From: Patellaria atrata CBS 101060
Taxonomy: Eukaryota > Ascomycota > Dothideomycetes > Patellariales > Patellariaceae
DNA: 64,000 nucleotides
Assembly: GCA_010093705.1 (NCBI GenBank)
Contig: MU006095.1
Coordinates: 1,157,016-1,221,015, forward strand
Direction: 5' to 3'
The position numbers and the translations under genes are program-made. The notes under the pieces are model-generated. The model was not told the origin of the DNA. It was given only the letters and a program-made list of their open reading frames with translations, and searched no databases. This document shows positions 1-64,000 of the stretch, piece after piece (the first letter of the stretch is position 1; each line of letters opens with the position of its first letter).

Positions 1-659
1 TAGGAGGAGTAGAAGCATAAGGGTAAAAGGGAAATTTAGAGGAAAGGGGAAAGGGGGGAAGGGGGAGGAGTAGACAGTAGCCATATCGAAGGGAGGTCAG
101 AGATGGATAGGACGGTATAGACGGTATAGGGACCGGAGGGTATTTCGAAGACTCTGGATTAGTATCAAGGCTCAGTCAGTCACTCATCACATCTCAAACC
201 ACACACGGGGAAGGAGATGATATCCAGTAACCGTCCTATAAGGTCTGGTTCTACACGCAAACTAGCCAAATCACCAATTCAGTTCTCGTTCCAATCGTGT
301 ACAAAGGGAGAGAGGGGGGGGGGTAATCACTGGGGTGCACGTTCATATGATGCATGGAGGCAGGCAAGGGCAGGAAAAGCGGAACGGAGAATGGAACTAA
401 GGTGTAACAGATCAAATGAATGATCCATCACTCCATCTCCGAACACACCTGATTTGAGGTCTCAGCGAGAAGCCGAGACTTCCAAAAAGTTAGATTTACC
501 GTCGTCTCAAGGACGGGGTAGATAACCTCCTACCGTGGAGCGTACCCCTATTCATATGATAAAAACCGTAAAAGACGCCGTGGGTTATGCAACCAATTCC
601 ACCCAAATTAACACCCCCGCGAAAGATAATGAAAGTAGAATGAATCCGAGATAACATCC
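1..659. other. Intergenic region downstream of the serine-rich gene
   Basis: G-rich spacer beyond the 3' end of the minus-strand gene that ends at 660. It holds purine runs, including a G9 run near 316-324. No coding exon or RNA gene is recognisable. Confidence 0.6.
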
Positions 660-3600
660 TCAGAGCTTCCCGTAATGAAGCAACACGACCATTATGACAA
701 TGATTGCGACCAGAAGCACGCAGAACACCGAACCGACGTAAAGTGCGGCCCTCTTTTGCTGATGTCCAACGTGTCTCACATCTCCATTGGTAATGGAGGC
801 CATCACCCAATCTCCGGCTCCAGCATAGAGACCGATCAAGAAGGGTGGGAAGAGGCAACAGGCTGCAAAGAGGATCCAACTCCACTTCCTCTTCTGGGTG
901 CCGATATGAACGTTACTCTCCGTAATGATGGAGCTCGACCGACGTTTGTTATGACCTAGAGTCGGGAGACTCATGCGAACCGGCCTAGTTCCTACAGTTG
1001 GGAAGGGAAAGCTGCCTGAAAGAGGGGTGCGAGTGTCTGTGGACTCGATAAGATCGCAGGGCACAAGGTGCGACAGACGAGTATTGTTGGTTTGACCCGT
1101 ATCGTTGGTATTCGCCGACCTGAGACTGTATGTCGGCGTGCCGAAACGTCCATCAGGAGTTTGTATCGGGCGGAGATTGAGCGGTTTGAGCTCTTTCTGG
1201 TGGAAAACAGAAGCGCGACGTTGAGAGCGGGTTCGTTGCGCGTTTCGAGTCGCGGAGAGAAGTTGCTCCTGCTTGCGGCGGGCTGATTGTGCTTTCTCTA
1301 TGTTTAGGGACGATTTAGAACCAGTAGGGGGAAGCTTCGGTTGGTGCTTGGGAGATGCATCGGACTGGGCCAGTGGCGAGCTCTTGAACGGCTTGCTGCT
1401 AGAAAGGAAGAGAGAAAAGGATTTGGAGCGCGGTGTCCCTGGTGTGCTGCTGAAATCAGCGATACTACTGCCCGTTTCGCGCATGTTGGTGCCATTTGGA
1501 GTACCTGTAACATTTCCTTTTGGGCCAAGAACCGTATACTTCGCGAAAGATTCTTCGCAATTTTCCGGAAGTGGACTTGAAGAGCCTGATGGATCCTTTG
1601 CTAAGGAGTTCATGAGATGCTCATACGAACTCGCCTGTGCTCTAGGATCCCGAGTCTGTTTGCGGGCTGCTCGATGCCTTTCTTCACGCACAACTTCAAC
1701 GTCAAGATCACGCTCCATTTGACGCTCCTCGTCTAGCTCCGCATAATAAATATTATCGCTTGGACCTGAATTCAGCAGTTCCTGTTCCACCTTTGACGTT
1801 ATTTTTGAACGTTCGATACTGCTAAGACGCATAACGGCGCGTTCATGATCCGACAATCCATCAGGACTACGCGTTCGTTGCTCTTCATTGACGAAATCTG
1901 CTAGGTCGTTATATAGACCATGCTCTGCAACTAGAAATGCCCTCTCGCTCGGATCAGAGGTGAGAGTTAAGGCCGGAGGGGAGGATTTGAATGGATGGAC
2001 GTGGTCTGCCGATAGAGGGGTAGGTTGAGATTGAGATGGGCGACGAGCACCAGAAGGAGTTGTCCTCAGTGGAGTCAATACATTCCGAACAGGGAATCCT
2101 ATACCATTTTGGAAGTTGTATGCGGGACCAGGAACTGGTGGGATTCGATAATCACTGAGATCTGGAAGACTAGGTAGACTCTCCGACGTTGTAACGTTTG
2201 CAATACTGTCGTCCATGCTAGGACGAGAGACGGAGGGTCCACTTTGCTCACCAATAGTCTCCCACTCTTGCTCATCGAATTCATCGGGCATATCGGCATA
2301 AGAATCTTGTGTTTCAGAAGAATGACGCTCTTTACCATCGGAGAGGTGTGAATGGCGCCTTTCCCGATTGATGAAGAGGGCTCCAGGACCAGGAGACCGT
2401 TTTCTCCAGATCTCCGGAATTTGATCTAGATCATTGGATTCTTCTATTTCCTGTGCGGTCGCTTTGGACTTTGATTCTTGTCTGAGCTTCATATTCGCCG
2501 CATGTTCACTTGGTGAACTCGCCCTAGAAGACGAGTCGAGGAAATCATGAGTGTTTGTTCGAGGGGCGAGACGAAAATTTTGTCGTTCAACTTCACCGGC
2601 ATCGTTGATCCTATTTTGCTCTGGAGACGCAAAGATGTTCCTACTACTTCTCTTCTCTTCTCTGAATCGATTCAGGTCGTCAATAAATGCTTGCTGATAG
2701 CGTGAGACTGGCTCATTCGGATTTCCTGATCTAACCGCCGGTGGTCGAGAGTATAATCGGCTTCCAGAAGGAGATCGATAGCCAGCCTGTCCTTGGAAAT
2801 CATTTGGAAGCGCTATGGCTGATCCCCTCGCAGAATTCATTGACTCGACTCTAGATGTGTTATCTTTATCGAGTCGTAAAAGATCACGCGTGTCTCCATA
2901 AGACGAGCCGTAAGTAAGTGCGGTCGACTCATCAGGTACATGGCGAGCAAACGCCGGGTGGGGACCACCTAGATTTTCGAGAGAGACCCCAAATGCAAGT
3001 AGCTGCGACGATGCCACTGATCTACGAGTTCCCGCAGGCGAGAATATCTCACTATCGGGAGAGTTATGTGCATGTAAAGTGGTCTGGCTGGGATGCTGTT
3101 GAAGCCCGAAATCGAATTTGCTATAACCTGATGTCGATGGTAATTGAGTTGTTCTCTCAGTCGTGCTGGTTTCCGCTTCCTTTGTCAGGTCGAATAGATC
3201 CGGGTCCGTGTTTCCCTCACCCTGGTATCGATCAATGATGCTGTCCAGGGTGTTATCTTTCGTGTTACTAGGTAGACTGGGTACACGTGGGGGTTGAAAG
3301 CGTGAGAGCTCTTTCTGTATCCGATCACGCGAAGCTCTGTGGGTGTGCGTGCTTGTGGTGTCATCCTCAGCAAAGGGAAAGGGATATGAGCTCATTACTT
3401 CACTGGAGTAGTCCGTTTCTCCGACCTTGACCCCGAAAGGAACACTTCGGCGTTTGGAATTGTAGATACTTGTAGGGTATATTGAAGCTGAGTCAAAATC
3501 CCCCCCATGCGAAGAGGAAGGGTAGATCGAATCCGCGTCGTTGTATCTGTGAGGAAGGACGTTTTCAGACATCGACATCATAGGAACGCGAGGAGCGACT

Positions 3601-4988
3601 TCCGGGTTAAATTCTGGCATTGGAATAACCGGAGCTGAACTGGGCACTTGTCCTAATGGCCAATCTTGATAATCAGATGTCCTTCGTGCGGGTAATGGTA
3701 GAAGCTCATTCCCGGCTTCACCGTTTTCATCATGATTCTCATTCGTGTTCTTCTTCCGAGAGAAGATCTTGGAAACTTTTTGAGTGAAAGTTGCAGGCAA
3801 TGTGGGAGATTTTCTGTCATGAAACAAGGGTTTTGGTCTGATGTCTTCTTCTGTATCCTTGGGGGTTGGAGAAGTTGGATAGAATCGCGCAGTTGGTACA
3901 GGATGCAACGGAAGTTCCGGTGCTAAATTTGAATTGCTACCCGAATGGGGAGGAGTTTGCTTGATATCGCGATAAGCAGACTCAAAGTCCGAAAACTGTT
4001 TCCTTGTAGGTGCCGTTTTCTGGCCGCTCCCACCGTCAGTCGGTAGTAATGACGTCATATCGTCTTGCGTCAGTAATTGCGATGACGATTGTGAATGGAA
4101 ATAGTCTAACAAATCTGCATCGCGATCTGCTGGTGTTTCAATATTCGAAAACAGAAGTGATTGATGAGGGTTCACAACGTCAAAAGATGTACCGCGATAA
4201 TGTAAGATGGTCGGAGTTGCTGGTGGCGTCGCAAGAGATGAGGTTTGTGTAAGCCGTTGCGCTTTATCAGAATTGGTAGGCCACTCGTGTTGAGGTGGTT
4301 GTGGAAAGCGCGAGAGAGAAAAGGTTGAAGTGTCTGTAAACCCACTTGGAGAAAGAGGATTGAAAGTTGACGCTTCAGATCTTAGTGGAGAAGGTTGGGC
4401 AGGTTGTGTGCAGATGTTGTTACCTGGACGCGGTAGCCGTTTGATTGGCTTATGAGCTTTGGCGAATTCACGAAATCGTTTGTCAGAACGATAGAAATTC
4501 TCGGCTTCGTCGGTGGAAGGGTACTCGAACGCGCTGACGACCGATTCACGCGAAACGTTGGACTTGTACGAAGGATGTTGTTGAGAAAAGGCGGGAATAT
4601 TTGGTGATGATTGCGCGTAATGGTTGTTTCTGTATCCAAACTTGTCGACTGGTGGATTGTTCTCTTTGCCGTTCCAGGCGCGTGACGAAGGTTGATCGGT
4701 TGCAAATGAGGGTGGTGGATGAGGGTGTTGAAGTCGCGGGGAAGTGACAAAGGGTACTCGCTCAATTGAATTAAGACTAGTAGCTGCAGCCTTTCTCTTG
4801 ACCCTCTTCAAGCCCTTGACGCTGATGGCCGGTGGACTTGGAGTTGCCTGTTGTTTGCGATATTCGTGGAGAGTCAAGTTGTGGATAGGCGTCCGCGTTC
4901 TTGAAGCCGTCGAGCTAAGCGAGGCGTGAGGTGAATGCACTGGGGTAATCGGCTGCGCGACGCGTTGATACGGGTATTCGTAAGTCAT
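660..4988 (-). CDS. Serine/proline-rich protein with two C-terminal membrane segments
   Basis: One uninterrupted 1442-codon frame with no intron, unusual in this window. Almost the whole protein is low-complexity and predicted disordered: Ser, Pro, Thr, Asn and charged stretches, with many SP/TP sites that would suit phosphorylation. Only the last 75 residues look folded. Two hydrophobic segments lie at about 1370-1390 (beginning WILFAACCLF) and 1413-1438 (beginning ALYVGSVFCVLL), joined by a short polar loop and followed by a short tail HYGKL. This suggests a long cytosolic domain anchored in a membrane. Proteins of this build occur across filamentous ascomycetes, often labelled serine-rich, without a known function. 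I do not recognise a catalytic domain and assign none. The start chosen is the first ATG of the frame. Confidence 0.85.
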   Translation of the reverse strand: MTYEYPYQRVAQPITPVHSPHASLSSTASRTRTPIHNLTLHEYRKQQATPSPPAISVKGLKRVKRKAAATSLNSIERVPFVTSPRLQHPHPPPSFATDQPSSRAWNGKENNPPVDKFGYRNNHYAQSSPNIPAFSQQHPSYKSNVSRESVVSAFEYPSTDEAENFYRSDKRFREFAKAHKPIKRLPRPGNNICTQPAQPSPLRSEASTFNPLSPSGFTDTSTFSLSRFPQPPQHEWPTNSDKAQRLTQTSSLATPPATPTILHYRGTSFDVVNPHQSLLFSNIETPADRDADLLDYFHSQSSSQLLTQDDMTSLLPTDGGSGQKTAPTRKQFSDFESAYRDIKQTPPHSGSNSNLAPELPLHPVPTARFYPTSPTPKDTEEDIRPKPLFHDRKSPTLPATFTQKVSKIFSRKKNTNENHDENGEAGNELLPLPARRTSDYQDWPLGQVPSSAPVIPMPEFNPEVAPRVPMMSMSENVLPHRYNDADSIYPSSSHGGDFDSASIYPTSIYNSKRRSVPFGVKVGETDYSSEVMSSYPFPFAEDDTTSTHTHRASRDRIQKELSRFQPPRVPSLPSNTKDNTLDSIIDRYQGEGNTDPDLFDLTKEAETSTTERTTQLPSTSGYSKFDFGLQQHPSQTTLHAHNSPDSEIFSPAGTRRSVASSQLLAFGVSLENLGGPHPAFARHVPDESTALTYGSSYGDTRDLLRLDKDNTSRVESMNSARGSAIALPNDFQGQAGYRSPSGSRLYSRPPAVRSGNPNEPVSRYQQAFIDDLNRFREEKRSSRNIFASPEQNRINDAGEVERQNFRLAPRTNTHDFLDSSSRASSPSEHAANMKLRQESKSKATAQEIEESNDLDQIPEIWRKRSPGPGALFINRERRHSHLSDGKERHSSETQDSYADMPDEFDEQEWETIGEQSGPSVSRPSMDDSIANVTTSESLPSLPDLSDYRIPPVPGPAYNFQNGIGFPVRNVLTPLRTTPSGARRPSQSQPTPLSADHVHPFKSSPPALTLTSDPSERAFLVAEHGLYNDLADFVNEEQRTRSPDGLSDHERAVMRLSSIERSKITSKVEQELLNSGPSDNIYYAELDEERQMERDLDVEVVREERHRAARKQTRDPRAQASSYEHLMNSLAKDPSGSSSPLPENCEESFAKYTVLGPKGNVTGTPNGTNMRETGSSIADFSSTPGTPRSKSFSLFLSSSKPFKSSPLAQSDASPKHQPKLPPTGSKSSLNIEKAQSARRKQEQLLSATRNAQRTRSQRRASVFHQKELKPLNLRPIQTPDGRFGTPTYSLRSANTNDTGQTNNTRLSHLVPCDLIESTDTRTPLSGSFPFPTVGTRPVRMSLPTLGHNKRRSSSIITESNVHIGTQKRKWSWILFAACCLFPPFLIGLYAGAGDWVMASITNGDVRHVGHQQKRAALYVGSVFCVLLVAIIVIMVVLLHYGKL

Positions 4989-7172
4989 TGTAACTTCCTG
5001 TCCTGGCTATCCGGCTCTTATGTGAAAACAATGGACAATCCTCACGCTGTCCCGGCAACCATAGACAACTTATCCTCAACCGACACCTTTAGATCTGAAC
5101 TTTGCAGGCCAATATATCTCCTTTCTCTTCATGAACTTTTGTTTACCAATACCGTTGGTGGCCCCTCGTAGCATCCATCTTAGGTTCCCTTACGGTTCAT
5201 CCGAAGAACTTTGCAGCTATACCTCGTATACTTCTCCAGGGCGATCGAGTCAATGGTAACGCGTGCTTATACAGGAGGTCTTCATTCGATGGGTAGTCTC
5301 GTCTTTGAGCTCGCACTGGAGTTTGGGTATCCAGAATGTTTCACGCCAGCTGAAAAAAATCCCGACCTCTTCCCTATGCTTTTCAATATCCCACCTAGGA
5401 CCTTAACAGTATGGATATGAATGACACTGGAGAAACACTTCTATCTTTACGTAAAAGGAATCCTAGGAGAGCTCTCAAGTTGGTCAAAACGAAAGGGTAT
5501 GACAATTGATATGGGGTTTTGGGTCAGTTCTCGGACGACTCGACCAGCATACAGGGAACAAAGTGAGAAGTATTATCAAGAACCGAAATTACGATTAAAA
5601 GAAGAACGGAGATACATCCAGCTGTCCACAGGATGGGAAAGAGAAAAGAACAGAAAGGGTAATCACTCTTGCCGGTTTGCTGAAAGGGAAGCAGCAACAG
5701 TGTGCTATGCTCCTGCCCTGGAACTACCAGCGGGGGATAGCAAAATAAAGTATCAAGGCCTCTTCCAAGCTTCTCACCAATCCCTCCTCCATCAGCACGA
5801 ACCTGGCCTACCAGTCTACACCATCTCCACCGCTCAAGTACCATCTCCCCATCTATTCTCCCTGATTTCTCAATGTGTGGACGACGAGGTGTCGTCGGCA
5901 ACGACCCCTAGCAGATCGCCACCCTTGCCTTGGTCCCGCACGCACCAATCACAACTCCAAAGCGCACAATAGCCACCCTCGCACCCACCAATGGCGACCC
6001 TTCAGCCGCGAAACCTCGAAAGCAGACCGGAAGAGAGCAGCGAAGAACTCACCCAGTCGCTGTCCTGCAACGTGCTCCTGGAGGCTAATGCGTATCATCG
6101 AAGCTCACACATGCTCCCACCCTATCGTAATCGATAATGTCGCGCCAACCAATGGGATCTACTCGCAAGGACCTTACGATAGGGATACGAGATGACGCCG
6201 GATATGAAGGTCTGAAAAATGACCTTCTTGGGCCCGTTTCCGCGGTCTAATCCATATTTTGCCTCGCACACCAGAGATTTCAGAAAACAAACATTTTCTC
6301 GTGGCTTGGGATTACGCAGGCGCACTGAGGAGAGCTAAGGTACGGTACCTTAGAATGGGAGCTGGAAGGGAGAGAGCTATTCGTCGTGGCTCCGTAGCAG
6401 AGCAGACGGGATCCACACCTGCGTCTCCCACTCTGCCCCTCCTCGGTTGGCGCGTTCACCTCAAGCAGTAACAAACATCAACACCCGCGACCTCTCCACG
6501 CTTCTTTGACATCAACGAGCATCGCGGGCGTCTCGCCTTATGGATCAAACATATTCCCATCTGCAAGAAGACGTCAACATGCAAGATATCACCTCAGTCA
6601 CTTTCTTCAAGCACAACGTTTCTACATTATCTGCAAGACCCGTTCAGAGACCGCGCGCTTAGGATAACGGTCCAGAAAACTGCTTGTACGCCATGTAGAG
6701 TGACGACATCTGCTGAGATTCTAAGCGCGTCGATATCAGAAATTAGTTCTGCGTATCACCAGATACGGGATCTTTTCTAGAGTTGAGATTTGGCCTCGAG
6801 CGGACTATCACGTTTATCATTGCTCTCTATACCGAATAACCGCTGGAAGACGAATAATTGCCCACTATCAACTCCCTGCCTTACGTGTGTCATTTGTACA
6901 TTATGAGCCTTTCGTATATTTCGAGTCCTTCGTACATTTCGAGTTTTTCATACATTTCGAGTCTTCGTACATTTTTGAATTTTTCATACATAAAAGAGTC
7001 ATAACCCGAAGGAAGAACATCCGGTAGACGTCAATTGGTACGACAACGAATGGATACAGTGATTTTCCAAATTGAAAATTTGTACCGTTTCAACAACCTG
7101 GATAAGATATAATTCGTGTTTTACCATATGAATAATTTCCTCCATCCTCCCTTTCAACTTCAATTCAAGTCA
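4989..7172. other. 2.2-kb intergenic region: promoter of the serine-rich gene and 3' flank of urease
   Basis: The left part should hold the promoter and 5' leader of the minus-strand serine-rich gene, and the right end holds the urease 3' flank. Open frames on the plus strand, such as 5421-5972, have no recognisable domain, no homologous character and composition typical of chance frames. A short minisatellite lies at 6911-7000 and is listed separately. Confidence 0.55.
6911..7000. repeat. Minisatellite, about five 17-19 bp units
   Basis: Five imperfect copies of a unit like TTCGTACATTTCGAGTC follow each other at about 6911, 6929, 6947, 6964 and 6983. Alternate copies carry TTCGTA and TTCATA starts, hinting at a doubled higher-order unit. 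It lies about 170 bp past the urease stop codon. Confidence 0.75.
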
Positions 7173-10100
7173 TCAATAAACAAAGTAAGTCTGTGTGAGT
7201 GGCAGCGTCTCTGATGGTTCTGCTTCGCACTTCATTCCGTCCGCTTCAACATACTATACAACATTATCAGCGCCTAATTTCACGAGTTTGAGGTTTGGTC
7301 ACTACTCACGTATGTCTCCGGATCGATCTTCATCTTTGGCATCGTGTCGTTATACTTCATATCCTTCTTTCCAATCTTCCTACAATTCTTGACTGCCTCG
7401 ATCCGTTTGCGCAACCCGTATTTCTTAACTGCCCCGTTATCGAGCGATGCCTGACTCACCCAGGTGATGCTTGTTGCTGGAACCAAGGGCTTGTTTCCTT
7501 GTTAGTCAAGTTCCTCTCGCTGGATGGAGAGATGGATGGCTTACTGCAAACATTGGACGCATTATCACAGGTTCGACTGTCGGGATACTACGTTTCATTA
7601 GTTTCCCACCCCTTATTAGTCTTGTCTCCTCACTTACGAAGCATTCGGATCACCCTATTCCACTGTTAGTTTTCATACACCCAATTCACACACTTAGAAC
7701 TCACCATCTGCGCATAAGAAATCATCCCACTTTTAACCACCAAACTCGGTTTTGTCCCAAAATTACTCGGCGTCCAGAGTACCAAATCCGCCACCTTCCC
7801 GATCTCCACGCTCCCAATGAGATGCCCCATCCCCTGCGCCACCGCCGGGTTAATCGTATACTTACTCACATACCTCTTGACTCTAAAATTATCCGCGTTG
7901 GATCCCTCATCCTCGCTCAAACGCCCCCTCTGCACCTTATTCTTGTGCGCCGTATTCCACGTCCTCAGTATGACCTCTCCGCACCGTCCCATCGCCTGAC
8001 TATCGCTGCTCATCATGCTGATGGCACCTAAGTCATGTAACACGTCTTCGGCGGCGATGGTCTCGGCCCTAATCCGCGATTCGGCGAACGCCACGTCCTC
8101 TGGGATCGACCGCGAGAGGTGGTGGCACACCATCAGCATGTCGAGGTGCTCGTCGAGTGTGTTCCGCGTGTACGGCCGCGTCGGGTTGGTGCTGGACGGC
8201 AGCACATTAGCGTGCTCGACCACGGTCATGATGTCCGGTGCGTGGCCGCCGCCAGCGCCTTCGGAGTGGTACGTGTGGATTGCGCGGCCCTTGAAAGCGG
8301 CGATGGTGCGTTCAACAAAGCCGGATTCGTTCAGCGTGTCGGTATGGATGAGGCACTGGACGTCCATATCGTCGCAGACGCTGGGGCGAGTTAGACTTTT
8401 CGCGTTATGGGGATGAGAAGGGAGTGGATGGTACTGTACCTTAGACATGCGTCTATAGCCGCGGGAGTGGTGCCCCAGTCTTCGTGCAGCTTAAGACCTA
8501 CCGCTCCGGCTTCTATTTGTTCTTCTAGCGGCCTCTTCTCATTGTCATTGCCTTTGCCGGTTATGCCGAAGTTCAGGGGGAGGTTGTCGAGCGCTTGGAG
8601 CATTTGACGTATGTGGTTTGTCCCCGGTGTGCACGTCGTTGCGTTTGTTCCCGTACTATATGATCGGTAAGTTACCTCTTGTCTTCTATTGTCTGGAGAG
8701 GGCTTACCTGGGCCCTGTCCCGCCTCCAAGCATGGTAGTCACTCCGCTCGAAATTGCCTCGTAAGCCTGCTGTGGACAGATAAAATGGATATGCGAATCG
8801 AAGCCTCCCGCCGTGATGATCTTCCCCTCGCCCGCGATCACATCCGTACAACTTCCTACCACCAACTTCGGGTCAACGCCATTCATCACGTCCGGATTTC
8901 CTGCTTTGCCGATTCCGACGATGATGCTGTCCTTGATGCCGATGTCGGCTTTGTAAATACCGGTGTAGTCGACGACGAGTGCGTTGGTGATGACAGTGTC
9001 GAGGGTTTCGGAGTCAGGTCGACCACCCGCTTGTCCCATGCCTTCCCGCAGCGTTTTGCCACCGCCGAAGGAGCATTCGTCGCCGTAGGAGGTGTAGTCT
9101 TTCTCGACTTTGATCCAGAGGTCTGTGGCGCCTAGACGGATCAGGTCACCGGTGGTCGGGCCGAACATAGTACAGTAAGCTTCCCTGTCCATGGTTGCGA
9201 AGTCGATGTGCGCGGAGTCGGCATGGGGTTCTGGCACGTGCAGGAATCCTCCCTCTTGGAGTCTATCGATGATGTTTGCGGCGATCGAGACATCGTGGAT
9301 AGATCCGGTCGCTAGGCCGTTGCCTCCCTTGATGACCTGATTTCCGGCGATCTGAACGAGCGTTACGGTCTTCGCGTCGCCTGGTTCAAAGCGAACAGAT
9401 GTACCTGCAGGGATGTCTAGACGGAAGCCATGCGCGCGTACGCGGTCGAATTCGAGCTGTGGGTTCGTCTCGGTGAAGTGGTAGTGCGAACCAACCTGTA
9501 TAGGGCGATCCCCTTTACTAACGACCCTCAAGCAGATGCGCTTCCGTCCTTCGTTCAGCTGGATCCTACCCTCTTTCACCGCCACGACTATCGCGCCCGG
9601 CTGCTTCTCTGCTTCGTACATCGACGCGTCCGGCAACGGGAACTTGTCTTGCGAGGGGACCGGGAGGAAGGAGCCGTAAAGTGCTTTTTCGAGATCGCCG
9701 TCGTCGGACGCGATCGGGTGGTGCACGGTTACGAGATAGGTGCCGCTGGGGAAGGTCCCTTCGATCATGAGTTCGGAGAGCGTGGTCGGCACGGAGGGGA
9801 GGACGTGCCGTCGGCCGAGCATTTCCGTCCCGATTACCATGAGGTCGGCCACCGTGTGGTTGCCGTCGCGGACGAGCTATAGGGGTGAGTAAGATGGATA
9901 TGTATCTACTGCGTTGGGGCTCTAGGGGCGCGGGGAGCGGTAAGCAGAAGAAGTACCTCTTGTAGGTTATTCGCGATCAATGCCTGGATATCTGTATCAG
10001 TATGAAGGTATCAAGAGAGGGGGAGGGATAAGGGAAAGGGGGGAATACTGTAGCTTCCGCATGGTTCAACTTCACGCCCCGAGCCAGCCTCCGCTGGGCC

Positions 10101-10253
10101 AGGAGCCCGAGCTGGGAGATTACGAGCTTGTCGAGCTAGAATGTAGGTCGTTAGCGGATGAGAGCATATATGTGGATACAATTGTAGTTATTAGAAAGGA
10201 ATGGAATGGAGGAGATGGATCAAGCGTATTACCTCTTTAGGCTCGAGTTGCAT
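7173..10253 (-). CDS. Urease (single-chain, nickel-dependent)
   Basis: Hydrolyses urea to ammonia and carbamate in the cytosol. Ten exons join in frame: 10253-10233, 10135-10049, 9983-9957, 9876-8708, 8655-8440, 8380-7705, 7654-7638, 7587-7545, 7489-7310 and 7253-7173. They sum to 2517 nt, giving 838 aa, the usual length for fungal urease, in which the gamma, beta and alpha parts are fused. The N-terminus reads MQLEPKELDKLVIS across the first splice. The nickel site is visible: GFDSHIHF, the carbamylated Lys in [11 protein letters not shown], and [10 protein letters not shown]. The active-site flap Cys lies in MVCHHLSR. The C-terminus ends TQTYFVY. Three very short 5' exons and a 17-nt exon 7 make automatic prediction error-prone. 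Activity needs UreD/F/G-type accessory proteins, not seen in this window. Confidence 0.97.
7638..7654 (-). other. 17-nt micro-exon of urease
   Basis: This exon carries GGT GAT CCG AAT GCT TC, which with the next exon gives GDPNAS, matching the conserved urease segment before IPTVEPV. It is bounded by an AG acceptor and a GTAAGT donor. Without it the frame and the conserved sequence are both lost. Confidence 0.9.
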
Positions 10254-11020
10254 CGTCGCAAGTGTGTGTCCACGCCGTTGAACAATGGATCATGAAAGGG
10301 AGATTGGAGGGAGGTATGGTAGAAGGTTTGAGGGTGGAGTAAAGGAAGTGTATGGATACCATTTTGGCGTTGGCACCGTTGAGATGGGAATGCTGTTTTG
10401 GTTCTGGTGAGCTGATATGACTGTGGGGTATTGCTGATACGAATGCGATAAGGGCTGCTCGAGGGAAAGGTAGGAGGGGTAAATTGATGAGATGAGATGG
10501 GAATGCGGAAGGATCGGAGGGGTCCGCGGGGGAAGGTAGCAGCTAAGGTGGGAAGGGTATAGTTGGTATGGAAGGGAAGCTTATGACAGACGACAACGAC
10601 TTCATAGTTTGAGAAAAACACCTGAGATAAAGACTGCGCCAGCGTTATTTGCAAATGTTTTTGTAATGTAATGTACCATAGCCTGTATCTGAACCCGGAC
10701 CTAAGAGGAAAGACGACCCAACAAACACAACACGAGCGTGAAGGAGAAGCGCATGCTGGTGACACTCCTACGCATTATGAAAACCCAAGAAGCACGCAAA
10801 TGTCAGATACAGAAGTAGAGAAAACCTTGCGGGCCCCACTTCGAGGCCGCCAACATGAAGCCCTTACCCTATTCTACCCTATGACCCATAATCGCCAATG
10901 GGACTCACCACCGAACTGATACACATCAAGGCCTCTCAGAAAGACGAACAACTTTTGTTCGATGAGTTACTTCAATAGCATAAGTAAGAAGATACAACAA
11001 GTACCCTACCCCAGGGACAC
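10254..11020. other. Urease promoter region and 3' flank of the HMG-box gene
   Basis: About 770 bp between two minus-strand genes. It must hold the urease promoter and 5' leader. A minus-strand open frame here lacks protein-like character. I could not identify a specific factor site with confidence. Confidence 0.55.
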
Positions 11021-12367
11021 CTAAGCGTCACCTTTGCGCTTCCTCTTCTTCCTCTCGGCAGGCGCAGCGACAGGCTCCGGTTCAAGCTCCGGTTCCTCCT
11101 CGACCTTCTTCCCCTTCTTCGGCTTCGTCTTCTTCGCGACCTCGGGGCTCTTCTCCTTGGTGCTGCTTCCGGGAAGCGGGACCGAGGTGTTGGGCTTGAC
11201 GGCGCTCGGGGGAGCTGGGCTGTCGGATGGGACGACGCCGACGCCGTTCTCCTTCGTCTTGCGGCGCTTGGAACCCTTCTGCGCTTTTGCTGGGGGTGGG
11301 GTGGGCTCCTTAGGAGGGGGTGTGGGTTCCTTTTCGGATTCCTCGGCGTCGGAGGATGAGGCTTCTTCTTCGGCGTCTGAGGGGACCGAGGCGGCGTCGG
11401 GGGCCTCTTCGGTGACTAGTTTCGCCGCGGCTTCGGTGTCGCCTTTGCTCTTTAGGTATTCGGCCATGTCGATTTTCCATTGGGCGTGCGAAGTCTGGTA
11501 GGATTCTTTCCAGGCCTAAGGAATGGGGTTAGTACTTACAGTCCAAGATTGGGGGCCGGGGGGAGGGACTTGGATATGAGGGAAGGACGGTGAGAAGAGA
11601 CTTACAGCTTTTTCAATTTCGGGCATGGCGTTCCATCGTCTGGTGGCCTCTTCGCCGATATCACCAGGCTTGGCGGTAGGTCCCAGGTCACTCTTGATGA
11701 TAGGACGTGCATGCTGGGCATAAAGAAAGTAGGCAGTCAAAGGGCGTGGAGGTGCATTGGGATCCCTCTCTTTCTTCGCCCTCTTGCGTTTAGGTTTGCC
11801 TTCAGCCGTGACGCCGGTAGGGAGTTGCAATCCACCAGTAAGGGCGTTGGAGATATTCAAGGTGTCGAGGGTGGTGAAGGGACCGCCGGCGAGTATTCTT
11901 TGCGAGTGACCGAGGAACGCGGTGAGCAATTGCTCGCAGTTGTTCTTGAGCGCGGTGATCCCGACGACGACCTGCAGTACAAATTGTGTGTTAGGAGGCT
12001 GCTTCGCAAGCGCTAGCAAAATGGAAATTTGAGAGCGGACTTGCTGGAAACGTGAGAGTAGCTCGCTGCAAGACTCGATGAAGGCGCGAGTTTGCGCTGG
12101 CGAAAGCGACATTTGCGCGCTCATTGTTGTTCGTGGAGATATAAACAACGGGCAATCCTAATATCGTGACGCCGATGGTGAACAACAAGCAAGAGGCGAG
12201 GCGCAACGTGCAAACTGGCTCTTTTCGCGCGACTTGGAAAGCGGGACAAAAACATGGCGAGAATTAGGACTTACGGCATCACGGGTGCGAGTGAAATCAT
12301 CAATGGAGATGGAGTCGACCTGCTGGCCTGGCTCTTTGGCTTTCTTATCCTCTTTGGGACGCGTCAT
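11021..12367 (-). CDS. HMG-box chromatin protein
   Basis: Three exons: 12367-12275, 11971-11606 and 11515-11021, giving 317 aa in frame. Exon 1 encodes a short N-terminus ending DDFTRTRDA, which joins VVVGITALKN after a 303-nt intron. A basic stretch KRKRAKKERDPNAP leads into one HMG box at about residues 115-180 with PRPLTAYFLYAQHA and the tryptophans of RRWNAM and WKESY. The tail is acidic and Pro-rich with EPTPPP repeats and Lys-rich blocks ending KKRKRKGDA, which probably serves as nuclear localisation signal. The fold bends DNA without strong sequence specificity, so a nuclear architectural role is expected. The frame open inside intron 1 offers an alternative start at 12148, but RTRDA joined to VVVGI looks more like the family. 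Confidence 0.85.
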
Positions 12368-13290
12368 GATAGACAGACGCGAATGTTGAGATGGAATCAA
12401 ATCAAAGAGGTTGGTGGTCGTGAAGTTGGGCGTGGGAGGTGCCAAAGGTTTTGGTGTTCTTGGGCGGAGGAGGTGCGACAAGTTCGGGGGTAGAGGCTCT
12501 TATACCATTCCCAGCCCAGCACGCGCTTTCTAGTTGAGTGCCCAGCCTACCTAGACACCACCACCTATTTTTGCACACACACACCCGACGCCTTTTGTTG
12601 GGTCGAAACCCCCCGGGGACCCCCCAGCCCGGCGCTCCCCTTTCAACTTTTCTGTACTTTCGGGCGGTAGAAGTAGGGGTTGTTTGCAAGCCGGTGAAAG
12701 CTCCAGCAAGATCGGCACAGTCGTAACAATATTTGGGCATCCTTAACCCTGAAGCTATGCCTACTTTGAGCCTGTTTATTTGAGCTTGTGGCACCCCTTG
12801 AGATTGTTTTTCCGCTCATTACTTTGGAGCCCTTGGAGGCGCACATTCACTTCACGCTTTCTACAGCAACGCGCGGGTAACGCTAGAAATTCCCTGTTTG
12901 CTTCCGGTGTTGTTGACCGTAAATTTGAAATTTTCCATTTTCAACCGTATCAAAGCATAGTAACCTTGAGTTGTAAGTTTTGAACGCCCACTTTCTCACT
13001 CCTCGGCGCGAAGTAAATCAAGGATCTTAATTGCGCGTAATATTTGCGTAACAAAAATGATTTGTTCTGAAGTCCTAATAACAATACTATACACATAACT
13101 CCACTTGGTATCATGCTATTTCGCCAACGCCTTTTACCAAGCAACACCGTACCCATTTGCAACTATTCGTGCAGTGATCCAATCCACTGCCATCCCCTAA
13201 CTCCCAATGCAAATGCAAGCACTCTATACCGGGCTGCGAGGTGCCACACCGATTTCCTTCCCCCTAACCCAGTATAACCACCGCGTGATT
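12368..13290. other. Promoter region of the HMG-box gene
   Basis: About 920 bp upstream of the HMG-box start and downstream of the zinc-ribbon gene. A short CA run lies near 12575-12588 and a C-rich patch near 12610-12640. No further gene was found. Confidence 0.5.
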
Positions 13291-13871
13291 TCACTTAAAC
13301 TGGTGTTGACCACCATGACCTGAGGGCGGACCATAATTGTGCATTGGTAAACCTTGACCTTGACCCAAGTGGTTCTGAACGTCGGGACGGTATCTGTGGA
13401 ATCATCAGTCAGTCCCTACGCGCATTCCGGTAACCAGAGTTACAATCTCCCATGACAGTGTGCGCATCAAACGTACTTGATATCCTGGTAAAAGTTGCAG
13501 ATATGGCATCCTACTTCCCTCCAGGGTTTGAATGAGAAAGGCACAATTGGCTTTGCGAACGGGTTAGTTAAGGAAGTACGCGTTTGACGATATCGGTAAA
13601 CGTACGATGAAGCAGAAGGTAAACCATTCCCTACAGCGCGTTAGACTAATGTATTCCCGTGCATGAGGATCGCCCCCCAGATATCAAAACTGACCATCGC
13701 TTGTAGACGCGACCGCTCATGTTACCGCAATTCTGACATTGGACAGTAACGTTCTCGTATCCTTTCAATCTGCTTGTGAAGACTAGATATATCGTCAGAG
13801 GAAATGATTCCAGCATAGGGATTTACATATGAGCTCTTACTATGCGTGCCACACGTAAAGAAGAAGAACAT
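13291..13871 (-). CDS. Small zinc-ribbon protein
   Basis: A five-exon gene: 13871-13841, 13782-13695, 13630-13606, 13550-13477 and 13393-13291, joining to 106 aa. The N-terminus MFFFFTCGTHIF is followed by a first Cys pair in VQCQNCGN, the segment RWEWFTFCFIPIVPFSF, and a second Cys pair in VGCHICNFYQD. Two CxxC pairs indicate one zinc ribbon. The Gly/Gln/His-rich tail ends GGQHQFK. Proteins of this size and pattern are widespread in filamentous fungi, and resemble zinc-ribbon 15 proteins; they are sometimes wrongly labelled rhodopsin family. Function is not established. The exons are too short to appear as open frames, so the gene is easily missed. Confidence 0.85.
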
Positions 13872-14753
13872 GATGGTTTATGTTTGGGGACTCGAGCGTC
13901 TGCGCGGAGTATGCTGGAAGCTCTGAAGGTCGCAATGAAGCTTTTGGGATGATGATATTCAGATGAAGCAGTGCAGAAGTGTAGCCGCCAGCTAAAGTAT
14001 CCTGAGGAGAGGCGATTCTCTTGGACTTTATTAGGTTTTATTCAACGTTAGAGATGAACTATGTTCGGCTTCTCTTGTATTGAGCTTGGCCCGAGCTTGG
14101 CCGTGACGACAGGATACTCAGCCACATTTCTGGGAAACTGGCCACGGATATGACAGTCAACATCAAACATTTCATGTCAGTTCATACTATTCTAACAGAC
14201 CATCCAACTCTCCAAAGAATATCTAGGGACATAAAAGGAAGCAGTAGACTTGATGGTGCGTCGAATAAGGTCCTGACTGTAGAAAGACATTGCTGCTATC
14301 CTAGACACAGTATCTTTGACACTCACTGAAGTTTCGTTAGCAAGACCAGGTGTAATTTCCACGTAGTGACTTTATGTCTAGTCCATATGGGGTTTTGGGA
14401 TTTCAATTCGATGTGGGTTCAAGACAACGACACCGCTCATGTTAAGGGATATGAGCAAGTGATTTCAATTGACAAAACAACGCCGTCCGCGCCTGGTTCA
14501 AATATCACTTGTGGATGGGATAAACGGAGGCAGGTGAGTGTATTTCATAGGTCGGAGTTTATTCGACTAGGGAACTAGACTATCCTACGATAATGAGAAC
14601 GACTAGTCATAAGAAACAATAAGTTAGGGGTTGACTGGATACTCGAGCATAAACTCTAAGCAGCGAGATCAAACGCTGTGGTATTGCGGGTAAAAGAACC
14701 AAGTCGTGCTCGTCATCACTGTAGGTACAATCTATGAAATCTATACAGCTCCA
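13872..14753. other. Intergenic region between the zinc-ribbon and dynein light chain genes
   Basis: About 880 bp upstream of the zinc-ribbon start and downstream of the dynein light chain stop. A plus-strand frame at 14366-14578 has no recognisable features. Nothing else identified. Confidence 0.5.
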
Positions 14754-15395
14754 TCACTGGGTCTTGAAGAGTAAGATCGCACAGTGGCCAAGGTAGAAAT
14801 ATATGAAGTGTTTCGTTTCTGTAATCACATCAACAACCAGGTTCAAGAAGGTGAACTTAAGATAGTTGCGTTGCTCACCGTGAGTGACGAAACTACCGAA
14901 GTTCCTTCCTACAATGCAGTGCCATGTAGCCCCCTTTTTAGAATCAAACTATAGGATCAAAATGTTAGGTTACCTTGGAGTATCATTTAGGTTCCAAGGT
15001 GGAAAATCGTACTTCTTTCTTGATATACATAGCTATGTCCTACCATTCCGATGTTAGAAAGCGGGGATTCGCAAGCATATAATTACTATGATCATCTCAC
15101 CTTTTCGACACTGAACTTGCCCATTGCTTCAGTTGCTGTAAGAGAGTGAGCATATGTAATTTTACGCATGTCTTATTAATCGGAAACGGGACTTCATACC
15201 GACTTCAATAGCTTCTTGCTGCATATCCTCGCTCTAAAGGACCTATTAGCTGTAACAAAACGTATCACTTTAAATCGGTTGCTACCATGTCGGCAGATTT
15301 AACCTGAGCTGAAAGAATGTCAAAAGGTCTTTCCCTTAAAATTTCACGAGCGCGATTAGCTTACCCTCTAGCTTTTCAGACTTTTCGCTACTCAT
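14754..15395 (-). CDS. Cytoplasmic dynein light chain, LC8 type
   Basis: Homodimeric hub protein of the dynein motor, also binding many other partners, in the cytoplasm. Seven exons: 15395-15365, 15308-15286, 15227-15200, 15135-15101, 15039-15013, 14948-14879 and 14818-14754. Together they give 92 aa, close to the usual 89-94. Hallmark segments are [48 protein letters not shown] and [15 protein letters not shown]. Every exon is short (23-70 nt) and none shows as a sizeable frame. It shares a 316-bp region with the divergent Mrd1 gene. In Aspergillus the counterpart is nudG, needed for nuclear migration; that role is inferred here. Confidence 0.95.
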
Positions 15396-15711
15396 TGTTT
15401 TCGACGGAAACTGATCGGCAGTATTGGAGGTGCTCCTGAAAGGTCAATAATATTCCTTCTATTTAGGTGCTTGCGAAACGTGTAGAACTAATGTTTTCCA
15501 ATTCAAAACATTGAAGTCTGAGGTGAGAGAGCTGGCAGGGCAACTCCCTGCAGCCGACGGGACAACCGAACCTAAGCTTCACTAAGCTAAGCGTCGTAGC
15601 CACAGTGGAGTGGCTTGAAATATTCCATCCGGTCCGTGCGTGCAGTGGAACTCTCCCGTCAGAAGTTTTTCCTTGCTTTACAGCACACACTTGCGCATCT
15701 ATGTTCATATA
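15396..15711. promoter_or_regulatory. Shared divergent promoter, dynein light chain / Mrd1
   Basis: Only 316 bp separate the start codons of two oppositely transcribed genes, so both promoters must lie here. No TATA box stands out. Confidence 0.7.
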
Positions 15712-18526
15712 ATGGCTTCCTCGCGTATTTTCGTGAAAGGTCTACCGCCGACGTTTTCTCAAGATGAATTCAACAAGCATTTCTCCAGGCAATATCCAAT
15801 TACGGATGCTAAATTCTTCCCACATCGGAGGATTGGCTATGTGGGCTACAAAAACCACGAGGACGCCGCAAAAGCGGTAAAATACTTCAACAAATCATAC
15901 ATTCGTATGTCTAGAATATCTGTTGAAATTGCCAGACCAGTATGTGATATACTAGTTCCTGCAAACTGTTCGAAGACTGCATGTTTACTCAGCAAATCTG
16001 TAGATCGATAATACCGTGCCTATCCCCAAGGGGGAATCTTCTCATAACGTCAATTCAAAGCAATCGCCGCACCAAAATGAAGACCAGCCCCTTGATAATC
16101 CCCTGAAACGTAAAAGGACGATCCGAGAAGGACCTGGTACAGATCCAAAGTTGACGGAATATCTAGAGGTTATGCAACCGCACTCTAAGAGAAGTATCTG
16201 GGAGAACCACAACAGTAATGCGCCTGTGACTTCAGAACCAGCACATGATGTAGAAGAGCAAACCATCGTCGAAGACGGTGATAGCGATTCTGAGTACGAG
16301 GTCGTACCAAAGAAGTCGAAAAACGCTTCAACTTCCATCTCAAATACAACTTCCGTAGGACAGGCGATCAGTTCCACTAACCAAGATCAGGAGAATGACC
16401 AAGCGAATCCGCCAGCTATACCTGACGAGGAAGTACCCACAGTCGTTCCGAGAGATACCTCACAGTCTGATGCAGACTGGTTGCGCTCGAAAACCAGTCG
16501 TCTACTAGAGTTAGATGATGGTTATAGCGGCGCTGAAGGAACCCGAGTGTCTATGTCACAGGATAAGGATACCGGTCCAGCTGAAGAGATGCGCAATATC
16601 GCGGTTGCTCTTCCCAATCAAGATACTCTAGAAGAAACAGGCCCAGCTACTGCCATCTCGACTGATCAAGTGAAAACTGAATCTGACACGAACAAGGATA
16701 CAGGAAGGTTATTTCTGCGCAATCTACCCTATACTGTTACGGAAGATGACCTTCGAGAGTATTTTAATGCGTTCGGTTCTTTAGATGAGGTGAGCATCTT
16801 CTCGTTTGTGCTCATTTGAAAGTCTTTTATGATGAATACCTGATAGGGACATCTGATGCAATGTAATTGATGTAACTCAGGAAGAGTATTTTAGTAGATG
16901 CTTCTCAATTTCTGAATTCGCCTTATTTGCCACGTTACAGAATATCAATGTCTTGGAGACTTTGCTAACTCTCTTAGGTGCACATTCCAATTGACTCTCG
17001 AACCGGCGCCGGAAAAGGCTTCGCATATGTACAGTTTTTGGAACCGTCTGAAGCCATTCGATCGAAGGAAACATTAGATGGCACGATTTTTCAGGGTCGT
17101 TTGTTGCATATCATCCCAGCGAATGTAAAACGTGAAAGCCGCCTTGATGAGTATGCAATATCTCAGTTACCCCTTAAGAAACAGAAGCAGATACAAAAGA
17201 GAGCTGAAGCAGCATCTTCTACTTTCAACTGGAATGCTTTGTATATGAATGTAAGTATTAACCTGCTCTTTCGAGAGACTAATCAACTGATTCTTCTAGA
17301 CCGATGCTGTCATGGCGTCCGTTGCCGATCGCTTAGGGGTGAATAAAGGCGAGTTGCTCGACCCAACCTCTTCGGATGCTGCAGTCAAACAAGCTCACGC
17401 AGAGACGCACGTTATTCAAGAGACGAAATCATATTTCGTGCAAAACGGTGTTGATCTAGACTCATTCAAGAGAAAAGCAAGAGGTGATACGGCCATTCTT
17501 GTGAAGAACTTTCCTTATGAGACCAAGGTGGAAGAGCTTAGGAAGCTATTCGAGGAGCATGGCAAAGTACTAAGAGTACTCATGCCCCCAAGCGGTACCA
17601 TCGCCATCGTGGAGTATGCACAAGCACCAGAAGCACGTGCAGCTTTCAAAGCTCTAGCATATAGAAAGATCAAAGACTCCGTTCTTTTCTTAGAGAAAGC
17701 TCCAAAAGATGTGTTCGATGGAAAACTAGGTAATATCAAGAATGGTCCTCGTGCGTCTTCGCCAACGAGTGTAGCGAAGCTCTCAACAACCGACTTGCTT
17801 GGTAAAGAGAGTACCATCGATACTTTCGATACGGCCACGTTGTTTGTTCGAAATCTTAACTTCACTACGACATCTGAGCGCCTTACTGAAACGTTTAAAC
17901 CTCTGGACGGGTTCATGTCAGCCGTGGTGAAAACAAAGCCAGATCCTAAGAATCTAGGCAAAACACTTAGTATGGGCTTTGGCTTTCTCGAGTTCCGCAC
18001 CAAAAGTCAAGCTCAAGCGGCGCAGGTTATAATGGATGGCTACGATCTGGAGGGTCATAAACTTGTTATCAAAGCGTCCCATAAAGGATTAGATGCCGCA
18101 CAGGAACAAATTCGAAAGGATCAGGCTAAGAAAGCCGCTGCGGTGAAAACAAAAATAATTATCAAAAACTTACCTTTCCAAGCAAGTAAAAAGGATGTGC
18201 GAGCTCTATTTGGGGCTTATGGACAGCTCCGCTCTGTCCGTGTCCCGAAGAAATTCGATAGCTCTACCCGTGGCTTTGCGTTTGCCGAGTTTGCTACGCC
18301 GCGAGAAGCTCAAAATGCAATAGATGCGCTCGGAAATACTCATTTTTATGGCAGGAAACTTGTCCTCGACTTTGCCGAAGAAGGGGCGGCTGACGCTGAG
18401 GAAGAGCTTGAGAAGATGCAGAAAAAGGTCGGCTCCCAACTCAACAGAGTTGCTTTGCAACAACTCACTGGTGTTGGCCGAAAGAAGTTTAATGTCTCAG
18501 GTAATGAAGACGAGCAAGATGTTTAA
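15712..18526 (+). CDS. mrd1: Mrd1, multiple RNA-binding domain protein of the small-subunit processome
   Basis: Acts in the nucleolus in early cleavage of pre-rRNA for the 40S subunit. Four exons, 15712-15939, 16004-16789, 16978-17250 and 17300-18526, give 837 aa. Five RRMs can be read: RRM1 at the N-terminus (RIFVKGLPPTF), RRM2 (RLFLRNLPYTV with GKGFAYVQF), RRM3 (AILVKNFPYET with TIAIVEY), RRM4 (TLFVRNLNFTT with GFGFLEF) and RRM5 (KIIIKNLPFQA with RGFAFAEF). Five is the fungal number; animal RBM19 has six. An acidic, disordered linker of about 200 residues lies between RRM1 and RRM2. Domain count, order and length all match the family. Confidence 0.96.
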
Positions 18527-19023
18527 AGGGCTGTGTCTATTAGAAGACTTTTGGTAGGTCCTCAATCTCCTTGCTTCTTAGCTCCAAAGGTTTTTAGTGC
18601 CTACTTTCGCCGCGAGCGCGAGCGCGCCCTACCAACCCCTTGGTTACGCCCAATATCACGAGGGATAGTAAGATATAAATCATGATTCACGAAATAGAGG
18701 AGATAATAGTGCTGTATTCCTCATACGAGCTACTCAAACTACGCGTCTCTTCGCCTTGCATCTAACAGCGCCTCATAAAAGAGAGCTGTTACATAGTATT
18801 TGTTACCCTACGTATTGCATTCCTGCCTATCAAGGCGTTGCTACAGCTACCTATTCTTCTATCATATCCCTGGCACAGAATGATCGAGCGAGTTTACTAG
18901 TTCTAGACCCTTGCTTTCGAATGTTTGTTAGGCATTCTTTGCCTCCCTCTGGAACTCGGATTTAATGAGTCTGCAGTAGCAGAGCCTATCCCTTCTATAG
19001 AGATATGAACATCGTATAAACAT
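18527..19023. other. Intergenic region between Mrd1 and the TEA factor
   Basis: About 500 bp holding the Mrd1 3' end and the promoter and leader of the next gene. A short CG-rich patch of alternating GCGAGC lies near 18610-18627. No gene seen. Confidence 0.5.
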
Positions 19024-21165
19024 ATGCCTCATTCTTTCCCCAGGTTCAGCATCGGTACATTCTCGATCCGTAGACCATTCCTCCCCAAATATCCTCAAAA
19101 TATGACAATTCAGAATCCATGCATCCTCCGTTCAAATGCACCCACCTATGGCTACTTGCCTGAAACAACTGATGTAGGATCAAGTCGTATTCTACAAGAC
19201 AGTTGTGGCAATCGTCAACAATACGATGTACCATATACACAAGCTGGAGAAAGGAAGAGAGCTTTCTCGCCACTCTCACCTCCAACTAGACGAAACGTTG
19301 CTTCTTATGGAAACCACCCCTTTTATCCTTCCTATCGAAAACTCACTGCACAGGAGGAAGAAGCAGAATTCGAACGAAAATGCAGTCAGTTACTACACGA
19401 TATCCACCAGTCCTCAAAGTTTGTCAACTACCGTCGACGGCAAGAGGAGAGTAATACCAAGGATGGCGACAAGAAGTGGCCCTGGCCCTTGGAGCTCGCC
19501 TTTTTCAGAGGTATGGATCTAAGTTTTGCAATTGACAGAGACTGACTTCATCTAGCCCTAGTGAGATGGCCACCGGTTGGGAAAACTAAAGTTATCATCC
19601 ATGGAAAGCAACGAGGAAGAAATGAAATGATTGCGGAGTATATCAGAGAGACAACTGGATATATCCGAGATAGAAAGCAGGTGTCAAGTCATATCCAGGT
19701 GCTCAGGCCTTACTTCAAGGCACATCCCTCTGGTGAGTATAACCTCCTGCCAACGGAAACCCCTGTCTGATATCTTTCAGTCATGGTATACTTCTCCAAA
19801 CCAAAAGAGATGTCCGCACAGCGCCGTACTTCAGTCATCTCTCGGCGTTTATCTAGTCAATCCTCGGGATCCCATTTGACCCGTTACTCAATGAATCATG
19901 CACCAGTAACTACTTTACCATATAATGGGTGTACTAAAGTCGATACCCCGTCACATGACGTAGGCTCTCACGCTTCGGACCTTTCCCGTCCTGCGATTTT
20001 CCCATCAAAGTTCGACATGTATTTGTACACTGAAGACCAAAACACTGGATCTCAATTCATACAGAAATTCACCGAACTCTCCCCGCACCCTCAACGCTCA
20101 GACTATCAGCTCGCTGAGCTACAAGACCTATTGCAAGACTTTCCCGATCGTCTTGATATGAACGAGCTCAGCACTAACAATAACATTCTCTTTGTCGAAG
20201 TTTCCTTATCACTAACCAAGAATATTCCCAAAGGTGCATCATTAGCGGTTGATTTGACGTTTCGAAATGATTCTTGCACCGCGAATGATTTTGGCAGCTT
20301 TGAGAGCGACACGTGGTTTTATGATGGAGATGAGGATACATGTGTCGACGGCCGTATTATTTTTGACGCGAAATCGAGGAAACTATACAAGATACCCTTC
20401 GGTAGTAAATTCTGGGCCGCAAAGTTCTTCAAAATTGGGAAAATGATAAGTCACGCTTCGACAATTTCTGATATTGATACAAGGTTCGAACTTATGGAGT
20501 CAGCAAAAGCTCAAGTGGAACGAATTAAAGCCGTTCAAGTGTTATATGGGGTCCCCGAAGACCTTGGCGAACGAACAAATTTGCTGACGATTTTGTGGAC
20601 ATTCAAAGCTGCGGAGGACAATCACGCAGGAGTAGCAACATGGATGTGTTTAGCATCTTCAGATTCAACCATCAAAGACGAAATACAGGATTCACAATCT
20701 TACGGCTCTCTCTCCTTAAACCTCTCTAATAGTATGCTCGTCAATGGTGCTCAACCTTCCGATCAGTCTCATTTTGACTTCAACGACATATCATCGATAG
20801 GTCTTGCGGGGATACCTTCGGGGATCGACATACCTCAGGCGATACCTGAGGACGGTCTTCCACCCGAGAATAACATCGATTTCATAGGAGGCCATATCGA
20901 TATCTGCTTGGAACCGGCCGTCTTGATGGAAGGATACACCGACCTTGCAGACAACGCAGTATTCGACGTCATGTCGTCATCCGCGCAGCAGTGGCAATCA
21001 TATGGTAACCCTTACGAGCAACAACATTATGACATCCCTCACTTTGCTCAAGATCACGAGGTGCCGCATGATGAGGATGGTTTAGGACAGGCGGATTACT
21101 TAGGGGAAGCATTACAGCAGTTTCACGAAAGGGATAACCCTCTTGGTGGTCTTCACTCAACGTAG
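19024..21165 (+). CDS. TEA/ATTS-domain transcription factor, AbaA-like
   Basis: Three exons, 19024-19510, 19556-19732 and 19781-21165, sum to 2049 nt (682 aa). The TEA/ATTS DNA-binding domain spans the two splices at about residues 150-225: [18 protein letters not shown], then [17 protein letters not shown], then [17 protein letters not shown]. The rest lacks a second known domain and has an acidic, aromatic C-terminal third that could activate transcription. In Aspergillus, AbaA directs phialide differentiation during conidiation, and Tec1 and TEAD proteins share the domain. AbaA is the closest fungal match by build, but the C-terminal half is not conserved enough for me to name it. A second in-frame ATG lies 26 codons in. 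Confidence 0.88.
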
Positions 21166-21766
21166 CTTACTGTGGTGTGATAGATGAAGGATAGCATTGG
21201 CTTATTTGATCAAGATACGAATCTGTCCTTTAGAGTGCTCCTTCATGTAGAACTACACTCGAGGATCAATCGGGATGATATTCTGCAGTCACCCGTTTAT
21301 CATGGCGCAGCGCCTTGGAAGACCTGCATGCAGTAACTAACTCGACTGTTTTTCTACGTGAACTACCATGTGTTCCTACAATGTTATCATCAGTATTTGG
21401 TAGAGATGTTCGAAACCTTTGCAATATACGTCAGCAGAGCCACCAATTTCTGCATATAAACGGAACTCCTTATCACGGTATGTCTTGTTACAAGTTCCCA
21501 TATATATACTTACCTATTCATCACGCACTTACAAGTGAAGAAAAACGTTTACGTCATTCAGTGGTTGACTTATTGAGACTTGTCACATTTTATTAGATAC
21601 TAAGGTTAAACTTCACATTGACAAATCAAACGGCTACACACAGCCTGCAACAATTCGTCGTAAAATGCCCACTAGAATACTGGCCTTTCGTGTTCCCACA
21701 AGTTTACATCTAAGAACACACTCACCTTGTCGATTTCGCGTTGTCTTCCACACGTAACCAATCAAA
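21166..21766. other. Intergenic region before the dsRBD-like gene
   Basis: About 600 bp. A plus-strand frame at 21315-21596 has no recognisable domain. Presumed 3' flank of the TEA factor and promoter of the next gene. Confidence 0.5.
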
Positions 21767-23178
21767 ATGGATCTTCGCCGAAGCCTCATCGTTCCAAAAC
21801 GAAAACGTGGATCGACGCCAGAAGATGAACCCCAAACTTCTTCAACTATGACAACCCTTAATAATGAAATTGCCCCCGCGACTTCTGCTCACGTACAAGC
21901 GACTGATACCTCTACCGACGCGTCATTTGAACATATAACGGGTTTTACGAGCGTAGAAGTATTCGACAAAATGCAAGATGAAGGAGCAAAGTACGATGAA
22001 CTCAACAAACCCCTACACTAGTTTGTGCAACGCGTCCTGGGAGACAAAGCTGATCAACGTAGGCCTAGAAACACCGGACCAGTCCCACTGGGACTTCCAC
22101 ATAACCCAGAGAACATCGCCCAGCTTTACCACGAATGTCAGACCCGGGGCATAGTGCTAAACATCAGTTACGAAGAGGTAGAACCGCAGAGGTTTACTGC
22201 GCGTCTGGAGTTTGCAGGTCGGGTTAGCCGGGTTATCGACACCCCTGGCAATTATCATAGCAAGAAAGAAGCTAAAGGGGTAGCCGCAATCATGGGATTG
22301 AAATTCTTTGAGGAACTGGGGCCGGAGCCGAAGAAGGCCGAAAGAATTGCGAATGGAGCTGGCGAGAGTATGAACTGGGTGGGAGATTTGATTGGTAAGT
22401 CATGTGACCATATCTCCTATATGCAGAGCATTCGGTATGAGATGCAAAAGGGGTTACACTATTCCGTATACACCGTTCATAGGCTGATGGAGCACAGAAT
22501 TCATACACAAAAGGGGAGCTGTGGCGCCCATTTGGCAGGACTACCAGAGCGGCTCACTCTTTTCCTGCGAGGTTATTGTGGATTTACGCCCTGACCGTGA
22601 GAATGTTCTCTTCGGCGGCAAGGAGAAACTGTTCTCGAACAAGAAAGCAGCAAAGACGAACGCTGCTCAAGAAGCTATAGAATGGCTTCGTGAAAACGAT
22701 TACTTGAACGATCAATCCCCGACCAAAAAGCAGAAGAGAGCCAAAGCCAAAGCTGCAGCTCCAACCATGGATGTCAAAGAGGTCGTAGAGTGCGCAGCAA
22801 ATGTCGAGAAATCTGCGGCGCAAGAGGTCAATGGTGAGTCTTTAACCCCCACCTGTGAAGTTTATACGGGTTCCCTCGAAAGTGTGTAATAATATTCCCC
22901 TCTCACATCATGTAGAATTATGCCAGCTTCTCGGCCTGTCATGCCCTGAGTATCATTTCACCTCCCTCAAGCATGCACCAGGCATGCTATCCGGGTATGC
23001 TACCTTCAAAAACAACCCCGAAATTCCGAATCCTATCGGTGAAGCGGACAATATCTTCGGCAAGAAGAGCGCCAAAGACCAAATTGCGAAGGGCGTCCTT
23101 GCCTATCTAACGCGGTTGTCCAAGAAGAGGCAGGAAGAAGCAGACAAACTAATAGCGGACATAGATGCTATGGAGTAA
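21767..23178 (+). CDS. Protein with three double-stranded-RNA-binding-like segments
   Basis: Proposed exons 21767-21952, 22022-22394, 22519-22833 and 22916-23178 give 378 aa in frame. Three segments look like degenerate dsRBDs: one around FTARLEFAGRVSRVIDT with SKKEAKGVAAIMGLKF, one around SCEVIVDLRPDRENV with NKKAAKTNAAQEAIEWL, and a third around MLSGYATFKNNPEI with KKSAKDQIAKGVLAYL. The Lys-rich SKKxAKxxAA helix start is the signature of the fold. An in-frame TAG at 22019-22021 interrupts the 5' part. I explain it by a 69-nt intron at 21953-22021 ending in that TAG, though a 63-nt version from 21959 is equally in frame. Function is unknown; RNA binding is inferred from the repeats only. Confidence 0.65.
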
Positions 23179-23595
23179 TCCTATATCCATATGCCCTTCG
23201 TTAGAGTTCATTCAGCGGCATAGTAGGCGAAAGGACCTTGTCTTGAAGAAAAAAGGCATTAAGGATAGAAGATGGCTAGACCTTGAATTCGCATGGATGT
23301 GGCGTCTTTCATTTGGGATATGAATATCCAAGGCAATACCCTTATCGGAAAATGGTTAGATAGATCTCTCAAGTCACAAATTCAAAATCATATATCTTTG
23401 TGCCAAACCCTACAAAGCATTTGCCTATTCTAGAAACTAAGTCTCGTAATCATGAATTCCTAAACGAAATGAAAGTCAGATAGTATTCTACATCCCTAAA
23501 TAGGCAGTAAGAAGTCCCCAAAACCAATGACTCTTTCGAATATATACATAGCTGAAAGCAATTTTACGGTATGCCTTGAAACAGTTGGAGTATTT
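23179..23595. other. Convergent intergenic region
   Basis: About 420 bp between two genes that face each other, holding only their 3' flanks. AT-rich, no coding exon found. Confidence 0.55.
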
Positions 23596-24540
23596 TCACC
23601 GTTTCCTTTCTCTAACTTTGAACTTGACCCCGTTTTTGTTCACCCCTCCGATTGCTCCACTCATCCTTGCTCGCTGCCCCTCTATCTCTTCCTCGGCGAT
23701 CTTCAACTCTTGTTCTCTCTTTCTCAATTCTTCGATCCGTCTTTGTTTGGTCTCCTGCTGTTTCTGCCTCTTCTTCTCTTCTCGGTACTTCTGAATCTCA
23801 GCTACCCTCTCCCGCGCAGCCTGTCTCTCTGAGACGCGCCTGTCTATTTGATAGACGTTGTTCATACTCCCAATTTCCCCATTCAAAAGTTCCAGACTCT
23901 CCCCAACTAGATGGGGTGAACTTGAAGATTCCATACCCCTCTTATCTAACTGACTTGTGGCATCGAAAGCATGTTGCTCTATCGCATCATTGACAAACAC
24001 CGTATATTTGCCTGATCCACTTCCCTTCCCTGGCTTGAACAGAGTGATCCCCGGACGTTCCTCCTCACCCCTCTCATCTTCATCTTCTTCATCCTCAAAT
24101 CCCCAAGCATCATCCTCCTCAAAATGGTCCCCCAAACCTCTTATCTTCCCTTTTTTACCGACGTCCCCCAGCGTAAACCCTTCCCCCTCCAACCTCTCCC
24201 TCTCCTTCCTCGTCACATTCGCCATAGTTCTGATATACCTCACATCCTGCGTCTTCATCAATTTGACCACATCGACACTTAGCGCCTTGTTCCCGCGATC
24301 TCCAATTCTCGTTCCGTCCCGCCCCTGCTTGCTCGACATCATCGAGAAGGCGAACTCATCTGGATTGCGTTCCGCGGCTTTCTGCCGCAGGGTTCGCAGC
24401 TTCCGCCTCTTTTCCGCAAAGTTCTTCGCGCGGAGACTGTAGTCTTTGTGCTTTTCGAGGATGCCCCATTTGCTGCGCTCGAGAGGCTGGGCGCGCTCTC
24501 GATGAGTGGGTCGCGCGACGGCGTTGCGGAGGGAGGACAT
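23596..24540 (-). CDS. utp11: Utp11, U3 snoRNP-associated processome component
   Basis: Nucleolar protein of the small-subunit processome, required for 18S rRNA maturation. Single exon of 314 aa. The N-terminus is the family hallmark: [18 protein letters not shown], then [16 protein letters not shown] and [17 protein letters not shown]. These are followed by [19 protein letters not shown]. The middle is acidic ([18 protein letters not shown]) and the last 80 residues are a long charged helix, probably coiled coil, ending KVRERKR. It is transcribed away from the amidase gene through a 317-bp shared promoter, and with Mrd1 it is the second ribosome-biogenesis gene in this window. Confidence 0.95.
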
Positions 24541-24857
24541 TGTGATGAGTTCGTTGACAGAAAGTGGTTTTTATTGTAGACAACAGACCAGATATAAGCT
24601 TCCTTGTCTTATATCGTCACAGATCTGTAGTTTAGAGTAAAGTGTTGCTGATATCGAGCTCCTAGAAAAAAAATTAGCTTTTCCAAAATTATTTCGTTGG
24701 TGGAATATTCGCCAAGACCGCCCCGCGGAAGTCCGAGCTCCAACATTTACGGAGGTTATCCCTCCACCTCCACGTCCTTTCCTACAATTACCATCTCAAC
24801 TTTACAATTTCCTTTCAGACACTACACCATCAATTGCTCAGATAGAACTCCAATATA
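24541..24857. promoter_or_regulatory. Shared divergent promoter, Utp11 / Nit2-like amidase
   Basis: 317 bp between two divergent start codons. The segment near 24770-24850 is CT-rich just before the amidase start, as is common for fungal leaders. Confidence 0.65.
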
Positions 24858-25754
24858 ATGGCACGCCTACTCAAACAACCAGTTAAACTCGCCCTCATCC
24901 AACTCGCCACCACAGCCGACAAAGCCCACAATCTCTCCCACGCCCGCAGCAAAGTCCTCGAAGCATCGCGTGCGGGCGCCCGCATCATCGTGCTACCCGA
25001 ATGCTTCAACTCACCCTATGGCACAAAATATTTTCCCAAGTACGCGGAGACGCTACTCCCCTCGCCCCCCTCCAAAGAAAAGTCTCCTTCCTTCCACGCG
25101 TTGAGCGATATGGCGCGGGAGGCTCAGAGCTATCTGATAGGTGGGAGTATACCGGAGTACGAGGAGGATACGAAGGAGTTGTTTAATACGAGCTTGACAT
25201 TTGGACCGAGCGGGGATCTGTTAGCGACGCATAGGAAGGTTCATCTTTTTGATATCGATATTCCGGGGAAGATTAGGTTTAAGGAGAGCGAGGTGTTGAG
25301 TCCGGGGAATAAGATCACGTTGTTGGATCTCCCGGACTATGGGAAGGTGGCTATAGCTATCTGCTATGATATCAGATTCCCGGAATTGGCGACAATTGCC
25401 GCGAGGAAGGGTGCGTTTTTGTTACTGTATCCCGGCGCTTTCAATTTGACCACTGGAGCACTGCATTGGGAGCTCCAGGCTAGAGCTAGGGCAATGGATA
25501 ATCAGGTGTATGTGGGGTTGTGCTCGCCGGCGAGGGATATGGATGCAGACTATAATGCGTGGGGACACAGTATGATTGTGGATCCTAATGCGGCAATCAT
25601 AGAGCAGCTGGATGAAAAGGAGGGGATTGTGTATGCGGAACTGAACGGGGACAAGATCGAAGAGGTCAGAAAAGGTATCCCGATATATGGACAGAGGAGA
25701 TTCGATGTATACCCGGATGTCAGCAAGGATGCAAAGGTAGGGGAGGCGGAGTGA
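24858..25754 (+). CDS. Nit2-like omega-amidase (carbon-nitrogen hydrolase)
   Basis: Single exon, 298 aa, the usual size for Nit2/Nit3 proteins of the nitrilase superfamily. The catalytic triad is visible: Glu48 in VLPECFNSPYG, Lys127 in THRKVHLFD and Cys169 in AICYDIRFPEL. The stretch FDIDIPGKIRFKES, typical of Nit2, follows the Lys. Family members deaminate alpha-ketoglutaramate, or repair deaminated glutathione in the Nit1 branch; the sequence here favours the omega-amidase branch, but I cannot separate the two without a tree. No targeting signal is obvious, so cytosol is likely. Confidence 0.93.
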   Translation: MARLLKQPVKLALIQLATTADKAHNLSHARSKVLEASRAGARIIVLPECFNSPYGTKYFPKYAETLLPSPPSKEKSPSFHALSDMAREAQSYLIGGSIPEYEEDTKELFNTSLTFGPSGDLLATHRKVHLFDIDIPGKIRFKESEVLSPGNKITLLDLPDYGKVAIAICYDIRFPELATIAARKGAFLLLYPGAFNLTTGALHWELQARARAMDNQVYVGLCSPARDMDADYNAWGHSMIVDPNAAIIEQLDEKEGIVYAELNGDKIEEVRKGIPIYGQRRFDVYPDVSKDAKVGEAE

Positions 25755-25880
25755 TATACACATATACATATATACAATATTTTTCCGGCGGATCATCGAT
25801 ATCCATTAAAGCGGAAACCCAAACCCACCCAACGCCCGGCAATGCCCTCTCTTCTCAAACAATTCATCAAAATGTTTCCA
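25755..25880. other. Short convergent spacer with TA-rich microsatellite
   Basis: 126 bp between convergent genes. It starts with a TATACACATATACATATATAC type run at about 25754-25778. Confidence 0.6.
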
Positions 25881-26503
25881 TCATCTCCTCTTCTTCACCT
25901 CGGCACCCCCTTCTTCATCCCTCTTTCTCTCTTCCTCTCTAGCCTTCGTTCTCACCTCCTCATCATACCTCTTCAACCGCTCCTCATCCATGACTCTTCT
26001 TCCCTGCTCATCCAACCCCCACCACTCTCTATGGAACTTCTCCTGTTCCACCCTCTTCCGCTCTTTCTCCTCTCGCTCCGCCCGCCGCTGCTCTCGCGTC
26101 GCAAACCACTCTTCCCGCGCGATATCCTGATTCTCCCGGGTCGCGTGCAATATCATGCATTTGTTCATAGAGAGCCGTTGGGCGCGGCAGGCCCATGTCG
26201 CGCTTATCGTGCGGTTGAGGGCGCAGGAAGCGAAATCTAGGACGGGTCAGTTTGAGGATTACTTGAAATATTTGGGCAGGATTTGGGGAGTCGTTGGGAC
26301 TCTTCGGAGAAGATGCTGTTTATCGAGGATTATAAAGGAGTGGTATCCGTACCTCTGATTTCATCCGCGCATATCGTACGCACGCGCTTGTAGTATAGTT
26401 CCCGTACTTGTTGCTCCTGGCCTGCGGAGAGCGGGATGGGGTTTCGTGAGGGGAGGGAGGTGTGGGCAGCAGCTGTGGGGGAGCTAGAGCTCGTGGACGC
26501 CAT
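25881..26503 (-). CDS. Cmc1-like twin CX9C protein of cytochrome c oxidase assembly
   Basis: Two exons, 26503-26353 and 26236-25881, give 168 aa. After a Ser/Thr-rich N-terminus comes PLSAGQEQQVRELYYKRV, then the twin CX9C motif: the first pair spans the splice (C-ADEIRDFAS-C) and the second is C-RAQRLSMNK-C. Such proteins fold as a helical hairpin in the mitochondrial intermembrane space after oxidation by Mia40. The Cmc1 family binds Cox1 intermediates. The C-terminal 90 residues are an unusually long charged helix (repeated REE, KER, EEV) beyond the common Cmc1 length. Two upstream in-frame ATGs (26554, 26521) could lengthen the N-terminus. Confidence 0.88.
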
Positions 26504-26918
26504 GCGGGGTGCGAAGCTCATCGAGTTTGATCTCAATGACTCGTAGGTGGTCAATGAGGGCTCGATGTGTAGGTTGTGTATGACGGTTGGAGGTTGTTTG
26601 TGGACCTGGACCTAGAGCTTTGATTAAGCACGGGAAGCGCTGCCGCGGAGTTTTTGCGCGCGGACCGAGGTGGGACGACAAGTGAACGTCTGATGGGACG
26701 GCAGTTGTGAGTATACCTTTATTCGAACTTGTATTTGTATTTCTCTTCTTTTTCCTATTTTTTCATATTTGGGGACCTGCTCAAGTTTAACTCAATTACT
26801 ATCAGGAACAATATTCTACCGGTTGCTTTTGTCTAGTTCTGAGCTCTTCTTCTCATCATCATTTCTTCACTTATTTCAAGATTTGAGATTCCAGCTTGTG
26901 ATACACCTTTGTACCAAT
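26504..26918. promoter_or_regulatory. Shared divergent promoter, Cmc1-like / SDR
   Basis: 415 bp between divergent start codons of two genes with likely mitochondrial links. T-rich tracts at 26720-26770 precede the SDR leader. Confidence 0.6.
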
Positions 26919-27761
26919 ATGAAGATTCAGGACCGTACTTTCATAGTGACAGGAGGGTAGGCACGATGATATATACGACTACACAACCGACAATTAACAG
27001 ATATCAGCGCCTCGGGTCTCGGATTAGCAACAGCCAAAGAGCTCCACAAAAATGGCGGCTACATCTCAATCATGGACATGAATTCCGAGGCTGGCGAAAC
27101 CCTAGTCAAAGAACTCGGCACCGAAAAAGCCAAATTCTTCGAAGTAGACGTCACCAAAACCGAGAGTATCCAAACCGCGGTAAACGAGACAGCGCAATGG
27201 ACCAAGAGCACGGGAATAGAGTTAGGCGGCGTCATCACTGCTGCAGGTGTTGGTTTCCCCGGCAAGATCATCGATAGGCATAATGAACCTCTCGCGATGG
27301 AGTCCATAGATTTTGTACTCAATATCAATCTAAGGGGAACTCTCGATACTATCCGCCTCGCTCTTCCGCATATGACACAAGTCACACCTACCCATCCCGA
27401 TGGCGAGCGTGGAATCATCGTTATGGTAGCATCGTCCGCTGCTTTCGACGGCCAGCCGGGCCAGGTGGCTTATGCAGCATCAAAAGGGGCGGTGGCATCA
27501 ATGACGCTACCCCTGACGAGGGATATCGCTCAGTACGGCATTCGAGCTGTTACGATTGCGCCAAGTTTGTTCGAGAGCAATATGACGAAGTTATTGTCGA
27601 ATAAGGTGAGGAAGAGTTTAGAGCGCGTGATGGAATTTCCGGTCCGAGCAGGCAAGGCGGAAGAGTTCGCGGCGCTGGTGAGGCATTGTATTGAGAATTC
27701 TATGCTGAATGGGACGGTGTTGAGATTAGATGGAGGGATGAGAATGCCTAGTAAGTTATAA
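26919..27761 (+). CDS. Short-chain dehydrogenase, 3-hydroxyacyl-CoA dehydrogenase type 2-like
   Basis: Two exons, 26919-26956 and 27008-27761, give 263 aa. The splice falls inside the nucleotide-binding motif, which reads TGGASGLG at residues 11-18. The acidic residue of MDMN after beta-2 suggests NAD(H). Catalytic residues are Ser155 or Ser156 in VASSAAF, Tyr168 and Lys172 in YAASK. The end, VRHCIENSMLNGTVLRLDGGMRM, resembles the human HSD17B10 (type II 3-hydroxyacyl-CoA dehydrogenase) group, as does the overall length. The likely role is in fatty-acid or branched-chain amino-acid breakdown in mitochondria; substrate is inferred from family resemblance only. Confidence 0.9.
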
Positions 27762-28054
27762 GATGCAAATAGAATGAAATTATGGAGTGACGTTGAACTC
27801 ATTCATTTCCTTCCCTATTCGAATCTTTTTGTCTGCAAAATATAAGGTAAGAAATAAGTAAACCCATGGTCTAACAAGGCTTTCGCTGTAATATTCAATA
27901 ATTGATTGTGAACCTGTTTGGTATGAAGCAAGTAGACGTATTTTAAAATCTCATAGTAAACCCTTTCATACCTTATCTAGGTGCAAATTTTAACTCTTCC
28001 TTAAGATATACGTGATGATATTAGAAGCAGAAAGAAGCAGAGAAAACAATTAGC
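27762..28054. other. Gene-free spacer after the SDR gene
   Basis: AT-rich, about 290 bp, no coding exon or RNA gene seen. Confidence 0.5.
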
Positions 28055-28251
28055 ATAAAAAAATTAAAAAAAAATTGCAAAACAATGAGCCCCGTAGGAC
28101 TTCTTGAACCCCCCGGACGAGATTTTTGCTACCGCTACTCCATTGACCTGAGGTTTACCGATAATCCCGCCCGGAGGGAGTTTCGAACCGCCGACGTTTG
28201 CGTTTCGGGGGGGATCGTAGTCAGACTACCTGACCGCTCTACCATTGTTAA
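28054..28251 (-). repeat. tRNA-like relic or tRNA-derived SINE
   Basis: On the minus strand, a good pol III A box (TGGTAGAGCGGTCAGG, 28244-28229) is followed by a good B box (GGTTCGAAACTCC, 28189-28177). Between them GTCTGACTACGA resembles the anticodon arm of tRNA-Arg(ACG). The 5' and 3' ends do not pair as an acceptor stem and the variable region is too long, so it is not a working tRNA. About 100 bp of unrelated body follow, ending in two T-runs (plus-strand A-runs at 28058-28076) that would stop pol III. This is the layout of a tRNA-headed SINE, but a second copy would be needed to prove it. Confidence 0.5.
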
Positions 28252-28937
28252 TTATTATTTGGTCACCTTCTTGGTAAATATAGGGAATAGGCGTGGGGGA
28301 CCGGAAAGGGGGTATAACGTGCGCTGTTGTTACTGTTTCGCGGTGGCCGGGATTCATTAGGGTGAGAGGAATTGCAACTTGCACAGTGACTCCTGGTAAA
28401 TTTTGAGCGGCATTTCGGCTACGAGGGAGGGTTTTTCCCGTTTCCTAAGTTGAGGATGCATGTTTCTTGATTACTGACGTCACTCAGGGGGTATTTTCTC
28501 CTATCTACTCTTCATCTATGGACGATTACAGCTATATCCTAATCTCACTCTTTATCCATCACCGATAAGTCCACTTAAGAAATGAATCCCGCATAACTGA
28601 CGGCCTTTAGAATTCCCGTTCAAAAGGAGCCTCAGCAGTGGGGATGATGATACAACTCTAAAAGAGGAAGACGGTGAATACGAATAGGCATCGTTCCCAC
28701 TTCTACAAACTATTGTCTCGTAAAGAGTAATGAAGCTTTGGAGAAGTAGAGCTGGTCGATCCTACAGTAACAAGTAATGACAGTTCAGACGCGAGACTTT
28801 TGAAATATTATCATTTTCTACTAAATAAAAGTATAAAAGTCGACTACGTCCCCATCTTAACTGAGTAAATCAGAAAATAAGAACCGATTTCATCAGGTCT
28901 ATGAATTACAAAGAAGAGTCGTTCATGATAGTCAAGC
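28252..28937. other. Gene-free spacer
   Basis: About 690 bp before the 3' end of the HET-domain gene. No coding exon, tRNA or repeat identified. Confidence 0.5.
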
Positions 28938-30975
28938 TCAAACTAGGACAAATGCTTTCAATTCCCTATCTACCATGTTATTCAGATCCTCAACCTCCTT
29001 TTGCAATAAGTCATCTATTTCCCTAACCCAGATTTCCCCGTATGCTCTTTTCAGTGACTCCATTGCTTCCCCATTCATGAAGCCATGAACGAAGCATCTT
29101 CCTATAAATTGATATCGCACTCGATTCGGTTCAACGCTCGACGAGTCGCACCTTCGGAGGACAAAGGGGGTCGAACTTCCCAGAGCAATGCAGATGATGT
29201 CACTTTCCTGGGCCATACTCGGACCTTTCGCGAAATATCCTTCAGGTGTGACAGAGAACCTCCAGCCTGGCAAGCGACCATTCAACACCGACCGACGTCT
29301 TCAATATTTCTTCTGTCAGTGCCTCAGACCTCGATGTTTCCGAATAAGCTCCTTTTGAGTGAATTAGCCAATCTTCGGTAGACCCACCAGTGGCCAGTAA
29401 GGTTTTCATGAAAGCAACTAGTATAGGTTCACTGGTTGGCTCGTATGTTTCTTTTCTGGGTAGAAGAGAGCCCCATAACTCAGCAGCGTCCTCTGGATCA
29501 ATTTCGAATCTGAAATCCTTTGGGTTAAGTCGTAGGTTCGATCCGGACTCTCCCACAGAATCTAACAATATTCCCTTAATTGTCAGTTCACCCGGGAGTT
29601 CCTCTGGGCTGCAGTTTGATGCAACTGAACTTAATGCGGAGCAAGTCGTAACAGATTGGCCATCTGCATTTCAGCAACTGCGTAACTTTTCCCATGGCCT
29701 ATATGGATTAGCAAGATCTATCGCAGCAATAGTCAGCATTGAGACGCGCAGAGGTGATTTGCGATTAGCTGGAACATTGTCTATAATGTCAACGCTGTCA
29801 AGGTATTCGTTAAAGTCGGGAACCCAGCTTGGAATACCATTAGTATGTTGGCGTTTTTATATTGTGGATCTGCTTTAGATAATCGAGACAGCGGATCTTT
29901 GGAGCGCGATGTGCGATAACAGATTTCAAGATGCTCCCGTAGAGGGTTTGAAGCGAAAAGTTATAGTCCACAACAATGGATGGGCATACCTGCGAGATAT
30001 TTAACAGCGAATAAATCTTGTCCTAAGGTAGTGCAGCTCGGCGACGTTGGAATTGCCATAGTAATTGATTCATCCGATATGGATCTTCTTTCTTCCGCTG
30101 CTTAAGAATTTCTGCAATGATCCTTACCCTGATTCATATTGGAAATTTCGGTAATGATCCCCGCTGGTATATCTTCGCCGGTCATTCCACCTGCTTCAGA
30201 CTGCTAGAAATCCCATATTTTGGAGAAAAGGTTTGGGAGAGAGCGTCTTTGTGAGCTATAAGGACTCTCAAAAGGGATATTTATGCGGTCATGAAAAAAC
30301 CATACTGTCAGAAAGCGAAGCATAAGGTATCTCCACCCCCTGGTATAAAACACAAGCTTGCTATCCAGAAAATACCTCCTGCACTACCCAAACCCTCGTC
30401 CACCAAGTCTGTGCAAAGACACCTTCCCAGTATGCCTTTGGGGGTTGCACCGTCACGTTGCCGAGTGGAAACATCCATAAGCCAAACCCATACCCATTCA
30501 GCACCAGAATAAACCCGGTGCATAATCTTCACCTGCTCGTTCCTTTCCTCTATATCTTCTTGATTGATACATATAGCATCTGCCCATATCCTGAACCTAT
30601 CGGTTCGTTTATGGGCGCGAAGATAGCGCATGGCATCTGCCAGATTTTTAGTCACCTCAAGCTTGTTTCTACCACTGTACAGGTCATCTTCTCTAGGACG
30701 GTTACCGTTAGTGACTACCATGTCTTTGTTCGAAGGATCTCCCCAAATGTAAGACAAAGCATGGGATGTTGGAGCATCCTCAAGAGAAACCGTCTCTAGG
30801 TTATAGAGTAGCGGATCCGAATCGTATTCACTTGCCAGAAGTGTGATTAAACGTGTTTGCCTAGAAGGATCTGGTAGGGCGGAGTAAGCGTACTTGGGAA
30901 GGGTGTTAGGCAGGCCATCTTCAGTAGGTTCAAAAATCCGCTCGCCATCTCTTAGGTGACCAGCTCGGACCGAGA
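28938..30975 (-). CDS. HET-domain protein gene, structure unresolved, possibly decayed
   Basis: HET domains trigger cell death in fungal self/non-self recognition. The N-terminal half, read from about 30970 to 30360, has the hallmarks: SHALSYIWGDPSNKDMVV, then RIWADAICINQEDIEERNEQ and QVKIMHRVYSGAEWVWVWL. The region upstream, reading NTLPKYAYSALPDPSRQTRLITLL, is in the same frame but lacks a clear ATG, so a 5' exon may be missing from my view. Further down, separate open stretches encode GELTIKGILLDSVGE, a middle region, and a C-terminus with GRCFVHGFMNGEAM, which is typical of HET-protein ends. Between them I could not find a splice path that keeps the frame throughout. Either several introns remain unresolved or the gene is decaying. 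Confidence 0.6.
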
Positions 30976-32623
30976 AAGTGCAGGAATCACTATTATACAG
31001 TCATTAGCGTACTCGATCGACCACGTACCAGTCTCAGATTCAAGTCAGCTACTAAACAAGAGATATCAGCTTCTGGATAAAATGAAACAGCTGTATTTGA
31101 GCTGAACTAAACCTGTAGGGTGCGCTAACATAATAGGATAGAACTATTGGTTACTGTCGAAGGAGTAGTCTTGAGCAGTTGACAGTAATTCTATCTCACC
31201 AATTCAACAGTAGTATGAAGAAACATCAATTATCAGGTTATACCAGAGGACGGTTTATCCGCATCTCAGGAAAAATACTACGGTGATGGTGCTAGCGAAA
31301 GGAACTGAGAGACGGGCTATGCTAGAATTTAGCAACAAGCCTAGAGGAATAAAGATACGAAAAGAATATGTTAGTCATATCCTGACTGGATGTCCTACCC
31401 GAAACATCTCCTATGCCACGAGCTGTGCTAGTATTAAGTATCTAACATATGGTTGTCCTATTAAGAACTGTTATTTCTACTTTACCCGTGAGTCCAAGAG
31501 GCAGCAAGTTCAAGAAATCCAAAAAAAAGAATATAGTAGAACTGAGTATCTACGAAGTGGAAAGATGATGTTGATATTGACTAAGATCTGATATTGCGCC
31601 AGATAGCGCTAACTCAAAAGCTCTAAATTGACCCCTTTGACCCTCCGCAACGAATTCTACTTCATTAAGATCGGAATATCTGTTGATAATTCTAGATATA
31701 GAACTGCGTGATGCAAGCTTTAGGACTCGTGAGAGTTTAACGAAACATAATTTTAGAATACGGATTTAAAGGAAGCTACACCTCTTAAGGCAGGGCGAAC
31801 TCATAAGGTAATATATCACGGTCACTTATAGTGAAGTGACAGTGCAGTCTCAAATTGTCAGGTGAGAGACCGTTAGCCGTATAAGCAAAACGTTGTCGCA
31901 TACATTGGGCTTAATCGACACTCACATTTCAGATGGAGCAAGAAAAGGGGTATGGTGCGAAATGTCGTACAGCCATTCAAACAAAGTAAGAATGCGGACA
32001 TGGACGAGTCAAGGGTCCAGCTAGCGATACCGTACGGCTAGAGGAATCGTTCTTGGAAAGTGCTCCGTCAGCCTGCCACACAGGTCTTTCGCGGAACGGA
32101 GGGGCTGAGGTTCACATGTACTGCGGTTCGGTCAGGGTGAAGAAGTGACGGTGCAGACTTTTGGCTGTGGACTCAACAACTCGGCCGTGCGGGTACACTG
32201 TGAGAACCTATAGTTGGATACAGTGGCATCGGTGTGTCGGTCAGCTTTCGCAAAGTGCGTGAGAAGCGCCGTTAGCGTGAAAAGCCTTACAACCCAGCTA
32301 GCGAAGAAAAGGTATGTCATCTGCTGGTGAGTGGAAGACAGCTAATCCTTTTTTCGATACTGCCGGGTTAATCTGCGGGACAGGTACGCGGGTAAAGTAT
32401 AGATGTGTTCTTATCGTAAGTGCTATACGGCTCAGGCGGCAATGTAGCTGTGAGACCTAATGTTATTCAGTTGCAGACAGTTCCATGTAGGATATAGTGA
32501 AAGATATAGTCTCGAGGGATAGACTCTAAAGATATATCTCACACACTCTGGGAAGGGCTGGTTGTGGACTTTACATATATATACTGATAGACCTCAAGTC
32601 CGTTCATCAACCTCCATCTCTTT
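30976..32623. other. 1.65-kb gene-free region with faint internal repeats
   Basis: No convincing coding exon. A segment near 31827-31860 (GGTCACTTATAGTGAAGTGACAG, split over lines) resembles one near 32130-32160 (GGTCAGGGTGAAGAAGTGACGG), and both are followed by GTGCAG. This suggests an old duplication or repeat. A frame at 31283-31591 has no recognisable protein character. Confidence 0.45.
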
Positions 32624-34155
32624 CTATCCCTGACCGTTCGTACTTCGCTTTTGAGAAAATCCTAGACCTTTCCCGCCAGTCCATATAGCGGTCTGTTGCC
32701 TCTTAATCGGTGACAGTGCATCCTGCTCTCTTCCCCCGTCAGTCCTCTTATCTTCCAAATCAACAGTCTGAGTCTCATTATCGGCCATTTCTTCCCTGAT
32801 CGCTCGGGTAGGTGAATCAATCGTCCTTGCTCTCTTTCGCGCATCATGTTGGTTCTTCCATTTCCTCGCCACCCCGTGAGCACTTGTGATACCAGAAAAG
32901 CTCGTTCGGCCGGAACTGCGAAGCTTCCGCCAGTCGACACGCTTGACGGGAAGTTTCGAATCCTTCGCTGCTTTAGCAAGTGCTCGAGAAAGAGTCTTGA
33001 TCTCTTCATCACTAAGGCGGGAGACAGTGAGAGGAAGACTTAAAGTTAGCAATGAGCGAGTCTGGTCCTGGATGAACTCTCTTCTGCGGTCCTCAGGAGA
33101 GTTTTTGAGGGGTCCTAGTTGGATATGGCGGTCGTAACGTTTGAAGCGGGACCATATCTGGGATTGAAATTTCTTGCGCGCCTCTTGGACGTTGATACTT
33201 TCGCATAGTTGGCGGGTCGTAAATTGGCCCCCCTCCGATTCCTCGAGTAGTTTTGACAGGGATGTGATGAGGGCACGGGTGAACGATTTAGGTCCCGGAG
33301 CCTGGGTGGGTTTATCGTGCCCGCTAGCTGTTAGCATCTCGTATGTTCGTGGATCCTGGCGTTGAACATTCTTGAAGATGTTGCTCGCGTAGCAACAGTC
33401 AAAGATGCTCAGCATGTCGCAGTCTGAATGTTCGATAAGGGAGTTCTCCGCTCGATTCCATACTGCAAAAGCAGGATGTGCGTCTACTGGTATCTCGTCA
33501 ATGTCCGATGAACTAAACGATCAGTTTCGTCGTTCTATGAGACCAGGCGTTGGTCCTTACGCGTGTAACTTCAGTTCTTCCGTTTTGTAAGTGAAGCTTC
33601 CGTGCCCGGTGTAGTACACGATCAGGAGATTGTGTGGACCATTATGAGCGTCGACGAAGTTAATCAGCCCCTTTTCGAGTTGCAGTTGCGGCCGAGCTCT
33701 TGGGGTGTCTGTATTTAACTCAATCACTTCGATAGAGTAATGAAACTTTGCCTCGAAGAGTTCTTTAAGCTCTTTGACCTAATCAAAGTAAATATCACTC
33801 CAAATATGTCAAGAAACAACTGGTAACATACCTCTTTGCTACACTCCAGTTCATCAATCGCGTCTGCCCACTTGATGATAAGAACAGCGACCTCCTGATA
33901 CCCTAATGGAATCTTCATTTCCGCACACATGGCCGTATTCCAAGATATCTGCATCTTCGAATTCTCTTCCTCGGTGACCAAGTCAGGTAACACAACATCG
34001 GGTCTCTCATGGTTGCCATTGGTTAGGCTTGGTTGCCTTCTTCGTGGAGATGTTGGTTCTATGGTAGCGGAACCAGAAGCTTCAAAATCGATCTTGCCGT
34101 CCTGTCCTTGCTTGGAAGACACTTTCAGATCAGTAGCCTTAATCATTGGAGCCAT
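32624..34155 (-). CDS. Caspase-like (peptidase C14) protein
   Basis: Three exons, 34155-33832, 33778-33561 and 33512-32624, give 476 aa in frame. The caspase-like p20 fold is shown by ISWNTAMC and EVAVLIIKWADAIDEL, which precede the His box LLIVYYTGHGS (His167), and by the Cys box LSIFDCCYAS, where Cys221 aligns with the metacaspase nucleophile (DSCHSG pattern). The region after about residue 270 is basic and helical with no known domain; KRARTIDSP may act as a nuclear localisation signal. It lacks the Pro-rich prodomain of type I metacaspases, so it belongs with the divergent caspase-like proteins common in filamentous fungi. The neighbouring HET-domain gene, on the same strand 1.65 kb away, points to a cell-death role, which is inference. 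Confidence 0.85.
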
Positions 34156-34944
34156 TGTGATTTTACAATATAGAACAATGTTTAATGCAGTGGCTAGGCT
34201 TCCATGAAGGATAGCCGCGTCTAATAGACATCAGAGTCTTCATAAGGCTGAGAAGGTAAGGTCAGTGGCCCCCTTCCCGTCTGATAGATCGTCCATCACA
34301 ACGGGGGCCAAATTGTGGAGCCAGGGGTCCGATATTGCTTGAAACATATCAAAAGCGGGTAGAAATAGCTGACCAAATGCTTGTTACCACCTTCTGGTCT
34401 CGTAGCTGACAACAGTATTATTGTTTCTCGCCTGCTGCCTAGAATTTACTTACTTTCGAGAGTTTCCGGTCAATAATTGAACGCATGTAAGCAGCTCAAC
34501 TCCAGAGGAGCGAATCTGTCGTCTGGCCAATTGTCTTCCCGCTAATGCAATAAGCCCCTCCAATTGGGGGCCAAAAAATCTTAAGACCCTCAACTAACAT
34601 CTGCACTCGTAGATGGCGCAGTTAAAGCATAGTGTCATTGAGGCCGTCCATAACATGGGGGTATTGCACCGCTCATAGCATGGGGCTCTTTAGGTCCGTC
34701 TATGACTCTATAATAAGGGATATACCTTTATGCGAATCCCAAGGCATAAGTAGGACCCATCTTACGGACGCCCGACTCATAACAATTTGATAGCCGTACG
34801 CAATTTATACATTGCTCCAAACATAAGCCTAGTGGACCTAGGCGAGACGAAACGCAATAGCGAGGCGAGATGACCGAAGCAAAGCTGAATGTAACCGCGA
34901 AGCATTCCATACTATGTTAGTTCTAGCTGACCAAAGGCATACAG
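34156..34944. other. Spacer between the caspase-like gene and the small unknown gene
   Basis: About 790 bp with short GC-rich inverted stretches (for example CCCCTCCAATTGGGGG near 34555). Presumed promoter of the caspase-like gene on the left side. No further gene recognised. Confidence 0.45.
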
Positions 34945-35263
34945 ATGTTCGAAGATGGAAACGAAATTTTAAAGTCATCGGTGGACAAAACCAAAGCGGC
35001 TCCTCCTGTTGGTGATAACCCTTTGCAGTGTGAAATGCATAGTCTGATGTGGTTTCCAGCTTCCAGCAGCCTACAAAAAAAACGAGCGTGTCGGCCTATC
35101 CATCATTGAGAACGGCAGAATCCTGACAAAAAAGATGGTGGTCGTGGAACCTGTGCCAATGAACGGTCAGTGGTGGTATCGGCTGAAGACCCCAGGCGCA
35201 ACAGTGAATTACAAAGACGAGCTGGGAGGGGACTTGTTTTCCGAGGGCAATCTTGTTGATTAG
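34945..35263 (+). CDS. Predicted 87-aa protein, two exons, unknown function
   Basis: Exon 34945-35011 begins MFEDGNEILKSSVDK and ends at a GTGATA donor. Exon 35067-35263 begins after TTCCAG and runs to TAG. The 55-nt intron has a good length and a branch-like TCTGATG. The joined frame is 264 nt and its protein continues AAYKKNERVGLSIIENG, then KKMVVVEPVPMNGQWWYRLK and ELGGDLFSEGNLVD. Alternating hydrophobic and polar residues with a WWY cluster suggest a small beta-barrel like an SH3 or Tudor fold, but no family is recognised. It lies between the caspase-like and DUF6594 genes. Support is composition and a clean splice only; transcription is unproven. Confidence 0.5.
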
Positions 35264-35733
35264 TTGGTTAGGAGACGATCGTCCGGCATGGACGGTTTTG
35301 GTGAGGCGGTATGGGCGCATTTTGCAGCACAGCCTCAGCAGAGGGGGTGTTATTGGGGGCTAAAGCGTAGCCATTTCAGTTCACCGGTGGCACAGGAAGG
35401 CTGTGAACTTTGTTGCTTATAGATCTCTCATAGCCGTCGGAGTTTTTTGCACAATAATTGATGATATCTTTTTCTTAACCAAAAGTTTTTTTGCCTTATT
35501 TTGCTTTGAAATGATGGCTGCTGGTACGGCGTCCCTAACTTTTGTCGATGAGAAGTTTGACCCTTCAACACCAAGTACTGTCTCGACAGGCGTCTTCGAG
35601 AAACGTTACAATTATGACTGCGAAAATGGAACAGTCACCAGTCCACCAGTAAAAAGTTTTTGGCCCCAGCCCCCAAACTTCCGAACAGCTTTTTTCTAAC
35701 CGCTAGATAGAATCGTGGCGCTCGAGAATAACA
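35264..35733. other. Spacer before the DUF6594 gene
   Basis: 470 bp containing the DUF6594 promoter. A frame at 35403-35699 has no recognisable domain and is probably chance. Confidence 0.5.
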
Positions 35734-36858
35734 ATGTCAAGGGAGCCGAATCCCGATCTCGATACAACTTCTTTAATTACCAGAACGGTGGAAGATAGTC
35801 CCAATGGCTATCCTCGCCTGGCCGAATTTTTCGCTAGTGATCACAGTTTCAGTTGCTATCGGAGCTTTGGATATCTTCATGCTCGTGTGCTTCTCAATCT
35901 CCAAGATAAGATCGCTACCTTAGAGCGAGAGCTTGACAGAAGAGACAAAGCTACGAATGATTGTGGTGACGGAATTCGTCTTCAATCTCGTGCTAAAGAC
36001 ATGAAGCTAGACGCAAATGAAACTCTGGAGTTCCAGGAGCGTAGAGAGTATGCTAAAAAACGCAAAGCAGCAGCGCAAACCGAAGAGCAAATCGAAGCTG
36101 CAGATGCTGAGGTGGAAGAGATTGAAGATGAAATTCGAAACAATCGTCCTCGTGAAGAGATCATCGAAGAAATCCGCGTTACCCTAATGAAGTACGATGA
36201 AGTCCTCGTAAAAGCGAGAGATCTCGTCGCTTTCCAGAAACCCTCGAATCGTGACTACGCTAGTATTCGAAACTGGATCTGCAAGAATAAACCTCTCATT
36301 GAGCGGGATCAAGAATTCGTCAAGCGCCGAGAAGATGTCTTATCTCTGCATAGTGGTCGAGAGTGGTCGGGCTTCGACGGTGCTATCGAATCGCTTCTGC
36401 TCAAGCTCGATTGTAAATTGATTAGGGTGAGTGATCCTCCACCTCCAAACCTGGTTTTCTTAATCTCATCTGTCTGTCATGATACGTGTCCTCTGGAATA
36501 TCGTAACTTACAGATCAAGCAGTGGATGTTTATAACGCCAGAACTCCGAAACAAAACTATGGATGACTCTGTCCATTATTATAGCCGCTCCCGAGTAGAC
36601 ATCTTCGTTGGATTGATCATCACTATAATCATTTTCATTCTCCTGATCTTGCCTGTAGTGGCCATGTATCGATTGACCGCAATGAGCACTTCTCCTAATT
36701 CCACTTTCAACGCCATCGGCGTTCTCGTTGTATTTACTCTCCTGTTCTCTGCAGCTATGTCTCTACTAACGAAGGCACGAAGACACGAACTCTTTGCGGC
36801 AAGTGCGGCTTATTGTGCTGTACTGGTGGTCTTCATCAGTAATTTCAGCACTGCTTGA
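35734..36858 (+). CDS. DUF6594-type membrane protein
   Basis: The N-terminal segment YPRLAEFFASDHSFSCYRSFGYLHARVLL, split by family-typical spacing, identifies the fungal DUF6594 family. A long charged helix, probably coiled coil, spans about residues 65-150. Three hydrophobic segments close the protein: around IFVGLIITIIIFILLILP, around AIGVLVVFTLLFSAAM and around AAYCAVLVVFI. An 87-nt stretch at 36427-36513 has a GTGAGT donor after TTAGG and a TTACAG acceptor before ATCAAGCAG, and its removal joins KLIR to IKQWMF. It is a multiple of three without a stop, so both forms stay in frame: 345 aa spliced, 374 aa unspliced. Spliced is more likely. The family is very common in filamentous fungi and its function is unknown. 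Confidence 0.85.
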   Translation: MSREPNPDLDTTSLITRTVEDSPNGYPRLAEFFASDHSFSCYRSFGYLHARVLLNLQDKIATLERELDRRDKATNDCGDGIRLQSRAKDMKLDANETLEFQERREYAKKRKAAAQTEEQIEAADAEVEEIEDEIRNNRPREEIIEEIRVTLMKYDEVLVKARDLVAFQKPSNRDYASIRNWICKNKPLIERDQEFVKRREDVLSLHSGREWSGFDGAIESLLLKLDCKLIRVSDPPPPNLVFLISSVCHDTCPLEYRNLQIKQWMFITPELRNKTMDDSVHYYSRSRVDIFVGLIITIIIFILLILPVVAMYRLTAMSTSPNSTFNAIGVLVVFTLLFSAAMSLLTKARRHELFAASAAYCAVLVVFISNFSTA

Positions 36859-37267
36859 ATGAGTCATCTTTCTGTAATAGTCTTTTGTAGATACCTTTTT
36901 TAATATTGAATACTTTCCTGGTGCATTCATCGACTATTGATCTCTATACAAAAGGTATGATGAATGTCGAAGAAGAAAATCTTAAGGTAGACTCGAAAAG
37001 ACCGTAAAAAAGGTATAAAATACTGTATGTCGTCTAACAAGGTAGTTTGTACTATACCTTTCCCTCTAGTGCTGTCAAATGAAGTAAGGAGACCAATATG
37101 TCCCTCTCTAGTCATGACGTTCCATCTTGCAGGGTCTCTAACTTTACTATCCAGGAAGGACACATGAAAGAAGAGAGACTTATGAAGAACAGATAAGGTA
37201 CATTTACAGTAGAGATGAAGTCGACTTTCAGTTAAGGTAAGTCGTGCAACTACTCCTAACCAATCAG
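36859..37267. other. Spacer before the solo LTR nest
   Basis: About 400 bp, 3' flank of the DUF6594 gene. No gene or RNA identified. Confidence 0.5.
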
Positions 37268-37456
37268 TGTCACGATCTGGATCTATGATCGCAACAGCGG
37301 CTCGGCATACTACGGGTCAGCTAGTCGGCCCGAGCCTTGGCATGGGAAAATATCTCTCCCTTGATTGTAAATAGCTTTCTCTCCTCAACTTATTGTTCTT
37401 AGTCAATTGAGTACTGCTTAAGCCCATGCTACGTATCGAAGATACTCGCTGTGACA
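37268..37456 (+). mobile_element. Solo LTR, family B (189 bp)
   Basis: Begins TGTCACGATC and ends GCTGTGACA, so its ends form the inverted pair TGTCAC/GTGACA with the TG...CA rule of LTRs. It is flanked on both sides by ATCAG (37263-37267 and 37457-37461), a 5-bp target duplication. No internal retrotransposon region is present, so it is the remains of an element lost by recombination between its LTRs. Superfamily cannot be told from an LTR alone. Confidence 0.8.
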
Positions 37457-37504
37457 ATCAGGATCATTCTCCCCGCCCCTAGGAAACCGCTCTCGCAGGC
37501 TGTA

Positions 37505-37606
37505 ACTCGGCTGACGTGCGGAAAAACTCAGCTGATGTAGCCGAACCTCGGCTGACGTCGGCAAAACTCATCTAATACAGTAGTTTAGCCGACGTGCGGA
37601 ATAACG
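37505..37606. repeat. Tandem GCTGACGT-type repeats
   Basis: About four imperfect copies of a motif around TCGGCTGACGTGCGGAAAAACTCA, one of them in opposite sense. A related inverted piece (GCCTACGTCAGCTGAGTTTT) lies beyond the right-hand LTR near 39147-39166. Confidence 0.55.
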
Positions 37607-37735
37607 TATCGCCGGCCTTAGTAACTACCTTATGTCTCCTTTAATAAACTTAAACTTCTAACGTTAACTTATTCTTCCTATATGTAAATCTTAATTTACC
37701 ATTAATTATATTAATTTTTTTTTATTCAATTATAA

Positions 37736-38773
37736 TGTTACAACGGGAGTTTATACTTATAAAGACAAAACAAGACAAGTCTAGAAACGCGCTGTTACGG
37801 CCACAGAACGCAACAGCGAGCAGTGGGCGAGTGGGAGGAGGAAGACAACCACTCGGCACAACCACGGGAAGAGTCAGTGATATGGAGATCACGTGACTTG
37901 AACGTTTGGACGTTTGGTCGCAGGGAAACAACCAGACGACCAGAACGACCAAACTACCAACAGGAAATGGGACGGTGAAGAAGGAATACTTAAGGACGCT
38001 CCTTTACGCATGTATTTAGATTCTTCGTAGTTCTTCTTACCAATATATCTTTCTATAAGATCGGATGTTACGGTCTACGATTTAACTCTACTTTGCCACG
38101 CTGTTTCCATACAGTACGCTTTGTCTCTAGTTGTGAGCCTTGCCCAAAGAGTTAAGGACTCAGCAAATTATATCGTTAATTTGAAGTGCCTAACTCACAC
38201 GACCTCCTATCATTAACAGAACCTACCTTGAGGTTGATCACGTTAGTGAGAAGCCTGGCGCGTTTATAGACTTGTCTTGTTTTGTCTCGATAAGTATAGA
38301 CTCTCGTTGTAACACGCGCCAGGCTTCTCACTAACGTGATCAACCTCAAGGTAGGTTCTGTTAATGATAGGAGGTCATGTGAGTTAGGCACTTCAAATTA
38401 ACGATATAACTTGCTGAGTCCTTAACTCTTTGGGCAAGGCTCACAACTAGAGACAAAGAGTACTGTATGGAAACAGCGTGGCAAAGTAGAGTTAAGTCGT
38501 AGACCGTAACATCCAGTCTTACAGAAAGATATGTTGGTAAGATTAGAGAGAAGAACTACGAAGAATCTAAATATATGCGCAAAGAGCGTCCTTAAGTATT
38601 CCTTCTTCACCATCCCATTTCCTGTTGGTCGTTTGGTCGTCTGGTAGTCTCGACGACCGAGCGACCGAACGTCCAGATCACGTGATCCCTGGTCACTTAC
38701 TCTTGCCCGCAGATCTCCCGGGTAGTTCCCCTCATCCACCGTCTACGTCCCTTTACAACTTGTGGCCGTAACA
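37736..38773 (-). mobile_element. Outer solo LTR, family A, minus orientation, interrupted by a second LTR
   Basis: Reads on the minus strand from TGTTACGGCC at 38773 to its other end at 37736, where the plus strand shows TGTTACAACG. Total about 510 bp once the insertion at 37793-38314 is left out. Flanked by TATAA on both sides (37731-37735 and 38774-38778), a 5-bp target duplication. It lies in AT-rich sequence, 37640-37735 and 38779-38937. Confidence 0.8.
37793..38314 (+). mobile_element. Inner solo LTR, family A, plus orientation (522 bp)
   Basis: Starts TGTTACGGCC and ends CGTTGTAACA, with TGTTAC/GTAACA terminal inverted hexamers. It is bordered by CGCGC on both sides (37788-37792 and 38315-38319), a 5-bp target duplication. 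It sits in reverse orientation inside an older copy of its own family, which creates arms of about 460-470 bp that read as a palindrome. The right halves of the two copies are nearly identical while their left halves differ strongly, so they may be subfamilies. Confidence 0.82.
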
Positions 38774-38937
38774 TATAAATAAGTTTTTAATCTATATTTG
38801 TTTTTTTAATTAATTATAAATTAATTACTTTAAAAATATAGCTAATTTTTTGAAAGATTATATAAATAAGTTCTATTTAATTTCAATATTATAATTATAA
38901 TTAAAATATAATTTTTTAATTAATTTAAATTGTTATA

Positions 38938-39120
38938 TATCACAGCGAGTATCTTCGATACGTAGCATGGGTCAAATCAGTACTCCATTGACTAAGAACA
39001 ACAAGTTGAGGAGAGAAAGCTATTTACAATTAGGGGAGAGAAATATTCCCATGCCAAGGCTCGGGCCGACTAGCTAGCCCGTGGTAGCCCGAGCCGCTAC
39101 TGCGATCATAGATCGTGACA
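38938..39120 (-). mobile_element. LTR-like sequence, family B, minus orientation
   Basis: Matches the reverse complement of the family-B LTR at 37268-37456 along its whole length, ending with the plus-strand ...GATCGTGACA. No matching target duplication is obvious, so it is either an older insertion or was rearranged. Together with its opposite-facing partner it forms the outer arms of the apparent palindrome. Confidence 0.7.
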
Positions 39121-39292
39121 ATATGCCGAGTTTATCCTCTTAGCGCCTACGTCAGCTGAGTTTTTAGGACTCACCAGTAACCCGAGCTCACTCACTCCTA
39201 GTTATAGCTCTACAGACTTCGAATTTCAAAATGTAGCTCTCGTACCTCCTATTCCCCAGGAACACAAATCTCAGCAGAGAGCGAAAATCAAG

Positions 39293-40429
39293 ATGCCCAA
39301 CCCACCTCCGGATATCTCCCCACCCCCCTCTTACACCACTCTCCCCCTAACAACCCTTAAACTCTCGCATCATCCTCTCTCTTCCCCAACAGCAACCCCC
39401 ATAGTCATCGTCTCCCTCTCGCGGCCCGGCGCTCATAATGCCTTTACCAACACCATGATGCTAGAGCTCGAGCAAGTGTACAGCTATTTCGACGTCGATG
39501 ATAGGGTCCGCTGCATCGTTTTGACAGGGGAGGGTAGGATATTTTGCGCGGGGGCGGATTTGACGCCTGAGCATGGATTCAAGGGGGGATTGGAGAGGGT
39601 GAATGATCATAGGGATGGGTAGGTAATTTCCATCATTATGGGCTGGAAGAATAGAGGTTGCGTGAGGAGCTAGGCGAAGGATGTAGCCAGTGAATGGAGG
39701 TAAGATAGGGGTACGTGTATGCATTCAGCTGACGATGAGTTAAACAGAGGCGGCCGTATCGCTCTCGCAATCCACAACTGCCGCAAACCTACCATCGGCG
39801 CACTCCAGGGCTCCGCTGTTGGGATTGGAATCACAATGACTCTTCCCATGAGCATTCGAATCGCTTATTCTGCCGCAAAGATCGGGTTTGTGTTCGCTCG
39901 ACGGGGTCTAGTGATGGAAGCATGCAGTTCCTTCTTTCTACCTCGTCTAATTAGCTTTTCTCGGGCTATGCATCTTATCACGACTGGGGCAACCTATCGT
40001 GCTGATGACAAGCTGCTGGAGAACTTGTTTAGTGAAACGCTCGATTCGCCAGATAAGGTTTTGCCGAGGGCGTTGGAGATCGCGGAAGAGGTGGCAAAGA
40101 ATACGAGTACGGTGAGTACGTACTTGATGAAGGAAATGATGTATAGGGATACGGGAAGTCCGGAAGGCCAGCATTTGCTAGATTCGAAGATTTTGTATGA
40201 TCTGTTCCAGAGTCCGTAAGTAGCGTCTTGTTCTTCTTCTGGATAGCAATAAAATTAATGATAAAACAGGGATAATAAGGAGGGTGTGAGGGCCTTCTTG
40301 GAGAAACGAGATCCCAAATTCTCCGATACAGTAGAGACGTTTGCACCTGATGCATATCCTTGGTGGGAACCAGTTGACGTCTTGCGGAGAGCGAAGCCTA
40401 AAGGGTATGCTTGGAAACCTAAGCTGTGA
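39293..40429 (+). CDS. Enoyl-CoA hydratase/isomerase family protein
   Basis: Crotonase fold; acts on acyl-CoA thioesters. Three exons, 39293-39618, 39748-40215 and 40270-40429, give 317 aa. The oxyanion-hole segments are IVSLSRPGAHNAFT and IFCAGADLTPE in the first half, and KPTIGALQGSAVGIGITMTLP in the second. A family-typical acidic residue is seen in KIGFVFARRGLVMEACSSFFLP, where the second Glu of hydratases would sit. The protein ends in PKL, a plausible peroxisomal PTS1 variant, which would place it in peroxisomal beta-oxidation or a side-chain pathway. Exact substrate is unknown. It starts about 170 bp from the LTR nest but looks intact. Confidence 0.9.
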
Positions 40430-40603
40430 GATTAGACGTGAAAATATAGATTAGTCATGAAATCAAGATATAGTGCTCCAGTCCTAGATCGATTTTCAAG
40501 GTTCATCATTTGTATTTTGTTACTTTCAGAGTATTTGAAAGCTATGCCGAATTCCCATCATAACCACACCTGCAAGTGAACTGTCCATGAATGAAATACA
40601 CGC

Positions 40604-41524
40604 TCAATAGAAAGTGTTTGGCCTGGTAGCGCTGAAGATCCTCCTGGTTGATCTCTTGGCGATGCGATGGGGGAGAGGGAACTTGAGATCCTTCTCGAGG
40701 AGCTGCTTAATATACGGGCGTCTGATGTCGACAGTCTTCTCGACCTCAATAACCTTGAGAATCTACAAGCTCAACGTAAGCATTGTTCATAGTCTGGAAA
40801 TTGTTTATACTTACGTGGATCGATCGGAAACGGGATCGATGCCTGGCAGCCATATCCTGATAAAGGGCCTCAACTGCATCTGTCCGCGACAGCTCACGGT
40901 ACTCTTTGTACATGTTGTGTGTACCGGAGCGCGAGTCGTATCGAATCCAGATACCAAAGTTCTTGACTTTCTGTGGGCGCTTCTCGTGGATCTGATACCG
41001 CTTAGTATTTCTTCAATCCCTAGTTCAAAGGCGACGACTTAAACCCACCTCATTGACCGTAACGATCTCACCGGTTGTCTTCTTGACCTTCCTTAGCTTG
41101 GAAAGGAAATACCAGAATCGTGATTTGGCAACGACTTGGTTAGGAGCAAAGATTCGCATGCGGTAGAGCTTGGGCGTCGGGTTTGTCTCTGTGGGCAGAT
41201 GACGCCCGATCACCTGGTATTCCTGAAGACGACCTACGAAAATTCTAATCAGTTCAAATTCTTGAGAAAGCGCTGTTCTCTAGATTCCATGGGTGGATTG
41301 CGAGATTATTCCTTGGGCACGCGATGCATGTCTATTCCTAGCATGACAGCGTAGTATATATACGTCGTGTTCACATTCTAATTCCATTGAATATTCACTC
41401 CATTGCTGATACCCTTTGCTTGCGTCTGTACGGTGTTGTGGTATCATAAAGTGACGTTCCAGGTTGACCGCTTCGAGGTTGTTTCCATCGGGAGTGAGAG
41501 AATGAAGAAAATGCGCTTACCCAT
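40604..41524 (-). CDS. rpl20: 60S ribosomal protein eL20 (L18a family)
   Basis: Component of the large cytosolic ribosomal subunit. Four coding exons: 41524-41521 (only ATGG), 41233-41049, 40991-40815 and 40762-40604. They give 174 aa, the family length. Characteristic stretches are [58 protein letters not shown] and [18 protein letters not shown], ending [10 protein letters not shown]. The first coding exon carries just the start codon and one base, followed by a 287-nt intron, an arrangement common in fungal ribosomal-protein genes. I looked in that intron for a C/D snoRNA and found no convincing pair of boxes. Confidence 0.97.
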
Positions 41525-41969
41525 CTAAAAGAATGTCAGTTATAGCTTGAAAAGAGAATAAGGATCAAGTGCAATCTCACCTTATGTTTTCTGTTGTCGT
41601 TCGTCGGGGATGGTCGTCGTCGGCTTGAAAATGAAGTTGGTCTACTTGCGAATTCGCGGTTGTGGGTGACCAATTGCTCGTTACGAAATTTAGCCGAAGA
41701 GCCGCATCTTATAGGCGGGCAGAACAACAAGTAGCCGAGCCTTGGGAATGAATGTCAACAATACAACTTTCCTTCTTCAGGATAAATTCTCTTTAGCTGG
41801 GCCGACTTTTGGTGGACTTAATTCCTTGGATCACTGCAAACATGCTTTGATCTATCAATTACTCTCGTTTTGTCGTACTGTCATACCCACATGGACGTGT
41901 GTTGACAGCAAGAATTGCTTTGGTTAATCTAGGTACTCCAGAAATTTTGCTAAAGAACCGACGTAGACA
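41525..41969. promoter_or_regulatory. Divergent promoter, eL20 / Csn12-like
   Basis: 445 bp between the two start codons. The eL20 side should hold a ribosomal-protein promoter and leader; I could not name a specific element. Confidence 0.6.
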
Positions 41970-43698
41970 ATGTCCAAGCTGTTTGAAGAATTCAGGACTG
42001 CTATGAACGATTGCAACGGCAATCTACTCTCGCAATGTATCACACCAATAAACCCTTCATATGATTCAGACCGACTACAATCTTTCTATGAAGCATCAGA
42101 CGCCTCGGGGGTCGAAACTGACATCCGATACGAGATTATCTATCACAGAGATATCGATCTTCCGAAGGATGAAAAGAGAATATGGCTCGATATATTCGTG
42201 TTATACTGGAAAGCTGTAGCCGTGATGCAAACTAGTGAAGACTTTATGCACACAGGTATCGCGACGACCAATTGGAATAAAGTCTATGTTGTTTGGAAAG
42301 AGGTAGCAAATGCGGTTCTTCAGGGTTTTCAGAAGGAGTTCATCCATGTATGGGCTATACCGTGCCTATATGTGGTGGGCAAGTACCTTAGAGTATTCGC
42401 AATCAAGGCCGACAGACAGTTCGCAGATTTGCCAACAAATGGTTTCCAAAATGCTTTACTAAATGCTTTCGGTGATCTAATCGGTAAGCACGATAATCTG
42501 GAGGATTCAGCAAGACAAATCAACAGGATATTCAGTCTTTGTATTGGTGATAGGTATGTAGCGATATTATACTAACTTTGGACTACTTGTACTGAGAACG
42601 TGATAGAAATTCACTTGACGTCTCGCGTAAATGGGCTATCTACTACACAGCGAATTTGTTATTCAAGACATATTTCAAGTTGAGCTCTTTCAACCTTGCA
42701 AAGAATATCCTCAAATCATTCGCAGCAGCCAAGGATGATCTACCTCCTCTAGGATCATTTCCTAAAGCTCAACAAGTGACCTTTCTGTACCACGCTGGCA
42801 TTGTATATTGCATAGAAGAGGACTACAGCAAAGTAGAATCTCCAGGTACTTTTTGATCGAAAATAGCTAACATACTCTCTATCTAGGCCGAAGAACACCT
42901 CTTCGAAGCATTCCGCCAATGCCACAAGGATGCGCACAGGAACAAAGAGTAGGTATTCTGAAACCCAGGTTCATCCAGCGTCCACATTACTAATCATATT
43001 TCAAGGCTAATACTAACCTATCTGATCCCCATTCACCTACTCACCTCTCACCAGATACCTTCAGCTGCGCTCTTAGCGTCTTATCCCCGTATCCAATCCT
43101 TGCTCGGTCCTATCATAACTGCCGTCCGCCAAGGGGATCTGAAGACATTTGATGCCACCATGAGGAGAGAACTCGTTAACCTTACAAGACTCCGGATCTT
43201 TCTAACGGTTGAGCGAAGTCGTGACATCCTTATCCGGAACCTGATACGCAAGGTATACCTTCTTGGCGGTTATGAGGATCTTAGAGAAGGTCAAACTGAA
43301 GCAGACCGTGTACTGCGAAGTCGCATTCCTATTTCGGAAATCCAGGCCGCATTACATTTCAGCCTTGGATACGAAGAAGATATGCTAGATTCCGACGAGG
43401 TGGAGCAACTTCTCGCCAATATGATATACAAGGTTTGTAATCTCCTCTCATTTGTCTTCTCACATGATCGCGCGAAAGGGTGGCGTTTCTGCCTGACGTC
43501 CTGGCTACCTTCCTCGGCTAGCGACACGTCAACCCCATCAAAATGCGACCGTACAGAACTTTACGCGTCGCATATTCGATTCACACCCTAGTACAAGGCT
43601 GACAGCTTCTGCAGAATCATATGAAAGGCTACATCGCTCGAGACCGTGGAATCCTTGTCCTGAACAAGAAAGGAGCTTTCCCCGGCACAGGGGCCTAG
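41970..43698 (+). CDS. PCI-domain protein of the Csn12/Thp1 (PCID2) family
   Basis: Five exons, 41970-42553, 42607-42832, 42887-42948, 43006-43432 and 43615-43698, give 460 aa. The N-terminal part, FVLYWKAVAVMQT with WNKVYVVWKEVANAVLQGFQ, and helical repeats such as RKWAIYYTANLLFKTYFKL precede the C-terminal PCI winged helix (RNLIRKVYLL, RIPISEIQAAL, EVEQLLANMIYKNHMKGYIA, ILVLNKKGAFP, broken here into short pieces). Family members sit in TREX-2 (Thp1), which couples transcription to mRNA export, or in a COP9-like complex with the Csn12 name. Csn12 fits the length and start. The end at FPGTGA is close to the usual family C-terminus. Confidence 0.9.
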
Positions 43699-45316
43699 AT
43701 TAACCCACACATTGACTCTAAGGTAGGATACAGAGTAAGACCTTCAGGAGCTCAGGAACACCGATTTTTGTACAGTAAATAAGCCCACAATTGCAAGCAG
43801 ATTGTTGAAACTCAGCCTGATATGTTCAACATCGGCATTCGTACTGGATCACACCAAAAGTTATCACAACAGCCTTTATCAAGATATCCATGGATTACAC
43901 CACTTGCTCCTTAAGACTCTTCCCTCGCTAATAGATACCCAACTGCCCAATCTTGCCCTTCCACAACTCTAACCTACTTTATCCGACCAACACGCCTCCC
44001 CAATCATCACCCTACCGCCCGTCATGCCCTCAAAAGTATCACCCGCCCAGACCCCGATCAAAAACTAAGGCAGTGTTCAGCCTATCTCACACCACCTCCC
44101 TTCCTCACTCCTACCTGGTGCGTGTAGTACCTTCCATAACCCCCTTACACCCTGCATCCTCCCGCCTCCTGTACTCTAACCTGCGTGCAGTAGAGGTCTG
44201 CAATAAATCCCACGACCCACCCCCGTCTTCCCATGATGACTCACCCTATCGTAATCGTATATTAACAAACCATCCCATCATAACCCGCTATTCAGTACTA
44301 TAGAAACCAGCAGGACATGAATCTCCTAATTATGAAGACGACTCCCATCTGTTTCACAACACAATACAAAACAAGACATAAGAACCCAATTCAATAACCT
44401 GCATACAATTCCGTTAGCAGCTAAAAAAGAAAGAAAAAAAGGGTCCTAGCCTGCAGAACCCTCTCCCCTCCCCACCGACAATGAGACACTAGTTTACACT
44501 TGAAACATGGATTCGAGTTATATGCTGTGGCAGTGTGGGAGAATCCATTTCAAAGATAGTCAGTTCTATATTGTGTTCGGTTCCCGACTTTTGCGTTTCT
44601 GCGCGGTTGCGATCAGCTCTGTCGATACCTTAATGATGGGTGTGTGATATGGAGTCAGTCTTGAGAGTGTGATGCACCTGTATGTGAATTGTAGCATACC
44701 CTCAATGTAAACGACAGAGTGTGTATTTTCCGATTAAGGGTGTTCTCTCTCACGTGTGCAAGTGAAATTAGATATGAGCTACATCAGGTAGAAATATTCT
44801 TTTCTCCGCAAGATCTCCATATCTATCCAAACCAACAGCGGACACATTTAAGATGCCTAACTCGACTCACAACACTAAGCCGTTGACAAGGGAAGAAAGA
44901 ACAAAACAATTACATCGATGAGACACCTTCCAGTGCAAAAAGAGGTATCGCACAATTTTCTCTTTGAGCGCGGACCCAGACAATTTGATGTCCGCAGTAT
45001 TCAGCCCGCTTACGCATCTATCCAGAAGCGGCCGAAACAAGTGAGTAATAGTACATGATATCGCTATCATCCAAAGAACGCCATGCAAGAAAACACAAAA
45101 ACCATGGGTATAAGTATAGGACAAGAATCGAAACCGGATCAGTCGAGTTAGGCTGAACGAGAGTGCTGAATGGTATGATAGGTAAGACGGTTGCAGGATG
45201 TAGAGAAACGAAGATGAGACGATGAGTTGTTCGTAACGGTAGAAGAAGAGGAGATGTGGTAGAGATGGAAAGGGTGAGTTGTGATTGCGTGGTGGACGCG
45301 TGGAGTTGATAGATGC
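43699..45316. other. 1.6-kb convergent intergenic region
   Basis: 3' flanks of the Csn12-like and BTB genes. A C/T-rich tract lies at about 43960-44240. Open frames here (43953-44303, 44867-45124) have no domain and look like chance. Confidence 0.5.
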
Positions 45317-46323
45317 CTAGCGTGGAGATCTAGTGCTTGCAATATCGTCCTGTAGGCGGCGAAAACACGTCAGCTTGATTACAAATATATTCAGAATTTC
45401 AACAATGAGTAGAACGTTTCTCCAAATGGAACTTACCATGTGATTCACCATCGCAACGAACAAGTCGAAGAACAGTTTCCCACCCGCTTCCATCTCATTC
45501 TGCATCGTACCGCTTCGCTTGAAGGTATGTCTGCTTCGAATGATCAGAGCGAGGTAATGTGATCGTAATTTTGCATCGTTGTCAGGTGTGTTTGCGTAAG
45601 CGTATCGAGCGCTGGTGAGAATGGTGCTGCATTGAACACCAGATTGTAGGCCTTGCTTTCGAAGAGCAAGCTTCTTGAGTTCATCGAGACCATACCTTTC
45701 AGCTGTGCACTGTAAAGGAACTTAGTATACGTGCATGTCGCGATGTCCAGAGCAAACCTACGTAGATGATGGTATCCTTCAATATTGGCACACCAACTCC
45801 ATCAATGTAGACTACAGACTCAGCTCCGCCATTGTTTGCATCTTCCAGCACCCAAGTACTTCGTCGTTTGTCATATTCTAGCTTGGGATAGTAATCGCCT
45901 TTGTATAAATATTCAAGAATGGAGGAGAAAATCTCGGGCTGTTCGTCAGGGAGATCGATACGTTTGGAGGCAGACTCGAAGAACTGCCCACGGCACGCAG
46001 CTAGAAAGTATGGAGAGTGACAGAGGACATCCTCATGGGCTGCAAATAGTCGTTGTTCGGTACCCACGCAAAGTGTAACGATTGCGCTGGTTAACGTCCT
46101 TTAGATATGTTAGTTGGGAACCTTGAGACGAGAGAAACTGAAGAGAAACTTACGGGCTCTGATGAGCTTTAGATAGAGACTGTTTCTCAACCTTCTCTTC
46201 TCTTCTAGATGTTGATCCATCTCTGAACGATCCTGTCGCTTTTCTCTTGCTAGACGACTTTCCAGCACGATACTTCGAAAAGCTCTCATTATGATGTCTG
46301 GCCTTATGTCCAGAGCTGAACAT
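45317..46323 (-). CDS. BTB/POZ-domain protein 1
   Basis: Four exons, 46323-46154, 46098-45762, 45709-45437 and 45349-45317, give 270 aa in frame. The basic Ser-rich N-terminus (about 55 residues) precedes the BTB fold: LTSAIVTLCVGTEQRLFAAHEDVLCHSPYF in pieces, then FFESASKRIDLPDEQPEIFSSILEYLYKGDY in pieces. A 25-residue loop follows before the last helices around TAERYGLDELKKLALRK. BTB proteins self-associate and often serve as Cul3 adaptors; fungal stand-alone BTB proteins of this kind have no settled function. The C-terminal helices are typical of this fungal group. Confidence 0.88.
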
Positions 46324-47831
46324 TCTGATTTTATAGAATTAGGAGTTTTGATAGTGCAATAAAGACGAAATATGGGAAATGCTAGATGGGATGTTGAGCT
46401 TTTATATTGAACGACTGTAACAAGGCAACAGGAGAGGGTTGACAAGATGCAAAGGAAATCTTGAGGCAACAACTTCGAAAAGCGAAGGCAGAGATGGAAA
46501 AGGTCTCATCAAGGGGCCATCGAACAAATATATAGTTTATCGGCTCTATCTATCCAAACCCTTGACGGAGGCCGGGGAGCAGAAAGTGGCTCACTCGCGG
46601 GAGACGTGATTGGGCGCGGTCAACGTGTCGGGAAGCAACGCGTTATCACGGGACTTTGGTTCCCGTGATTGACTCATTTAAATTGAAATCTTCGAGGTTA
46701 CACCACTACACGGTATTAGCGTTAATTATCGCCGCTTTCGTACAAGTGCAGGTGCTCTTGCAGTTCGCTTCGTTGCCTTGTGAGACTGGAACCAAGGGGT
46801 CGGTACGTATGGTTACTCCAACATGTTCAAGCAATAACATCTGTATTATTCCGATACATACTGAAAAAGCAATTGATCATATCTAGTTTCAAGAGTATTT
46901 GGTATATCAAGTTGTGTATCAGGCGACGCGGCGTCGATATGGAGGCATCTAGAGCAATATGAGCAATGTAGGCGGTATTAGAGTAACAGAAAATCGTTGT
47001 CGCACCAAAACCGATAATATAGCCTTGTGTGCAACAACTGGGCATCACCCCCTCAGTCTTGCTTTTTGCCCACAGACCCTAGAACCTGGTGCGCGGAGTC
47101 GGATAATATCGCAAAAGGTTAGCAAGCAACGACTTGTTTGACTTGTGGCCGGCCTCGTCGGACGAGTGGCAAGTTTATTGGACCGTTCACAGTGGCTTGC
47201 TAAAGACGACAATCACAACTCGTGGCACGGAAACGAGGTAGAAAGCTCATAAAAACAGCCTCAACATTGAGGGGATAAAGTAGATAAACTATTGTATGAT
47301 GTGAAATGTCTGTCTGAGACCAATTGAGAGATGAAGCAAAACTTCTGATGATGATGAAGATGTGAACTTTTTCATGATAATGGAGTACATAGTAGGAGCG
47401 CAACCCTTGCTTGCCACGCTAACCCCCCAACACTTTGACATCAAGCTAACTGTTGTTAGTCAGGGACAACCCTTCCTGAAGTCCCCACCTAGAGCGCCGA
47501 GAAACGCCCCTTTTTCGTAAAACCGTCGATGTAGAAAATGTGATGCATCTCCTCACGGTAAGTTAGTTAGGACGTATAATTCCATCGACGACATGATACG
47601 ACGCTCAAAAGTAATCCCACTGATATAATAATATCAGTGTGCAGCCGTGGAAGCGCTCGGCTCTCTAGTCTCCGCGCGCTTTCGTTTCCTCTGACCATCG
47701 CCCGTTTCCTTTACAGCCGTTAGCAAGGTACCATCTTCTCAATCACATCAAATAGAGGAGTAGCATCCATACCTCGTTCTTTCTCCTCTCCTCGCTTTGC
47801 TCAATTTGGCGTTTCATAGCCATGGAGAATT
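46324..47831. other. 1.5-kb intergenic region between BTB genes
   Basis: Promoter side of BTB gene 1 and 3' flank of BTB gene 2. No gene, RNA or clear repeat found. Confidence 0.5.
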
Positions 47832-48398
47832 CTACGACAAACCTCCCACCCCCGGAAACACTCCAACGCATCCCATATGGGCCGCCAACCTGGTGATGTG
47901 AAGGTTCATGTAATTTCTGATATATTGTTGGAGCGGTCCTTCTGTCTCTTCATGCTTTTTGTACATCTGTTCGGCAATGATGAAGAAGATGGCGGCTGAA
48001 AAGGGCTCACAGGCCGTCAAGCATCGTGTCAGGAATGGCTTGATGCTCATCAGGCCCAGAGTGTGAGCCATGCAATATGCGTCCAGCTTATCCAACGCCG
48101 CGCGAAGTTTAGCATCCTGGTTTGCAAAACTGAGAGGGAGGACTTTGACATCTGGTGGTGTGTTATAGAACCTGTAGAGGAATTTCAAGATGATGACAAA
48201 CGACGAGATATTCCCAGGGATATGAAGCGGGTTGTTGTTCCCTGATTCCTTCAATTCTAGCTCTTCTAGGCACGAAGGTATCCGGTCTAGGATGGACCGA
48301 TGTACTTTGAGTGGTGTGGATTCTGTTCCCACTATAACTTCTACAATGTCACCATGGAGCACTTGAATGAAATCGTCGATTCTGTTGAAAGTTTCCAT
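47832..48398 (-). CDS. BTB/POZ-domain protein 2
   Basis: Single-exon reading of 188 aa from METFNRIDDF. The BTB core is visible: HGDIVEVIVGTESTPLKVHRSIL, split as D-x-V and K-V-H-R signatures, then LHIPGNISSFVIILKFLYRFYN. C-terminal helices around LDKLDAYCMAHTLGL and FSAAIFFIIAEQMYKKHEE follow, as in BTB protein 1. An upstream in-frame ATG at 48437 exists, but TTTTAACTTCAG just before the chosen start resembles an intron end, so a 5' exon is possible. The last 12 residues may also be intronic. No function can be given beyond protein-protein interaction. Confidence 0.75.
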   Translation of the reverse strand: METFNRIDDFIQVLHGDIVEVIVGTESTPLKVHRSILDRIPSCLEELELKESGNNNPLHIPGNISSFVIILKFLYRFYNTPPDVKVLPLSFANQDAKLRAALDKLDAYCMAHTLGLMSIKPFLTRCLTACEPFSAAIFFIIAEQMYKKHEETEGPLQQYIRNYMNLHITRLAAHMGCVGVFPGVGGLS

Positions 48399-49108
48399 CT
48401 TGAATCTGTGCTTTCTGAAGTTAAAACAGAATGACATGACAGCTTGACTGCACTCACTTGAGTGACTCCGTATAGAAGCTATCGAAGCTTGCTAGATCGA
48501 CGGTGGTAGTGGCCGAGAGAGCGTGCGTTTCTATTTATCATGAGTGATGACGTTACAGATATGCTACGAAGTGATTGACACAACACGTACCGTGCTTTAA
48601 TCCAATGGTGAAGCAATATCAACCAAGAGGCCAACCAGAACCCGTCAGTCTGTGAAGCAAGAATCTAGACTGGGGACCGATGTGGAAAATTTCAGATGCA
48701 ATGTCACGCTGGCTAAGAAAGATGTGAATGATGGGAGATGGGACCGAATGAAAACCAGATCAAGGTACAAGAGCTAGAAGGGCTGATGATGTGTGGAAAA
48801 AGTTGAAATGCAGTGGAATTGGTTAAATGATATAGATGTTCGAAGACGGAAAGGAACAGAGATATATATACCGTCGCCACGAGCGTCGTTGGTTGGATTT
48901 CACCTGACGTGCTTGAAAACAGACACGCGGTAGCCTTAATTTGTTTGTACACTACAGTAGATCAGCCAACGGCGTGATAGGAGGTGATTGCAAACTCTGA
49001 GAACGGGATGAGCTAGCGATACCTGCAGAGCATAGTATAGAAGTAGAAGCAGTAAATGAAAGTTCTATAAATTGCTTATGTTCCCTATCGCGAACCTATC
49101 TCTGTCTC
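48399..49108. other. Intergenic region between BTB gene 2 and the third BTB-like locus
   Basis: About 710 bp. Holds the presumed promoter of BTB gene 2; no other gene recognised. Confidence 0.5.
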
Positions 49109-50261
49109 CTAATTCAACGACTCACAAGGAAAGTGAAACCCTTCATCTTCAAGAAGCGGCTCCTTCCTCGACCGAAACCCCCTGGAGCAAGACTTCGGCG
49201 GCGGTCTAACATTCCCTCCAAGCTTTATAACAGCATCATAAAGCTGCACCGCCAAGCTCTGAGTGGGATCTCTCTGTAAGTTTGCCAATTGAAGAACACA
49301 CAACGCCAACGGGCCGTTCAAATCCGAGTAATTCTCGTAGACCATTTCCGCGAGTGCAATCTTGAACTCCATCTCGTACGAATCCCCTTCAATTAGTAAG
49401 AGAACCTCTTCAACAACAGCGAGGCACAGGTTAGGAACACTGAATTTGTGGCCCGTGCTGTGGATATCGGCTGCTAGGTAAAGCTGCAACATCTTGTGGT
49501 ACGCTGATCGAAAATCAATATCTAGAATGCGAGGTTCTGGTCTCTTGTGCGTTAATTTATTAACTAATTCTAGTTGATGGGTAATCATATATTTCGAGAT
49601 CCTGTCTTCAGCCAGTACCCGTGCTATATCGTTCCTGTATCGAGCGTTGTCAGTCAAGTTTTTCGCGTGCCGATGGAGTTTATATGATAAACGAACCTCG
49701 TTACAATACAAAAGGCAGAGCACCGCGTTTGAGTACTTGAAGGAAGTGAAGAAGGTACATTAAGCTAGCTCGATTTGCGAGTCGCAGACTGACGAAGCTT
49801 TAGAGCGTATCAAGCAATAATTGAACCTCTCCATCTCCATCCGGTGACGCCGTAACACGTCGAATATCTCCCGAGCTGAATAGAACTCAATGGCTATTGC
49901 CTAGCAAATCCAATGGAAACCCTTAGACTTGAATCTAAAATGCGAAGCTCGGATGGTCCCACTTCAGGAACATATCGCCCGTCTCATCCGACAAAGATAC
50001 GTGTAGTAAGCTGACATGCCTAAGAACGAGAGGCATATAGAATACTAAATCTAGGTGAAATCTACGAAGCATTGCGAGTTCTATTAGTCTTGATATGGTT
50101 TCCTTGCCGTGGGTCTCGATGTGAGTGGTCAACTTGTTCATATAGTCCGTGGCCTCCCATAGCTTGGGTATTGGTCGGAACATGGAGCGGGTTACGCAAA
50201 GTGGATCTTGATCTTGACAGAAGGTTAAATCCACATAAGGGAGCAAACTAGGCAACATCAA
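49109..50261 (-). CDS. Third BTB-like locus, probable C-terminal part, model unresolved
   Basis: Two open stretches on one strand. 49723-49109 encodes SNAVLCLLYCNEVRL just upstream of its first ATG, then KMLQLYLAADIHSTGHKF and NLCLAVVEEVLLLIEGDSYEMEF with EMVYENYSDLNG, resembling the helices after a BTB fold. 50261-49935 encodes YMNKLTTHIETHGKETISRLIELAMLR in parts. The core BTB strands between them were not found in a clean frame. It may be one multi-exon gene or a decaying copy of the BTB genes next to it. Confidence 0.45.
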
Positions 50262-51038
50262 GCTGCGAGTTGTTAGCAGATGTGAGTGATATACGGGCTA
50301 TATGTTACTTTTCTTTGAATCTATTGCTTGACATAGTCCCAGGATTTATGACTGTTGATTCGATGTTTTCCGGGCTACTCTCGAAAACAGGAAACTGGGA
50401 GCCGGCGACTAAAAGGGTTGTAGGATTGAACCAGCGGGCTGCGAGGATAATCTCTCTGTGCGTCATTTCTAGTAAAGGATTTTCTGGTCTTGATGACTGG
50501 CCGCCTTTGATTAGTATTTGATTCGGGTTCTATTCGTTAGACTTGATATTATAAAAGACTAAAGGGGGCCAACTTAAAAGATGATTGATATAGAAGCTTC
50601 TACAGTTTTTTAAATCGATTGTAAGGAAATTTATTGGTGTGGGAAAATGAGCGTTATGAAATCATAGATGAATATCAAAAACTTCGCGACGAGTACATGT
50701 AACGATTAAAGAATCTACGAAGAAAACACTAATATTATCCTCACGAGTTTTTGGTAGCTTCACCTTGGAGAAAATGAAGGTGTGAGCGAGGTAGTACTTG
50801 TTCGCTCCTCCTAAAATAGATTCGAGTCAAATGTATGGCGGGCAGATTTGTTGGTATGATATAGCATGATAGGATCCACTCTTTCCACAAAACTAGTTCT
50901 TAATGAGAATGGTCTCCTAAATCTTATGGATACCCTCAAGACATTGGGTTTTTTGAGATAGCTTGACGTGTAACTTCTCGAACATAAAGATGGTACTCAC
51001 CATCTAGAGTCAGACTCGGGGATTGTAACCAATATCTC
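50262..51038. other. Intergenic region before the STB6-like gene
   Basis: About 780 bp, AT-rich, with a chance frame at 50270-50521. No gene recognised. Confidence 0.5.
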
Positions 51039-53780
51039 TCATGTCTGCGGGGCTCTACCTAGACCAGTTGCCATCCTAAGTATCCAGTGTAGCCACCCCT
51101 CCTTTTCTTTCGTTTCATCCTCATAGTCTTTCAACTTCCGCTCCACAAATTCAATTCTCTTTTCAAACTCCTCAACGCTGTCTTCAACGTCCTCGACCTT
51201 TCCTCTCAAGGCAGATACCTCATATTCCAGCTTCGCAGTCACATTTTCGACATCCGTAATCGACTCTTGTAGGTGTGTTTTTTCCTCTTCGAGGATCTCT
51301 TGGACATCAGCAGAGAGGGTACGGAACGTCTCGAGACGGGGCTGATACACTTGCTCCAGAGTTTCATTGTCTTGATCTGCAAGGTTTTCCAAATCTTTTA
51401 CTCTCGAAAGTTGGGAATCTACCCAGGTTCTTAGTGTATCTTGAATAAGTACTATCCGGTCGCGCGTTTGCTTTGCCAGCTCTGCAGCAACTATCTCGTT
51501 CACTAGTGCTTTCTTTGGATCTGTAGGTAGGCTAGATTCACTTTCTGAAGCTGGAACGATATTCTTCCAAGTGAGGATACTCTCCTCAGCGATGCTAAAA
51601 GATAGATGACGAGGCCACCACTGGTCGTTTCGAGCAGTCGTCCGTAGACTTCTATACCTTGAAAAACTCTTTGTTCGACGGAGAAGTAGTCCAACATGTT
51701 TTTCGGGACCGTCATGTTCCTGAAATATCTCCTCAAGATCGACTCCTTGGTAAACCGACCCAGCTATGGAAGGGTCGGCCGTTGGGATATTGTATTCTGG
51801 TTCATCGTCTGGAGGAACAACGGCGCCTAATTCCGGTTGCTCGTCATTAGTAGACGGTGCAACATGATCAGGGAAGAATGCAATCTTCGATTCATGAGGG
51901 GTCTCCGAGTATACCTTAGTAAAGGTTGGGGAGGATGTGACATCGTCCCGTTCGCGGGTTGGCGGTCGCTTCACAGCATTCTTTGTGTCTTTCGTAGTGA
52001 CTAGTCTATCTTTGAATTCTCCAGTAGTTGGGGATATTCCCATATCACCCGAATTCTCGGTCTCAGTCCGCCTGAGACCATTTTCAGCATCACTATGTCC
52101 AGGATATCCGTTCTCATCTCTCGAGGATTTGTTTGTCCCATGCTCTCGGCGACCCACAGCGTCTTTGATACGTCCAAGTCCACTTCGAGCATCGGTCATT
52201 TTACCAGTCGCTCGTTTGAGCAATGTTTTCTTTGAAGATTGATCTTTATCGGTACTGTCAATCAAGGGCTGTTCTTCCGGAGAGTATCTCTCGTAGGTCA
52301 CAGATTCCTTCCGGAGTTTCTGTATGTCTACATTCGTTGAATCTTTCCTTTGGGTGCCCCATGCGTATCCACCTTGATCGTCCTTCTGAAAGACAAGACC
52401 CTCACTTCCGGGTAGTCTATTGAACATGTCCCCGGAGTTCGTCTTGCGTGGTTTTGCGTGCCAAAGCCATTTTGCTTTCTCGCCTTGAACGAGCTGAGCA
52501 AATCTCTCGATATCAGTAGTCTCTATCTCAGCAATTCCTACTTTGTCTCGGGCACCAACCATGTCCATAACCATTTCCCCACCCTTACCACTTAATTCCG
52601 CCACAGTAGACTTCACAGCATGTGGCATTTTCCAGCCTTCGCTACTAGCAGCTTTTGCAGTCGCTTTATGGATACGCTCTAGGGTAAGGCGATCTAATCT
52701 GCGCGTCTTTTTGATGCGCTGTGACTTCTGAAAATATGCTATCCCTCTTTTGGTACTCTCAATGTCGAAGACATCTTTTGCAACAGGTGCAGAATATGCA
52801 TGTAACCGATTTCTCGCTCCCATGAGCATACCTAGAAGTGCAGCCACAGTCGTAGGACCTAAGATACCGTCATGTGGTTCTATCATGAACCATTCAGTTC
52901 CGAATTCTACCCACCAGTCATTGATAGCTTTCTCCGTAACATCACATAGTAACCCATCAGCGTATTCGGGTTCAAGTTTGTCGAATAGCATCAATGCAGC
53001 TTGGCAAAGTTTTACCAGTTCGATAACAGCACTGTATAAAGGAATCTTATCACTGATTTTGTACAATTGGTGGAATTTGGCTTGCGTAGCGCTATTCGGT
53101 GTGGTCAGGGTAAGGGCCACACGCCCAGAGCAGCCGAGCCTTTTTAAGTTCTCGTTGACGAAAAAGTCTTCCCTGTGTTTTCTGACATCTCCTTCAGGTA
53201 CGGGGATAACAGTTAAGGATGAAGGGAATGCGCTAAGATTTGTAACCATCAATATGCCCAAATGAGTTTCCCTCGGACGAGCATGGTATTGATTCAGCGC
53301 TTTGAAATACACAGAGAGTCTGGGTGACCATTCTCGTTCATCCGTTGACACACTGAATACATTTACAGCCACAGAGTGTGTTGGATCCCCTGAGTAGGTG
53401 GTTATAACAAACGTAGGATGTGTTCGGGAGCAAGCCCACTGCTCCACGATATAGCATTCGAAGCCCTCGAGCTTTTCGCGGCGAGCAAGGACTTTGACGG
53501 AGGGATCTTCTTCGAGGTACCTGTAACACTTGTTAGAGCATGATTTGACGAGTAACATTAGAACTTACTTGAACGCTACCGGATCAGTGAGAACAAACCG
53601 TTGGTGAGACTGCTTAGGGCCACCGAGAGAGGATCTTTTCGGCGACGTGGACTTCCTAGTCGAGTTGACTGAAGCGGATGATCGGCCGAGATTGGTATTA
53701 TAGAGCTGTGATGTCTTAATTTGTGGAAGTCGTCTGCGCAGATCGGCATCTGTAGGAACAAAGCGAGAGGGTGTAGCCAT
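51039..53780 (-). CDS. STB6-like protein with C-terminal coiled coil
   Basis: Two exons, 53780-53569 and 53520-51039, give 897 aa. The region from about residue 60 to 330 resembles the fungal STB6/STB2 N-terminal family: RFVLTDPVAFKYLEEDP, LEGFECYIVEQWACSRTHPT in pieces, VAVNVFSV and LTTPNSATQAKFHQLYKISD. Next come WWVEFGTEWFMIEPHDGILGP and NRLHAYSAPVAKDVFD. The middle is charged and disordered. Residues from about 755 to 885 form a long coiled coil (RLETFRTLSADVQEIL onward). Yeast Stb6 was found as a Sin3-binding protein, so a link to chromatin is possible, but the filamentous fungal proteins are unstudied as far as I know. Confidence 0.85.
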
Positions 53781-55312
53781 CGTGGTAGCTTGAAACAGTA
53801 TCCGGAAATTCTAGCCACAGCTAATTGCGAAAAGAAGACGGTTTTAGATCCACGGTGTAAGGGAATTGAAATAAGAGAAGGGCTCCCCCATCGCATAGAA
53901 TGAGAAGAAGGCTCAATCTGCGGACATCCCGAACATTCACGGAATGACGTCGTGTGTAGTTCTAGGATTAAGAGAGACTGCCCGCAGCATAGTGAAAGAC
54001 GCCAAAGTTCACGTCGGAAAAGACTAGGCCAAATATAAGGAGAGGATAGTGCTCAACGAAGCCCGCATACACGGGAGAGGGTGCAAAGGTTCTCATTTCA
54101 ATTTAACGCGTTGTCATCTGCTCTAACATCGCCCAGCGACGAGTTGTGGCCAAAGCTCCTCAACTTTATTTGAACCATTTCTTGGCTGCAATGACAACCT
54201 TACCTTATTAACACCTGGAAGGTTAAATATCTCCTATACGCTCTTTCTTCAAACCATCTTCCACAGTGCTTACTATACAGTATAAGAAAATAGAAAACGT
54301 AAGGGGACCCGGAGCTACTCAATCGACTTAGCTGTGCAAACCGTGAGGATTTTAAATGAACCAACTAATGTTGAGCAAGCGTACAGAGGCAGATAAAATG
54401 CCCAATCCAGCACGGGAGGACATGCTGTGCCGCGACTTGGTGTCCACCTCATAAAGGTGATCTCCATCTTGACTGTTCGTAACATGAATACTATACAACG
54501 GACCGAACCTAGCAGCGTCTCAATTCATATACTACAACTTCAGAGCAAAAAGTATCACTGAACCCGACGAAGACGACAAGCCAAGTGCCCAACTGCTGCC
54601 ACAGTCATCCGTGACAAAATCATAACTACTATTGGAGCGACCTCCAGCTCGTCCATAGGGATCGTACAGACCACAAACTATGACAGAGTCAATAGTACCC
54701 TACTCTCCGTACAGCAATTGTATATTGTTGATGGGTGTGCGCTCTGATTAAGCGCTTCAGAGTCTAGGCATGGCTAGCTGTATGATTCGCTCTGACGGAC
54801 TCTGACTTAACTGTACAGATCACGGAGATCTCCAACGGGGAGGAAGTCAATAGTAATCCATTAGATATGCAGGAACCGTACAGTAACTGAGGAAGCGAAT
54901 ACTAGAGTAGTAGAGCAATAGTGATTCCTTCAAAAACGGTATCTTAAAGGAATTCGGACCAAGTGATGCCGTAACCGTTTAACGAGTCGGCTGCACAACC
55001 TCTCAAAACAATCTCCGACTTGATTATTCCGATTACGAAGATCCCGACTTGCGAAACGATTGGTAGTATCCCGTTATAGGTATAGTAAAGCGCAGAAAGG
55101 GACCGATACAGTTGTCTACAAGCGTAGCATTGTTAAACCTTATTATGATTCATTTCAGTCATGGCATTAGATTGTTCTTCAGGACAACACCCCCTAGTCA
55201 CCGTCTCTAAAATCCCTCTCTGCATTCCTACCCTTCTCTTTCGATCTGCCTCTCTCATTCGATATACTGCTCGCTTTAGATTTGCGGCTCCTTAGCGACT
55301 GGGTTTCGGCGG
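53781..55312. other. 1.5-kb intergenic region
   Basis: Promoter side of the STB6-like gene and 3' flank of the channel gene. No coding exon, tRNA or clear repeat found in a two-strand read. Confidence 0.5.
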
Positions 55313-57763
55313 TTAGCCCAATGCTATTGCCCGCATGCTCCCCTTCTGCAGTCCACGCTTCGGAACATTGAATGTATCTACATGCTGCTCCTTCTCTTCA
55401 TTCTCGAGTTCGGCGGGGCTACTCTTCGTCGTCCTCACACTCTTATCATCGTCCGGGTTCAGGGACGCATGGATGAGTTCCTTCAGCTTCTCACGGGCCA
55501 TTTCGCGGGACTGCGCAAGGACGTGTTCGCGACGGACGAGCTAGCGTTATAGTCAGCATCAGCACTCACAAGCGCATAACTGACCCGACATATTATTCAG
55601 GAATAAGAAATTATTAACTCACCAGCTCCTTACACTGCAAATCCATCTCGACCTGTCTATTCATCGAATCCCCGAGCATCCTCAACTTCACATTCGCCTT
55701 CAGATACCTCGAGCACGGCACGACCTCCTTAATATACTTGTCCAACTTCTTCTTCACATCCGCCAATGTCTCGTACGATAGCTTCGATGCAAAATCCGGA
55801 AGGTTCACCGTCTCCTTCAGCACCAACCCCTTCGATCGCGACAGGTTAGAGATCCAAACATCAACAATCTTAATGTGGGCGATTTGCTCCGTGACGCCGT
55901 CGCAGGTACGGTGGAAGACGGTGTAGAGGAGGAATATCTCGTCTACGATGAGTTCTTTGGCTTCGATTATCACGTGGTCGCCAACGTCGTAGGGTTGCTT
56001 GGAGAAGACGAAGGAGCAGGATTGAACGAATTCCGTGACTGTGTCCGCGAGGGCGAAGGAGAGACCCGTTATCGTGGTCCAGATAGGGGTAAGGTAGTTT
56101 CCGAGGTTATTTGTGAAGAAAGCGGCTATGTGTTGTTAGCTACTATGTTATACTCTTCTAACCTACAACCTTTCTGTTCAATGATGATGTGGCTATAAAA
56201 TACTACAGGGATGAAGTGGTAATCATAGACAATCCCCAACCGAAATGGGCAGATGTATGATCCGACAAAGTAGGTAATCACAAACTTACCATATATGATG
56301 GCCATGATCACAAGCATAAGACCAGATACAACAATATTGACACTCTTAGCCGTCTTCTTGATCCCATCCAAGCTTTTGTTAATATCTCTTAGAGACATAC
56401 GAATCTCCAAATCGACATCAACCCACTCTTGCAGGCTCGCTTCCTGGTTTCCATCTTTATCCAAAATCTCAATGATTTCCTTCGCCATAAATGGCCGGTT
56501 GCCCAGATACTCAAATGTGTTCATCTTATCTAAAGGTGGCGTATCAAGCATCTTTTGGATAGATTCTTTCGTGAAAATCGTCTGTGATAACTCAATAGTC
56601 TCGAGTTTTAACTTTGCTTGGAACCAAGCCGTGAAGCTTGCCTCAAGTTGCTTTCTGAGAGCGCGTAAGAATGTTACACCATCAGTGTCAAAATCCTCGT
56701 CCTTGCCTTTTCCGTTCCAGTACCGGTCGGCGAGGTTGTCGAAGTCATGAGGACTTGGTGGCTTGGAACGAAGGAGAATATTTGCTTTCCTGAGTTTCTG
56801 GTACTTCTCACCGAAGTAATCCGTGAGTTTCGCCCAAGTCGATCTGCTCGTATTTGCCCGATCCTCCACGAGGAGGAGATGAGCTTGAAAATGCCGCAAT
56901 ACTTTTTTCAACCTGGACCTCTTCAGTCTCGTCTGCGACCTTGTGATGATTAGTTGCATGAGGAGGTCTTTGGCAAGGAAGACAGCACTCGCAGGCAGTG
57001 TAGCCAGTAGGACTGTTCTAAAAATCTCAATCCAATGCACACCGCAGCTGTCGCTCTCATTGTAACACATAATGTCGACCGTACAATATGCGATGATCGC
57101 GAGGAAGAAGGCGTTTATGGAGGTTTGGCTCTCTAGCAAGAAGCTTTTGTACGAGTTCAAGTGGGCTTTTTCGCACACTTGGTACCATATCTTTCCAAGG
57201 GCCCAGGCAATGAAGTACATGAGCCACGCAGCCGTCCACAATACTTCAAGCCAGATCAGAAACCCGGAGACTCTAATACCATCCATATTTCTATCGGAGT
57301 AGGCGGTTGCCGTAACTACCAGCGGGGGAACAATCAAAATTGCTCCCATGAGCCACCATGTGGATGCTCGAGTTCGTTTGACCACCTGACTAAACCTTTG
57401 GGGTTCTTTTTGCTTCACCTCTGCGACAGTGGCCTGAACAGGTTGTTCCTCTTCTGCTGCTGCATTTTCTGGAGTCGATTTAGTGGTCCGCTTAGACTGT
57501 GCCTCTAGATGATTGGAGATTTCAAATACTCCGGGTTCCTCGTCCAGTTGAAATCTTGTAGAGCCAGCTTTCCCAGTATCAACACTTTTGCGTACAATTA
57601 TACCGGTGTCGGTTTGAATCTCTGAAGACTCGGTGCTTCCGCGTACGTCGATGCTCTTGTTCGTCTTACTCGTGAATTCAACGTTGTTCCGGACATTGGT
57701 ACGGCCATCATATCCCGGTGGTTGCAAACGAATACTTCTACGAGCACTCTTCCCGATGTCCAT
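55313..57763 (-). CDS. Mechanosensitive ion channel (MscS family) with EF-hand
   Basis: Three exons, 57763-56290, 56125-55623 and 55540-55313, give 734 aa. A disordered N-terminus of about 130 residues precedes four hydrophobic segments (WWLMGAILIVPPLVV, WLEVLWTAAWLMYFIAW, AFFLAIIAYCTVDIM, TVLLATLPASAVFLA). An EF-hand loop, DKDGNQEASLQEW, follows, then the pore-proximal pair IVVSGLMLVIMAIIYG and NLGNYLTPIWTTITGLSFA. The MscS beta domain begins FSKQPYDVGDHVII. Architecture matches the fungal/plant EF-hand MscS group, such as Msy1 and Msy2 of fission yeast, which release ions from the endoplasmic reticulum on osmotic shock. Location here is inferred. The start at MDIGKSARRS is preferred over an upstream in-frame ATG at 57835. 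Confidence 0.92.
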
Positions 57764-59335
57764 GGTGTCTAACGGACAAGATTGAAATCTAGGTAGCAGA
57801 AGGAGACGGGCTGGAAGGCGAGGCTGGACGCGCACACACGCGGCGGATCGTCCTCACAAATTCTCTAGTGGTATGACATATTGCGAAAAGCACTGAGGAA
57901 CCTAGGCAAGATAAATAATTGAGGATGGAATACCGCGTCGAATACCTAACTCTTTCGCCTACCATTTGAAAGTAGAACAGAGCCCCGTCGGACTCTTTAT
58001 ACCTATATACTAGAAGTTGAGGAGAAAAGAATTGTTACAGTCTTGGGACGCCAACTTTGTTCCTCTCTCAGCTGAATCCTTCAGCCTCTTGCTCGGAAAC
58101 GGACATGATTGGCATGATATTGTGCCAATCATCCATACGCTAGACTCTTCACAGCTTGATTGGGAATTAAGATGCTAGCTGCTATCTCAGAAGGGCTTGA
58201 AGATGCTACCAAACTTCTGTCCAGCCGATGAGGAGGTGTATCGTGGTCCACTTGCGCAGTCTTTTTTGGTGTTGTAGTGATCTTGCCACCTACGTATTTT
58301 GCCTTATCTTCTCTAGGCCAGTCCTTATTTTTCTCTAGGTGCGTCTCTCATTCTCTAGGCCAGAGGTAGATCTAGTGCACGACCCAAAAAGCGGCTCAAG
58401 CCACCCTAGAGATCTTCAGCTAAGATTTTGGTAGCATCTTCAGGTGCTTCTGGGATAGTCTGAACCACGGATCAAGATTCAGATATTGCTCAATTATTAG
58501 CGTAAATTGCAAGATCATCGCAAGGAGGAAGAATATCTTGATACCTGCAATTTTTGGATGTTGAATATCGTTTCTATGACATGAGATATCGACAGTCCTA
58601 ATATTTAGGTCCTTTTAAAGTTTGCCAGCCTCTTTACTTCAGGCTTGCTCTCATCGCCGACAAGTTATGGGTACGGATTAAGCACTGATGGGAAGATCAA
58701 GCGTTTCATGTGATGCTGGTTTCCGTCTAGCTCTTAGAAAGCGGAACGGATCCTCTTTCTAGCGCCGCTCTATTCCTGTATAGCTATCGCTATGCTGTTA
58801 TTGTGAACTCACGCCGAGGGTTTAACATGTGCGTAATCGCTGCTGAAAGTTGGTTGACGACTCTGGCACATAGAGGAATACCTATCTACTAGAAATATAA
58901 GTAGACACGTTTTAAGACATGAGGTCGTAATAAAGTAAGTTCTTGAAGCAGTCAAGAATGGTTCAACCAATCATAAGCCTAATGTATATTTGGATCGTCG
59001 TGTAACGTTACTTACTCGTAGCTTCTTTCAGATCAACCCCAAGGAGACGTTTCTATTTTTCAGGTATATTCATGATATCCCAGGAGATTTAGAAGAAGCA
59101 ATATTGAAACTACATCTCGCGTTATAAAGTTGTACAATAGCCCTAAGAGGCTAAACTAAGATAAACACAAGAATCCACATGCCTGGATATCCCGTCCTTA
59201 TGGAAATCAAGGATAAGAAGACCAAATTATTATTACTACCGTATCATGCTCAAAGCCTATCAATACTCTATGCGTCCAGCCCATAGTTTCCAGACGCCAA
59301 GCTTGATGCCTTAGTTAAATCATTTAAAATGAACA
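57764..59335. other. 1.6-kb intergenic region with a coding-like tail
   Basis: Promoter side of the channel gene. At 59037-59127 on the plus strand, TTTCAG is followed by an open stretch reading INPKETFLFFRYIHDIPG and then LEEAILKLHLAL before a stop. It reads like a last exon, but no upstream exon fits; it may be a gene relic. Nothing else recognised. Confidence 0.45.
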
Positions 59336-61087
59336 TCATCGCTTTTGATCAATCGCAAAAGTTGAGGCGCCCTCTGCGGGAGGAGGAGGCGCGTAATCTC
59401 GTCGCGGCCCATCGATAGGAGGCATATCTGATGCAATAGCATCTTCATAGCTCGGTGGTGCATCATCATAACCAGGGGCTGCTCCACTATGAGGAGCAGA
59501 CCCTTGGTAAGGCTGTGCAATGGAAGGACCAGCTGGAGCCAAATATTGTCCTTGCTGTGGTGAAGGATATTGGTGAGCTCCAGGGGAGTCAATGGGAGAA
59601 TGGGGAAACCCAGCGTGCGAATTTGGTCTCGGCGGTAATACAGGTTCTTGGCTCGCTGCATTCAGCATCCGTTCAAGCAGAGCCGGTGGAGGTGCGATGC
59701 CGGAAAATATCTTGACCGGTAATCTCAAAGGAAGGACGATGAGCTGGTCTTTACCATGTTGGTATGAGCCATAACCAAGCCCTACGCGAACTTCTAATTC
59801 ATAGTATCTGGAGATGTTACAGGTCTGGAATGACGGTGCAATCGTATTTGGCAATGTCTTCCCAGCCCAGTATTCCCTGTTGATGCTAACCTCAGTTCCA
59901 ACTGGATCAGTTGGTGAGCCGAGTGGTATAGCCATATTACTCATACTCAAGACGACCCAACCGTTCGTTTCCGTTCGCACAACATCGTGGGCTACTATTT
60001 TAGTATAACCTATGATCTCTATTTGAACCATCTGCAAGTAGACGTTTTCATCGCGTTCACTAAGTTGCTTCACAAGGATTCTAAGAGGGATTTCTTCATT
60101 GCAAGTAAGGATTGAAGGATTTGGAAGACGAGCATCGACGCTGAAACGAGCAAGAGGCATTTTGGATTCCATAGGAGAAATAGGTGTAGCTGCAGGCGTG
60201 CCTGCAGGTGTAGTAGCAGAGTCTGTAGAAGATTTCCTCGAGAACCATTTTTCCACCTTCTTGCTCGCACTGGGTTCCGAAATGCTAGGTCTGAACTGGT
60301 GTTGTCGTCTCGCGTATGCTTCTCCATCTGCCTTCGGTGGTCGCGGTGGCTCAATAGGGAGGAAATTGAAAGGTGCAAACTAATACCGCGTATCAGCCAG
60401 TGATCGAAACGGACACCTCGTCGAACTTACCGCACGAGGGTTCTCCTTGAGAAGAGACGGTCTGTTCACTGTCACCTTCACATAGTACTTTATCTCAGCT
60501 TCTCCCGGGAAGCCGCTCAAGGATGGGGGTAGTGTTTGTTTGACATGGCGTGTGGGAGTCTTCGCGACCTCGACTTGGAGACCAGCGAAATTGAGATTCG
60601 TGGATAAACTATTTGCGGTATTGCAGGCATTGTTGATAGGTAACTACTCGACATACTGATTAGCTAAATGCTATATAGCATTAAGGATGTAGTGTTCACC
60701 TTGAATTGGAAAGGATACTCATAATTTCCGGCAGTTAATGTATAGCTTGTGCCTAGTGGTGGGGCATTGCCGTTCCCTTGGAAAGGTGGGAATACGCAAT
60801 TCACTTTGTAGAGAAGCTATGTATGCCGCGTTAGTTCTAATCCTGTCTCTCTTTCAAAAGCGTGACCTTTATTAACTTACTTTATGAACCTCAAGAACAG
60901 GTTTGGCTCGGTCATTATAGCCGGGCCGTGAGGGAGCTAGCAGGCGGGTTTTACTCTCACCTTCAAGTTTGACGACTATAGAAGAAATATTGGCATTATT
61001 GGAGACCCTCAGATAGACCCTCCCAGAGATGAAATCGATATTGGTAAAGTGGGAGTGCGGTCGATCGAGGACTATTGTGACGTTCAT
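59336..61087 (-). CDS. Arrestin-domain protein with PPxY motif
   Basis: Four exons, 61087-60881, 60816-60700, 60643-60431 and 60379-59336, give 526 aa. The arrestin-N half begins MNVTIVLDRPHSHFTNIDFISG, broken as V-x-L-D and SGRVYLRV, with SIVVKLEGES, YTLTAGNYEYPFQFKLP and VKVTVNRPSLLK. The arrestin-C half covers VDARLPNPSILTCNEEIPLRI through VGLGYGSYQ. The Pro/Gln/Ser-rich tail ends with DDAPPSYEDA, a PPxY motif for binding WW domains of a Rsp5/HulA-type ubiquitin ligase. Such alpha-arrestins bring the ligase to plasma-membrane transporters for endocytosis. Which cargo it serves cannot be read from sequence. Confidence 0.92.
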
Positions 61088-62125
61088 GGTCCGAAAATAA
61101 CGGGACTGTACAAAAATTTAGTTGCCTCAAGTGAGCCTAAGACAAGAACAACGCGGGTTAAGACGCGTTAAAGAGTCCAGATCAAGCATGACTACCTGAC
61201 TCTCCAGGTATTGTTTTGCAAACTGTATTGATCGGTTCACCAAGCGCTGGTTCGTTGTGCATAGCCACGATACTGACGATAGCCTCTTGTCACTGACGCG
61301 GCAGAAGGCTCGTTAGGCTTTTACATCACTGTTAAGCACCAAGTCAAATTTCTCCGACTTGGGTTTCCATGCCTCTTGCCTGCAGGTCAAACGCCTGCGT
61401 GCCCACAAGCCACGCGAACACGACTGCCTGCATCTTTATGGTGACTCCTTTCAGATGTATCAGTTTTGAAGTTCAACCGTAATGAGAAAGTGACGATGAG
61501 AAGGGAAATATATCCGAGCTGCCTCGTTTCGACTTTCCCCTCCCCTGACGTTACCTGTTAGGCGTGCCACACATCTCAGCCACCGATTGCGCATATCAAG
61601 CTTCAGCTACGGTACCTTATCAACCTAAAACGGTTCTATCGAGCGCTTCAAGTACTAGATATCTACTACACTTTACATGAATCGTTGACTCGACCCAGCC
61701 AGGCCTCCTATAGGTACAGAACTCCGTAATACATCTTATGAGTGTAGTGTAGTCAAGGAGTGTAGTTCGAGCTTAAACTCAAAAACGCAAGGCAGAATAG
61801 GTCCGAATGTCTTCCTGATCCTATCCCCTGTTTGATTGGTCTGCATACCATTATGCCGATTACTCATAAGATGGCCCCTTTGCTAATGACAGGGCTCCTG
61901 CGATCATCAGTCGTACAGAACAGCACAAACCTGAAGCATAGTCGGGCCCTTATCTGATAATAGGACCACAGCTTCTACTGCCCTTTAAGGGACCCAAGGT
62001 TTTGGTTTCGTCTAAAATATGTTTGCCGTTATACAGAATACATTGGTCGGGCTCTATAATGCTGCGTTTGTGCACGATATGACGACTTTTGGTTTGCCTC
62101 TCGTATATAGGAATAGCCTCTTTCA
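61088..62125. other. Intergenic region upstream of the arrestin gene
   Basis: About 1 kb between two minus-strand genes, holding the arrestin promoter and lipase 3' flank. No gene or RNA recognised. Confidence 0.5.
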
Positions 62126-63662
62126 TCATAGCCCTTCCTTTGCTAGCATGTCTATAAACACATCACGTCAGCGAGAACTAATTACAGGGTTACTGATGAG
62201 ATAGCACTTACCAGCAATATCGAGGTAGAAAGCGATAGCGTTGAATCTGTAAATCGTAAGCGAAGTCCGTAAGACATGAAGTTTATGCCCACTTCCGTCC
62301 TTGGCCAGTTATGGAGTAGAAGAACCACTGTGAAACCGGTGAGAATGATGATCTACTTGATTCTAGCAAGATGGAACTCTAACCTTCATACGATTTGACC
62401 AGTTGATCAGATCCAAATGACTGACTCCAACTAGAGTTCCCTTGTACTCCCCCCATTGACTACTAGCAACACTAGGAGATATTAATTCAGTAATGATTCA
62501 TATAAAGATAGGGTATAATATTCACCTGACGAGCCCATCATTCGGAGAACCCTCCATTCGCTTAATGATTGCATGGGACGGACGGAAGATCGAAAAGAGT
62601 GTTGGTTCAAGCGTAGCCCCGTAGGAGTAATACCTGATACCTCAGTGATGGTAGTTCTAAAACAATCATTATAACGGAAATACTTACCGCACTCCTCCCC
62701 GGTCAGGAGTTTTCGGGTTAAAATTTTCTTGCATATATTTCCTCGTCAATTGTGGGAATGCCGCGTGTTCGAAGCCAAACCATTCCATAGCCTTAAATAC
62801 TCTAGGCAGTCGAGTAGCTAGAATAGATAAATCAGAACATTTGCGTGCTAGCTAAAGTTATAATTCAACTCACTTCCAATGAGATCAAATGTGTAATCTG
62901 CAAAAGCCGACCCTGGGAATTATCAGCGTCAATCACTCATAGGAGCTTGGTGTGGTTCACCTCTATGTGGAGTAGCTATAGTGGTCAACGATAGCGCGTT
63001 GACATTGGTTGGTTTGAGTTGACTGAGCATATATCTCGAATCGAGTCCGCTTATTATACATTAGTTTGAGTCCTTCACTGGTATCAATGTGCATACCCCT
63101 ATAGCAGTAAGCATCACATTTTGAAATATTATTCATATACCACATATTACCATGCTATGTCTGTTAGTCGAATTAGCATCATTTCTTTTACTAGTAGAGC
63201 GAAAGAAAACGAACGCTATGATATTGACGCTCTTTCCGGCTGCCTTTTGAGCGATGATTTCAGATAGCTTTTCAGCTCTAGCTTCGATCGATCCGGATGG
63301 AGGAACCGTTGCAATAATCACTTCGATGTCCTTTTCACGCAACGCTTCGGTAATGCCACGCCAGTACTGAACGCCTGGTAAATTTGGAACCAGACGAAGC
63401 TCGTTGAATCCTAATAATCCGTGGGCAAGGATCAAGGGATTCTTGGGCTTTTCTGCACACATTCATGAGCTCGTGACACATTGCCAATGGAAGTTCATTG
63501 ATATTTACCATAGTTCTCGCGGATGATAGCATATTCACCTTCGATAACTCGACCAAGATCACCAAGTTTGGGGTCATTTAACAAGACTCTTGCAGTACTG
63601 AACGCTCGGTGTTGATAGGGACCTCTGCAAACTGCTGCGCAGAGTGAACGTTGTATATACAT
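62126..63662 (-). CDS. Tgl2-like triacylglycerol lipase, 12 exons
   Basis: Alpha/beta-hydrolase. Exons: 63662-63509, 63452-63215, 63160-63151, 63098-63097, 63049-62961, 62912-62874, 62817-62688, 62633-62526, 62471-62384, 62327-62293, 62246-62212 and 62151-62126. They sum to 954 nt, giving 317 aa. The oxyanion loop is LILAHGLLGFNEL. The nucleophile elbow is HSMGG, with Ser133. The acid is probably in GSPNDGLV and the His in GVSHLDLINW. It ends IADMLAKEGL. The start MYIQRSLCAAVCR gives a basic, acid-free N-terminus fit for mitochondrial import, as for yeast Tgl2; an upstream ATG at 63761 would add a hydrophobic segment. Exons of 10 and 2 nt sit next to each other and rebuild the elbow. Confidence 0.9.
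63097..63098 (-). other. 2-nt micro-exon (GG) of the lipase gene
   Basis: The minus strand reads CTGCTATAG, GG, GTATGCACA. The flanking introns are 52 nt (63150-63099) and 47 nt (63096-63050), both GT-AG and of normal size here, the second with a good ACTAAT branch site. Joining the 10-nt exon A CAT AGC ATG, then GG, then C GGA CTC gives HSMGGL. Without these two bases the frame shifts and the motif is lost. Confidence 0.75.
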
Positions 63663-64000
63663 CGTATGAGTTGATTTCTGCAGTATGCATATTGAAGTAG
63701 GACCCATCAATAAAATAATCACAAAGATGAAATGGGTAGCAGTTGAGATGAAGCTCTTCACGCGTTTACAGGGTGAGCTCGCTTAGTATGACGTCGTTAA
63801 AAGCGAACTGTAAGAAGTCTCTGCTGGGCGAATATTTTTCTTATAACAGATATTATTTTGATACCTGGGAAATTTGGCTGATGAGTATTTTGATTGGTGC
63901 TTAACATGCCAAAGAATTTTCATTGTAGCATACATCATAAATTTAGTCCAGAATAGACCTCCCTTCTATGATATCAGTACAGGACGCACCAAGTTCATTG
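63663..64000. other. Upstream region of the lipase gene
   Basis: Presumed promoter and leader of the lipase gene. No second gene begins before the window ends. Confidence 0.5.

Follow-up and report, generated by a model that had tools for sequence, protein, structure and literature searches.

A probable two-nucleotide exon in the nucleophile elbow of a lipase gene from Patellaria atrata

A lipase gene on the minus strand of the Patellaria atrata CBS 101060 contig MU006095.1 very probably contains an exon of two nucleotides, GG (63098-63097), located between two ordinary introns that are spliced out sequentially. Positions are those of the window, i.e., the whole stretch of 64,000 nucleotides that was analyzed. 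Exactly 101 nt (63150-63050, minus strand) separate the exon encoding HSM, which carries the catalytic serine, from the exon beginning CGGACTC at 63049. A sequence-only reading had proposed that AG, GG, and GTATGC follow each other in this order inside the gap, and this was confirmed: GG is flanked by the AG and the GT of two separate introns (TATAG-GG-GTATGC), which are 52 and 47 nt long. Together with the C of the following exon, GG forms the Gly codon that follows the triplet with the catalytic serine (HSM-G-GLDSR). That codon ends in the C of exon 5 and can only be GGC, which leaves GG as the two missing bases. The reading is based on the sequence, i.e., on canonical borders, the reading frame, a single motif-keeping parse, and the codon requirement. 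The two introns are best explained as short, ordinary U2-type introns and the GG exon as constitutive, with its constitutive inclusion inferred.

Exon structure of the lipase gene

The gene extends from 63662 to 62126 on the minus strand, and its 12 exons add up to 954 nt including the stop codon, encoding 317 residues without internal stops. The spliced frame is open and reads ...VNIIAHSMGGLDSRYML... across the elbow. Exon 1 (63509-63662, 154 nt) encodes the N-terminal part of the lipase with the putative start codon. Because an in-frame ATG is present upstream, within the same stop-to-stop open reading frame, the placement of the start codon is uncertain. By eye the N-terminus resembles a presequence. 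Intron 1 (63453-63508, 56 nt) is followed by exon 2 (63215-63452, 238 nt), which is alignable to bacterial homologues and ends in VNIIA with the GC of the Ala codon, and by intron 2 (63161-63214, 54 nt). Exon 3, ACATAGCATG (63160-63151), is 10 nt long and read as A CAT AGC ATG, the last base of the Ala codon and then HSM with the catalytic Ser133. Intron 3 (63150-63099, 52 nt) has the ends GTAATA and TATAG and a branch-like site, CTTAC, located 9 nt from its end. Exon 4 is the GG dinucleotide and provides bases 1-2 of the Gly135 codon. Intron 4 (63096-63050, 47 nt) has the ends GTATGC and ATAAG and a branch-like site, CTAAT, located 11 nt from its end. Exon 5 (62961-63049, 89 nt) begins C GGA CTC and encodes GLDSRYMLSQL. 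It is followed by exon 6 (62874-62912, 39 nt), exon 7 (62688-62817, 130 nt), exon 8 (62526-62633, 108 nt), which contains NDGLVS with the catalytic Asp253, and exon 9 (62384-62471, 88 nt), which contains SHLDLIN with the catalytic His275. The last exons are short: exon 10 (62293-62327) and exon 11 (62212-62246) are 35 nt each, and exon 12 (62126-62151) is 26 nt including the stop codon. Exon 10 is placed by frame alone in a region that is not conserved in the homologues. All exons lie on the minus strand.

For intron 8 two acceptors are located nine bases apart (62463-62480, minus strand), CTCCTAG and TGTTGCTAG, and both keep the frame. Use of the later acceptor gives a model of 945 nt with an insertion in 37 of 39 bacterial homologues, while the earlier acceptor, giving 954 nt, resulted in an insertion in none of the 39. 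The exon total of 954 nt over 12 exons given in the sequence-only reading is therefore right. Since the alignment flags this nine-base error, it is able to detect wrong junctions. Alternative use of the two acceptors, resembling that of NAGNAG sites, is possible. The junctions of introns 1, 6, 9, 10, and 11 were not supported by the homologues, with deletions there in 12 to 39 of the 39, and the exons at these junctions were placed by frame and splice signals.

By its sequence the predicted protein is a bacterial-type lipase with an intact Ser-Asp-His triad, S133-D253-H275. The protein searches were run with the 945-nt version (314 residues) as query, which lacks three residues of exon 9, well away from the elbow. 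A search of solved structures gave 21 distinct sequences with E of 0.01 or less, the top ones being bacterial triacylglycerol lipases (1HQD, E 1.9e-16). In all five alignments shown, the HS[QH]GG elbow of the structures was aligned to HSMGG, and the catalytic Asp and His lay in a second stretch with a weak match (4.7 bits). Two Pfam families, DUF676 and Abhydrolase_1, exceeded their cut-offs. Of the 39 bacterial homologues, 36 share Asp253 and 35 share His275. A significant match, an elbow of the GxSxG type, and the catalytic Asp and His thus all place the protein among the bacterial-type alpha/beta lipases, the family of the Burkholderia and Pseudomonas lipases and of Tgl2-like proteins, and it shares the (G/A)xSxG elbow, the triad, and a similar triad spacing with the bacterial lipases 1EX9 and 1HQD. 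The yeast mitochondrial lipase Tgl2 is reported to have the triad S144-D259-H281 (PMC11889585); compared by reported positions only, the spacing is similar to that found here, and the elbow is again (G/A)xSxG. The gene is best explained as an intact, intron-dense fungal lipase gene.

Splice parses and homologues at the elbow

No single canonical intron was found that leads in frame from the HSM exon to exon 5. When the donor following ATG was fixed and intron ends were tried up to 8 bases from the acceptor, in-frame products were obtained with non-canonical ends only. The sequence-only reading had no frame-keeping single intron after the HSM exon, which holds for canonical introns to exon 5. 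When any single GT/GC-AG or AT-AC intron from the HSM exon onward was allowed, there was one in-frame solution, an AT-AC intron by which HSM was deleted. Removal of the whole 101 nt, that is skipping of GG, results in a frameshift (HSMRTRFE...), and translation then continues for 28 other residues past HSM before it reaches a stop. When the outer sites were kept fixed, with introns of at least 25 nt and a middle exon of any size, the only in-frame, stop-free solution with two introns was the GG exon.

Splice sites were also left free between exon 2 and SRYMLSQL, allowing one to three introns of at least 38 nt each with GT/GC-AG borders. This enumeration gave 25 in-frame, stop-free parses, of which 1, 15, and 9 had one, two, and three introns, respectively. 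The motif [GA]xSxG was kept by one of the 25, with the lengths 54-10-52-2-47, i.e., three introns around exons of 10 and 2 nt. The lone single-intron parse from exon 2 was in frame and lost the motif. A second of the 25 parses also uses the GG exon, with intron 2 retained. Intron 2 (63161-63214, minus strand) is stop-free and its 54 nt are a multiple of three, so that its retention adds 18 residues just before HSM.

The glycine itself was assessed in homologues. A scan of prokaryotes with one genome per species (84,980 species) yielded 101 relatives, 80 of them retained, and a viral scan with the lipase gave two distant loci. The halves of the protein up to HSM and from GLDSR were searched separately against the 146 stop-to-stop frames of these 82 loci, and both halves were matched in 56 frames. 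Thirty-nine of these (L001-L039) were counted, namely those where both halves align to the junction with at most one residue extrapolated; for L037 and L038 the downstream half matches at E above 1 only. In all 39 exactly one residue was found between the Met and the residue aligned to the G of GLD, and it was always Gly. The frames of these 39 bacterial homologues are uninterrupted through the elbow. The other 17 frames were left out, each having one half at E 0.42 or more; two of them gave one residue and 15 gave values from -204 to 7, in 13 cases through extrapolation over 12 to 20 residues from a short hit in the wrong place. AHSMGG can be read in 13 of these 15 uncounted frames.

In the full alignment of the 39 there was no insertion or deletion within 4 residues of junctions 2, 3, and 4. 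Gly135 was Gly in 39 of 39, and Gly136 was Gly in 37 and Ala in two. Conservation to the left of the glycine is partly selected, since VNIIAHSM, present in all 39, was one of six search patterns; the elbow Gly was absent from every search pattern. The sequence-only reading had taken GG as the exon that gives HSMGGLDSR, and both lines of evidence bear this out: it is the only canonical parse restoring the motif, and the added residue is the one present in all 39 bacterial homologues.

The two introns compared with chance and with neighboring introns

The frequency of such an arrangement by chance was estimated by keeping the ends of the gap and dinucleotide-shuffling the rest, giving 20,000 sequences. 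AGGGGT was found in 327 of these, and in 70 of them both parts were at least 40 nt long. Ten of the 70 added a GTRNG donor, and in five of these ten the upstream part also held a CTNAY site. All four features are present in the real gap; the shuffle counts were unchanged under an added branch-distance limit, which the real gap would narrowly fail. Among overlapping GT..AG stretches of 95-107 nt on both strands of the window, 43 of 6,038 contained a central AGGGGT, 16 of these with the GTRNG donor. AGGGGT is mildly over-represented in the window, with 35 occurrences against 23.85 expected, a number that 3 of 100 shuffles reached.

In the lipase gene, the nine remaining introns are 46-60 nt long (mean 53.8, standard deviation 4.3). 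The lengths of 52 and 47 nt agree with these, while 101 nt is 11 standard deviations away. For six introns assigned manually in other genes of the window, the lengths were 48, 49, 51, 53, 56, and 64 nt. Other properties speak against the reading. In a small matrix built from the other nine introns, all of which ranked at 27 or better themselves, the donors GTAATA and GTATGC took ranks 109 and 82 among 256, and intron 4 ends in AAG, compared to CAG or TAG in those nine. Draft models in the window also give longer introns, one of 164 nt at 56126-56289 and one of 188 nt with a snoRNA. The loose version of the draft gene finder over-predicted (404 introns), and the strict one under-predicted, its nine introns (71-231 nt) including at least one that takes in coding sequence.

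Similarity between introns was compared for all 55 pairs of the 11 introns, using the later-acceptor form of intron 8 (63 nt). The best pair was 7-11 (p = 0.04), and pair 3-8 had p = 0.10. There was no sign of duplication between introns 3 and 4, this pair lying outside the ten best of 55, and no comparison among introns 2, 3, and 4 gave p below 0.1.

Some other features of the window were recorded. A gene that is arrestin-like by eye (60380-60880, minus strand) has introns of 64, 56, and 51 nt after the addition of a missed exon, matching the short lipase introns; its largest exon gave no match in Pfam. A C/D box snoRNA of the family Afu_335 (16825-16917, plus strand, 82.7 bits) lies within the 188-nt draft intron of an RRM-repeat gene that resembles Mrd1. 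The Rfam match 5_ureB_sRNA (8758-9051, plus strand, 74.2 bits) is antisense to a urease coding exon and therefore probably reflects merely the conserved urease coding sequence. A stop-free frame of 1448 codons (663-5006, minus strand) had no Pfam match at 0.001. Part of a gene with a HET (heterokaryon incompatibility) domain is located at 30311-31000 on the minus strand (E 8.2e-23); HET domains mark filamentous ascomycetes, and together with the Afu_335 snoRNA this one makes such a fungus the probable host.

Several other explanations of the 101-nt gap were weighed. It could be a single intron, with the frame broken by an assembly error of two bases or by a true two-base deletion at the edge of an exon. 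The HSM exon does end in a G next to the G of the intron, forming a short run, and introns above 100 nt occur among the draft models of the window. We nevertheless consider this improbable, as the rest of the 954-nt frame is unbroken, with the triad conserved, and such an intron would exceed the longest of the gene by 41 nt. It would also leave the central AGGGGT, found with two parts of sufficient length in 70 of 20,000 shuffles, and the two normal-sized introns with branch-like sites to chance. Even less probable is a single non-canonical intron. Three such joins are in frame: an end in TA two bases earlier (HSM-S-GLDSR), an end in GC one base later (HSM-GLDSR), and a 99-nt intron with the ends TA...AA. 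The last gives HSMGGLDSR, because every GT..AG intron starts and ends with G and can be trimmed by one base inside both ends. These borders are, however, unlike those of known U2 or U12 introns, the TA...AA ends are not credible for a spliceosome, and neither a Ser at the elbow codon nor loss of the residue was observed in any of the 39 homologues.

The sequence-only reading had also offered recursive splicing or a nested intron as an alternative. In a stwintron, the splice signal of an external intron is split by an internal one; such introns are known in several fungi, and one is described from Aspergillus nidulans, in a gene for a putative lipase (PMC5639578). Here the donor and the acceptor are uninterrupted, and removal of all 101 nt, in whatever order, leads to the HSMRTRFE frameshift and its stop. 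The nested intron thus fails, GTATGC being intact, and we regard a stwintron or any other nested intron as highly unlikely. The idea of recursive splicing fared better in part: sequential removal is likely, whereas a zero-nucleotide recursive site, with AG and GT abutting, was rejected as GG is kept between them. We give equally little credence to a decaying gene copy from which no correct transcript is made. The weak donors of introns 3 and 4 would be in line with decay, and a working paralogue could be located elsewhere in the genome, but the frame is complete over 12 exons, the triad is conserved, and the protein still has 27-37% identity in the best segment to 36 of the bacterial loci (L001-L036). 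We therefore retain the GG exon between two ordinary introns as the best reading.

Splicing of the GG exon and comparison with known cases

Sequential, recursive-like removal of introns 3 and 4 is the likely handling of the GG exon; it belongs to this reading and is no rival to it. With two bases between the intron 3 acceptor and the intron 4 donor, full splicing complexes could not bind at both sites simultaneously. Given this steric overlap, each intron would be recognized by intron definition and the two removed one by one. Two bases would also be too few for the exon-definition machinery. Fungi whose introns are short pair their splice sites across the intron. GGG stands directly ahead of GTATGC whether or not intron 3 is still present, so that either order of removal would be possible. 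Skipping of GG would cause the frameshift and early stop described above. Three introns are located within 12 coding bases at 63050-63214 (minus strand), the neighboring exons of 10 and 2 nt lying in the catalytic elbow. It is conceivable, though doubtful, that ordered splicing at the elbow, with inclusion or skipping of GG or in-frame retention of intron 2, acts as an on/off switch for the enzyme.

The earlier statement that exons of 1-2 nt are known and very rare agrees with precedents described for plants, Fusarium, and gene models of Phlebia radiata. In the plant genes APC11 and VPS55, exons of 1 nt were confirmed experimentally (PMC4674806, PMC8831610). Like the GG exon, these are shorter than 3 nt and required for the frame; they differ in being from plants and in their size. 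Intron definition with successive removal was proposed for Arabidopsis APC11 by similar reasoning (PMC4674806), and neighboring microexons of 5 and 12 nt have been reported from plants (PMC8831610). The closest case is the Fusarium cytochrome P450 gene CYP621A, with a 1-nt exon that is supported by reads and called the first for a fungal gene by its authors (PMC12940212). Also there, an ultra-short G exon between AG and GT completes the Gly codon of a conserved motif, argued from a gap exceeding a normal intron more than twofold in length and from a homologue that lacks introns. The exon of CYP621A is a single nucleotide (AGGGT), documented by reads and in 20 orthologous genes according to the abstract (24 in the text) (PMC12940212). 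Unlike it, the exon of the P. atrata lipase is 2 nt (AGGGGT), adjoins an exon of 10 nt, and is predicted from its sequence.

Phlebia radiata is a basidiomycete, a member of another fungal group. Its gene models, BRAKER1 predictions with RNA-seq input, are reported to include exons "as short as two nucleotides" (PMC6540522), and thus 2-nt exons have been predicted in a fungus as here. Fungal stwintrons, as they are described, resemble the present arrangement in having two introns that are removed consecutively, and differ in that a splice signal is interrupted and zero bases are kept between the introns.

The GG exon has AG and GT flanks, no single canonical intron can replace it, its bases are required by the homologues, and it lies between introns of normal size with branch-like sites. 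As such it would join the known ultra-short exons of less than 3 nt, and we do not claim that 2-nt exons are new to the literature. Exons of this size are rare and readily overlooked by gene-finding software, and annotation tools with minimum exon sizes may label the genes that carry them as broken. Since GG is located in a catalytic motif, the missing bases are fixed by chemistry. Well-argued exons shorter than 3 nt indicate that the pairing of splice sites by the spliceosome can do without exon sequence.
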